Part shown: one piece after another, positions 1-41,284 of the stretch | Layout of the letters: each line of letters starts with the position of its first letter | Numbering within the stretch: position 1 is the stretch's first letter | Assembly: GCA_011388275.1 (NCBI GenBank) | Contig: DSAB01000119.1 | Location: forward strand, 1 to 41,284 | Origin: a bacterium | GTDB lineage: Bacteria > Zhuqueibacterota > QNDG01 > DSAB01 | DNA: 41,284 bases | Reading direction: 5' to 3' | The notes under the pieces: model-generated | Told to the model about the DNA's origin: nothing | Databases searched by the model: none | What the model saw: the letters and a program-made list of their open reading frames with translations, nothing else | Made by a program: the position numbers and the translations under genes

Positions 1-49
1 CAAGCTATTATATTCTTTCTGTTTGAAGGCCGCCTGTTTTAACGTGTAC

Positions 50-78
50 AAGGTAAGGCGAAATTAAGAAAAAGTCAA
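50..78 (-). promoter_or_regulatory. sigma70-type promoter reading off the left edge
   Basis: On the minus strand, TTGACT (73-78) is followed by a 17-nt spacer and TACCTT (50-55). Transcription would start near position 43 and run out of the window, so the driven gene is not visible. The promoter lies just downstream of the ftsZ-like gene on the same strand, so the gene beyond the edge probably has its own transcript. The call rests on the match alone. Confidence 0.45.
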
Positions 79-134
79 GATAATTTTGAAGATAGCTCAC
101 CGCGGAAATGACTATTTTTCCCGTAGATGGATGA

Positions 135-1691
135 TTAAATCGAATGCCGGCTTTCTTCTTTGATTTCCAGAAGTCGATCGACCACGTACCCGGTCTCGCC
201 CTTCCCGTCGCTTTGATTCTGAATCAGATCGACAACCATTTCCATGGCAAGGGTTATGGAATCAATGACTTTCTTTGAAACTTTCATTTCCCGGTTCAGG
301 CAACTCTCCAGCAATTCGATGATTGAGCTCAGCAGGTGACCGATTTCATCGAATCCGAACATCTGACTCGACGCGTGAAGCAATTTACAGGACTGAATGG
401 CATCGAGCAGAGCGCGCCGATTCTCCGGATTCTCTCTCAAGTCATGAACGGCCCTGTCGAATTTTTTCAAATCACCGGCGGCTTCCTCTTCAAAGATTTG
501 ATAAAAAAGCAAAGTGGTCTGAGTCAAAGGCCTTTTTGAACCGGTTCGAGTCGCGGTTTCAGAACCCGAGGAGAGAATCGATTCCTTGATATCAAATATC
601 GTCTGCCCGTTTTCAAGTATGGATTCATTGATCTGCATGTCATCATGCGACTCATCATCCGCGGAGAGATAAGAATCCTGAATGGCTCGTTTTTCAGGGA
701 TGTCCGGTTGAGGCAGCCCGCTGACTACCAGCATAACGCGCAATGTTTCGCGCAGTTTTTTATCGACCGTTACGCCCCATATGATCCGGGCATTGGGATC
801 CACGCTGTCTGACAGATATTTAATCAAATTTCTTGTTTCTTTCAATGTCAGGTTGGCGCCGCCGCTGATATGAACCAGTATACTTTGCGCGCTGCGTATA
901 TCGACCTTCATCATGGGATGATTGATGGCCCGGTTGACGGCCTCTTCCAAGCGATTTTCAGAATTGCTTTCTCCCAGACCGATAAATGCATGAGGTCCGT
1001 CTTTCATAACTGCACTGACATCGGCAAAATCAAGATTGACCAGGCCTTTTTTCAAGACCATGTCGGAAATACTCATCACTGCATTGACCAGAAATTCATC
1101 CCCTTTATGAAAAGCATGACCTACCGGCTGATCGGGGTACAGATCAAGAAGCCGGTCATTATTGAGCACAATGAGGCTGTGAACCTTTTTACGGAGTTTT
1201 TCCAGTCCGACCTGTGCGTTTTCCCACCTGACTATACCCTCTTCAGAGAATGGCAAGGTCACTACGGCGATTGTCAGGATGCCCATCTCCTTGGCAATTC
1301 CGCAGATAACCGGTGCCGATCCGGTGCCGGTGCCTCCGCCCATGCCGCAGGTCATAAAAAGAAGGTCTGTTCCGTCGAGTTCCGTTTTAATCAGATCTCG
1401 ACTCTCTTCAGCCGCCCGTTCTCCAATCTCCGGATCTCCGCCCGCGCCCAATCCTCCGGTGATGTTCTTTCCGATCAGGATTTTTCTTTCGGCTTTAGAT
1501 TCCAGCAGATCCTGGGCATCCGTGTTGACCGCAATGGTTTGAATTCCTTCCGCATTCAAACCGAAAAGGTGCCGAATGGTATTGTTGCCTGCACCCCCGG
1601 TTCCCAGAACCCTGATAATTGTATGATATGGCTGTATGACGGACTCTTTCGCCGCCTGAACAGATTGCATGATCTGTTCTTTGGTGACCAT
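135..1691 (-). CDS. archaeal-type FtsZ/tubulin GTPase fused to a degenerate Hpt-like domain
   Basis: A 518-aa protein. Residues about 24-326 are a full FtsZ GTPase: GGAG near 32-35, NTDAQ near 56-60, the tubulin signature GGGTGTGS at 118-125, and the catalytic T7 loop NLDFADV at 219-225. GTP binding and polymer-coupled hydrolysis should therefore be intact. Details such as TGSAP and PNARIIWG look more like archaeal FtsZ than the bacterial division protein. The usual C-terminal peptide that binds FtsA/ZipA is absent. Instead, after a linker of about 65 residues, positions 393-493 match a CheA-P1/Hpt helical domain (acidic IFEEEA start, NPEN turn, MFGFDEI). The phospho-histidine position holds Lys436, while His439 sits where Hpt domains carry the conserved lysine. 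Start: ATG at 1691 has GGGAG 6 nt upstream; a GTG at 1706 is in frame but less likely. The upstream gene is a CheY-like regulator, so a signal-controlled filament is inferred. It is probably not the main division FtsZ. Confidence 0.88.
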
Positions 1692-1735
1692 CGACAACTC
1701 CCGCACGATTTTTCGGTTTACCGGTTAACACCCGT

Positions 1736-1764
1736 TTTATAGTGTATGTTTCATTGTTTATAAA
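1736..1764 (-). promoter_or_regulatory. possible promoter of the ftsZ-like gene
   Basis: On the minus strand, TTTATA (1759-1764), a 17-nt spacer and TATAAA (1736-1741) lie in the 117-nt AT-rich gap between the CheY-like gene and the ftsZ-like start at 1691. The -35 matches 4 of 6 and the -10 matches 5 of 6. It would let the GTPase be made separately from the regulator, although read-through is equally possible. Confidence 0.35.
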
Positions 1765-1808
1765 TCGGGAATCGACTTATATATTGTTTTGATTATTAAT
1801 TGCTCATA

Positions 1809-2216
1809 TCATATTGAAAGCTGTTTTTTCTTCGAGGCATATTCTCCCAGAAAATGAAATATCATTCGTTTTAATTCATCGATCTCAAAAGGTTTCTCAA
1901 TATACCCTGTTCTTCCCCATTCAGACAAAGCCTGTTTAATTTCAAGAGAACCGAAAGCGGTCATGACAATGACCTGTGTTTGTGGATAACTTGATTTGAT
2001 TGTGTCCAGCAGCTGCCATCCGTTGACACCGGGCATTCGTAAATCGGTAACCATGAGATCCACCTTGTTTTGCGAAAGCATCTTGAGCGCCTGATTTCCC
2101 GAGTTCGCGCAAATAATATCCAAACGCCGGTTATCTTTTTGCAGTTTGCGGGAAATGCTCCAGGTCAGATCTTCTTCATCATCCACAATCAATATTTTCT
2201 TTTTCGATTCGGTCAT
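1809..2216 (-). CDS. CheY-like single-domain response regulator
   Basis: A 135-aa protein that is one receiver domain with no output domain. The acidic pocket is Asp12/Asp13, the phospho-acceptor is Asp58 (in VTDLRMPG), the switch threonine is Thr86 (MTAFGS) and the conserved lysine is Lys108 (EKPFE). All active residues are present, so it should be phosphorylated by a histidine kinase. The start ATG at 2216 has AGGA a few bases upstream. The sequence resembles NtrC-type receivers more than chemotaxis CheY. It lies directly upstream of the FtsZ-Hpt-like gene and is cut off from the kinase operon by a terminator. It may act by binding the Hpt-like tail of the GTPase, which is inference. The receiver assignment is firm; the partner is not. 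Confidence 0.9.
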   Translation of the reverse strand: MTESKKKILIVDDEEDLTWSISRKLQKDNRRLDIICANSGNQALKMLSQNKVDLMVTDLRMPGVNGWQLLDTIKSSYPQTQVIVMTAFGSLEIKQALSEWGRTGYIEKPFEIDELKRMIFHFLGEYASKKKQLSI

Positions 2217-2324
2217 ATCATTTTCCTTTGCCCGTCTGGCTTCCGTATCCTTTCAGGCAAAATCCATACCAAAAACATCTCCTTCCAGACGATATTGGTT
2301 TTGCCGTTTAGTTTATTGTAATTA

Positions 2325-2367
2325 CTTAAATTAAAAGAGCCGGTATATTCGACATGAATACCGGCTC
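2325..2367 (-). terminator. Rho-independent terminator of the kinase/NtrC operon
   Basis: A perfect 10-bp stem (2337-2346 with 2358-2367, GAGCCGGTAT and its complement) has an 11-nt loop. On the minus strand it is followed directly by TTTTAATTT. It lies 45 nt past the NtrC-type gene stop and separates that operon from the CheY-like/ftsZ-like pair. Confidence 0.8.
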
Positions 2368-2411
2368 AATGATGGTCATTGAATTTTTTATGTGAAGTGG
2401 ACGGATTCAGA

Positions 2412-3770
2412 TCACTCGATCCTGTAACTTTTCAGTTTTTCCCGCAACGTGGACCTGGAAATATCAAGGATACGAGCCGCCTGGGATTTATTGCCGCCGA
2501 CCGTTTTGAGAATCTCCGCAATGTGAATTTTTTCCATCTCCTGAAGAGAAATCTTTCCGGGTGAACCCACTCGGCTGTGAGGAATATCGCTTCCCGTCTT
2601 GATTTCCAAAGGCAGATTTTCCGGCATCAAGATATCATCCCTGCAGAGTATAACCGCCCGTTCAATCACATTCTTCAATTCGCGTACATTCCCCGGCCAG
2701 GAATATGCAGTCAGCAGTTCTTCTGTCTTTTTATCCAGCTTTTGAATATGCCTGTTGAATTCCTTGTTAAACTCCTGCAGAAAGAGTTTAGTCAGGAGCA
2801 ATATATCTTCTTTCCGCTCCCGCAGCGGAGGTATCTTTATTTCAAGCACTTTCAACCGATAATACAGATCATCCCGGAATTCTTTGTTTTTAACCAATTT
2901 TGCCAGTTCGGTATTCGTTGCGGCAACTACGCGAACATCGATTTTAATATCGATCAGACCGCCTATACGCCGAACGGTCTGCGATTCAATGACCCGCAGG
3001 ATTTTCGGCTGAAGAGCAAGTTTCATGCTCGAAATCTCATCGAGGAATATCGTTCCGCCGTTGGCAAATTCAAAGAGGCCTTTTTTGATCGCCTTTGCAT
3101 CGGTGAACGCGCCTTTTTCATGGCCGAACAATTCACTCTCCAGAAGGTGATCCGGAATGGCGCTGCAATTGATCTTGATGAAAGGCTGATCCGCTCTCTG
3201 ACTTGAATAGTGAATGGCATTGGCAACCAGCTCCTTTCCGGTACCGCTCTCTCCCTCAATGAGAACCGATGTTTTCGGCGTCTCGGCCACGACTTTCACC
3301 AAATCACGTACATGAATGATTTCAGCACTTTCTCCGTATAGAACATCGACCGGATTCTTTTCCTGATGAGCCCGTTTGAGACGGAATACTTCCCGTTTCA
3401 GTTGATGGGTTTCCAGGGCTTTTCGAACGACCAGCTTCATCTCGTCCAGTTCAAACGGTTTCATTAAATAGTCATATGCCCCCTTTTTCATCGCCTCAAT
3501 GGCCGGTTTAGGATCCGTAAGTGCCGTCATCATGATCACCAGTGCATCAGGATCAAATTCCTTTATTTTGTTCAATGCCTGAATACCATCCATTTTAGGC
3601 AGTTTCAGGTCCAGCAAAACCAGATCAATAATCTCTTTCTGAAAGATATCGATACCCGCTTCGGCGCTGGATACGGAAATAACCTTGTGTCCTTCTTTCT
3701 TCAGTACATTGTTCAGTGTAAAAACCAAATCTTCATTATCTTCAATGATTAACAGCTTTGCTTTTTCCAT
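2412..3770 (-). CDS. sigma54-dependent NtrC-family response regulator
   Basis: A 452-aa protein with the standard three-part layout. The receiver is 1-120 (Asp10/Asp11 pocket, phospho-acceptor Asp54, Lys104). The AAA+ domain is about 145-370, with Walker A GESGTGKE at 173-180, the sigma54-contact loop GAFTDA at 220-225 (canonical GAFTGA) and Walker B IFLDE near 241-245. A Fis-type helix-turn-helix sits at the C-terminus ([14 protein letters not shown]). It should activate sigma54 promoters when phosphorylated. The chosen start, ATG 3770, has GGGAG upstream and overlaps the kinase stop by 29 nt. The longer open frame up to 3896 is only kinase sequence read in another frame. The kinase encoded just upstream is the obvious partner, as in ZraSR or AtoSC pairs. 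Target genes are not evident here. Confidence 0.93.
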
Positions 3771-5673
3771 TCTTATCTCCCACGGGCAAAACGATGATAA
3801 AACGGGTTCCCTGATCAAGCCGGCTTTGGACAAAAATGTCGCCATCGTGTTCCTTGATGATTCGGTAAACAATGGATAAACCCAGTCCAACCCCATTTGT
3901 CTTGGTCGTTACAAATGGATCGAATATGGTTTCGATCCGGCTCGGGTCGATTCCCACCCCGGAATCAATTACTTCAATTTTTGCGTATGTATTTTCCGAA
4001 TGGAACTCTTTTAACGTTTTATTCGAATTCGAATATTCGGGGTACGGGCTCGAATCTTTTTGGGCCTTAATGGATAAGGTGCCGCCATGCGGCATGGCAT
4101 CAAGGGCGTTTAAAATCAGATTCAAGAAGACTTGCTGCATTTGCTGGAAATCGGCGTTGATCATCAGTGTCTTGCTGATTTTCTCCACATAATCAACATG
4201 GCTGCTGTCTATCTTCTTTCCGACAAGGTTGGTCACTTCACGCAGAATTTCAATGAGCTTGTGAGGTTTCCGATCCGGCGGCCTGGGTCTGGCGTAGGCA
4301 AAAAATGTCTTAAGCAAATCATCGAGCCGGTTGACCTGTCGCACAATGCGGGTCAAATATTCGATTCGGGGATCAGAGGGATCGAATTCATCCTTACACG
4401 CCTGGGCCATGGTTTTTATACCAGCCAGAGGGTTCTTGATCTCATGAGCGATTCCTGAAGCAACCACACCCAAAGAAGCCAGGCGATCCATGCGGATCAC
4501 TTCAGTCTGCATTTGCTTAATCATCGAAATATCCCGAAATGAAATAATGGTTCCCGCCTTTTTATTTTGATTATCCAGCCTGGCAGTGGAGGTGAAACCG
4601 ATGGCAATGCGTTTCCCTTCATTGCTCGTCAATTCCATTTCACGCCTGAACGGAAGAGATTCACGCCTCGGATCAGAAAGAAGGTTGTCCGCTTTTTCTT
4701 CACCCAAAAAACTTTTCAGGGGTTTCCCCGTAATCTCTCGAGCCTTCCAGCCCAATATCTTTTCTCCTCCGGCATTGAGAGAGGTCACGCACCCATTCAG
4801 GTCGGTTGTCAGAAGACCGGCTTCCATGCTCTGAATAATACTTTCGTTGAAATTTTTCAGTTCAAGTATTTCCTCCTCCATCTGTTTCGATTCTGTGACG
4901 TCTCTGGCGATGCCGATAGAACCGATTATCGTGCCTCTTCGGTCGACAAACGGGGTGATATTGAATGAAAGTATGGTATTTTTCTCCGTGCGTCCAAGAA
5001 TGCGTGCTTCAAAAATACGGGCTTTCCCCTGATGGGCCATATCATAGTGCTTGACTGCCATGTCACGGTCGTCCGGATCGATCAAGGATTGAAACATTTT
5101 ACCCAGCCACTCATCTTTCGACCAGCCGGTAAGAGGAGTAAATCGGTTGTTGAGATAGATAAAACGCCCATCCTGGTCCAGTGTAAAAACAAAGTCATTG
5201 GCGTTTTCAAGTAAATCCCGATAACGGAATTCACTCCTTTTAACTTCCCGGCTGAGTTCACGATTCCTCTCCATGATGCCATGGACCATCAAAAGATTCT
5301 CGAGCACTTCACGCAATTCATGGTCACCGAAAGGTTTTGTAAACCATCCCCAAAGCCCCTTCTGAAATAATTCCGGTCCATAAGTGGTTCTTTCTTTATG
5401 TTCAGAAAAAATGACAAACGGGATGTGCCGATAAACGCGTGTGGATCTGTTTTCCATAAAACGATTAAAAATTGTCTTTGCATCCAGGTCGATTGTATGG
5501 AATTCGCAGACAATCAGAATGGGTTTGATGGCAGGAATTTGCATCAACCCCTCTTCTCCGGACACAATCCGGACAATACGGTATCCGCTCTGTTCCAGGG
5601 CATCTACCATCTTTCTATAGGTTTCGTCATCCGGTTCAATGAGGAGAATGGGATTTTGAACGCTTGTCGGCAT
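3742..5673 (-). CDS. soluble PAS-PAS histidine kinase with an N-terminal pseudo-receiver
   Basis: A 643-aa protein with no membrane segment. Residues 8-130 have a receiver fold with the conserved lysine (Lys113 in TKPF), but the phospho-acceptor position is Glu57 (IVCEFH) instead of Asp. This mimics, or bypasses, phosphorylation. Two PAS domains follow (about 148-265 and 275-385). The HisKA domain has phospho-His410 in GIAHEIKNPLAG, and the ATPase domain has the N box (LILNALDAM), G1 (DSGVGI) and G2 (GVGLGL). This is the NtrB/ZraS type. Its 3' end overlaps the NtrC-type regulator by 29 nt, so the two are almost certainly a cognate pair. The start ATG at 5673 has no clear SD; translation may be coupled to the kinase ending 35 nt upstream. 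Confidence 0.9.
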   Translation of the reverse strand: MPTSVQNPILLIEPDDETYRKMVDALEQSGYRIVRIVSGEEGLMQIPAIKPILIVCEFHTIDLDAKTIFNRFMENRSTRVYRHIPFVIFSEHKERTTYGPELFQKGLWGWFTKPFGDHELREVLENLLMVHGIMERNRELSREVKRSEFRYRDLLENANDFVFTLDQDGRFIYLNNRFTPLTGWSKDEWLGKMFQSLIDPDDRDMAVKHYDMAHQGKARIFEARILGRTEKNTILSFNITPFVDRRGTIIGSIGIARDVTESKQMEEEILELKNFNESIIQSMEAGLLTTDLNGCVTSLNAGGEKILGWKAREITGKPLKSFLGEEKADNLLSDPRRESLPFRREMELTSNEGKRIAIGFTSTARLDNQNKKAGTIISFRDISMIKQMQTEVIRMDRLASLGVVASGIAHEIKNPLAGIKTMAQACKDEFDPSDPRIEYLTRIVRQVNRLDDLLKTFFAYARPRPPDRKPHKLIEILREVTNLVGKKIDSSHVDYVEKISKTLMINADFQQMQQVFLNLILNALDAMPHGGTLSIKAQKDSSPYPEYSNSNKTLKEFHSENTYAKIEVIDSGVGIDPSRIETIFDPFVTTKTNGVGLGLSIVYRIIKEHDGDIFVQSRLDQGTRFIIVLPVGDKNGKSKAVNH

Positions 5674-5708
5674 CTTATTATTCGGAATGGAGATTCCTTT
5701 TGAACTCC

Positions 5709-7778
5709 CTATTCAATGGTTCCTTTTGGCAGTGTGAAAGAGAAAACCGAGCCAACGCCCAGCTTGCTGTTGACCTTGATGGTTCCTCCATGCTGATCAA
5801 TAATCTCGCGGGCCAGAGCCAATCCCAGGCCTGAACCTTCCTGCTCTTCCATTCCGTCTTCATGGGTCACCCTGTAAAATTTTTCAAAGATGTGCGGAAG
5901 AGAATCCTCCGGAATGCCATAACCGTTGTCGATCACACTCACAACAATATGATCGCCCTCTTCCTTGACTTCAAGGCCGATTTTCGAATATCGGGGGCTG
6001 TATTTTATAGCATTGGAGTACAGGTTCAGAATAACCTGTTCGATCATATCCTGTTCGCCGAGGGCTGCTGGAAGATCGGAAGGAATCTCGGCCAAAACTT
6101 TGATTCCCTTTTTTTCAGCCTGCGCTTTGTAATTTTCGATAATTTTATGAATCAAATCCTTCAGATTAAAGGGATTCATATGAATTTCTGTACGACCGGA
6201 TTCGAGTCTGGATAGATCCAGAAATTTATTGACCAGATCCGTCAGACGTGTTGATTCGTTTAGTATAATTCGAGCGTATTCATTGGCTTTGGGATCCTGC
6301 AGGTTGGATTCCAAAAGCAGTTCGGAGAAACCGAAGATAGATGTCAAAGGAGATTTCAATTCATGCGCGACCATTGAAATCAATTCGGTTTTCATTTGAT
6401 CAATTTCTTTTTCTTTGGTAATATCCCGAAAAACCGTTACCGCTCCCAGAAGCGTTTCGTCCTGATCATGCAGTCTGGCGGAATGGGCCTGAAACATACG
6501 TTTTTCACCATGAGGTCCGGAAAGGGGAAAATCCAGTTTTGCCTCCGGCCTGCCGTCACGAATTTCCTGGATTAATGAGATTAGCGGTTGACTTTTAATG
6601 CAATCAGCCACGGGCCGGTTGATAACTTGCGTCTGGGTAAGATCAAACCATTTCATAAACACGTTGTTTATAACGACCACACGATTCTGGGCGTCCGTGA
6701 CCAGAACTCCGTCGGCGATGTTCCGCAAAATGGTTTCGGTCTTGTTTTTCTCTGTGATGATTTCATAAACATCCAGTTTCTGCATTCTGCTCATCTCTTC
6801 AGCCATGTAATTAAAAAGGTGTATCAGCCGATTCAAATAATGATGCTTAAGAGGCATAATGATCCCCTGAAACTCGCCTCTGGCAATCTTTGTCGCTTCC
6901 ATGGACAGACGTCTCGTCGGTTTGTCAATAAATATTGAAGTTATGAAGGCCAGTATCCACGTGAAGACAAAACCCAACACCCAGTACGGATAAGGAAATG
7001 GTCCGGAAATGACAGAAACGGTTGGATCGGATCCGGAAAAAACAAGCTTCCAGGGGAGCATTCGAAAATCGGTTTCGGCCAAATGACGATCGGATTCGGA
7101 AATACGGGGATTCCACTCTTCCGGGAGAACACCCAGGATTTGACCCTGTTCATCCAGTATGGCTGCTTTTTCCTGATTTTCGATTACTTTTTGAAGTGCC
7201 GATGGAATATCAAGCGGATAATGTATTTCACTGCCCCTGAATATCGGATGTGGCATCGAAAAAGACTGCACGAGGATCCGTCCGCCCAGTTCAGGGAGAT
7301 TTAGAATACGAATGCCGTTTGCAGGAGATTCATGAAATCGATTGGGGAAAAGTGAATTAAACAGTTTCGCCCGTTTTTGATCGGATAAATTCGCCACACC
7401 CGGTAATGTCCAGAAATCCTTGTTGACGTTTCTGAGCGGCCATGTCTGGTTTTTCGGCCAAACCGTTACACAAATCAGAAAAGAATTGGATTCCATGAAA
7501 CGGGACAGACGAACAGCGGCATTTTCTGAATTGATCGATGTCAGCTCTTGAAGCCAAAGCGTTCGAACAGATTGCACCAATTCATTTTCCAGGCGGTCGA
7601 CAATCGTGTTCTGTCGTTCAGCATAGTCTATATTGGTGTCAACGGCAGAAATTTGACCTGAAAATTGATTGAGAAATAAACAAAAGGTCAATAAGAACAA
7701 TATTAACAAAGCGGTCCAGACTCTCCAAAAAGTAAAAGCCGTAACCGCCGAACGATGAGCACGGCTTGTCAAATTCAT
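5709..7778 (-). CDS. membrane sensor histidine kinase (TM-HAMP-PAS-HisKA-HATPase)
   Basis: A 689-aa protein. One transmembrane helix lies near residues 20-38, then an extracytoplasmic sensor region of about 220 residues with no recognised fold, a second helix near 264-284 and a HAMP-like linker (about 285-337). A PAS domain (345-455) leads into HisKA, with phospho-His472 in MVAHELKSPLTSI, and an ATPase domain with DNGYGIP and GSGLGLA motifs. The arrangement matches the PhoR/ResE group. It lies 14 nt after the GGDEF gene and 35 nt before the soluble kinase, all in one operon. No dedicated DNA-binding regulator lies beside it, so it may feed the receiver of the GGDEF protein or of the NtrC protein. 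Confidence 0.92.
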   Translation of the reverse strand: MNLTSRAHRSAVTAFTFWRVWTALLILFLLTFCLFLNQFSGQISAVDTNIDYAERQNTIVDRLENELVQSVRTLWLQELTSINSENAAVRLSRFMESNSFLICVTVWPKNQTWPLRNVNKDFWTLPGVANLSDQKRAKLFNSLFPNRFHESPANGIRILNLPELGGRILVQSFSMPHPIFRGSEIHYPLDIPSALQKVIENQEKAAILDEQGQILGVLPEEWNPRISESDRHLAETDFRMLPWKLVFSGSDPTVSVISGPFPYPYWVLGFVFTWILAFITSIFIDKPTRRLSMEATKIARGEFQGIIMPLKHHYLNRLIHLFNYMAEEMSRMQKLDVYEIITEKNKTETILRNIADGVLVTDAQNRVVVINNVFMKWFDLTQTQVINRPVADCIKSQPLISLIQEIRDGRPEAKLDFPLSGPHGEKRMFQAHSARLHDQDETLLGAVTVFRDITKEKEIDQMKTELISMVAHELKSPLTSIFGFSELLLESNLQDPKANEYARIILNESTRLTDLVNKFLDLSRLESGRTEIHMNPFNLKDLIHKIIENYKAQAEKKGIKVLAEIPSDLPAALGEQDMIEQVILNLYSNAIKYSPRYSKIGLEVKEEGDHIVVSVIDNGYGIPEDSLPHIFEKFYRVTHEDGMEEQEGSGLGLALAREIIDQHGGTIKVNSKLGVGSVFSFTLPKGTIE

Positions 7779-7792
7779 ACCCCCAGGCTCTT

Positions 7793-8767
7793 TTACACCA
7801 GGACAAATCGGTTGCGTCCGTTTCTTTTCGCTTGATACAATGCCTGATCCGTCAAATGAATCAGAGTTTCTTCATCCTCGGCATCGTCAGGATATGTCGC
7901 TGCTCCGATACTCACTGTGATTCGGCTCGATTCAGTACGGTCCATCAACGCAAAATTGGCCTTTTCGATGAGTCCCCGTAATTTTTCGGCGACAAAAGCG
8001 GACGACCGTTTGTCTGTACCCGGAAGAATGACGGTGAATTCTTCGCCTCCATAACGCGCGAGACAGTCAATCTCCCGAATATTTTTTTTCAACAGTGAGG
8101 CAAATTGCTGCAAAGCGCGATCCCCGTTCAGGTGACCGAATTGATCATTGTATTCCTTAAAATGATCGATGTCTATTATAAGCAGCGAAACCGGCATTCG
8201 AAATCTTTTAGACCTCGATATTTCGTGCTTTAACTGCCGTCGAAAAGCACGGTAATTGTATACGGCGGTTAGTCCGTCAGTTACAGCCAGGGTTTTCAGC
8301 TTCTCTTTAACGGCTTCCAGCTCTTCAACTTTCTGCTCCAGAATTTCATTCAGGCGCTTGATGCGAACCAGAGATTTAATACGGGTGATAAGTTCGACAC
8401 GGTGTACGGGTTTGCTGATAAAATCATCCGCTCCGGCTTCAATTCCCTGTATGCGTTCCTGATTCCCTCTTAATGCAGTCAGAAGAACAATGGGAATAAA
8501 ACGAGTCTGTTTTGAAGATTTCATTTTTCGGCAAATCTGCAATCCATTCATGTCCGGAAGAAGAACATCCAGAATCACGGCACTGGGAGGATCTTCCTGG
8601 ACCATGTTCAAGGCTTCTCCTCCTTTTCGTGCCATTTTGACTTCATATCCGTTGGATGTCAATATCTCCTTTAAGAGAAGCCGATTGCTGGGATCATCAT
8701 CGACTATGAGAATGACATCTCTTTTTGTTTCTGATTCTTTGATGGTTCTGGCCAGATCGGCTGTCAC
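7793..8767 (-). CDS. response regulator with GGDEF domain (diguanylate cyclase, PleD/WspR-like)
   Basis: A 324-aa protein. The receiver is 17-135, with acidic Asp23-25, phospho-acceptor Asp67 (VILDVLLPD) and Lys119. A coiled coil (about 137-160) links it to a GGDEF domain at 162-324. The catalytic motif is intact (GGEEF, 240-244), and the product-inhibition site RxxD is present at 231-234, the usual five residues before it. It should make cyclic di-GMP from two GTP when phosphorylated and be feedback-inhibited. The start is GTG at 8767, 6 nt after the gcvPB stop, with a purine-rich AAAGAGA upstream. It sits between gcvPB and the membrane kinase, which is a likely phospho-donor. Confidence 0.93.
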   Translation of the reverse strand: MTADLARTIKESETKRDVILIVDDDPSNRLLLKEILTSNGYEVKMARKGGEALNMVQEDPPSAVILDVLLPDMNGLQICRKMKSSKQTRFIPIVLLTALRGNQERIQGIEAGADDFISKPVHRVELITRIKSLVRIKRLNEILEQKVEELEAVKEKLKTLAVTDGLTAVYNYRAFRRQLKHEISRSKRFRMPVSLLIIDIDHFKEYNDQFGHLNGDRALQQFASLLKKNIREIDCLARYGGEEFTVILPGTDKRSSAFVAEKLRGLIEKANFALMDRTESSRITVSIGAATYPDDAEDEETLIHLTDQALYQAKRNGRNRFVLV

Positions 8768-8773
8768 GTCTCT

Positions 8774-10228
8774 TTACCCGGTTTCCCTGGAATATTTGAT
8801 ATTCAGATCGCGGGCCGCCCTTCCCTCATCCAGCCTTCTAACCGGTGTCGTTACGGGTGCGTTGAGAATGGTTTCTTTTTGGGTGTTGACTTCCAGGGCG
8901 ATGGCGATCATGGCTTCTGCAAAAGCATCCAGCGTTTCCTTGGATTCGGTCTCCGTGGGTTCCACCATCAAGGCTTCATGAACAATGAGTGGAAAATATA
9001 CAGTAGGCGCGTGAAAGCCATAATCCAGAAGTCTTTTGGCAATATCGAGTGTTTTGACACCCTTCTCTTTCTGCCGGTCACCGGAAAGAACGAATTCATG
9101 CATATGATGCTGTTTATGCGGAAGCAAATAGTGCTTTTCAAGACTACGCATCAGATAATTGGCATTGAGAATGGCATTCTCGGTCACACGTTTCAATCCC
9201 TGGGAACCCAGCATTCGAATATAGACATACGCCTTCAGCATGACAAGGAAATTACCGTAAAAACCCTGAATCTTGCCAATGGATTTAGGTCGGTCCCAAT
9301 CGAAATGATATTGTCCGTTCTTTTGAATGATGTGGGGTATTGGCAGAAAATCCTTCAGATCGCCCGTTACAGCAACCGGTCCGCTTCCCGGTCCGCCTCC
9401 GCCGTGAGGAGTCGAAAAGGTTTTATGCAGATTGAGGTGTACAATATCAAAACCGATATCACCGGGACGAACGACACCGAACAGGGCGTTCATATTGGCT
9501 CCATCCATATAGAGCAGAGCTCCGGCTTTATGCACCGCATCGGCGATCTCCAGAATCTGTGATTCGAACAAACCGAGTGTATTGGGATTCGTAAGCATGA
9601 ATCCGGCAACCTCCTCATCCAGATGCGCCTTTAGATCTTTAAGATCAACCAATCCTTCTTCAGTGGATTTGATCTGTACGGTATCATAACCGGAAATGGT
9701 GGCGCTGGCCGGATTGGTGCCGTGCGCGGAATCCGGCAGAATGATTTTTTTTCTGGGGTTTCCTTTGGATTCATGATAAGCACGCATGATTTTGATGCCG
9801 GTCATTTCGCCATGAGCGCCTGCCGCAGGCTGAAGCGTGACACTATCCATTCCCGTGAGCTCACTGATATATTCACACAGTTCACCCATGAGCTGAAGAG
9901 CACCCTCGACCTCCTCCTCTTCCTGAAAAGGATGAATGCAGGTAAAACCTTCCAGACGGGCAAGATTTTCATTGATTTTGGGATTATACTTCATGGTGCA
10001 GGAGCCCAGAGGATAGAACCCCTTGTCTACATGATGATTGAGAATGGAAAGATGGATAAAATGTCGCATCACATCGAGTTCGCTCAGTTCCGGAAGATCG
10101 GGTTCGTCCTGCCGTTGAAAGTTCGGCGGAATTATTTTCTGAAGCGGCATTTCCGGCACGTCACATACGGGCAATGAATATCCCTGCCGGCCCGGGGAGC
10201 TTATTTCAAAAAGAAGAGGTTCAGGCAT
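8774..10228 (-). CDS. gcvPB: glycine dehydrogenase (decarboxylating) subunit 2
   Basis: A 484-aa PLP enzyme, the C-terminal half of the split P-protein of the glycine cleavage system. It decarboxylates glycine and passes the aminomethyl group to lipoyl-GcvH. The PLP lysine is Lys269 in [14 protein letters not shown], and the N-terminus ([18 protein letters not shown]) is the family signature. ATG 10228 is the start: GGAGG lies 6 nt upstream, and the predicted transcription start (about 10287) is downstream of the longest-ORF start at 10291. The partner gcvPA, and gcvT and gcvH, are not in the window; the dihydrolipoamide dehydrogenase at 30-31.4 kb is the only other lipoyl-linked enzyme. It heads an operon of signalling genes, an odd setting. 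Confidence 0.95.
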
Positions 10229-10293
10229 AATCGCCTCCATGCAATAACAGTCAGATGGTGATACGCATTTTCCCGTTTCTAATTTAATCATTT

Positions 10294-10322
10294 AATATCT
10301 GAATTATCGTTCCTATTGTCAA
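10294..10322 (-). promoter_or_regulatory. sigma70-type promoter of gcvPB and the signalling operon
   Basis: On the minus strand, a perfect TTGACA (10317-10322), a 17-nt spacer and GATATT (10294-10299). The start point would be near 10287, giving a leader of about 59 nt before the gcvPB ATG. That is too short for a glycine riboswitch, and none is visible. Confidence 0.6.
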
Positions 10323-10359
10323 GTTCTTTTTCTGCTCCGTCTCGTGTGCGGGCTGATTG

Positions 10360-10545
10360 TTGACACACACGGAAAGATTCTGTACGAGATAGCAAAAAAT
10401 ACTTTCTTTTGTAAAGGAACTTTTTTACATTTTTTCTTGTTTCGTTCGAGACAAACGGAGATGCTTTTCCGTATTCAAGCCGATCAGGATACGCACGTAT
10501 CTTCGCCTGACAGACGAATACAATTTTAACTGAAGGGGTCTATAA
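10360..10545 (+). promoter_or_regulatory. candidate dsrC promoter and structured leader
   Basis: The divergent gap 10229-10545 has no gene. On the plus strand, TTGACA (10360-10365) is followed at 17 nt by a weak -10, TACGAG (10383-10388). Four dyads then follow: TGTAAA-N8-TTTACA (10410-10429), TTGTTTC/GAGACAA (10437-10454), ACGGA/TCCGT (10455-10472) and GATACG-CA-CGTATC (10488-10501). The last is enclosed by TCAGG/CCTGA (10484-10510). A good SD (AAGGGG) stands 7 nt before the dsrC ATG. The first dyad could be a repressor site; the others could fold in RNA. No known riboswitch class was recognised. Confidence 0.3.
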
Positions 10546-10863
10546 ATGCCTGAAAAAGAGATCGAAGGACGTATTTTTGAAGTAGACGGTGACGGTTTTC
10601 TGCAGAATCCGGAAATTTGGAACGATGAGGTAGCCCGCCTTTTCGCCGGCGAAGATGGGACCGGAGAACTGTCCGAAGATCACTGGAAAGTTATTCGATT
10701 TATTCGTGAGCATTGGGAAAACAACGACATGGCACCCATGGTTCGTAAGATCTGCCAGCACACCGGGCTGCGATTGCGGCAGATCTATGAACTCTTCCCC
10801 ATGGGACCGGCCCGCGGAGCCTGCAAAATCGCCGGATTGCCCAAACCGGACGGATGCGTCTGA
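10546..10863 (+). CDS. dsrC: DsrC/TusE-family sulfur carrier with both redox cysteines
   Basis: A 105-aa small cytoplasmic protein of the usual DsrC length. It ends in the flexible arm GACKIAGLPKPDGCV. The penultimate Cys104 and Cys93 eleven residues before it are both present, which marks true DsrC; TusE-type proteins keep only the last cysteine. In sulfate reducers and sulfur oxidisers these cysteines carry sulfur as a persulfide or trisulfide, and DsrC is recycled by DsrMK-type membrane complexes. The next two genes encode just such a complex, starting with a TGATG overlap. No dsrAB sulfite reductase is in the window, so the sulfur donor is unknown. It may work as a redox relay or regulator. 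Confidence 0.93.
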   Translation: MPEKEIEGRIFEVDGDGFLQNPEIWNDEVARLFAGEDGTGELSEDHWKVIRFIREHWENNDMAPMVRKICQHTGLRLRQIYELFPMGPARGACKIAGLPKPDGCV

Positions 10864-11519
10864 TGGCAGAATCCATGAATGCGGCCCGCATTGTCTTTCT
10901 TTCCGGTCTGGGCGTTTTTTTGTTGTCTGCTGTTTATCAATGGATCCGCGTATTCATCAACGCCAATACCGAAGACTTTACACAGCCTAAAGGGACGGTA
11001 CTGCCCGCGTTCGCGTACGCCCTGACAGGCGCCATGATGCCGCATAAAAAAGAGACGGCATTTCTTCACCTACCCACTTATTGGATGGGCATTGCATATC
11101 ATCTCGGTTCATTTGTTGCTCTTGCCTGGCTGCCTGTTCACTTTTTCGAATGGCGTATTCCTGATTCAATCATGATTGTCTGCGCCGCCGTTTTGATTCC
11201 ATCGGTTTTTTCGGGTTTGATAATTTTAATTAAACGGATCAGCGTGTCCTCGCTTCGGCACCTTTCATCGCCGGATGATTATTTCAGCAACGCTCTTGTC
11301 ACTCTATTTCAGGCAATTTCTTCAATGGCTCTTTTGGGTATTATTCCGGTCTTTCTGGTTTTATCCATTGGTGGACTTTTGTTAATGTATATCCCGGTTG
11401 GAAAACTCCGGCATGTGATCTTTTTTCTGATCGCCCGTTTCTTTCTAAGCTGGTTCTATGGACGAAGAGGTGTATGGCCTCCAAAAAGGCGGATATTATG
11501 GAAAAAAAACAATCATTGA
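10863..11519 (+). CDS. cytochrome-b-like membrane subunit (DsrM/TmcC/HdrE-like)
   Basis: A 218-aa hydrophobic protein with about five membrane helices (near residues 6-30, 65-95, 103-126, 145-180 and 185-205) and several histidines in or near the helices. It ends in a YGRRGVWPP-like tail typical of NarI/DsrM-type quinone-reactive cytochromes b. It probably holds two hemes b and exchanges electrons with menaquinone. The start ATG 10863 shares bases with the dsrC stop (TGATG), implying coupled translation; an in-frame ATG at 10854 is less likely. The 3' end overlaps the iron-sulfur subunit gene. The family call rests on topology, end motif and neighbours. It could be TmcC-like rather than DsrM-like. 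Confidence 0.75.
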   Translation: MAESMNAARIVFLSGLGVFLLSAVYQWIRVFINANTEDFTQPKGTVLPAFAYALTGAMMPHKKETAFLHLPTYWMGIAYHLGSFVALAWLPVHFFEWRIPDSIMIVCAAVLIPSVFSGLIILIKRISVSSLRHLSSPDDYFSNALVTLFQAISSMALLGIIPVFLVLSIGGLLLMYIPVGKLRHVIFFLIARFFLSWFYGRRGVWPPKRRILWKKNNH

Positions 11520-12796
11520 CACGCGACCGGGAAAAGGCTCTCAAAGGTTTCGCAATGTCCATGGACGGTCGTCTTCTCGCCCACCTGAACAGTTGCGTCC
11601 ATTGTGGTCTCTGTGCCGAATCCTGCCATTATTATCTAAGCACCGGTGAAGAAAAGTATATGCCGGCCCGAAAGGTTGATCAGCTGGCCCGTATTTACAG
11701 ACGTTATCATACCGTAGCGGGAAAAATATTTCCTCGATGGATCGGCGCCTCGGACTTCAACGATCAGAGTATTCAGGAAATGGTGGACGTACTGTTCGGC
11801 GGATGTACGATGTGCGGACGGTGCTCCCTGCACTGCTCGATCGGCGTAGACATCCCCTTTCTTGTCAGGACGGCCAGAAGTATGCTGGTGGAACTGGGTC
11901 GGGTCTCCCCGGGCCTTCAATCCACCGTGGACGCCGCGGTTCAAACCGGCAACAACATGGCCATTCCCCGTGAAGAACTGGTGGACACCCTTCAGTGGCT
12001 GGAAGAAGATCTTCGTATGGAGGTCAATGATGAAAAGGCGTCCATACCCATGGATGTTCCACATTGCCGCCTGCTATACACACTGAATCCTCGCGAGCCG
12101 AAATTTTTTCCACTCTCTATCAGTGCCATGGCCAAGATCTTTTATGCCGCGGATGAGAGCTGGACCCTTTCGACACACTGCTACGATGTGACGAATTACG
12201 CCTATTATTCCGGAGATGATCATACGGCCGAAGAGCTGACGCAAAGGCTTTTCGATGAAATGATCAAGCTGAACGCTCAGGAACTGGTTCTCGCCGAATG
12301 CGGCCATGGTTCGCGCGCTATTCGCTGGGAAGGACCCCGATGGCTTAAAAAGAAATTTCCATTCCCGGTGATCTCGGTGATCGAACTGATTGCAGGCTAT
12401 ATACACTCAGGCCGAATCGCGGTCGATCCATCGAAGAATACAACTCCCGTGACTCTTCATGACCCGTGTAACCTGGTCCGAGCCGGAGGTGTCATTGAAG
12501 AGCAGCGTTACGTTCTTAAAAAGGTCGTCAGCGATTTTCGTGAAATGACACCCAACCGTGAAAACAACTACTGCTGCGGAGGCGGAGGCGGTCAGCTTTC
12601 AATGGGTGAATACAGGGAAAGGCGGGTTGCCGCGGGTAAAATAAAGGCCGATCAGATCAAGAAAACAGGCGCCGCGATCGTCGCCACTCCCTGTCACAAT
12701 TGTATCGATCAATTGATGGAATTGAACAAAGAATACAGCCTGGGAGTCGAAATAAAAACCGTGGGCGAACTGGTCGCCGATGCGTTGATTCTCTGA
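11498..12796 (+). CDS. iron-sulfur CCG-domain reductase subunit (DsrK/TmcB/HdrD-like)
   Basis: A 432-aa protein. Two ferredoxin-type motifs (CVHCGLCAESCHY and CTMCGRCSLHCSIGVD) lie in the N-terminal third and should bind two [4Fe-4S] clusters. The C-terminal half has one complete CCG motif, C-X34-CC-X38-CxxC (DPC...YCCGGGGG...PCHNC), which holds the noncubane cluster that cleaves disulfides in HdrB/D. The first CCG half is degenerate, as in DsrK. It would take electrons from the membrane subunit and reduce the DsrC disulfide or trisulfide, or run in reverse. The start at 11498 has AGGCGG five bases upstream; ATG 11474 is an alternative with a poorly spaced SD. It overlaps the membrane gene by 22 nt. 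The exact name (DsrK, TmcB or HdrD) cannot be settled by eye. Confidence 0.88.
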   Translation: MEKKQSLTRDREKALKGFAMSMDGRLLAHLNSCVHCGLCAESCHYYLSTGEEKYMPARKVDQLARIYRRYHTVAGKIFPRWIGASDFNDQSIQEMVDVLFGGCTMCGRCSLHCSIGVDIPFLVRTARSMLVELGRVSPGLQSTVDAAVQTGNNMAIPREELVDTLQWLEEDLRMEVNDEKASIPMDVPHCRLLYTLNPREPKFFPLSISAMAKIFYAADESWTLSTHCYDVTNYAYYSGDDHTAEELTQRLFDEMIKLNAQELVLAECGHGSRAIRWEGPRWLKKKFPFPVISVIELIAGYIHSGRIAVDPSKNTTPVTLHDPCNLVRAGGVIEEQRYVLKKVVSDFREMTPNRENNYCCGGGGGQLSMGEYRERRVAAGKIKADQIKKTGAAIVATPCHNCIDQLMELNKEYSLGVEIKTVGELVADALIL

Positions 12797-12818
12797 TCAG
12801 CCATCAAAAAAACATTGA

Positions 12819-13982
12819 TTATTTCCTTTTGATTTGTGCGATCTCTTCTACCGCCTCCACGGCCCGGTCGATATGGGACTCCGTATTGAAAGGCCCCAGA
12901 CTGAAACGAACCGTTCCATGTATCTTGTCCGTACCAAGTTGAAAATGCACCCGGGGCGCGCATTGAAGCCCGGTCCTGCAGGCGATGTGATAGTCCACAT
13001 CAAGCATTGTGCCCACATCACCGGCCTCCCACCCCTCTATATTGATGCTTAAAACGGCATTCCGGTTCTCACTGGAACCGGCGCAGTAGGTAATAACACC
13101 ATCGATCCGTTCCAATCCGCTTTTCAGCCGATCCCACAGGGCCATTTCCCGCTGATGAATGGTTTCCATTTCCTCTTTGGCGAGCCATTTCTGACCGGCA
13201 TGCAATCCCGCGACACCGATAAGGTTCAGGGTTCCGCATTCCATACGGTAGGGGAATTCCTCCAGATGGTATGGATAAGCCGATCGAACACCTGTACCGC
13301 CGTGGCGGGTAATGCGTATGTCCACATTTTCGGCAATGTAGGATCCTCCGATTCCGGTTGGACCCATCAGACACTTGTGACCGGTAAAAGCCAAAAGATC
13401 TATATTCATTTCCTGAATATCAATCTTGACAGCGCCCGCGGTTTGACTCGCGTCCACGGCGAAAAAAACACCACGATCCCGGCAAATGGCCCCGATTGCG
13501 GACAGATCCTGTACCGTGCCGATGACATTCGATCCGTGATTGACGACGACCATCTTGGTGTTCGGCTTGACGGCTTTCCTGATCTCTTCAGGATCCATAT
13601 AACCGTTTCGGTCAAACGGGACATAGGTCACTTCACAGACCCCGTCACGCTCAAGCACGTTCAAGGGACGCAGGACCGAATTGTGTTCGAGATTGGTTGA
13701 GACAACATGATCGCCCTTTTCCACCATTCCCTGTATAATCATGTTTAAAGAATCCGAGGCATTGTAGCTGAACGTCAAACGGTTGGGATCCGTTCCGTTG
13801 AAAAAATCGGTCAGCATTTTTCGCGTGTTGTGGACTACTTCTTCGGTTTCCAGGGTCGCGTCATAACCCGATCGTCCTGGATTGACTCCGTGTTTCCTAT
13901 AAAATTCATCCATGAAATCATAGACTTCTTTGGGTTTCGGGTAACTCGTTGCTGCATTATCCAGGTAGATCATGTTTTCCAT
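12819..13982 (-). CDS. cysteine desulfurase-family aminotransferase class V
   Basis: A 387-aa PLP enzyme. The PLP lysine is Lys203 in FTGHKCLMGPTG, with the usual VDASQTAG upstream. The active-site cysteine is Cys341 in RTGLQCAPR, the SufS-like spacing. It should remove sulfur from cysteine and hold it as a persulfide. It resembles the stand-alone EF2568-type subfamily more than IscS or SufS, as no iscU or sufBCD is nearby. GGAG lies 5 nt before the ATG at 13982. It is convergent with the DsrC-linked reductase (22-nt gap) and follows dnaE by 118 nt. A link to DsrC as sulfur donor is possible but only inferred from position. Confidence 0.88.
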   Translation of the reverse strand: MENMIYLDNAATSYPKPKEVYDFMDEFYRKHGVNPGRSGYDATLETEEVVHNTRKMLTDFFNGTDPNRLTFSYNASDSLNMIIQGMVEKGDHVVSTNLEHNSVLRPLNVLERDGVCEVTYVPFDRNGYMDPEEIRKAVKPNTKMVVVNHGSNVIGTVQDLSAIGAICRDRGVFFAVDASQTAGAVKIDIQEMNIDLLAFTGHKCLMGPTGIGGSYIAENVDIRITRHGGTGVRSAYPYHLEEFPYRMECGTLNLIGVAGLHAGQKWLAKEEMETIHQREMALWDRLKSGLERIDGVITYCAGSSENRNAVLSINIEGWEAGDVGTMLDVDYHIACRTGLQCAPRVHFQLGTDKIHGTVRFSLGPFNTESHIDRAVEAVEEIAQIKRK

Positions 13983-14100
13983 GTGTACTCCTTCTTGGGT
14001 TACAAATAATCTGCATGTCCAATTTGCGGCCGATTATCGGCAGATTTTGATGACAACCAATCAAGAATAGGCCGTCCATTTATCGAAAAACCCACACGAA

Positions 14101-17100
14101 TCAGCCTTCTATCCAGACATTTTCAGCGCCCAGAATTCCACGAAGCTCGTTGATCAGACTTTTTTTCGGCCTGACGCGGATCGTTTTGGATCGCATAAGA
14201 ATCTCTTTACCTTTCACATGCACATTGATCAGAGTCCGGCAGGTTCCGGGATACCTTTTCAACTGCTCCTGAATACGGCGGATCAGGTCTTCGTCAATTT
14301 TCTCAGTATAAATCTGAAGAATCAACCTTTTGGTGAGCTGCTGCCGTGCCGATTCCAGAGGCCACATATTCAGCGCGGTAATGGAGATTTCATCACCGCC
14401 GTTTCGTCGTTCGAGGCGACCTTCGACAACCACCATTTTATCCTTTTCGATCAGTCTCCGGTTTTTTTCATAGACTTCTGAAAATACGGCTATTCGTACC
14501 TGATGAGAAAACCCTTCCAGCATGAAAAACGCGTAAGGCTTGTTGAAACGGTCGTACGACTGGCGAATATCGGAAATCATTCCACAGAATCGGACAGAGT
14601 GACCCGAAGGAATCCCGCTGTAATTATCCGGATGAGGAGAGGTGAAAGCCCTCACTTCATCCCGGTATTTTTCCAGAGGATGGCCGGATATGTAAAAACC
14701 GAGAAGTTCTCTCTCAAAGAGCAGTTTCTGGCTCTGCGGCCATGGATCCACATTCGGAAGGGGCGGATCAATGGCCGATGAACCTTCTTTTTCACCGAAA
14801 ATCGAGGTCTGTCCCCGCTTCTCACTTTGCTGATGCGACTGGGCGAGTGCGACCGCGCTGGACAGTGCATCCATCTTCTGTGCGCGTGTGCCCTCCAGGG
14901 AGTCGGTTGCGCCGCATTGAACGAGACTTTCCAAAACCTTTTTATTGACTCGACACAAATCGATCGATTTGCACAAATCAAAGAGTGTTCGAAACTTACC
15001 TTGCCGCTCCCGAGCCTCTGTAATCGATTGAATGGCTCCGATTCCGACATTTTTAACCGCTCCCAGGCCGAAACGTATCCCTTTTTCGGAAACCGTAAAC
15101 CGGGCTTCACTTTCATTGATATCCGGAGGAAGTATGGAAATTCCCATTCGGCGACACTCATCGATGAGCGTAATGATCCGTTCGCTGGTGTTCATTTCAG
15201 AAGTCAGGTTGGCCGCCATAAACTCGAGAGGATAATGGGCCTTTAAATAGGCCGTCTGATACGCCACAATCGCATAACAGACGGCGTGGGATTTATTGAA
15301 TCCGTATCCTGCGAATTTTTCAATCTTGTCGTATATCTTTTCCGCCTCTTCCCTCTCCAGTCCTTTGTGCTGAATCGCTCCGGTGATAAAATCATTTCGG
15401 TATTTTTGCATCAGAGCATGTTTTTTCTTTCCCATTGCCTTTCGAAGTTCGTCGGCCTTGTTCAAGGTGAAACCGGCTATGGAATTCGCGATCTGCATCA
15501 CCTGTTCCTGGTAAACGATGATTCCATAGGTTTCCTTCAGAATCGGCTCCAGATCGGGATGGATGTAATCAACCGGTATTTTTCCGTGTTTGCGTTCAAT
15601 GAAATTATCGAGCCATTCCATGGGACCGGGTCTGTACAGTGCGTTCATGGCCACAAGATCTTCAATGCATCCTGGACGCAGTTTTTTGAGATAATCCCTC
15701 ATCCCGGCGCTTTCAAACTGAAAAATGCCGACAGTCAGGCCTTTTGCGAAAAGATTGTAAGTTTCCTCATCATCGAGCGGGATGTTTTGAATATCAACCT
15801 GGTTTCCTTTGTTTTTCAATGCTTTCAAAGTTTGATCGATCACCGTTAGAGTTCTCAGCCCCAGAAAGTCCATCTTCAGCAAACCGATGCTTTCCAGGGA
15901 ATTCATGTCATACTGGGTGGTGATATCCTCTTTTCCCGATTTGTAAAGCGGGACGAAATTCATCAGATCACCCGGGGCGATAACCACGCCAGCGGCATGG
16001 GTGGACGCATGCCTGGCCATACCTTCAAGCACTTTAGAATACGCGATAAGTTCATCATAGGGTTTTCGCCCCGAAAGTTCTTTCAATTCAGGCACTTTGG
16101 CCAGAGCCTGATCCAGTGTGATGCCCGGAAGAGCAGGAACCAGCTTGGCGATTCGATCCACTTCCGCGTACGGAATCTTTAAAACACGGCCGACATCCCG
16201 AATAACTCCTCTTGTTTTCATGCTTCCAAATGTAATGATCTGGGAAACGTTCGTGTCTCCGCCGTACTGTTTTTTTACATAACCGATTATACGATCCCTA
16301 TTTTCATAGCAGAAATCGATATCGATATCAGGCATGGAGACGCGCTCTGGATTGAGAAACCTCTCAAACAGGAGATTGTATTTAATGGGATCCACATTGG
16401 TAATCCCAAGCGCATAGGCGACCAGGCTTCCCGCTGCCGATCCTCTGCCAGGGCCCACCGGTATGTCATGTTTCCGGGCGTATTGGATAAAGTCAGCGAC
16501 GATTAGAAAATAGCTGGAGAATCCCATTTTCTCGATAACCGACAATTCATATTCGAGACGTTTTTCCAGTTCCGGAGTCACCGGTCCTTTTTTCATCAAA
16601 CCATCACGGGCTTTTTTCTCAAGGAACTCATTGAGTGTGTAAATACCTTCTTCCGGGGGGATTTTGAAACTCGGCAGATGATGCTGTTCAAAATCCAGAA
16701 CCAGGTTGCATTTATCGGCAATTTCCAGCGTATTCGTTAATGAATCCGGTATCTCTTTGAACAGCTGGTTCATCTCTTCAGAGGATTTTAAATAAAGCTG
16801 ATCCGTCGAAAAACGCATGCGCTGCGGATCGTCACGGTCTTTGTTGGTCTGAAGACACAGGAGAATATCCTGGGCTTCCGAATGACTTTGTTTCAAATAA
16901 TGGGTATCGTTGGTGGCAACCAGAGGAATATTCAGTTCGACTGAAAGTTCAATCAAACCTTTGATGGCCTTATGTTCGTCGTCAAGACCGTGATTTTGAA
17001 TCTCAAGATAATAATTTTCCTTAAAAAGCTTTTTGTAAAACCGGGCGGCTTTTTTGGCTCCTTCCATATCATCGTGGATAATGTGATAGGGGACTTCACC

Positions 17101-17526
17101 CTTAATACAGGCGCTGAGAGCAATGAGACCTTCCGAGTATGTCTGCAAAAGATCCCTGTCAATACGCGGTTTGTAATAGAACCCTTCCAGATATCCCAGA
17201 GAGCTGAGACGCATCAAATTCCGGTAACCATCCATATTCCGGGCAAGCAGGATTAAATGGAACGCTCCTCCCCCTCCCTTCTGTCCACCGCCGCGTTTTT
17301 TGTGTGATTCCGGCGCTACATAGGCTTCCATTCCGATGATGGGCTTTATGCCCGCTTCCATGACCTGCTGATAAAAAGAGATAACGCCGAACATGTTGCC
17401 GTGATCCGTAATGGCCAATGCCGGCATTTTAAACCGTTTGGCTGTTCGGACCAGATCGCTGATTCGGCATGCTCCGTCAAGAAGGCTGTAATGGGTGTGG
17501 TTGTGCAGATGAACAAAACGGGTCAT
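14101..17526 (-). CDS. dnaE: DNA polymerase III alpha subunit
   Basis: A 1141-aa protein, near the 1160 aa of E. coli DnaE. The PHP domain opens the protein (FVHLHNHTHYSLLDGA). The palm has the metal-binding aspartates in PDIDIDF, followed by the thumb and fingers. An OB-fold region (VRFCGMISDIRQ...) lies in the last quarter. It is the replicative polymerase. ATG 17526 is the start, because the PHP domain begins there in the family; the longer frame adds nine unlikely residues. It lies 47 nt after murA in the rib-recN-murA chain. No promoter was recognised in that gap. Confidence 0.97.
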   Translation of the reverse strand: MTRFVHLHNHTHYSLLDGACRISDLVRTAKRFKMPALAITDHGNMFGVISFYQQVMEAGIKPIIGMEAYVAPESHKKRGGGQKGGGGAFHLILLARNMDGYRNLMRLSSLGYLEGFYYKPRIDRDLLQTYSEGLIALSACIKGEVPYHIIHDDMEGAKKAARFYKKLFKENYYLEIQNHGLDDEHKAIKGLIELSVELNIPLVATNDTHYLKQSHSEAQDILLCLQTNKDRDDPQRMRFSTDQLYLKSSEEMNQLFKEIPDSLTNTLEIADKCNLVLDFEQHHLPSFKIPPEEGIYTLNEFLEKKARDGLMKKGPVTPELEKRLEYELSVIEKMGFSSYFLIVADFIQYARKHDIPVGPGRGSAAGSLVAYALGITNVDPIKYNLLFERFLNPERVSMPDIDIDFCYENRDRIIGYVKKQYGGDTNVSQIITFGSMKTRGVIRDVGRVLKIPYAEVDRIAKLVPALPGITLDQALAKVPELKELSGRKPYDELIAYSKVLEGMARHASTHAAGVVIAPGDLMNFVPLYKSGKEDITTQYDMNSLESIGLLKMDFLGLRTLTVIDQTLKALKNKGNQVDIQNIPLDDEETYNLFAKGLTVGIFQFESAGMRDYLKKLRPGCIEDLVAMNALYRPGPMEWLDNFIERKHGKIPVDYIHPDLEPILKETYGIIVYQEQVMQIANSIAGFTLNKADELRKAMGKKKHALMQKYRNDFITGAIQHKGLEREEAEKIYDKIEKFAGYGFNKSHAVCYAIVAYQTAYLKAHYPLEFMAANLTSEMNTSERIITLIDECRRMGISILPPDINESEARFTVSEKGIRFGLGAVKNVGIGAIQSITEARERQGKFRTLFDLCKSIDLCRVNKKVLESLVQCGATDSLEGTRAQKMDALSSAVALAQSHQQSEKRGQTSIFGEKEGSSAIDPPLPNVDPWPQSQKLLFERELLGFYISGHPLEKYRDEVRAFTSPHPDNYSGIPSGHSVRFCGMISDIRQSYDRFNKPYAFFMLEGFSHQVRIAVFSEVYEKNRRLIEKDKMVVVEGRLERRNGGDEISITALNMWPLESARQQLTKRLILQIYTEKIDEDLIRRIQEQLKRYPGTCRTLINVHVKGKEILMRSKTIRVRPKKSLINELRGILGAENVWIEG

Positions 17527-17573
17527 CAATCTATTCCCAAATCGAATCGTCAAAGCAGATGAATGAAAGAAAA

Positions 17574-18848
17574 TCAGACGGCCAGCTTCTCTGTATCCCG
17601 CTGTATGTCGGCGCCGAGCATTCTCAATTTTTTCTCAATGGATTCGTAACCCCGGTCTATGTGATAGACGCGCGATATGTCGGTCTGTCCTTTTGCGGCC
17701 AGTCCGGCCAGTATCAGCGAAGCGCTGGCCCTCAAATCCGTTGACATCACCGGTGCGCCCGACAGGTGATCCACGCCCCTGACCAGAGCGGTATTATGAT
17801 CCAGTATGATATCCGCTCCCAGCCGGCGCAGTTCGGCGACATGCGTGAACCGGTCTAGATAAATGGTATCCGTTATGACGGAAGATCCACCTGCCAGACT
17901 CATAAGCGCCATCCACTGAGCCTGCATATCTGTCGGAAAACCCGGATAAACCGCGGTAGTCACGTCAACAGGACGGATACGGCCACAAGATCGCAGGTGT
18001 ATATAGTCATCCCCCGTTTGGATATGGGCTCCGGCTTCCTGCAGTTTTTCCAAAACCGCCGTCAGATTTCCAGATTCCACATCCTGAAGGCGTACCTCGC
18101 CTGCGGTGATCATGCCCGCAATTAAAAAGGTTCCTGCTTCAATCCTATCGGGAATAATATGGGCATCCGCCGGTTGAAGCGAATCCACGCCCTGGATCTC
18201 CAGTTTATCCGTTCCCGCACCCTGAATCCGGGCCCCCATTGTATTCAGAAACGTCGCCAGTGCGATGATCTCGGGTTCTCTGGCTGCATTTTCAATGATC
18301 GAACTACCTTTAGCCAGGACCGCTGCCATAAGGCAATTTCCCGTTGCCCCCACACTGGAAACATCGAAGACGATTCGCGTCCCTTTTAAACGTTTTGTCC
18401 TGGCAACAATATACCCCTTTTCCAGATCAATTTTCGCCCCCATTTTTTTAAGGTTTTCAATATGCAAATTGATCGGGCGGGGTCCCCATGCGCATCCTCC
18501 CGGCATGGATACTTTTGCGTATCCATATCGTGTCAGAAGCGGTCCAAGAGCATAGATGGATGCCCGCATGGTTTTTACCAGGTTATAAGGCGCTTCATAT
18601 TCGGATACGCCCTGATGTTTGATGACCATAGTATGTTCATCCGTTTCAACGCTGACTCCAAGACATGCCAAAAGCCGCTTCATGGTATCGACGTCTTTGA
18701 GTGACGGCACCCGGGTCAGTGTATATTGACCATCCGCCAGGAGCGCAGCACACATTATTGGGAGTACGGCATTTTTAGATCCGCTGACAGACACTGTACC
18801 CTTGAGTTTTCTGCCCCCGCGAATAATAATTTTATCCATTTGAATCAT
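17574..18848 (-). CDS. murA: UDP-N-acetylglucosamine 1-carboxyvinyltransferase
   Basis: A 424-aa enzyme for the first committed step of peptidoglycan synthesis, transferring enolpyruvate from PEP to UDP-GlcNAc. The active-site cysteine is Cys119 in MPGGCAWGPRP, so the protein should be sensitive to fosfomycin. Lys25-Asn26 in SGSKNA bind substrate. It begins 7 nt after recN. ATG 18848 is kept, but ATG 18839 (MDKIIIRGG) is equally possible because neither has a well-placed SD. Its presence shows a peptidoglycan-bearing cell. Confidence 0.97.
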   Translation of the reverse strand: MIQMDKIIIRGGRKLKGTVSVSGSKNAVLPIMCAALLADGQYTLTRVPSLKDVDTMKRLLACLGVSVETDEHTMVIKHQGVSEYEAPYNLVKTMRASIYALGPLLTRYGYAKVSMPGGCAWGPRPINLHIENLKKMGAKIDLEKGYIVARTKRLKGTRIVFDVSSVGATGNCLMAAVLAKGSSIIENAAREPEIIALATFLNTMGARIQGAGTDKLEIQGVDSLQPADAHIIPDRIEAGTFLIAGMITAGEVRLQDVESGNLTAVLEKLQEAGAHIQTGDDYIHLRSCGRIRPVDVTTAVYPGFPTDMQAQWMALMSLAGGSSVITDTIYLDRFTHVAELRRLGADIILDHNTALVRGVDHLSGAPVMSTDLRASASLILAGLAAKGQTDISRVYHIDRGYESIEKKLRMLGADIQRDTEKLAV

Positions 18849-18855
18849 GGCTTAT

Positions 18856-20544
18856 TCAATTCTCCAACAATTCTCGAGCGCTTTTCAACGTGGAATCCGT
18901 TATCGTATCGCCTCCCATAAGTTTGGCGATCTCATGCACTCTCTGTTCTCCGTCAAGTATTGTCAATGTGGTAATGGACCGCCGATCTTTGACCTCTTTA
19001 ATCACGGAATAGTGATGATCACCCATGGATGCGATTTGCGGGAGATGGGTGATGCAAATGACCTGTCGTTCGAAAGCGGCTTCCTTAAGACGTTTGCCCA
19101 CGACATGAGCGATTCTACCGGATATGCCCGAATCAATTTCGTCGAAAATCATCACCGGTATTCGGTCCGCCCTGGCCAGAACGGTTTTCAGTGCCAGCAT
19201 GATCCGGGAAATCTCTCCTCCGGAAGCGACTTTGGCCAACGATTTGGGTTCTTCTCCCGGATTCAAAGAGATCATAAATTCAGCGTGATCAATGCCTCTC
19301 GAATTCACGGCGATCTTTCGATCGTCCACAGGCAGGCCATCCACAGATTCCTTGCGCGTCAGTTTGATCTTGAAAATCCCGTTCTTCAGGCCCAGCTGAT
19401 CCAGCACCTCCATGACACGACATTCCAGCTCACGGGCAATCTCTGTTCTCAACGTTGACAGGGAAAGCGTCTGTTCGGTCAAAAGGTGTGTGGAATCTTC
19501 CAATTCGCGAGTCATCTTTTCGATGTTTTCATCCAGATGGCTGATTCGATCCAACTCTTCTTGTGCCTTTGACTGATACTGAATGACCTCCTCTTCCGTG
19601 GGGCCGTATTTCTTCTTCAGACGCGTAATCAATCCCAGCCGATCCCTGATTTCCTGGAGACGTTCCGGATCGAATTCCACACCGCCTGTATAGGATTCCA
19701 GTCCGTTGACCACATCTTCCACGGCAAGACGTGCGGTTTCACATTGCTGTGCCCAATTGTGAAAGACCGGATCAACGGAAACAAGATCTTCCAGCCGCGT
19801 CTGTGCCTGCGCGATCCGGTCGGAAACACAGTCTTCTCCTTCATACATTTCGATACGTATCTGCTGTGCGGTTTCAATCAATTTTTCTATATGGTTGAGT
19901 ATGCGCTCTTCCTGTTGCAATGCCTCTTCTTCGCCTACGCGCAGAGAAGCTGCATTCAGTTCCTTTACCTGAAATTCGAGCAATTCCTGTCGCTGACGCA
20001 TCTCCTTTTCCCTCTCGATCAGAGATTGGAGAGATTCCAGAATTTGCCTGTGCTTTCGGTAACCCGATTCCATGTTTCTCAAGGTTTCTTCGGGTATCCC
20101 GAAATTATCGAGATAATCGAGATGATGATCGGTCTTTAAAAGAACCTGATGATCATGCTGTCCATGCAGATCAACGAGCTGATCACCGACAATGGAAAGT
20201 TCATTCAATGATACCGGAGTATCGTTTATGAAACAGCGCGTTCGCCCTTGCCGATTGATTTCTCTTCTTAGAATCAATTCATGGAATATCCCGTCTTCCT
20301 CAAAGACCGTATTCGGAAGGGAGATCGGACTGGAAAGATGAAATATACCTTCGACGATGGATTTATCGGTTCCGCTGCGGATCATCTCTGTACTGGCCCT
20401 ATCGCCCAGCAGAATACCCAGAGCGCCGACGATAATCGATTTTCCGGCACCCGTTTCACCGGTCAGAATATGAAGTCCTCTGTTGAATTCCACTTCGATG
20501 AATTCAATGAGTGCATAATCACGAATCGTCAGTTTTTTCAGCAT
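18856..20544 (-). CDS. recN: DNA repair protein RecN
   Basis: A 562-aa SMC-like ATPase acting in double-strand break repair. Walker A GETGAGKS is near the N-terminus, a long coiled-coil middle (about 150-370) follows, and the signature ASGGEISRIMLALK and Walker B VMIFDEIDSGISG are near the C-terminus. The length matches the family (about 550 aa). No SD precedes ATG 20544. A TATAAA element lies about 18 nt upstream of the start codon, so a short-leader transcript is possible, but there is no good -35. It follows the PorZ-like gene by 48 nt and precedes murA by 7 nt. Confidence 0.96.
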   Translation of the reverse strand: MLKKLTIRDYALIEFIEVEFNRGLHILTGETGAGKSIIVGALGILLGDRASTEMIRSGTDKSIVEGIFHLSSPISLPNTVFEEDGIFHELILRREINRQGRTRCFINDTPVSLNELSIVGDQLVDLHGQHDHQVLLKTDHHLDYLDNFGIPEETLRNMESGYRKHRQILESLQSLIEREKEMRQRQELLEFQVKELNAASLRVGEEEALQQEERILNHIEKLIETAQQIRIEMYEGEDCVSDRIAQAQTRLEDLVSVDPVFHNWAQQCETARLAVEDVVNGLESYTGGVEFDPERLQEIRDRLGLITRLKKKYGPTEEEVIQYQSKAQEELDRISHLDENIEKMTRELEDSTHLLTEQTLSLSTLRTEIARELECRVMEVLDQLGLKNGIFKIKLTRKESVDGLPVDDRKIAVNSRGIDHAEFMISLNPGEEPKSLAKVASGGEISRIMLALKTVLARADRIPVMIFDEIDSGISGRIAHVVGKRLKEAAFERQVICITHLPQIASMGDHHYSVIKEVKDRRSITTLTILDGEQRVHEIAKLMGGDTITDSTLKSARELLEN

Positions 20545-20592
20545 ACGCGTTTTTAATGATTTATAATGGCCTTTCAGTCATCAGAAAATTCT

Positions 20593-22752
20593 TCAACGGA
20601 TCAGGGCTATCTTGCCGGTCACGGTTTTTCCGCCGGTCTTTGCCGCAACAACGAGATAGATTCCTGATGAAACGGCATGACCATTATTATCTTTTCCATT
20701 CCACTGTACGCGTCTTCCATATATCTCGTTTTGTTTGAAACCGCGTACAAGATATCCCGATGTCGAAAAGATATGAACCGTCACGTCTTTAGCCAGACGG
20801 TCGATCGTCAGCAGACCGTGTTGATCGGGTCTGAAAGGATTCGGGTAGACCTTCAGTTCTTCCAAAGATTCCAGGGGCTTGGAATAGGGTGTGCTCAGGA
20901 TGGAAATCCCCCGGTTGGTACCAATATACAGAAATCCGTTGACCGGATCAAGGAATAGTGTGCTGATATCATGACTGACAAGAGGACTGTTGTCACTGGT
21001 AAAATGTGTCCACTGAAATGTGGATTGATTGAACAGACTCAAACCCGCGCCGGTTCCTATCCAGACATTGTTCATGCCGTCTACCGTGACCGCCTGAATA
21101 TTTTCTGATGGGACACCGCTTTGTCGCGAAACCTGCGTACCCAGGGCGTAATAAAGGCCGTTGGGCGTTCCAATCCACATCAGTCCATCCCGGCCGGCCG
21201 CTAAATTATTGATTTCGTTGGTCGACAGGCCGTTGGCCGTGGTAATTCGTCCGATGGGAGGATCATCCATGACATTGGATGGAGTTTGATTGTCATCGAG
21301 AATATAGATTCCTCTGGAATCGAGCGCACCGGTTCCGATCCATTTTCTTCCGTATTCGTCAACAGACAGAGCGCTGACGAAAATGCTGTTTAATTGCTGC
21401 TGAAAACCGTATCGAGTCCATTGGCCATCGGAGGAATAAGCGATGAGCGGCTGGGCATCCGCGGATTCCCGGTTGAGAAACCAAACCGTATTCAGATTGT
21501 CAACGGCAATATCCAGACAGACCGCAAATTTATTGTCGACCTGTATTCCTGCAAAATATCCGTTAAATGCGTTATAGGCCGACACTTCTCCTTCCGGAGA
21601 GATTCGAAAGGCTCCGTCACCATAGCTGCCGATCCATACATAATTGTTGTTGTCAACATGGCAGCTTACAAAATCGTTGTAACGGATATTCGACGTATTA
21701 TCCCTGTTGTACAGAAACCATCGGTCGCCGTCATATTTGAAAAAACCCCTGTCCCGTGAACAAACCCACAAATTACCCTGATGATCGACTGCGATGTCTG
21801 AAACCAGGTTGCTTCCAAGGCAGTTGGGTATGAACTCATGCCAGTTTTCCTGGTCATCGATGCCGACAATGCCATCTTCCGTCCCTCCCCAAAGAAGGGA
21901 ATTGAAAGAAGCCATCCGTTGAACAGGCCGAGGCGCGTCAGGAAGTTTTTGCAGCCAGCCGTCCTTCAACTCGAACATTCCATTTACGGTCGATACCGTT
22001 AAAATTCCTTCATGCTCGATCACGTCATAACAATAACGCGTGGTCAATACAGACCAGGCTCCGTTCCACGCGGCCAGCCCAGCTGGAGTCGCAGCGTACA
22101 GGACATCATCCAGAACAGCCAGAGCGGAGACTGAATTGGCGGGCAGTCCGTCTTCCAGGGTTATGTTCTCCCATTGAGCCGGATCCATGAGATTCGTCGC
22201 GGACAGAGGCGCCCGTGCGATGCCAAATTCCGTGGCCGCCCAGAGAGTATCCTGAAATAGGAGAACGGACGTGACCGGTGTGTTTGCCTGAAAGGCACCC
22301 AGTCTGCGATAGGTTTCTTTTACTTCCATACGGGATGGAATAAACAGACTGATACCAAGATTCAGCGCCACGAACAAGGAATCTCCCTTCTGGGCAAAAC
22401 CGCGAACCGCGTAAGGCATGTACACTTCAAAAGGAATCCAGTGTTCATCTTCCGCTTCCCTGAGTAGAAGCATACCCGATTCGTATCCGACCCACAAGCG
22501 TTGACAGGAATCAAACAAAAGCCCCTGAACCGGCCCTGCAGCCAGTCCGTCTGTTTGTGTGAATATTTGAAAAGATTGTGCAGTCGGTGAGAATGCCATC
22601 AGACCGCCGGTGCTTCCGATCCACAAAACGGAATCGGATGGAGCGAGAACGGTCACTTCACGGGTGGAAACCAGAGTGTCCCATTTCCATACATCCCCGT
22701 GCAATGCAGAGGCAAAGAGAAGAAGAGGAATAAAGAACTTGGAAATTCTCAC
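20593..22752 (-). CDS. secreted beta-propeller protein, PorZ-like, with T9SS/FlgD-type C-terminal domain
   Basis: A 719-aa protein. The GTG start at 22752 overlaps the ribH stop (GTGA) and gives a clean signal peptide ([18 protein letters not shown]). The longer frame from 22770 would add residues before the signal peptide. The body (about 25-630) has many repeats of the two-component-regulator propeller type, with recurring LWIGT, VWIGS and [11 protein letters not shown] motifs, enough for two propellers. Residues about 635-719 start with VYPNPF and end in an Ig-like domain ([14 protein letters not shown]). This matches T9SS sorting or FlgD-like domains and the two-propeller PorZ layout of Bacteroidetes. 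PorZ sits at the cell surface and helps the type IX machinery attach cargo to lipopolysaccharide. No other T9SS gene is visible. Confidence 0.8.
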
Positions 22753-23219
22753 TTCTTCAATCCCCGCCACAAATCCGCCATTTCAACGGCATTCAAGGCC
22801 GTCTGCCAGCCCTTGTTTCCCTGTTTGGTACCGGCCCTTTCAATGGCCTCCTCCAGGGTGTCACAGGTCAGTACCCCATAGAGGGTCGGGATTCCGGTTT
22901 GCAGTCCGACCTGGGCAATTCCCTTGGTCACTTCCGCGGCGACGTACTCGAAATGGACAGTGCCCCCCCGAATGACTGCCGCCAGGCAGATCAATGCGTC
23001 AAATCGGCCGCTTTGTGCCAGATTCTGAGCGGTTACAGGAATCTCAAAGGACCCCGGAACCCAGACCACTTCGATGTTTTCCTCGGATCCGCCGTGACGA
23101 AGGATACAGTCCAGAGCTCCTTCCAGCAAGCGGGTCGTGATAAATTCATTGAACCGGCTGATAATAATACCGAATTTCCTGCCGGAAGCGGACAGCTGTC
23201 CCTGATACACTTTTGCCAT
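22749..23219 (-). CDS. ribH: 6,7-dimethyl-8-ribityllumazine synthase
   Basis: A 156-aa protein of normal family length. It joins the ribBA product with 5-amino-6-ribitylaminouracil to make lumazine, the penultimate riboflavin step, in a large icosahedral or pentameric shell. Family motifs are [21 protein letters not shown] and [15 protein letters not shown]. The start at 23219 overlaps the ribBA stop as TGATG and has GAGGAGGG six bases upstream; the adjacent ATG at 23222 is too close to the SD. It overlaps the PorZ-like gene by 4 nt downstream. Confidence 0.97.
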
Positions 23220-24475
23220 CATGAACCCTCCTCATGTACTGAACAATTGTCATCCGAATCCAGAATCCAATCTTTCAAAATCAAATGGCCCAGTTTATCT
23301 CGTTTGGTTTGCAAATACCGTGCGTTGCATTGGTTGGGAGCGATTTCAATCGGTACCCTTTCCACAATTTCCAGCCCATATCCCTTTAACCCGACAATTT
23401 TCCGCGGATTGTTCGTTAGAAGACGAATCTTTCGAATCCCCAGATCAGACAGGATCTGGGCTCCCACGCCGTAATCCCGCATATCCGCCTGAAAACCCAG
23501 GGCTTCATTGGCTTCCACCGTATCCTTTCCTTTGTCCTGAAGCTCGTAGGCCCGGATTTTATTTGAGAATCCGATTCCCCTTCCCTCCTGCCGCATATAC
23601 AGGAAAACCCCTTTTCCCTCATTTTCGATCGCGGCGAGCGCGTGATGCAGCTGATCGCCGCAGTCGCACCGAAGTGATCCGAACACATCCCCGGTCAGGC
23701 ATTCAGAATGAACACGAACCAGAACGGGTTCATCCTGAATTCCCGCAATATCCCCCTTTACCAGCGCCATATGATGGTGTTCATCGATGTCACTCTCATA
23801 AAGATGCATAATAAACTCGCCATACCGTGTCGGAAAAAGGGTACGGACAACTCGATGGACCAGTTTATCGTTCATGCTTCGGTAGGCGATCAAATCGCGA
23901 ACCGATATGATCTTGAGACCAAATTTTTCTGCGATCTCTTTCAGGCGGGGCATTCTTGCCATGGATCCGTCTTCATCCATGATCTCGCACAAGACTCCTG
24001 CCGGAGTCAGCCCTGCTAGCCGGGCCAGATCCACGACGGCTTCGGTGTGTCCTGCGCGGCTCAGTACGCCGCCTTCTTCGGCGCGAAGAGGGAAAATATG
24101 TCCGGGACGCGCAAGGTCTTCAGGCTTTGCATTCGGATCGATGAGAACCCGAATAGTCTGAGCCCTGTCGTGGGCCGATATTCCGGTCGTGGTCAGGTGG
24201 GTTGCATCCACGGAAACCATGAAAGATGTGCCCAGTATGGACGTATTGGTATCCACCATGTTTCCGATATTCAATTCCATAAGCCGTTGGGCTGTCATTG
24301 GTGCACAAATCAGCCCGCGGCCGTGTTTGGCCATAAAATTGATTTTTTCCGCGTTGATATGATCCGCGGAAGCGACAAAATCACCTTCATTTTCACGATC
24401 TTCGTCATCGACCACAATCAGGATCTTTCCCGCTTTGAACTCATCGACGGCTTCGGAAATCGAACTTAGAGTCAT
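23219..24475 (-). CDS. ribBA: bifunctional 3,4-dihydroxy-2-butanone 4-phosphate synthase / GTP cyclohydrolase II
   Basis: A 418-aa fusion. The N-terminal half (1-200) is the RibB enzyme, with [10 protein letters not shown] near residues 23-32. The C-terminal half is GTP cyclohydrolase II, with its zinc cysteines in [15 protein letters not shown] and catalytic MRQEGRGIG. It supplies both precursors of riboflavin, from ribulose 5-phosphate and GTP. GGAGA precedes the ATG by about 11 nt. It lies 21 nt after ribE and overlaps ribH by one base. Confidence 0.97.
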
Positions 24476-24496
24476 GTGTAAAATTTCTCCATCATT

Positions 24497-25114
24497 CTAT
24501 TCAGGAAATACGAGATGAGAATTATCCGGTCGGGCCTTCCACTTGTAAAGATACTTTGCCAGCAGATCGGTTTCAATATTCACGGCCGATCCGGGAGGCA
24601 GGTCGCTCAGAACGGTTTTTTCCAGAGTATGCGGAATAACGGCCACGGAAACACGCGTTTTCCGGATTTCGGCAACAGTCAAGCTGACGCCGTGAATGGC
24701 AATGGAACCTTTTTCAACGACAAACGGGGCCAATTTTTCGGGAATTTCCACGGTTAGAAGCAGACCGGTTCCCTGGTTTTTTCGTGAAACGAGACGTCCG
24801 ATCCCGTCCACGTGTCCCTGCACCCAGTGTCCACCCAATCTGCTTCCGACTTTCAGCGCCCTTTCGAGATTCAGACGGTTTCCCGGGCGCAGATCCGTCA
24901 GCGTGGTTCTTCGGAGTGTTTCTTCCACAGCCGTGGCTTCGAAGGATCCATTCTTCACTCCGAAGACCGTCAGACAAACGCCGTTGACAGCCACGGAATC
25001 ATCCTCTTTCAGGTCCTCCATGATTCGTTTCGCGCCGATGCGAAATTTTCTGGCTCCCGAAAGGGTATTAACGGATTCTGCAACACCTATTTCTTCGATC
25101 AGACCCGTGAACAT
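24497..25114 (-). CDS. ribE: riboflavin synthase alpha subunit
   Basis: A 205-aa protein with two tandem lumazine-binding domains (about 1-97 and 98-195), each with a VNGVCLTV or IHGVSLTV strand. The MFTGLIEE start is diagnostic. It dismutates two lumazines to riboflavin and the pyrimidine precursor. It begins one base after the ribD stop, so translation is probably coupled. The gene is called ribC in some species. Confidence 0.97.
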   Translation of the reverse strand: MFTGLIEEIGVAESVNTLSGARKFRIGAKRIMEDLKEDDSVAVNGVCLTVFGVKNGSFEATAVEETLRRTTLTDLRPGNRLNLERALKVGSRLGGHWVQGHVDGIGRLVSRKNQGTGLLLTVEIPEKLAPFVVEKGSIAIHGVSLTVAEIRKTRVSVAVIPHTLEKTVLSDLPPGSAVNIETDLLAKYLYKWKARPDNSHLVFPE

Positions 25115-25115
25115 C

Positions 25116-26189
25116 TCACATCCATCCGGTCAGCATGATATCGTCTCCCCGGCGGCGCCATTGATGAATGCGGAACGCCAATGCTTCATTCGGATTTTCA
25201 ATCCCGGGCATATCGATGACAGGCAGTCCTTGTCCCATCCATCGGGGCGCGATGAAAACAACGACCTTGTCTGAGGCGCCGGCCTTTATAAACTGCGTGA
25301 ATACATCGGTTCCGCCTTCTACCATTAACGATAGCCAGCCGCGCTCAGCGCATTTTTTCAGTATTTCATGAATGTCGATTCTGTTCTTTTCCGCAGGAAA
25401 ACGCCAAACCGTTGCACCCTTCTTTTCCAGATTCCTGCAACGGTCAGCATCCGCGTTTTCTGAAACCGCAATCACTGTATCACCTGGCTGATACAGCACT
25501 CTGCAATCTGAAGTCGTTTTTCCTTCTCCATCGAGAATGATCCGATTTACAGTATGCGGCCGAACATGCCGCACGGTCAGACTTGGATTGTCCCGTATGA
25601 CCGTATTGACTCCAACCAGTATCGCGTCATGTTCAGATCGCATTTTGTGAACAGTTGTTCGCGACGGCATACCCGTAATCCATCGGGAAGAACCGTCAGC
25701 GGATGCGATTCGGCCGTCCAGAGTCTGTGCCATTTTAAGAGTCACATGGGATTCTCCTTTTTCGACGTATTTGATAAACGGGGCGTTAAGTTCCCGGCAA
25801 AGAGGTTCAAGCACGCCAACTTTCAGATCCAAACCGGCGTTTTTCAGGATCTGAATACTCCGGCCGTGAACCCGCATATGCGGATCCTGCATGCCGATCA
25901 CAACACGCTTGATACCGGATTTCAAAATCAAATCCGTACAGGCCGGTGTTTTGCCGTGAAAACAGCAGGGCTCCAGATTGACGACCAGAGTAGCGCCTTG
26001 TGCAAGTGAACCAGCTTCATGAATGGCATTGACTTCTGCGTGGGCTTCGCCGAATGCATGATGAAAACCGCTGCCGACGATCCTTTCCTGCCTCAGAACC
26101 AGTGCACCGACCAGCGGGTTGGGATGAACTCTGCCCCTTCCCTTTCGAGCGAGTGCCAGTGCCCTTTTCATCCAACGTTCATCAGACAT
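25116..26189 (-). CDS. ribD: bifunctional pyrimidine deaminase / reductase RibD
   Basis: A 357-aa protein. The N-terminal deaminase (1-145) has the zinc site HAEVNA and EPCCFHGKTPACTD. The C-terminal reductase (about 150-357) has LKMAQTLDGRIA and MVEGGTDV. It carries out steps two and three of riboflavin synthesis. The start ATG 26189 matches the family N-terminus; the open frame up to 26348 is riboswitch sequence. The only SD-like run (GGGG) lies inside the hairpin at 26197-26220, so translation is likely controlled by FMN. It is the first gene of ribD-E-BA-H. Confidence 0.96.
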   Translation of the reverse strand: MSDERWMKRALALARKGRGRVHPNPLVGALVLRQERIVGSGFHHAFGEAHAEVNAIHEAGSLAQGATLVVNLEPCCFHGKTPACTDLILKSGIKRVVIGMQDPHMRVHGRSIQILKNAGLDLKVGVLEPLCRELNAPFIKYVEKGESHVTLKMAQTLDGRIASADGSSRWITGMPSRTTVHKMRSEHDAILVGVNTVIRDNPSLTVRHVRPHTVNRIILDGEGKTTSDCRVLYQPGDTVIAVSENADADRCRNLEKKGATVWRFPAEKNRIDIHEILKKCAERGWLSLMVEGGTDVFTQFIKAGASDKVVVFIAPRWMGQGLPVIDMPGIENPNEALAFRIHQWRRRGDDIMLTGWM

Positions 26190-26196
26190 AATAATA

Positions 26197-26220
26197 GCCC
26201 CGGTTTGATTCCGTCGGGGC
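26197..26220 (-). promoter_or_regulatory. SD-sequestering hairpin of the FMN riboswitch
   Basis: On the minus strand, GCCCCG pairs with CGGGGC around a 12-nt loop. The 3' arm holds the only SD-like run before ribD, 7 nt from its ATG. No U-run follows, so a translational off-switch is more likely than a terminator. The 5' arm GCCCCGA (26214-26220) is also perfectly complementary to TCGGGGC at the aptamer's 5' end (26368-26374), offering an alternative fold when FMN is absent. Confidence 0.65.
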
Positions 26221-26255
26221 TTCAGGCACAACATACAAACGCAACTGTTTTTTTT

Positions 26256-26379
26256 CTCCTTCTTCCATCCGGACTGTAACCGTCGGCACCAGAATTTCAC
26301 TGGTTCAATCTTCAGACTTTCATTCGAAGAGTCGTGGGCTCTCACCACCGGTGAGGGATTTCACCTCGCCCCGAAGGAT
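26256..26379 (-). promoter_or_regulatory. FMN riboswitch (RFN element)
   Basis: Read on the minus strand, this has the conserved RFN blocks in order: CCTTCGGGGC, GGTGAAATCCC, ACCGGTGGT, AGCCCACGA, a variable arm, CAGTGAAATTCTGG, GCCGACGGTTACAGTCCGGATG and closing GAAGAAGG. The P1 stem pairs CCTTC with GAAGG. It starts almost exactly at the predicted transcription start and precedes ribD. It binds FMN and should turn ribD-E-BA-H down when FMN is plentiful. Confidence 0.97.
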
Positions 26380-26384
26380 TTTTA

Positions 26385-26413
26385 AATATAATAAATATCC
26401 TTCAATATGTCAA
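26385..26413 (-). promoter_or_regulatory. consensus sigma70 promoter of the riboflavin operon
   Basis: On the minus strand, a perfect TTGACA (26408-26413), a 17-nt spacer and TATATT (26385-26390). The start point falls near 26378, right at the first base of the FMN aptamer. Confidence 0.85.
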
Positions 26414-26453
26414 GCTATTATATTTCCTTATTGTTCCGTAATCATGGCCACTT

Positions 26454-26481
26454 ATTGTATCTCGCATAAGAAATATACAAT
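26454..26481. promoter_or_regulatory. dyad between the divergent rib and nrdJ promoters
   Basis: ATTGTAT (26454-26460) and ATACAAT (26475-26481) form a perfect 7-bp inverted repeat with a 14-nt gap. It lies 26 nt upstream of the nrdJ -35 and 40 nt from the rib -35. This could be a regulator site. It does not clearly match the NrdR box, so no regulator is named. Confidence 0.3.
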
Positions 26482-26507
26482 ATGTTGACGTTTTATTCAT
26501 TTTTTAC

Positions 26508-26536
26508 TTGACTTTTTCCAACTGCGTCTTTATGTT
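26508..26536 (+). promoter_or_regulatory. sigma70-type promoter of nrdJ
   Basis: TTGACT (26508-26513), a 17-nt spacer and TATGTT (26531-26536). Transcription would start near 26543, leaving a leader of about 56 nt before the nrdJ ATG. There is no room for a cobalamin riboswitch. Confidence 0.75.
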
Positions 26537-26598
26537 AGAGATGTTCGTGTTCCTTCCGTTTTCTCACAAACATTCAATCAAAGGTAAAAGAGATAATT

Positions 26599-28977
26599 AT
26601 GCCCGAATCCCCAAACCGCCGCTTCGGAAATCTGTTCGATTCCGATGACAACGGTCATAAAACACTCGTCTCTGAAATGACAGACGAATCACAGGACAGT
26701 GTGTCGGATCTTCCCGACCCCATTCCTCTTTCCAAAGAGGATGCCGCTCTGGAACTCCCGCTCTCCCAAAACGCCCTCACTGTTCTGGAACGCCGCTACA
26801 TGAAAAGGGACGAGAACGGAGAAGTGATTGAAACGCCCGTTCAACTGTTCAGACGGGTTGCACGCTGCATTGCCGAAGCGGATCTTCTCTATGATTCGAA
26901 TGCCAGGGTGGAACATACCGAGGCATCTTTTTTCTCGATTATTTCGGAACTGAAATTTCTTCCCAACTCACCCACTCTGATGAATGCCGGACGCGAACTG
27001 GGTCAGTTATCCGCCTGTTTCGTGCTTCCCATCGAAGATTCCATGGAATCCATCTTTAATGCGGTCAAGAACACGGCATTGATCCATAAATCCGGAGGAG
27101 GAACGGGTTTTTCATTTTCCAGAATACGACCGAAAAACGATATAGTGCAATCCACGAGAGGTATCGCATCCGGCCCCATCTCTTTTCTTCATGTGTTTGA
27201 CGCGGCCACAGAAACCGTAAAGCAGGGAGGAACCCGGCGCGGAGCCAATATGGCTATTCTCAGAGTCGACCATCCCGACATCATGGATTTTATACACTGC
27301 AAGGAAAACCATGACAATCTGAACAATTTTAATATTTCGGTTGCCATCACCGAAACTTTCTGGGAAGCGCTGAACAATGAAACGGAGTATGATCTGATCA
27401 ATCCCCACACCGGTGAAACCGCAGGTTCACTCAATGCGAAGGATGTTTTTGAATCGATTGTCAATCACGCCTGGGAGAACGGAGATCCCGGAGTCATATT
27501 CATTGACCGGATCAACAAAGACAACGTCACTCCCCAATTCGGTCCCATTGAATCCACGAATCCATGCGGAGAACAGCCCCTGCTTCCCTATGAGTCATGC
27601 AACCTGGGGTCCATCAATCTGGCGACAATGGTCAAGGGCGGTGATGAACCGAAAATCGACTATACAGAACTGGTCCGAACCGTGAGGACGGCCGTTCACT
27701 TTCTGGATAATGTCATCGATGTCAACCGGTATCCCCTTGAATGCATCGAGAAACAATCCAAGGCAACGCGCAAAATCGGTCTGGGTGTGATGGGCTTTGC
27801 CGACATGCTGATCAAACTCGGCATTCCTTATGATTCGGATGAGGCTATTGAAATCGCCGGGAACCTGATGCGGTTCATCAATGTGGAAGCCAGAAAGAAA
27901 TCGGAAGAGCTTGCGATTAAACGGGGGGCCTTTCCCGCTTTCAATGAGAGTGTTTACGCGAAACGCGGTGAACCGAAAATCCGAAACGCGACGCGTACCA
28001 CCATCGCGCCCACAGGCACGATCTCCATTATTGCAGGCTGTTCTTCCGGAATCGAACCTTTGTTTGCCCTCTCTTTCACGCGTCATGTTCTGGATGATGA
28101 CAAGCTCCCGGAAATCCACCCCGAGTTTGTGGACCGTATCAAGGCCGAAGGTCTGTATAGTGATGATTTGATGCGACGCGTGGCCTCAGACGGATCGGTC
28201 CGGCATATCAAGGAAATTCCGGAAGCCATTCGTCAATTGTTTCCCACGGCTCATGATATCGCTCCGGAATGGCATATTCGCATGCAGGCAGCCTTTCAGA
28301 AGCATACGGAAAACGCGGTATCCAAGACGGTCAATTTCGCCAATAGCGCGACCCGTGATGACGTCGCCAGTGTCTACTGCCTGGCGCATGATTTGGGCTG
28401 CAAGGGAGTCACCATCTATCGCGACGGAAGCCGGACAAAACAGGTTCTCAACAGGGGAAATAAAACCCGCTCGGCAAGCGGAGATGGCACTTCGATTGTG
28501 AATCGTCCCCGAATACTGAATGGATGCACCACCAAACTCAATACCGGTCAGGGTTCTCTCTACGTAACCATCAATATCGATGAATCCAATTCGCCGGTTG
28601 AAGTCTTTGCCAATATCGGAAAAAGCGGAGGTGACACGGCTGCCCTTGCCGAAGCCATCGGCCGCCTGATTTCAATCGCTTTGAAAAAAAGGGTCAATGT
28701 CGAGGAGCTCAGCCATACTCTGATCGGAATTACCGGTTCCAGGCCGGTGTGGAACGAAGGGATTCTGGTCAAATCCGTACCCGATGGCATCGGTCAGATT
28801 TTGCTCAATCAATTCGGTGACAGTGTATCCGCGTCACCGCATACCGCTTCGGACCATCCGCCTTCTGCGTCCCAATGTGCGCAAACCGGACCGGAATGCC
28901 CGGAATGCGGCAGTTCCATGGAAACCGAAGGCGGATGCAGCGTGTGCAGAATCTGCGGGTACAGCCACTGTGGATGA
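26599..28977 (+). CDS. nrdJ: adenosylcobalamin-dependent (class II) ribonucleotide reductase
   Basis: A 792-aa enzyme that makes deoxyribonucleotides with a B12-derived radical and needs no oxygen. The active-site stretch NPCGEQPLLPYESCNLGS gives Asn321, Cys323 and Glu325. Disulfide-partner cysteines are present (LSACFVLP in the N-terminal third). The barrel motif ATRTTIAPTGTISIIAG is intact. After a linker the C-terminus ends in a zinc-ribbon (CPECGSS...CRICGYSHCG) that relays electrons from thioredoxin. No N-terminal ATP-cone is evident. The weak SD is AAAGAGA. It has its own promoter, divergent from the rib operon. The organism must make or import cobalamin. Confidence 0.96.
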   Translation: MPESPNRRFGNLFDSDDNGHKTLVSEMTDESQDSVSDLPDPIPLSKEDAALELPLSQNALTVLERRYMKRDENGEVIETPVQLFRRVARCIAEADLLYDSNARVEHTEASFFSIISELKFLPNSPTLMNAGRELGQLSACFVLPIEDSMESIFNAVKNTALIHKSGGGTGFSFSRIRPKNDIVQSTRGIASGPISFLHVFDAATETVKQGGTRRGANMAILRVDHPDIMDFIHCKENHDNLNNFNISVAITETFWEALNNETEYDLINPHTGETAGSLNAKDVFESIVNHAWENGDPGVIFIDRINKDNVTPQFGPIESTNPCGEQPLLPYESCNLGSINLATMVKGGDEPKIDYTELVRTVRTAVHFLDNVIDVNRYPLECIEKQSKATRKIGLGVMGFADMLIKLGIPYDSDEAIEIAGNLMRFINVEARKKSEELAIKRGAFPAFNESVYAKRGEPKIRNATRTTIAPTGTISIIAGCSSGIEPLFALSFTRHVLDDDKLPEIHPEFVDRIKAEGLYSDDLMRRVASDGSVRHIKEIPEAIRQLFPTAHDIAPEWHIRMQAAFQKHTENAVSKTVNFANSATRDDVASVYCLAHDLGCKGVTIYRDGSRTKQVLNRGNKTRSASGDGTSIVNRPRILNGCTTKLNTGQGSLYVTINIDESNSPVEVFANIGKSGGDTAALAEAIGRLISIALKKRVNVEELSHTLIGITGSRPVWNEGILVKSVPDGIGQILLNQFGDSVSASPHTASDHPPSASQCAQTGPECPECGSSMETEGGCSVCRICGYSHCG

Positions 28978-29000
28978 AAACGGTTGTTTTGCAACTGATG

Positions 29001-29032
29001 ATAAATGGGAGATCTTTCGATTTCCCATTTAT
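29001..29032 (+). terminator. hairpin after nrdJ, weak terminator
   Basis: ATAAATGGGA (29001-29010) pairs perfectly with TCCCATTTAT (29023-29032) around a 12-nt loop, 24 nt past the nrdJ stop. No clear T-run follows, so it may only protect the mRNA 3' end or partly reduce read-through into the DUF116 gene. Confidence 0.4.
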
Positions 29033-29101
29033 TCATGGTTTCCAGAACATTTTCGCCGCGGTTTCGTATGATTAACAGAGATTGAATTCGGGAATAATCC
29101 A

Positions 29102-29971
29102 ATGAAGAAAAGAAAACGCCGTACTTTCATCACCATTCAGGATCGCAAACTGGGCGACGAATGGACTTCCTGGGGCGGCGATCTGTCCGCCTGTGAGGCC
29201 AACGCCAGCACAGGCAAACGCGTGTTCATGGGTATTCTGCTTCTCGTCATCATCATGCTGGGTCTCGTTGGTTTTCTGACATGGTATATGATCTCTCCGC
29301 GACTGGCTCAGCTTCATCCCCGCCTTCCCGTGGTCACGGCCATTATGGGATTAAGCCTCTGGACATTGGCGGCCGGATGGTTCTTTTTGATCTCCCTTTC
29401 CCTGATGATTGAAAAAGATGTCATACTGCATCTGGGACACCGTCGTTTTTCCATCACTTTTCTGGTTCCTCTGGTGCTGAAACTGGGAATCCGCCTGGGT
29501 GTTCCCAAAGACCGGCTCGGCAATTCGTTTGTCAAGGTCAGCAACAGCCTCATCCGTTTCCGCGCGCCCGTGGTTCAGCCGGAACAGCTGCTCATTCTGC
29601 TGCCACGCTGCCTGAAAAAAAATCTCATTGAGACCATTATCACTTTTTCCAAATCCCGTTCCATTCCCGTGTACACGGTAGCCGGAGGTACCAAAGCCCG
29701 TGAACTCATTCAAAAACTGCGTCCACGGGCCATTATCGGCGTGGCTTGCGAACGGGATCTTTTAAGCGCAATTCAGGATGTCATCCAGCGCATCCCGGTG
29801 ATCGGTATTCCCAACAGCCGGCCTCAAGGACCGTGCAAGGACACGGTCATCGAACTGTCTGAACTGGAATTCGCCCTGCAGATCTTTCTGGGAGAGCGGG
29901 TGCGTTTGCGTTCATTCGGATTCGAGTTTCGTCAAGACCCGGCACCCTCTCTATCAAACAAAGCTGTATGA
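29102..29971 (+). CDS. DUF116-family membrane protein
   Basis: A 289-aa protein. A basic N-terminus is followed by two membrane helices (about 41-64 and 77-103). A cytoplasmic domain from about 150 has the DUF116 landmarks: LLILLPRCL, a glycine-rich VAGGTKARE turn, IIGVACERDLL and GIPNSRPQGPCKDT. DUF116 proteins often carry an extra CxxCG-type cysteine cluster after the LLP-C motif. I cannot see it here; the region reads KKNLIETIITFSKS. The three remaining cysteines (PRC, VAC, GPC) could still bind a metal. Function is unknown. It is 124 nt downstream of nrdJ, past a weak hairpin, and convergent with lpd. Confidence 0.8.
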   Translation: MKKRKRRTFITIQDRKLGDEWTSWGGDLSACEANASTGKRVFMGILLLVIIMLGLVGFLTWYMISPRLAQLHPRLPVVTAIMGLSLWTLAAGWFFLISLSLMIEKDVILHLGHRRFSITFLVPLVLKLGIRLGVPKDRLGNSFVKVSNSLIRFRAPVVQPEQLLILLPRCLKKNLIETIITFSKSRSIPVYTVAGGTKARELIQKLRPRAIIGVACERDLLSAIQDVIQRIPVIGIPNSRPQGPCKDTVIELSELEFALQIFLGERVRLRSFGFEFRQDPAPSLSNKAV

Positions 29972-29982
29972 ATTGCATTTCC

Positions 29983-31398
29983 CTATTTCCTTGGACGCAT
30001 CTGATGCGTACACAAGCCATAGAAGGCTTCCGCCGCCTCCATAATCGTCTCAGACAACGTGGGATGTGGATGGATGGTATTCGCAATATCACTGACTTTC
30101 ATCCGATGTTCCACGGCCAAAGAAGCTTCACCAATAAGCTCTCCGGCACCAGGGCCCACGATACCCACTCCCAGCACCGTCTCGGTTTTAGCGTCTCCGA
30201 TGATCTTGGTCAACCCGTCCGATCTTCCCAGTGAGGCGGCACGGCCGGACGCGGCCCACATGAATTTCCCGACTTGAACGGAAATTCCCTTTTGCCGTGC
30301 CTCATTTTCGGTCATTCCGGTCCAGGTCACTTCCGGATCCGTAAACAGAACAGCCGGCACGGCCGCGGGTTCGAAGGGTTCTCCTTTTCCCATGATGTTT
30401 TCAGCGGCCCGTCTGCCCTCGGCCGTGGCCTTGTGAGCCAGCATGGCGCCTCCGACCACGTCACCGATTGCGTAAATATGAGGTTCGGCCGTTTTTCTCA
30501 TTGGATCCACTAGAATGAATCCCCGTTCGTCGGCCGCAATTTTCGTGTTTTCCAGACCCAGCCCTTCGCTGTTGGGAATTCTCCCCACCGTAACCAGGAC
30601 CTGTTCGAATTCCATATTGTCCGTCTGACTGCCGCTGCTCAGTATGACCTCGATTCCACCCTGAAGCTCTTTGGCTGCTTCGACCCGTGTGTTGACGCGA
30701 ATCGATTCAAAGCTTTTTCTCAGACTCATGGAAAGCAAACGGACCAGATCACTGTCCGCGCCGGGCAGAATGGAGGGCATCATTTCCACGACCGTCACTT
30801 TGGATCCAAGAGCGGCATAAATACTTCCCATCTCCAAACCGATATATCCTCCGCCCACAACCAGCAGTGATTCCGGAATATGCTCCAGTTCCAGAGCCCT
30901 GGCCGAATTCATGATTCGAGGAGAATCCGGCAACGAAGGAATCGAGGCGGGTCTGGATCCTGTTGCAATAACGGCTTTCCGGAAGCTTCTTATTTCATTT
31001 TCTCCGGCCTCCCTTTGAATAACAAGATGTTCTGAGTCACGGAAACGGGCCGTGCCTCTGATGTATTCGATGCCGCGCTGTTTGCACAGCCTGCCCATTC
31101 CTTCGGTGAGCTGACCGATAACACGGTTTTTCCAGTCGCGCATCTTCTCCAGATCTATTTCTGGTGATCCGAAAGACAGTCCACGATCAGCAGATTCACG
31201 GGTTTCATGAATCAAATTGGAAAAATGAAGCAGTGTCTTCGTCGGTATGCATCCCCTGAACAGACAAACGCCTCCCGGGTTTGGTTCGGGATCAATGAGT
31301 GTAACTTGCATACCCATATCCGCCGCCAAGAAGGCCGCTGGATAGCCTCCGGGTCCGGCTCCGATGACGATCAGATCCGATTTTGATTGTTCAGCCAT
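29983..31398 (-). CDS. lpdA: dihydrolipoamide dehydrogenase
   Basis: A 471-aa flavoprotein that reoxidises dihydrolipoyl groups with NAD+, as E3 of 2-oxo-acid dehydrogenases or the L-protein of glycine cleavage. FAD motif GAGPGG is at 13-18, and the redox disulfide Cys45/Cys50 is in GGVCLFRGC (canonical GGTCLNVGC). The NAD-binding motif is VVGGGYIGLE, and the catalytic His/Glu are in HPHPTLSE near the C-terminus. GGAG lies 8 nt before the ATG. No E1, E2 or gcvH gene is next to it; gcvPB is 20 kb away. The 5' untranslated region has an 11-bp palindrome ACACCTGGTGT (31419-31429). Mercuric or glutathione reductase is less likely given the C-terminal motif. Confidence 0.93.
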   Translation of the reverse strand: MAEQSKSDLIVIGAGPGGYPAAFLAADMGMQVTLIDPEPNPGGVCLFRGCIPTKTLLHFSNLIHETRESADRGLSFGSPEIDLEKMRDWKNRVIGQLTEGMGRLCKQRGIEYIRGTARFRDSEHLVIQREAGENEIRSFRKAVIATGSRPASIPSLPDSPRIMNSARALELEHIPESLLVVGGGYIGLEMGSIYAALGSKVTVVEMMPSILPGADSDLVRLLSMSLRKSFESIRVNTRVEAAKELQGGIEVILSSGSQTDNMEFEQVLVTVGRIPNSEGLGLENTKIAADERGFILVDPMRKTAEPHIYAIGDVVGGAMLAHKATAEGRRAAENIMGKGEPFEPAAVPAVLFTDPEVTWTGMTENEARQKGISVQVGKFMWAASGRAASLGRSDGLTKIIGDAKTETVLGVGIVGPGAGELIGEASLAVEHRMKVSDIANTIHPHPTLSETIMEAAEAFYGLCTHQMRPRK

Positions 31399-31483
31399 GG
31401 TATTTTCTCCTTGATACTACACCTGGTGTGTTTCGACCGGGCTGTTTTCAATTGACTGTTTTTACTATACTGGATGACCCGAT

Positions 31484-31654
31484 TTATAAAATCTCACGTG
31501 AAAATGTCTGTCTGTCATTCGGTTTTTTCCGGATCCCGGAACATCCTGGATTCAATCCGATTGATAGCCCTTCTGTGGCGATCTCCAGCTTAAGGTCTTT
31601 TCCAGCCATGATCGAGACCGGGTTTATTTCAACGAGAATATTCGAATCCTTCAT
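31484..31654 (-). CDS. possible small protein upstream of lpdA, unrecognised
   Basis: The 394-nt gap between lpdA and the lipoprotein gene is otherwise empty. On the minus strand, an ATG at 31654 opens a 56-codon frame ending 85 nt before lpdA (begins MKDSNILVEINP). The composition is protein-like, but there is no SD. A possible promoter (TTGCAA, 16 nt, TATCTT) lies just upstream. No family is recognised; it could be a chance frame or the remnant of a longer gene. Confidence 0.25.
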   Translation of the reverse strand: MKDSNILVEINPVSIMAGKDLKLEIATEGLSIGLNPGCSGIRKKPNDRQTFSREIL

Positions 31655-31757
31655 AAGTCGTGCTTATTCGGTATACAAGATAATCTTTTACGGCTGAATT
31701 GCAAGGGAAAACCCTGATTGTGAAAGCCTGTAATTTACTTTAAAATTGAAAAAACTG

Positions 31758-31786
31758 TTGGCAGATGGATTTTTTTGTTGTATATT
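31758..31786 (+). promoter_or_regulatory. promoter giving a leaderless lipoprotein mRNA
   Basis: TTGGCA (31758-31763), a 17-nt spacer and TATATT (31781-31786). Only six bases separate the -10 from the ATG at 31793, so transcription should start at or next to the start codon. Confidence 0.65.
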
Positions 31787-31792
31787 CTTTCT

Positions 31793-32284
31793 ATGAAATT
31801 CAGAATATCCTATATAGTGCTACCCGTTCTGCTCTTGACGCATATAAGCGGATGCAATCGAAATCCGATCCGGCTGGAAGGTCTGATGGATTTTCACGGT
31901 ATTGTCGTGACCGATGCCGCCGGTAACATCATTCAGGATATTCCTGTAGAATGGGTGCCTCGGGCGGGTACGGGTCTGTTTCACCTGTCCATCGCTCCTC
32001 CCTATCCCAATCCATCGGAAGGAACGATTCGGTTCCGTTTTTCCGTTCGCGATCTTTCCATTGTCACGTTTACACTCTTTAGAAACCTTAAGGACAGTGG
32101 TAGTCAAATCAACCGACAAATGGTTGATTATGGAGCCTATGATTGGACATACGATTTTACTGATCCGGAAACCGATACGCTACTGGAAGACGGGATCTAC
32201 CGAATCGTCATATCCGCCGAAACGGCCGATGAACGAATCTATTCCATCGCAGGCAATATCCAGAAAAGAAGGCAACCGGATTAA
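31793..32284 (+). CDS. lipoprotein with FlgD/T9SS-type Ig-like domain
   Basis: A 163-aa protein. The signal peptide ends in the lipobox ISGC, so Cys21 should be lipidated. After about 45 residues, PYPNPSEG begins an Ig-like domain of the FlgD or T9SS-sorting type, ending GIYRIVISAETADERIYS. Such domains are common in FCB secreted proteins. The function is not known. ATG 31793 is chosen because it gives the clean lipoprotein signal; it has no SD, and the promoter -10 ends only 6 nt upstream, so the mRNA is probably leaderless. Its stop overlaps the stop of the convergent secreted protein by 4 nt. Confidence 0.8.
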   Translation: MKFRISYIVLPVLLLTHISGCNRNPIRLEGLMDFHGIVVTDAAGNIIQDIPVEWVPRAGTGLFHLSIAPPYPNPSEGTIRFRFSVRDLSIVTFTLFRNLKDSGSQINRQMVDYGAYDWTYDFTDPETDTLLEDGIYRIVISAETADERIYSIAGNIQKRRQPD

Positions 32285-33954
32285 TTACCCCTCCACGACC
32301 ACATGAATGCATCGGCCTGTACCATTCCGGTTTGAGCGTCACTGTGCAGGATAAGCTGTCCCGAATTCCCCGAAATGAATTTATAAATACCCAGTGAATT
32401 CCACCGGCCGGGTCGAACCGATTGATCGATGAACAAGTGTTCCTCTCCTTCGGCATGATGAAGAATGACACGAACCCGATTCGGTTCTGTAACCTGTTCT
32501 TCATTCCTTCCAATGTAACCATGCCACTCGAACACTTCATAATAACCTGTCACACCGATGGAAGGAGTGTACACCGCCCGACTGTTTCTTGCCGGCTGCG
32601 CAAAAAAAGCGTCATGCATTCCCAAATGGGGGTCATGGATCATACGGAAGTTTTTACCGCCTATTTTTATGGGTTCCCAGCGGCCCTCAAAAGACGCCGG
32701 CAAACTGGCCGGTGAAGTATTGATTTTGTGATCATCAACAATTATATCGGCGATAACAGTCGAAGGTTTCTTTAATAGAATGATAGCGTCACCCCTTGTA
32801 CCTTTTTGTCCGCCAGACTGACCGCGAAGCCTGACTTCCAGGAAAAGAGAACCGTCGTTGAACTCAGGATCCTGACCGCCCTGGAATCGATAATACGGTC
32901 CATCATAACCCTTGAGCGTCTCCAGCTGGTTTCTCGTCACTGTTTGAGGAGAACCCATTGGATTAACGATTACGGCTCCTTCATCGAAAAATCGAACCCA
33001 TAACCCGTTTCGCAGTTTTCTCGCCTTTTCATGAGGATAACCCAGATTCAGGTCGAACTCGTCATAATAGTGTTTGTAAAGATGCTCACCAGACCCCTGA
33101 TCGGTAAATTCATAAAACGCATCACCCATCAAGGAGTAACCCAGAAGGTATCGCATATCCGAAAAGTTATTTTTCGATGTGCTTTTGGCCATGATTGTCA
33201 ATGCATGGGGTTCAGGGGCCTTTTGCATCCATCTCATTAACATACCCAGACCGTAACCCCAGTTGGTATACGGACCAATATGTTCCAGATTCAAGCCATT
33301 GGAACGATACCATTCAAAGGCGTGAAAACGTCCTGAATTTAGTTGCAGTATTTTGTTCTCCGTCTTAAAGCGGTTATAAACAGCACCAACGACTTTATTT
33401 ACTCCTTTTAACCATTCCCGCATCAGCCAATCTATTCCATGCTCCTGCCAGTCATTAACCCCGTTACGGTCTAGGTCTACATCGCTTGTTCCATATGGAT
33501 GATCCCAAACCCCCTGGCAGAAGAACCCGTCATACAGTGGATTTGAAAGAGTTTGTTCAATAGTGGCTTGAATGAGATACTCATTGTATTTCATTCCGCC
33601 GTATGCGATGCTTGGCTCACAGTACTCACTGATATTCATGAGTTTACCATAACCGGATTGAACGATTTTACCTTGACTGTCACGTACATACCACTCTTCA
33701 GGCGCCTTTTCATGAACCAATTCCCACACATTCCAATCCCGTGACGTTGTGACAATAATGTGAGGTGCGACCGCTTTGATATCATTTACGGGAGTCTTGC
33801 AGTTTACCATATCGAATTTGCTGAGAAAAGCCGCAGGCGGGTTTCCGAAAGAAAAATAATACGTGCGCGGATACGGCGGATTGAAATCTGTTTGACAAAA
33901 TACCGTAAAAGGCATGCAAATCAGTAAAAGAAGAATGGTCTTTCTGATGGGCAT
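32281..33954 (-). CDS. secreted GHL15-like putative glycoside hydrolase with golvesin-type C-terminal domain
   Basis: A 557-aa exported protein. The signal peptide is RKTILLLLICMPFTVFC. Residues about 30-330 look like a TIM barrel of the hypothetical glycosyl hydrolase 15 group: a DGFFCQGVWDHPYG strand is followed by DVDLDRNGVNDWQEHG, and an EPS-containing segment lies earlier. Catalytic residues cannot be assigned. The last 100 residues match the golvesin C-terminal-like domain (FEWHGYIGRNEEQ, FIDQSVRPGRWNSLGIYKF, VQADAFMWSW), a beta-sandwich likely to bind sugar or cell wall. ATG 33954 has GGGAGG upstream; the longer frame runs through the tRNA terminator. It may act on surface or environmental polysaccharide, which is inference. 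Confidence 0.65.
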   Translation of the reverse strand: MPIRKTILLLLICMPFTVFCQTDFNPPYPRTYYFSFGNPPAAFLSKFDMVNCKTPVNDIKAVAPHIIVTTSRDWNVWELVHEKAPEEWYVRDSQGKIVQSGYGKLMNISEYCEPSIAYGGMKYNEYLIQATIEQTLSNPLYDGFFCQGVWDHPYGTSDVDLDRNGVNDWQEHGIDWLMREWLKGVNKVVGAVYNRFKTENKILQLNSGRFHAFEWYRSNGLNLEHIGPYTNWGYGLGMLMRWMQKAPEPHALTIMAKSTSKNNFSDMRYLLGYSLMGDAFYEFTDQGSGEHLYKHYYDEFDLNLGYPHEKARKLRNGLWVRFFDEGAVIVNPMGSPQTVTRNQLETLKGYDGPYYRFQGGQDPEFNDGSLFLEVRLRGQSGGQKGTRGDAIILLKKPSTVIADIIVDDHKINTSPASLPASFEGRWEPIKIGGKNFRMIHDPHLGMHDAFFAQPARNSRAVYTPSIGVTGYYEVFEWHGYIGRNEEQVTEPNRVRVILHHAEGEEHLFIDQSVRPGRWNSLGIYKFISGNSGQLILHSDAQTGMVQADAFMWSWRGN

Positions 33955-33967
33955 GAGCACCTCCCTG

Positions 33968-33998
33968 TAAAAATGCCCGGCATCACAGTAATGCCAGG
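33968..33998 (-). terminator. terminator of the tRNA-Arg gene
   Basis: On the minus strand, CCTGGCAT pairs with ATGCCGGG (8 bp, one G-T) around a 7-nt loop, followed by CATTTTTA. It lies 9 nt past the tRNA 3' end and just before the SD of the secreted protein gene. Confidence 0.8.
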
Positions 33999-34007
33999 CC
34001 GATTTTG

Positions 34008-34081
34008 TACGCCCGGAGGGGCTCGAACCCACAACCTCTGGCTCCGGAGGCCAGCGCTCTATCCAATTGAGCTACGGACGC
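34008..34081 (-). tRNA. tRNA-Arg (anticodon CCG)
   Basis: A 74-nt cloverleaf. Acceptor GCGTCCG pairs with CGGGCGT (G1-U72 and one other wobble). The D-stem is GCTC/GAGC, and the anticodon stem CTGGC/GCCAG has loop CTCCGGA, so the anticodon is CCG, reading CGG arginine codons. The T-loop is TTCGAGC. The T-stem GTGGG/CCCTC has a U-U mismatch at its second pair. CCA is not encoded. It has its own promoter and terminator. Confidence 0.95.
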
Positions 34082-34098
34082 CTTTATTTTCGATGTAT

Positions 34099-34127
34099 AT
34101 TTTAGCAATTATTTTATCGAATGTCAA
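34099..34127 (-). promoter_or_regulatory. consensus promoter of tRNA-Arg
   Basis: On the minus strand, a perfect TTGACA (34122-34127), a 17-nt spacer and TAAAAT (34099-34104). The start would be about ten bases before the tRNA. Confidence 0.85.
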
Positions 34128-34210
34128 GCAGTAATTGAATGATCGCCGCCTGAAGCATGATACTTCGATGTTTTATATTGTTTTAACTCCATTTTGATTC
34201 TGTCCTGAAC

Positions 34211-34310
34211 TGATAAAATCGTTTATCAAATGCTTTCTGACACGAAAAGGAGGTTCTGGTTAGTGACACCAAATCAAAGAATATCAATAATTGATTCTGA
34301 ATTTAAATGA
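34211..34310 (+). other. palindrome plus mini-ORF with strong SD upstream of the racemase
   Basis: The gap 34082-34422 has no ordinary gene. It holds an 18-bp palindrome TGATAAAATCGTTTATCA (34211-34228; 7-bp arms, 4-nt loop). Then AAGGAGG (34247-34253), a near-perfect SD, stands 9 nt before GTG 34263, which opens a 15-codon frame ending TGA at 34310 (begins MTPNQRIS). It might be a leader peptide or the remains of a lost gene. No promoter was clear. Confidence 0.25.
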
Positions 34311-34358
34311 ACAGGGTTTGAGATTTTACGAATCGAATGAATCATTGGTAAAGAAGGC

Positions 34359-34387
34359 TTGATCTTTTAAATCAAAGTGATTATTAT
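34359..34387 (+). promoter_or_regulatory. promoter of the racemase gene, with an overlapping dyad
   Basis: TTGATC (34359-34364), a 17-nt spacer and TATTAT (34382-34387). The -35 is part of the dyad TTGAT-N7-ATCAA (34359-34375), which could be an operator. Confidence 0.5.
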
Positions 34388-34422
34388 TAATGTATTCTTC
34401 ATAACCAGCCCGGAGATTGCTC

Positions 34423-35115
34423 ATGCATAAAACAATCGGTATACTCGGGGGTATGACCCCGGAATCCACCACAATCTATTATCAGCACATCACCCGCACC
34501 TATGTAAGACGTTTCGGTGATTACCGCTTTCCCCCAGTCGTGATCTATTCAGTCTCCTTCCAGCAGTATGAGGACTGGATGACATCCGGCCAATGGGAAT
34601 CCATCGCCTGCGGCCTTTCCGAAGGCCTGCTGGCTCTGCACCGCGCCGGTGCCGATTTCGCGGTCCTTGCCACCAATACCATGCATAACGTGCTTCCTGA
34701 ACTGCTGAAATCGGCTCCAATACCTATTCTGTCCATTATAGACGCCACGGCTGAAGCCGTTCAATCACGCGGCATGGATACCGTCGGACTGTTGGGTACA
34801 CGATTTACCATGGAGAAGCCTTTTTACGTAGAAAGGCTCAAACATTATGGAATTAAAACCTTGATCCCAAACAATAAGGACCGGGAAACGATCCACCGCA
34901 TTATCTTTGAAGAGCTGGGCTCTGGCATTTTTACGGATGAGTCCCGTTATCTGTATGTCAGCATCGTGCACAGGTTAAGAGATGCCGGCGCCCGGGGAGT
35001 CATCCTGGGCTGCACGGAAATACCGCTTCTCATCGGTGAATCGGATTGCGGAGTCCCGTTGTTTGATACAGCCGTCATTCACGCGGACAAGGCGCTTGAG
35101 TACGCCATTCATTAA
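34423..35115 (+). CDS. L-aspartate/glutamate-specific racemase (YgeA-like)
   Basis: A 230-aa protein of the aspartate/glutamate racemase family, cofactor-independent. The second catalytic residue is Cys197 (ILGCTEIP). The first is Thr84 (LATNTMHN), where most family members have cysteine. The same Thr83/Cys197 pair and 230-aa length occur in E. coli YgeA, which acts on L-Asp and L-Glu and mainly converts L to D. GGAG lies 7 nt before ATG 34423; a TTG six bases upstream is an unlikely start. It could supply D-amino acids for the cell wall or signalling. It is a single-gene unit with its own promoter and terminator. Confidence 0.9.
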   Translation: MHKTIGILGGMTPESTTIYYQHITRTYVRRFGDYRFPPVVIYSVSFQQYEDWMTSGQWESIACGLSEGLLALHRAGADFAVLATNTMHNVLPELLKSAPIPILSIIDATAEAVQSRGMDTVGLLGTRFTMEKPFYVERLKHYGIKTLIPNNKDRETIHRIIFEELGSGIFTDESRYLYVSIVHRLRDAGARGVILGCTEIPLLIGESDCGVPLFDTAVIHADKALEYAIH

Positions 35116-35134
35116 GAAACGTTGAAACCGTCAA

Positions 35135-35176
35135 AAGGAAAAAGTCCACTCTTTGTTGCGAGTGGACTTTTTCCTT
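35135..35176. terminator. perfect bidirectional terminator
   Basis: A 17-bp perfect inverted repeat (35135-35151 with 35160-35176) has an 8-nt loop. The arms begin AAGGAAAAAG and end CTTTTTCCTT, so either strand reads a GC stem flanked by A and T runs. It sits between the convergent racemase and symporter genes and should stop both. Confidence 0.92.
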
Positions 35177-35204
35177 CTTTGAACATCCAGAGAATGTTAT
35201 TTGC

Positions 35205-36677
35205 TCACTTCTTTCCGAACAGTTTTTCCAGTGCCTCCTTCTCCGGTCTGGGAGTCGCCAGACTGACCACAATCAAGGTAAGAATCGAGATTGCCAGTGA
35301 TGGATAGATGGTGGGAATGCCCCACGGGTCTCCATCGATCATGACCTCCGGCGAAATCGCAGGCAGAATGAACTGAAGAAACAGGGCCGAAAAGGCTCCG
35401 GACAGAATGGAGGTCAATCCGCCGGCTTTGGTGGCCCGCTTCCAGGCCAGAGCCGCGATCAGAGACGGCGTGATAGACACTCCGTACATCGTGTAGGCAA
35501 AATAGGCATACTGCAGCACGGAAATGGGTTTATTCAGGATTGTTGGTATGAAAATCATCAAAAACGCTCCAAGCCCCAGAAGACAGATGAATATCTTCTG
35601 AACCGCCATCAATTCTCTGTCGCCCGCTTTCTCGCGAATAAAACGCTGATAGATATCACGAATTATGTTTGTGCTGGATGAAAACAGATAATTCATACCT
35701 GTTGAGATAACCACCGCGCAGGCTGCCGCGAGAAGAAGAACGCCTACCGGAGGGGGAACCATGTAACGGGCGGCCAAAAGCACCATGGAAGCCGGATCAT
35801 ACCCCTGATTCCAGAACTTTGCCGCAGCAAATACAGCGATAATGATGACCACGGTTTCCACGACAATCGTCCCTATTGTCCAGAGAACCACGGCTTGTCT
35901 TGCGTTTCTGGGAGTCTTGGCGCTGTAAAATTTCTGATACATGGACTGAACGCCCATCAGTAAAAACATCGTAGCCAGAAAATATCCGCCCGCTTTCAGC
36001 CAGGGATAGGCACCGAAGCTTTGGTTGACGACTTTGAAATGTCCTTCGGGAAGAACAGCTTGAGCCGAAGGCAGTCCGCCCGCAGTTATCACCACAAACG
36101 GAGTGGCGATCACGCAGGCCAGAAGAATGATGATGCCGTTGGGAAGATCCGTATAGGCCACAGCCATCATTCCGGCAAGAGCAGTGAATGTGATTACAAA
36201 AAAGGCGGCCAGCATCTGACCCAGTTCAACCGAAATCGATCCGTCGGTCACCACATTTAATATATACCCTCCGGCTCGAAACTGGTAGGATACGATGGTG
36301 ACGAAGGCGATAATCAGAGCGAAAGCACCGAACAGCCGGGCGAATTTTCCGTACCGGACTTCCAGAATATCACCGATCGTATACTGGCCGAAATTACGGA
36401 TTCGGCCGGCCAGAAAATAAATGAAGATGATACCGGCCCAGGCTCCGGCCGGCATCCACAGGGAGCTGAAACCGGCCCTGTACGCATATTCGGCACCTGA
36501 AATAAAGGTGCCGGAACCGATCCAGGTACAGATCAGGGTAAAAACCATGACCCGAACCGAAAGGGATCTTCCGGCCACCATGAAATCTTCGTGTTTCTTG
36601 ACTTTCAGAGACCGGTAGATATTGAATCCCATCAGTATGAGAATATAAGCCAGAATCAGATAAAGATACCAGTACAT
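35205..36677 (-). CDS. sodium:solute symporter (SSS family)
   Basis: A 490-aa inner-membrane transporter with about 13 hydrophobic helices. Typical SSS features are the short N-terminal helix, the VAGRSL motif after it, TWIGSGTFISGAEYAYRAG in helix 2 and AACAVVISTGMNYLFSSSTNI in the middle. It imports a small solute with sodium. The substrate (proline, pantothenate, sugar or other) cannot be told from sequence. GGGAGGG stands just before the ATG. It has its own promoter and ends at the shared terminator. Confidence 0.9.
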   Translation of the reverse strand: MYWYLYLILAYILILMGFNIYRSLKVKKHEDFMVAGRSLSVRVMVFTLICTWIGSGTFISGAEYAYRAGFSSLWMPAGAWAGIIFIYFLAGRIRNFGQYTIGDILEVRYGKFARLFGAFALIIAFVTIVSYQFRAGGYILNVVTDGSISVELGQMLAAFFVITFTALAGMMAVAYTDLPNGIIILLACVIATPFVVITAGGLPSAQAVLPEGHFKVVNQSFGAYPWLKAGGYFLATMFLLMGVQSMYQKFYSAKTPRNARQAVVLWTIGTIVVETVVIIIAVFAAAKFWNQGYDPASMVLLAARYMVPPPVGVLLLAAACAVVISTGMNYLFSSSTNIIRDIYQRFIREKAGDRELMAVQKIFICLLGLGAFLMIFIPTILNKPISVLQYAYFAYTMYGVSITPSLIAALAWKRATKAGGLTSILSGAFSALFLQFILPAISPEVMIDGDPWGIPTIYPSLAISILTLIVVSLATPRPEKEALEKLFGKK

Positions 36678-36738
36678 AATCCCTCCCTAAAAAGACCATG
36701 AATGCGTCACACTCGGTTTCCATGTTCTATCGGACTTT

Positions 36739-36767
36739 ACTTTACAAAAAAACCGGGACAATTCCAA
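36739..36767 (-). promoter_or_regulatory. promoter of the symporter gene
   Basis: On the minus strand, TTGGAA (36762-36767), a 17-nt spacer and TAAAGT (36739-36744). The start would be near 36732, giving a leader of about 55 nt. Confidence 0.5.
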
Positions 36768-36800
36768 GAAATTTTTAATGCTTTCACTCATCATCCGGTA

Positions 36801-37760
36801 CTATGATTCTCCTTCCAGCCACGCCAATGCATGCAAATTATGCTGCATCTCATTCTCATTGGCCATGGCCACGGCCGTTGTATGAATAAACGGACGATCA
36901 ATCACCCGCCTCAGCGCAGCCGCATAGGAAGGTGCATTTCCTGATTCCGAAAAAGGTCCTCCGGAACAGGTTTTCATGGCCACGATACCGATTCCTATTT
37001 GATGCGCGTTTGCCAGCAGACTCTCCAGCAATGGCTGATCCCAATCATAGGCATAGTGACTCTGAGAGTGGATATATCCTCCCCGATGATTATAGGGAAT
37101 CATCATGGTATCATAACATCGATGAACCAGATTCCATTCAATAAGGGGAATGAAATCCCGGTGTGAAGAAAAACCGAATGCCCTGATCCGTCCCGCTTTT
37201 TTGGCCTCACGGAAGAATTCGACAACCGTTTCATGGGACAGAAGAGACACATCCGACACATTATGGAGAAGAAGGATATCGATCCAGTCGGTCCGAAGAG
37301 CCTTGAGACTTTCGTCAAGCGAAATTTGCATCTGCTTATATATGTTTTCGGCAACTCCCGCGTCTTTTAAAGCGTCTCCGGTCTCGCGGAGTCTCAATGA
37401 AATCTTGGACTGAATGATGACTTCATTTCTGTGTCCTTCCAGAACACGTCCCAGCATCTCCTCGTTCTTTCCATTGAAATATCGGCGTCCGGTATCAATA
37501 AAATCCAGCCCATTGTCCAGAGCAGCCGCGGCCAGAGCGGGTTCCAGGGTTCTTGTGGCACCGTATCCCAGAGGCATTGCACGCAATCCGGTTCCGCCGA
37601 GAGATCTTTTGCCTCGGATGGCGTTTTCGCCTGATCCGGACCATCCCCGTGCCGCTGTCAGAAATCCGGCTGTCAGTCCGGCGGCTGTTTTGAGAAAATC
37701 GCTTCTGCTTATCGACTTTACGGGTTTTTCTTTGTTTGTCGATTTTTTGTTGTTTACCAT
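36801..37760 (-). CDS. aldo/keto reductase with Tat-like N-terminal signal
   Basis: A 319-aa protein. After a basic start, SRSDFLKTAAGLTAGFL resembles a Tat signal, but the second arginine is serine, so export is uncertain. The AKR barrel has all four catalytic residues: Asp in FIDTGRRY, Tyr in the same block, Lys in IIQSKIS and His in LLLHNV. It should reduce aldehydes or ketones with NADPH, though Tat-type members may act on sugars. GAGGAGGG lies 8 nt before ATG 37760; the longer frame overlaps the glycosyltransferase. It is the last gene of the flippase-glycosyltransferase chain. Confidence 0.88.
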   Translation of the reverse strand: MVNNKKSTNKEKPVKSISRSDFLKTAAGLTAGFLTAARGWSGSGENAIRGKRSLGGTGLRAMPLGYGATRTLEPALAAAALDNGLDFIDTGRRYFNGKNEEMLGRVLEGHRNEVIIQSKISLRLRETGDALKDAGVAENIYKQMQISLDESLKALRTDWIDILLLHNVSDVSLLSHETVVEFFREAKKAGRIRAFGFSSHRDFIPLIEWNLVHRCYDTMMIPYNHRGGYIHSQSHYAYDWDQPLLESLLANAHQIGIGIVAMKTCSGGPFSESGNAPSYAAALRRVIDRPFIHTTAVAMANENEMQHNLHALAWLEGES

Positions 37761-37774
37761 CAGTACATCCCTCC

Positions 37775-39058
37775 TCACTGAACAACACGGTTCATAAGTC
37801 CCGCCAGTTGGGCGGTCTGAGTTCTTCGATTGAAATTTTCCAGACCGGACATGGGATTGGCTATGGGTTTGAGTCGATGCGCTCTCCAGGATTGAAAACA
37901 GCGGCAAATGACATCGGCCTGGGCCTGAGTATCCATTGGATGGACAACAAAACCCCTTTTTGTTTTCCTGAGAATTTCAGCGGCTTCGCCCTCGGGTACT
38001 GCAGCCAAAATACGGATTCCTGAGGCCAGATATTCAAACAGTTTTCCCGTAACGATACCCTCGCTGGATTCAGGAGAAATCATCAGAAGCAGCAAATGCG
38101 AATTCTTCAGGTAGGCCATGGTCTCCCTGTAAGGCCGATAACCCATGACGCTGATCTGATTTTCCAAACCGGCGCGTTGAATCTTCCGTTCGATATCCAT
38201 ATCCATGATTTTGCCAAGGAGTTGTATTCGAAGATATTTCCGCAATATCGGGCATTGTTTCAGCGACAGCGAAACAGCATGAAAAAACACATCGGGTTTC
38301 CTGTTGGCATACAGGGTTCCCGAATAGGTGATGGTGAAACATTCCGGAGATTCGTTCCGCAAATTCTGAAAATCCGCCGGATTAAAACCATTGGGTATGA
38401 TGGCCACTTCGGGCTTTGATCCCGCCTGAAAATTCTCCAAAGAACGAGCAATGGGAGCCGATACCGTAACGACCGAATCGGCCTGATCCATCACGCGTTT
38501 CAACATGGAAAGTCGAACAGCCTGATGCAAAGCGGTCGGTGCCTTTTCATACTTTTCGGCCAGCCAATTATCACGAAAATCGGCCATCCATGGTATCCGT
38601 GTTTCTTTTTTTAAAAACAATCCCAAAAGATGGGATGAATGAGGAGGCGATGTGCTGAAAATCAGATGCGGATCGAACCTTTCACAGAGATTCAAGGCGG
38701 TTTGTCGTACCCGGCGGGTCCATATAATTTTGGAATCGGGTACAAAAATCCATTTCGCCGCCCAGCGGTTGACCCTGTCCCGAAGCAGGTTAAGCCGTTT
38801 GTTTTCCATAATTCCTGTTTTCTGTTTTATTATTTGCATCAAATGAAGCGGATCTCCTCCTTCAAATCGAATCACACGGACGTCCTCGATTTCGCGCACA
38901 AGAGATTCGTCATACGCGTGATAGAGTATATTTCCCGTGGTCAGAACAATCGGATCCCACCCATTTTCGGGAAGATAACGTACGAACTTGAGTGTACGCT
39001 GCACGCCTCCCATTCCAAGAGGCGGAAAATAATAAGCTATAATCAGGACCCTCTTCAC
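37775..39058 (-). CDS. glycosyltransferase family 4
   Basis: A 427-aa GT-B fold enzyme. The N-terminus KRVLIIAYYFPPLGMGGVQR is typical of GT4 enzymes acting in surface polysaccharide synthesis. The second half has ITYSGTLYANRKPD and the donor-binding glutamates in ESSEGIVTGKLFEYLASG. The start GTG 39058 overlaps the flippase stop as GTGA and has GAGGAGG upstream; the ATG at 39100 would add 14 residues unlike the family. It transfers an unknown sugar on the cytoplasmic side. Confidence 0.9.
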   Translation of the reverse strand: MKRVLIIAYYFPPLGMGGVQRTLKFVRYLPENGWDPIVLTTGNILYHAYDESLVREIEDVRVIRFEGGDPLHLMQIIKQKTGIMENKRLNLLRDRVNRWAAKWIFVPDSKIIWTRRVRQTALNLCERFDPHLIFSTSPPHSSHLLGLFLKKETRIPWMADFRDNWLAEKYEKAPTALHQAVRLSMLKRVMDQADSVVTVSAPIARSLENFQAGSKPEVAIIPNGFNPADFQNLRNESPECFTITYSGTLYANRKPDVFFHAVSLSLKQCPILRKYLRIQLLGKIMDMDIERKIQRAGLENQISVMGYRPYRETMAYLKNSHLLLLMISPESSEGIVTGKLFEYLASGIRILAAVPEGEAAEILRKTKRGFVVHPMDTQAQADVICRCFQSWRAHRLKPIANPMSGLENFNRRTQTAQLAGLMNRVVQ

Positions 39059-40518
39059 GTTTTCCTCCTCACACCCCCGAGAAATCTGTCTTTTATCCAT
39101 TCCCGCTCTTCATGATTGAGAAATCCGGTGACCATGAACAGAGGCCAGTAACCCGCTACAAGGATTGCCCGGCCCCAGACCGGAAAATCGAGGGTCCACC
39201 CGGTCCAGAAAAGAATCCCTGTGATCACCACGACATGAACAAACCGCCATCCTTCGTATGGAACGTGAAAAAGCCGTTGATTTACGATAAACAGACAGCC
39301 GGCCATGGTTGCATAGGCCAGCAGTGTGGCCCAGGCCGCACCCTGAATGGAAAACATGGGAACCAGAAGCAGATTGGAAACCACGGCCACCAGAGCTCCG
39401 GCGCCTGTCACCAGGGGAAGCCAGAGAGTCTTTTTACGTATATAGACACCGACGATGAGATTAACGTACACACCATAGGCCGCATAGGCGGCGAGAATAA
39501 GAGGAACGATGACTGTTCCCTGGCCGAATCCCTTCCCCATCAGATAATAGGGGCCTACATGGATGGAAATGATCTCCTCAATAAAAAGGGAGACTCCCAG
39601 CAATATCCATCCGGCAATGAGCAGGAAATATGTCAGCACTCTCGCATACACTCGGGGTGCCTCCTGCTTCTCCGCGATCGAGAGAAAAAACGGATGCCAG
39701 GCGAACCGAAAGGCCGCAACCAGAAGGGCCATGAACATGCCCAGTTTATAATTGGCACTGAAAAGTCCCGCTTCCGCTTTTCCCTGAATCCTGTCGAGAA
39801 AAAACCGTCCGATCTGATCCATGATGATGATGGCCAGTCCCGAAGGCACATAGGGCAGGCCGAAGTGAAGCAATTCTCTGAGCAGGTTCACACGAAAATG
39901 GATTCTCAGCCAGCGGAATAGCAGGGGTAGAAGCAGGATCAGAGTCAGCACCGAAGCAACCAGATTGGCCTCAAAGATTCCCTCCACTCCCCTTCTCAGG
40001 TTCACGACAAAAAGGGCATTCAAAGCCAGATTCATAATGATGTTCACGGTTTTGATGATGACAAAATACAAGGATTTTTCTTCGGCCCTTAAGACCAGAA
40101 ACGGCAGCAAACAAAGGGCATCGGCGAGGAGAATACCGGCTGCCAGGCGGATCAAACCTGTCCACGCAGGATCCTCGAATATCAAAATCGACATGGGCTT
40201 TGGAAAGAGAAATATCAATCCCGAGAAAACAAGGCCTGTGATGCCTATCATCCAGAAAGCGGTGCTGAATATCCGCTTTTTAGCTTCGAGGTTTTTCTCC
40301 AAAATAAAATACCTAAGAAAAGCGACATCCATGCCGTAGGAAAAAAGAACGTTCAGAATGGCCAGCGAGGAAAAAAGCAATGCCGGAGTCCTGTAGACAT
40401 CCGGAGGCAGAACATGGGTATGGATGGGAAGCAGCAGAAAGCCCAAAAATCGGCTCATGATATGGCCGATTCCATAGACCAGCGAATGATGTGTCAGACG
40501 CCTGATATGCTGCAGCAT
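39055..40518 (-). CDS. Wzx-like polysaccharide flippase
   Basis: A 487-aa protein with about 13-14 membrane helices of the MATE/MOP exporter superfamily. The N-terminus (SLVYGIGHIMSRFLGFLLLPI) matches lipopolysaccharide/O-antigen flippases. It would flip lipid-linked oligosaccharides to the outer face of the inner membrane. AGAGGTGA precedes ATG 40518, which is 3 nt after the EndoQ-type gene, and the 3' end overlaps the glycosyltransferase. With only one transferase here, the rest of the polysaccharide pathway must lie elsewhere. Confidence 0.9.
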   Translation of the reverse strand: MLQHIRRLTHHSLVYGIGHIMSRFLGFLLLPIHTHVLPPDVYRTPALLFSSLAILNVLFSYGMDVAFLRYFILEKNLEAKKRIFSTAFWMIGITGLVFSGLIFLFPKPMSILIFEDPAWTGLIRLAAGILLADALCLLPFLVLRAEEKSLYFVIIKTVNIIMNLALNALFVVNLRRGVEGIFEANLVASVLTLILLLPLLFRWLRIHFRVNLLRELLHFGLPYVPSGLAIIIMDQIGRFFLDRIQGKAEAGLFSANYKLGMFMALLVAAFRFAWHPFFLSIAEKQEAPRVYARVLTYFLLIAGWILLGVSLFIEEIISIHVGPYYLMGKGFGQGTVIVPLILAAYAAYGVYVNLIVGVYIRKKTLWLPLVTGAGALVAVVSNLLLVPMFSIQGAAWATLLAYATMAGCLFIVNQRLFHVPYEGWRFVHVVVITGILFWTGWTLDFPVWGRAILVAGYWPLFMVTGFLNHEEREWIKDRFLGGVRRKT

Positions 40519-40521
40519 CGT

Positions 40522-41284
40522 TCACCTCTCCGTTAATTCGATTCGATTCTTGCCCGCCTGTATAAAACTTCCATCGCTATCTGTGGAGACCTGTTTGGCT
40601 TTTCGCAGCTTTCGATACTCTCGCATACTGAAACGGGTCATTCCGATGCTTCCGGAAGGAACAGAGATCGATGGACTTGCGAAGAGGGACAAATCACCAA
40701 ACTTTTCCTCTTTTTGAAATACCGTTATTTGTCCATACGATCCGTCGTATCCTTCCTGAATATGAACCCTTCGTTCTCGCATACGTCTCACGGCTTCAGC
40801 CAGTAACGGACTCGCATCGCGTTGAATCGTTTTTTCATCCACATTAAGCAGCAGATCCATTTCAGGAGCGATGCTTGTGGTCAGCCGAATGTATTCATTC
40901 GCAACACGCTTGCTGTTCGGACCGGTACCGATGGTTTCAGATAACAGCTCTTTGAGGGGAATAATGGATCGATAGGGCAGTCTGCGCGGCCGGGTTGAAA
41001 TATCGTCGCGATCTGAGAGTTCGGCCACCCGGTGCAAAACACCCACGGTGACTTGTTTGCCGCATTGTAAGCATATCCCGTCCTGTCTCAGTGTTTCGAG
41101 CGGATTCCAGCAAACTTCACATTTACGATGCCCGTCATAATGATACTTACCCTCCTGAGGGAAAAGATCCACCGTTCCCAGAAACTTGCCCTTTTCCGGA
41201 TGTTTCAGGGCGTCCATCATTCCCTCAAAAGAGCATTCAGAACCAAAAATGTTGCCGTTTCGTCCCATCCTGTCGGGTGAATGG
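40522..41284 (-). CDS. endonuclease Q (EndoQ) family protein, 5' end outside the window
   Basis: Only the C-terminal 253 or so codons are inside. The frame stays open to the right edge (HSPDRMGRNGNIF), so the ATG at 41268 is internal. EndoQ proteins have an N-terminal PHP nuclease domain, mostly missing here, then a zinc-binding region seen as KCEVCWNPL...GICLQCG, followed by VTVGVLHRVAELSDR and a C-terminal domain with a GYDGSYG loop. The family nicks DNA 5' of deaminated bases and is known from Thermococcales and some Bacillus. It lies 3 nt upstream of the flippase, in the same operon. Confidence 0.82.
   Translation of the reverse strand, partial: HSPDRMGRNGNIFGSECSFEGMMDALKHPEKGKFLGTVDLFPQEGKYHYDGHRKCEVCWNPLETLRQDGICLQCGKQVTVGVLHRVAELSDRDDISTRPRRLPYRSIIPLKELLSETIGTGPNSKRVANEYIRLTTSIAPEMDLLLNVDEKTIQRDASPLLAEAVRRMRERRVHIQEGYDGSYGQITVFQKEEKFGDLSLFASPSISVPSGSIGMTRFSMREYRKLRKAKQVSTDSDGSFIQAGKNRIELTER

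Follow-up and report, generated by a model that had tools for sequence, protein, structure and literature searches.

What does an FtsZ-type GTPase do with a helical bundle of the Hpt type where the peptide used in division would be expected? The question is raised by a gene close to one end of the stretch of DNA analysed here, which is 41,284 nucleotides long and is referred to below as the window. A preliminary description of the gene had proposed a complete GTPase core, the loss of the C-terminal division peptide, and a linker and CheA-P1/Hpt-like helical domain as the replacement tail. The product, which we call FtsZ-pHpt, has the following layout; an alternative start of the gene is the GTG at 1706.

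135–1691 (−): FtsZ-pHpt gene, second FtsZ with a pseudo-Hpt tail, 518 aa
714–1634 (−): FtsZ GTPase core, residues 20–326, Tubulin and FtsZ_C (Pfam; PDB similarity)
1320–1340 (−): nucleotide-binding loop GGGTGTG, residues 118–124 (sequence; conserved in homologues)
1020–1037 (−): T7 synergy loop NLDFAD, residues 219–224, intact (sequence; conserved in homologues)
522–713 (−): linker, residues 327–390 (disorder prediction, about 331–386)
582–596 (−): FDIKE motif in the linker, residues 366–370 (motif comparison)
222–521 (−): pseudo-Hpt four-helix bundle, residues 391–490, CheA P1 fold (sequence, profile, fold)
384–386 (−): Lys436, in the column of the CheA P1 phospho-accepting His (alignment of tails)
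141–197 (−): fifth helix, residues 499–517 (structure and disorder prediction)

The proposed architecture is borne out. Pfam Tubulin (3.7e-47) and FtsZ_C (2.1e-27) match residues 26–326 over their cut-offs, and the residues of the G-box (GGGTGTG) and of the T7 loop (NLDFAD) are mostly invariant among 38 homologues and otherwise nearly so; judged from its sequence, the GTPase core looks competent for polymerisation. Inspection of the tail of the window protein revealed neither the bacterial IPxFLR peptide, through which FtsA, ZipA or SepF would be contacted, nor the archaeal GID peptide. Residues 391–517 are predicted to be helical and residues from about 331 to 386 disordered, and a clade-conserved GETGYIVDRL lies just ahead of the fifth helix and reaches into it. 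The same fusion was found in about 50 related genomes, which rules out an assembly or frameshift artefact.

FtsZ-pHpt is not the FtsZ of division in its own cell. The genome to which the window belongs (2.8 Mb, 96% complete) encodes a separate canonical FtsZ of 402 aa on contig C15, preceded by FtsA and with the C-terminal end DDLNIPAFIRRQKE; canonical copies end in IPAFIRR-like peptides. The FtsZ-pHpt gene is neither in the dcw cluster, with its ftsA neighbourhood, nor the single ftsZ copy. Across the phylum, which is represented by MAGs only, the paralogue was detected at E below 1e-100 in about 50 of the 82 genomes, and nearly all of these genomes give a further FtsZ match of canonical type. 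About one third of the phylum's genomes lack the paralogue. Roughly 200 genomes of other phyla yielded no paralogue past 1e-90, and a second sample of other phyla likewise gave none, the best outside score being 286 bits. The long FtsZs retrieved from other phyla mostly terminate in an IPxFLR-like peptide, and their length is therefore attributable to long linkers rather than to a pseudo-Hpt fusion. Two very divergent FtsZ paralogues, at L092:1843-3405 (−) and L093:2602-4164 (+), form a long branch and carry FDVRE or FDVRQ in the linker; an NtrC-REC neighbourhood accompanies both, together with a lytic transglycosylase (SLT) in L092, and their tails are too divergent to call.

We conclude that FtsZ-pHpt represents a second, conserved FtsZ whose core is of archaeal type and which exists beside the canonical one, a conclusion that goes beyond the preliminary description. 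The closest solved relative of the core is the archaeal FtsZ1 of M. jannaschii, at 341 bits against 268 for the best bacterial structure, and the ranking is reversed for the canonical copy (B. subtilis, 396 bits; M. jannaschii, 290 bits). Membership of the CetZ and TubZ families can be rejected, since their structures score 53 and 35 bits compared with 341 for FtsZ1, as can membership of the FtsZl2/Tubulin_2 family (PF13809), which has no match at E≤1 on the window protein. In a maximum-likelihood tree of 20 paralogues, 5 archaeal FtsZs and 36 bacterial FtsZs, with outgroups picked by similarity, the paralogues and the archaeal FtsZs are split from the bacterial FtsZs with support of 99.9/100. 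Among the five archaeal sequences, the paralogues lie beside those of FtsZ1 type rather than FtsZ2 type (88/93), and on this sampling we assign the core, from its sequence, to the FtsZ1 side. Monophyly of the five archaeal sequences is weakly rejected (p-AU 0.03, p-SH 0.08).

The paralogue might instead have arisen by duplication of the FtsZ native to the phylum, its archaeal look being due to rapid evolution of the core. Both copies are FtsZ, the archaeal sampling is just five sequences, and long-branch effects are known in mixed archaeal–bacterial FtsZ trees (PMC9871819). However, the paralogue branches are not long, with the exception of L092 and L093, and the similarity ranking and the archaeal–paralogue split both speak against such an origin. 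Moreover, a tree constrained to unite the paralogues with the canonical FtsZ of the phylum as sister groups is worse by 223 log units and is rejected by the AU test (p-AU 1.6e-5). We regard a duplication within the phylum as very improbable.

The structure of the tail was predicted with AF2 from 50 homologous tails, and the full-length protein was predicted as well. The domain model, of mean pLDDT 90.9, comprises the four-helix bundle expected from the preliminary description (391–490) and the fifth helix (499–517). The top Foldseek matches are solved CheA P1 domains (2ld6, 2lp4, 1i5n and 1tqg), with an rmsd of 1.1 Å and a TMt of 0.87 for 1tqg, and the complex of CheA3 P1 with CheY6 (3kyi) is also among the matches. 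Sequence comparisons agree with the fold. The single window sequence finds the T. maritima CheA P1 domain with phmmer at 1.7e-6, a profile of the tails retrieves several chains of CheA P1 with E-values between 5e-12 and 6e-10, and profile–profile alignment with the phylum's genuine Hpt domains gives 98% probability and 2.7e-13. Pfam Hpt (PF01627) is matched by 41 of the 50 tails at E≤1, the best at 3e-7; for the window protein itself the E-value is 0.015, below the curated cut-off, so that here the assignment is based on the profile and fold results. A Pfam match of the tail to TIM21 (0.014) is also below cut-off, conflicts with the fold and was rejected.

The bundle lacks the residue on which phosphorelay chemistry depends. 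In the column of the acceptor His, the 50 tails have S (17), K (11), T (7), E (3), A (3), N (3), I (2) and others, and in no case His, in contrast to the genuine Hpt domains from the phylum, where His is present in 13 of 13. The HxxKG motif of Hpt domains is lost too. One helical turn past the acceptor column the window protein has a histidine, His439, which is shared by just 5 of the 50 tails, and no conserved alternative His was found near the column in the set. The tail is thus a pseudo-Hpt domain, a bundle derived from CheA P1 in which the phospho-accepting His is gone, and canonical phosphotransfer is excluded as far as the sequences can tell. Four genuine Hpt domains are encoded elsewhere in the window's genome; phosphorelay chemistry therefore exists in the cell, though not in FtsZ-pHpt. 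In paralogues from loci L048–L086, outside the window's taxonomic order, an acidic tail often continues past the bundle, and the last 12–15 residues form terminal peptides that differ between clades (VREAVKYFDKLF, DAVKYVDKLL and LKMELN, for example) and could possibly replace the FtsZ C-terminal peptide.

Immediately upstream of FtsZ-pHpt in the window are genes for signalling proteins.

1809–2216 (−): stand-alone receiver (REC), 135 aa, directly upstream of ftsZ (Pfam; phosphorylation residues)
2412–3767 (−): NtrC-type response regulator, REC-AAA-Fis HTH (Pfam; locus comparison)
3742–5673 (−): histidine kinase HK1, with a weak REC, two PAS, HisKA and HATPase (Pfam; locus comparison)
5709–7778 (−): histidine kinase HK2, with PAS, HisKA and HATPase (Pfam; locus comparison)
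7793–8767 (−): REC-GGDEF diguanylate cyclase, 14 nt upstream of HK2, candidate member of the unit (Pfam)

The order from upstream to downstream is REC-GGDEF, HK2, HK1, NtrC, stand-alone REC and FtsZ-pHpt. The genes share one strand and are either closely spaced or slightly overlapping; the listed NtrC reading frame starts at 3896, and a start at 3767 is more likely. The stand-alone receiver retains all the phosphorylation residues (D12, D13, D58, T and K) and has no output domain, and it would therefore need a protein partner. As the REC-GGDEF gene adjoins HK2, c-di-GMP signalling may share a regulon with the HK2 unit. The window contains 14 sigma-54-like sites where chance predicts 17.2, which lends no support to NtrC targets there, and a consensus promoter and terminator scan of the window was near chance. 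Elsewhere in the window, divergent genes at 10546–12796 (+) encode what may be relatives of DsrC, of a DsrM/NarI-like membrane protein and of a DsrK/HdrD-like protein. A propeller-like protein of 725 aa (20593–22770 (−)) has the C-terminus VYPNPFRP...GIYLVVA, presumably akin to the secretion-sorting domain of the FCB group.

Relatives in the window's taxonomic order repeat the arrangement HK2-HK1-NtrC-REC-FtsZ, followed in several by an FAD oxidase and then by thrS-infC-rplT-pheS, upstream of which the FtsZ-pHpt gene lies in loci L039–L047. Proximity to translation genes is common for archaeal ftsZ1 as well (PMC8178401), a similarity that is probably coincidental. In most of the remaining phylum the operon is NtrC, REC-PATAN (DUF4388), ParA-like ATPase, REC, SLT, c2, FtsZ-pHpt and c6, though individual genes are missing from some loci; the SLT proteins have a hydrophobic N-terminal segment that could serve as a membrane anchor. 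Counted over 51 loci, several of them on short contigs, REC or NtrC is upstream and co-directional in 36, c2 is present in 31, SLT in 29, ParA in 23, c6 in 22 and a histidine kinase in 11. One family of FtsZ-pHpt (f23, 7 loci) has none of these neighbours. The window's taxonomic order has no ParA, SLT, c2 or c6 beside FtsZ-pHpt. A single-sequence search of its genomes, run without a positive control, detected no c2, and a c2 profile gave only cross-matches there to FtsZ-pHpt and to CheA/Hpt-type domains, with the control genome G026 scoring 3e-116.

The c2 and c6 families (L048:3196-5814 and L048:7744-8958, with homologues in about 31 and 22 loci, respectively) mostly have no Pfam matches; the motif FKLPGEDDxEL is found in c2. 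Profile–profile comparison (95–98%) identifies two further Hpt-like domains in each family, many c6 members being too short for the second. No His occupies the acceptor column in either domain of c2 (31 sequences) or in the first domain of c6 (22 sequences); these three domains make up the comparison, the second c6 domain being absent or poorly aligned in many members. The linker motif F[DEQ][IVM][KRSN][DE], the FDIKE type, can be made out in 27 of the 52 paralogues and is nearly invariant in c6, and its occurrence in both proteins suggests a shared binding partner.

What the bundle does can be considered against this background. The preliminary description had filaments under two-component control with the tail as a phosphorelay module. 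Control by two-component signalling is supported by the gene context, in the kinases, NtrC and REC of the window and in the REC or NtrC genes upstream at 36 of 51 loci; the phosphorelay tail fails at its acceptor residue. A true Hpt domain, taking phosphate from a histidine kinase and controlling filaments directly, would account for the fold and for the kinase neighbours, yet the acceptor His is missing from all 50 tails and the histidine one turn further on is found in too few of them (5 of 50). We consider this reading exceedingly improbable and reject it. By contrast, the bundle could be purely structural, an oligomerising or anchoring module in place of the membrane-tethering peptide, with the nearby regulators controlling only the transcription of the operon via NtrC. 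It might bundle filaments or assemble with c2 and c6. The complete absence of the acceptor His is in keeping with such a role, the several pseudo-Hpt domains per operon suggest packing of bundle on bundle, and NtrC is next to REC. Purely transcriptional regulation sits poorly, however, with the stand-alone and PATAN-linked receivers, devoid of DNA-binding domains, that recur phylum-wide beside FtsZ together with NtrC, and with the chance level of sigma-54-like sites in the window. We view a structural tail as possible though doubtful.

FtsZ-pHpt could also be an accessory division protein that assembles together with the canonical Z ring or regulates it, its tail serving as a ring-regulatory domain. 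The FtsZ1-type core, the division of labour between FtsZ1 and FtsZ2 in H. volcanii (PMC8178401) and the canonical-type FtsZ match in nearly all paralogue genomes favour this. Nevertheless, the gene lies outside the dcw cluster, it is surrounded by genes for signalling and for the envelope instead of division genes, and some one third of the phylum's genomes lack it; we think a role in division rather unlikely. The reading that we prefer, and to which we would give not quite an even chance, is that of a signal-regulated FtsZ filament that organises local remodelling of the envelope, with the pseudo-Hpt bundles as docking sites.

According to this preferred reading, FtsZ-pHpt would form cytoplasmic, GTP-dependent filaments, either separate from the division ring or accessory to it. 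The pseudo-Hpt bundle would be a docking module for a receiver in its phosphorylated state (in the case of the window, the stand-alone REC encoded next to it), and it may also, or instead, bind other pseudo-Hpt proteins of the operon. By analogy with the CheA3 P1–CheY6 complex among its fold matches, a CheA-P1-derived bundle would offer a natural receiver-binding surface. That a receiver protein can act on FtsZ assemblies has a precedent in the PATAN-REC protein PatA of Anabaena, which binds divisome proteins and lowers Z-rings (PMC7380572). How the filaments assemble, bundle or are placed would then depend on kinase signalling, with no phosphoryl group passed to the bundle. Across most of the phylum, a ParA ATPase for placement and a membrane-anchored lytic transglycosylase for cutting peptidoglycan would join the complex, and with these partners the filament would probably organise local remodelling of envelope or peptidoglycan; the window's taxonomic order would keep a reduced version of kinases, NtrC, REC and FtsZ. 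The most detailed form of the proposal, an archaeal-type filament whose dead-Hpt tail and dead-Hpt scaffolds are switched by phosphorylated receivers, placed by ParA and coupled to the lytic transglycosylase so as to remodel the envelope at chosen sites, is put forward tentatively, as a possibility well short of an even chance.

No description of an FtsZ with a pseudo-Hpt tail was found in the part of the literature covered, in agreement with the earlier remark that no described system of this layout was known. A survey of ftsZ genes found a second copy in few bacteria only and no notable transfer between archaea and bacteria (PMC9871819); it is against this survey that the finding in about 50 genomes of one phylum is to be seen, a second FtsZ of archaeal type that has a new tail and is accompanied by a conserved operon of signalling and envelope genes. 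If the mechanism is true, two-component signalling would be linked directly to a tubulin-family filament, which would be under phospho-signal control without phosphotransfer onto the filament. Dead Hpt domains would gain a use as scaffolds, and the system would be informative about what FtsZ1-type proteins do, and how, in roles other than division.

Among known systems, archaeal FtsZ1 (M. jannaschii and haloarchaeal) is closest in its core, has an intact GTPase and T7 loop, and exists beside a second FtsZ. Unlike it, FtsZ-pHpt is bacterial, lacks the C-terminal GID peptide defined for FtsZ1 (PMC8178401) and has a long linker, a pseudo-Hpt tail and a signalling operon. Canonical bacterial FtsZ shares the two-domain GTPase core, from which FtsZ-pHpt departs in its missing IPxFLR peptide, its location outside dcw and the separate presence of a canonical copy. 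FtsZl1 and FtsZl2 are FtsZ-like proteins thought to act apart from division, with extra C-terminal regions consisting of a coiled coil and a helical domain, in operons with vWA, or of an alpha/beta tail (Makarova and Koonin 2010, PMC2875224); FtsZ-pHpt differs in its standard FtsZ_C core and its pseudo-Hpt domain and does not match Pfam Tubulin_2. PatA acts, like the proposed receivers, on FtsZ assemblies, and REC-PATAN is encoded in the phylum's operon, although PatA affects a canonical Z ring via ZipN and SepF (PMC7380572) and no Hpt-tailed FtsZ is involved. CheA P1 and other Hpt domains (PF01627) share fold and profile homology with the tail, which is distinguished by the loss of the acceptor His in every member, the loss of HxxKG and the fusion to FtsZ. 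Papers on plant phosphorelays describe pseudo-HPt proteins. Those of the AHP6 type have the Hpt fold minus the acceptor His and still operate inside two-component pathways; they are free-standing plant proteins, whereas the pseudo-Hpt domain described here is the tail of a cytoskeletal GTPase.

Follow-up and report, generated by a model that had tools for sequence, protein, structure and literature searches.

A recurrent four-gene cassette joins a cysteine desulfurase and a two-cysteine DsrC to a predicted membrane redox pair in bacteria that mostly lack siroheme sulfite reductase domains

Introduction

What might a DsrC protein with both of its C-terminal cysteines do in a bacterium with no sulfite reductase to serve? 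The question is raised by three overlapping genes in a stretch of 41,284 nucleotides, which, at its whole length, is referred to here as the window. A first-pass annotation had read these genes as a DsrC-quinone module, in which the logic of DsrMK, Tmc and HdrDE was reduced to three genes without dsrAB, and had suggested that it might act as a general quinone-to-thiol relay or as a sulfur-linked redox switch. The distribution of the cassette, the conservation of its parts and the predicted folds of its products were therefore examined together with the gene content of the genomes that carry it.

Results

The first gene, dsrC (positions 10546 to 10863, forward strand), is an open reading frame of 105 residues with a Shine-Dalgarno-like GAAGGGG a few bases 5' of its start at 10546, and its product exceeds the cut-offs of both TIGR03342 (102.3 bits, cut-off 53.5) and PF04358 (117.8 bits, cut-off 24.9). 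It overlaps the gene for a membrane subunit of 221 residues (10854 to 11519, forward strand), whose predicted fold is NarI/EtfD-like with five long helices. This gene is in turn overlapped by that of a CCG iron-sulfur subunit of 440 residues (11474 to 12796, forward strand) with CCG and Fer4 domains above cut-off, and the overlap exists from either of the two candidate starts, 11474 and 11498. Convergent with the cassette, and separated from the CCG gene by 22 bp, lies the gene for a cysteine desulfurase of the TIGR01977 kind (12819 to 13982, reverse strand).

Across 84,980 species genomes, 173 loci were matched, and the locus counts given here refer to the best 80 of these 173. All 80 contain the membrane gene and 73 contain dsrC, always in the order dsrC-membrane-CCG; the exceptions within these counts are L054, in which DsrC is missing and the membrane gene truncated, and L063, L093, L094 and L099, in which the contig breaks off at the membrane gene or shortly before it. 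L086 and L088 come from one MAG, and L061 and G059 are one assembly. Where the available upstream DNA measures 1.2 kb or more, DsrC is found in 67 of 70 loci. Recurrence in the same order in 73 of the 80 named loci is far above chance and, together with the open reading frames and the profile matches, confirms that the overlapping trio of a two-cysteine DsrC, a haem-b-type membrane protein and a CCG protein is real.

Nor is the trio an oddity of one genome. By record title, the best 80 of the 173 loci comprise 28 from Aminicenantes, 18 from Acidobacteriota (including Geothrix limicola Red804), 16 from Bacteroidota, 5 from Zixibacteria, 2 each from Planctomycetota and Eisenbacteria, four unplaced, and one each from Ignavibacteria, Fermentibacteria, KSB1, B38 and 'Clostridiales'. 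The locus titled Clostridiales (L106) groups with Aminicenantes in the CCG tree, and its label may be wrong. Carriers among Aminicenantes, Acidobacteriota and Bacteroidota include widespread uncultured anaerobes, and in the cultured G. limicola Red804 (L120) all four genes lie side by side. Within the window's phylum, a CCG protein (E <= 1e-30, 65% identity or more) with an adjacent DsrC occurs in 3 of 82 genomes; in G004, from another family of the same order, the flanking genes are the same as judged by eye, GcvPB-like on one side and DnaE-like on the other. The CCG proteins in plasmid records are all distant (best 28.8%, E 1e-42) and were left out of the counts.

Clustering of the neighbouring genes across loci returned one further constant partner, the TIGR01977-type desulfurase. 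The copy in the window scores 416.7 bits against this model (cut-off 377), and His100, Lys203 and Cys341, which we take to be its catalytic residues, are retained in 60 of 60 sequences; with a mean column identity of 72%, its conservation equals that of the other cassette parts. Profile searches located the desulfurase in 66 of the 80 loci, within 150 bp in 53 of them. Of the 66 copies, 41 are convergent, 21 follow the cassette in the same orientation and 4 precede it; the gene occurs on either strand and on either side, and the link has thus survived rearrangement. Of the 14 loci without it, nine have downstream DNA shorter than 3 kb. A copy of at least 57% identity lies elsewhere in 11 of the 14 genomes, and a close copy is missing from the other three: L068 and L110 give no match, and L108 matches at only 33%.

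Two further observations concern this linkage. In the split cassettes L106 and L116, the membrane pair stands without DsrC, which adjoins the same kind of desulfurase elsewhere in the genome (L156 and L150, respectively). In the window's phylum, the desulfurase subfamily (at least 70% identity) is found in 4 of 82 genomes, namely all 3 cassette genomes and G063, a genome 56% complete whose copy stops at a contig edge; the co-occurrence gives a Fisher p of 4.5e-5, not corrected for kinship. In G059, the copy and the cassette are on different contigs: the desulfurase is on a small one, and that of the cassette stops shortly after the CCG gene. Also considered as a cassette part, and rejected, was another PLP protein (SufS-like, 492-569 aa), found next to the desulfurase in L145 and L177; among the 80 loci, just two (L058 and L059) have it.

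A dedicated cysteine desulfurase, its activity predicted from sequence, is the fourth component of the cassette. The build recognised by the first-pass annotation, akin to DsrMK, Tmc and HdrDE, is retained, while its description as a minimal three-gene set is abandoned. Moreover, the constancy of the desulfurase suggests the source of the sulfur carried by DsrC.

The last 101 to 103 residues of DsrC, ending GACKIAGLPKPDGCV, align without gaps to DsrC chains of known structure, which are presumably of the Desulfovibrio type. This tail contains both C-terminal cysteines, Cys93 (CysB) and Cys104 (CysA), as in respiratory two-cysteine DsrC, and Cys70 is a further cysteine of the protein. Among the aligned cassette DsrCs, Cys104 is kept in 70 of 70, Cys70 in 69 of 70 and Cys93 in 65 of 70, and 68 of all 73 have both C-terminal cysteines. 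The other five (L069, L071, L076, L080 and L087) have Ala in place of Cys93; they form a single clade (support 96), so Cys93 was probably lost once, and an intramolecular disulfide cannot be obligatory in that clade. According to passages of PMC3397948 on A. vinosum, the first tail cysteine of DsrC is found only together with DsrAB, with exceptions in Methylococcaceae, Marinobacter and Lawsonia. The cassette DsrCs contradict this printed rule, which ties the second cysteine of DsrC to DsrAB, and constitute a broad and systematic exception to it. In metagenomes, a two-cysteine DsrC alone is consequently no marker for sulfite reduction.

The membrane protein matches no Pfam family, and TmcC and HmcE only weakly. 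As its profile finds no match up to E = 5 among the sequences of solved structures, its assignment rests on the predicted fold. The model (pLDDT 93) is closest to NarI (Z about 11), followed by EtfD (Z 9.7, 3.5 A over 197 residues); these values are modest for a helical bundle, and the NarI and EtfD rows outrank the unrelated rows below them. His83, His187, Arg128 and Arg205 are kept in 76 of 76 sequences, and from this conservation we infer that His83 and His187 are candidate haem-b ligands. In mycobacterial EtfD, a single haem b is held by two histidines, with arginine at the carboxylates (excerpts of PMC13083937).

The CCG protein carries two cubane-cluster motifs and one noncubane-cluster motif of the HdrB/EtfD type, and its 15 Cys/His motif residues are invariant in 81 of 81 sequences. 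Its predicted structure (pLDDT 94) overlays with EtfD from M. smegmatis at Z 29.0 (2.9 A over 385 residues) and with HdrB at Z about 21-22. Both halves of the membrane pair match the same two-part protein, EtfD. The noncubane cluster D2 of EtfD is held by five cysteines and one histidine, His583, and the latter renders the cluster non-catalytic, as described in portions of PMC13083937. In the CCG protein, Cys332, 367, 368, 407 and 410 (81 of 81) align with the five cysteine ligands of D2, the match of Cys410 being by spacing since the printed alignment stops there, and Cys276-Gly-His278 aligns with Cys581-Pro-His583. The E-C-G-H motif and the cysteines of the DsrAB-linked DsrK of G017 are likewise kept, apart from Cys410. 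Because this DsrK also has E-C-G-H, His278, the apparent counterpart of His583, is not decisive against catalysis.

Family models place the CCG protein closest to TmcB (311.6 bits), followed by HmcF (306.5) and DsrK (245), and all 81 aligned family members match these three models. The scores of the window's protein lie far below the respective cut-offs of 735, 750 and 400, which rules out a true DsrK or TmcB; the TmcB of G017 scores 733.2 (cut-off 735). Phylogeny against DsrK, TmcB and HdrD had been proposed as a means of placing the protein. A quick tree, used for grouping only, comprised 53 of the 81 members and three references on very long branches: a TmcB, a DsrK and a DsrK-like protein, with no HdrD. 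In it, the members are separated from all three references (SH-aLRT 95). With respect to HdrDE, the predicted folds and conserved ligands suggest the same pairing of a NarI-like haem-b subunit with a CCG subunit bearing noncubane ligands. The two noncubane clusters of HdrDE, which correspond to two full CCG motifs, are not seen: one full motif is present in 81 of 81, and the first domain retains only Cys276-Gly-His278, the second CCG motif of HdrB having been lost. The genome survey of G000, from which the window derives, lists one TmcB-like protein, together with a weak GlpC/Hdr-like one.

The absence of dsrAB, noted at first for the window, extends to the genome. G000 (2.82 Mb, 155 contigs, 96.5% complete) has no PF01077 (NIR_SIR, siroheme sulfite reductase) domain genome-wide, and a search for sat, which had been advised, found no ATP sulfurylase. 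That dsrAB was overlooked in G000 is ruled out by this negative search, for which the control was positive in 11 of 14 known genomes. Of 50 cassette genomes searched, 47 are without PF01077, and the three that have it (L120, L122 and L126, titled Holophagaceae or Geothrix) contain a single frame of 635-729 aa rather than a DsrA and DsrB pair. ATP sulfurylase is found in 15 of 52. No dsrJOP genes were seen beside the cassette, and no cytochrome c gene, including the type II cytochrome c3 TmcA, in it. Two marks of DsrMK(JOP), DsrAB in the genome and a DsrK score above cut-off (245 against 400 bits here), are lacking. The closest published finding is in excerpts of PMC10504309, which report DsrMK in genomes without DsrAB, in 7 cases within a basal DsrK clade, and treat Hmc, Tmc and HdrED as related complexes that need to be told apart.

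Discussion

We propose, with a probability of about 0.5, that the desulfurase, DsrC and the membrane pair form a sulfur/electron relay that works in the reductive direction. This reading is suggested by the conserved gene order (73 of 80), the desulfurase linkage (66 of 80), the split cassettes and the co-occurrence within the phylum. It is further supported by the invariance of the catalytic-type residues of all parts except Cys93 of DsrC (65 of 70), and by a CCG protein that keeps the E-C-G-H and cysteines of DsrK and whose model matches EtfD and HdrB.

With the substrate, direction, order of sulfur transfer, membrane electron donor and any energy gain as we infer them, the desulfurase would take sulfur from L-cysteine and load it, in persulfide form, onto Cys104 of DsrC. 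A precedent for this step is the persulfuration of A. vinosum DsrC at its last cysteine by E. coli IscS and cysteine in vitro (passages of PMC3397948). Cys93 would then attack the Cys104 persulfide, releasing sulfide and leaving a disulfide (or a tri- or persulfide) on DsrC; alternatively, the persulfide might be reduced directly, as the Ala93 clade suggests. The membrane pair would return DsrC to the dithiol, with electrons passing from the putative single haem b of the NarI/EtfD-like subunit through two cubane clusters to the noncubane CCG cluster. The net reaction, linked to the membrane, would be cysteine + 2 e- + 2 H+ -> alanine + H2S.

Several observations count against this relay, namely Ala93 in 5 of 73 DsrCs, the equivalence of His278 to His583 of EtfD and the absence from G000 of MqnA/D or MenD to supply a partner for the haem. 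A plain cysteine desulfhydrase would, moreover, be a simpler route to H2S. By textbook midpoints, the reduction of sulfane sulfur by menaquinol is uphill and would thus require a low-potential carrier, low sulfide or a membrane potential; the same issue applies to DsrMKJOP.

The quinone part of the quinone-to-thiol relay is putative. Neither MqnA/D (PF02621) nor MenD was found in G000, and the presence of a quinone should therefore not be assumed for this organism; as the electron partner here it is doubtful. Among 52 cassette genomes, PF02621 is present in 21 and MenD above cut-off in 4, with one overlap, and both are absent from 28, including G000, G004, G059 and the chromosome-titled records of L054, L067 and L103. 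UbiA-family proteins occur in all 52; the four in G000 are all below cut-offs, and one is a truncated MenA-like protein. A larger claim, which we consider unlikely, is that cysteine is the terminal electron acceptor of a widespread membrane electron sink, yielding alanine and DsrC-bound sulfur that is reduced to sulfide with gain for the cell. If true, such a sink would run in many carriers without menaquinone from either known pathway, and would imply another membrane carrier or quinone route.

Among the alternatives to the reductive relay, the one that survives best, while still unlikely, is a biosynthetic role like that of TusE, in which the desulfurase loads DsrC for a cofactor or tRNA enzyme and the membrane pair only keeps DsrC reduced. 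An IscS-TusA-TusBCD-TusE-MnmA relay is known (sections of PMC3397948), the desulfurase adjoins the cassette and Cys93 is dispensable in one clade. DsrC reaches 69.6 bits against the TusE model PRK11508 (cut-off 191). Yet a separate one-cysteine DsrC clade in the phylum would suit such a role better: Cys93 is absent from 26 of the 26 other DsrCs examined there, and from the second DsrC of G004 (L047). In the DsrC tree, which has few columns and weak inner forks, a branch with support 100 separates these one-cysteine proteins from the cassette DsrCs and the DsrAB-linked DsrC of G017. The window's protein lies on the two-cysteine side, which rules out a one-cysteine or regulatory copy and removes the concern that it might cluster with regulatory copies only. 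It is also the single DsrC of G000, and a haem-b/Fe-S membrane complex would be an odd requirement for thiolation.

Less probable again is operation in the oxidative direction, as known from reverse Dsr and EtfD: DsrC would acquire sulfide or sulfane sulfur, and its oxidation by the membrane pair would deliver electrons to a carrier in the membrane. EtfD, the best structural match, does run that way (portions of PMC13083937), and for some genomes the oxidation of persulfidated DsrC by DsrMKJOP has been suggested (excerpts of PMC6018796). However, a cysteine desulfurase uses up cysteine and gives sulfane sulfur, and the siroheme sulfite reductase domain and ATP sulfurylase are missing from 47 of 50 and 37 of 52 genomes, respectively.

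The redox switch of the first-pass annotation, in which DsrC would couple the membrane redox state to the desulfurase or to gene regulation rather than to bulk electron flow, is improbable. DsrC does weakly match LexA_DNA_bind (Pfam, below cut-off), but no family of transcription regulators is found next to the cassette in the majority of loci, the constant neighbour being the desulfurase, and the catalytic-type residues are invariant. Finally, despite the related parts and the incompleteness of MAGs, a remnant of a dissimilatory sulfite pathway whose dsrAB was lost or left unbinned is very improbable, given the lack of PF01077 in 47 of 50 genomes from many phyla, including the records of L054, L067 and L103, which are titled as single chromosomes, the strong conservation and a constant partner that is the desulfurase and not dsrAB.

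Modules of this kind can occur in the absence of sulfite reductase, which bears on the origin of DsrC-dependent electron transport, and the cultured G. limicola Red804 makes the question of the sulfur source testable. The four-gene set is not described in the portions covered of the open-access literature searched, including PMC10504309, PMC6018796, PMC8528874, PMC12998232, PMC11650866, PMC2702500, PMC3397948 and PMC13083937.

Each known system shares part of this design. Like the DsrC-DsrMK of sulfite and sulfate reducers, the cassette combines a two-cysteine DsrC with a haem-b subunit and a CCG iron-sulfur subunit that shares E-C-G-H and most cysteine motifs with DsrAB-linked DsrK; unlike it, the cassette has a desulfurase in place of DsrAB, and its CCG protein falls short of the DsrK cut-off and on a separate branch of the quick tree. 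Tmc and Hmc (TmcBC, HmcEF) give the CCG protein its best family scores and the membrane protein its weak TmcC and HmcE matches, but these scores are below cut-off, the cassette has no cytochrome c gene, and its DsrC overlaps the membrane gene.

The two-part architecture of a NarI-like and a CCG subunit is shared with HdrDE, as is the predicted HdrB fold, whereas the CCG protein has a single noncubane motif and would act on a persulfide or disulfide carried by a protein instead of on CoM-S-S-CoB. Mycobacterial EtfD (PDB 9ojn) is, at full length, the structure closest to the CCG protein, and for the membrane protein only NarI ranks above it; a putative single haem b held by two histidines and the noncubane cluster ligands are shared. 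Unlike the cassette pair, EtfD is one chain that receives its electrons from ETF and has no DsrC or desulfurase. By analogy, the cassette also resembles the IscS-Tus relay, in which a cysteine desulfurase feeds a protein of the DsrC/TusE family, but TusA- or TusBCD-like genes do not recur among its clustered neighbours, and it possesses a two-cysteine DsrC and a membrane redox pair. Together, these comparisons point to a variant of the DsrC/heterodisulfide-reductase kind that may provide an uncharacterised route for cysteine-derived sulfur and electrons.

Conserved cysteines and further DsrC-like sequences

Apart from its two C-terminal cysteines, the cassette DsrC of the window (10546-10863, forward strand) possesses a third, Cys70. 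It is conserved in 69 of the 70 aligned cassette DsrCs, and the DsrAB-linked DsrC of the relative G017 has it as well. Cys70 is absent from all five one-cysteine-type DsrCs compared from the window's phylum.

The cassette carrier G004, from another family of the order, encodes a second DsrC (L047:6225-6542, forward strand; tail ...KATKIAGLPKPASCI), in which a threonine takes the place of the first tail cysteine. This gene is adjoined by a FAD-like protein and by what appear, by eye, to be Nqr-type genes. Partial DsrC-like matches were also found within long open frames of 488-541 aa (at L041 and in the genomes G068 and G041), and within a 220 aa open frame in G042; these could possibly represent DsrC-domain fusions, or chance.

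Cassette copy number and other genes

Two of the cassettes (L086 and L088) come from a single MAG, CSMAG_2559, which also has the desulfurase in two copies. In some places, the cassette desulfurase lies next to a second, longer SufS-like PLP protein of 492-569 aa (L145:6066-7544 and L177:1691-3400, both forward strand; L058; L059).

In the window itself, the 523 aa FtsZ (135-1706, reverse strand) has an extra C-terminal part, residues 405-513, matching residues 8-119 of a CheA model (E 3.4e-5), the region where an Hpt domain would be expected. The product may be an FtsZ-Hpt fusion.

Related membrane and CCG proteins

Among 30 relatives, G017 alone has paired frames that resemble DsrA and DsrB. 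It also encodes a near-cut-off TmcB (733.2 versus 735 bits), surrounded by membrane and other genes (L044:7115-14944). G034, in whose genome no DsrC match was found, contains a related membrane and CCG pair (L046:7558-9515, forward strand; 40% identity), and its CCG protein scores highest against the DsrK model.
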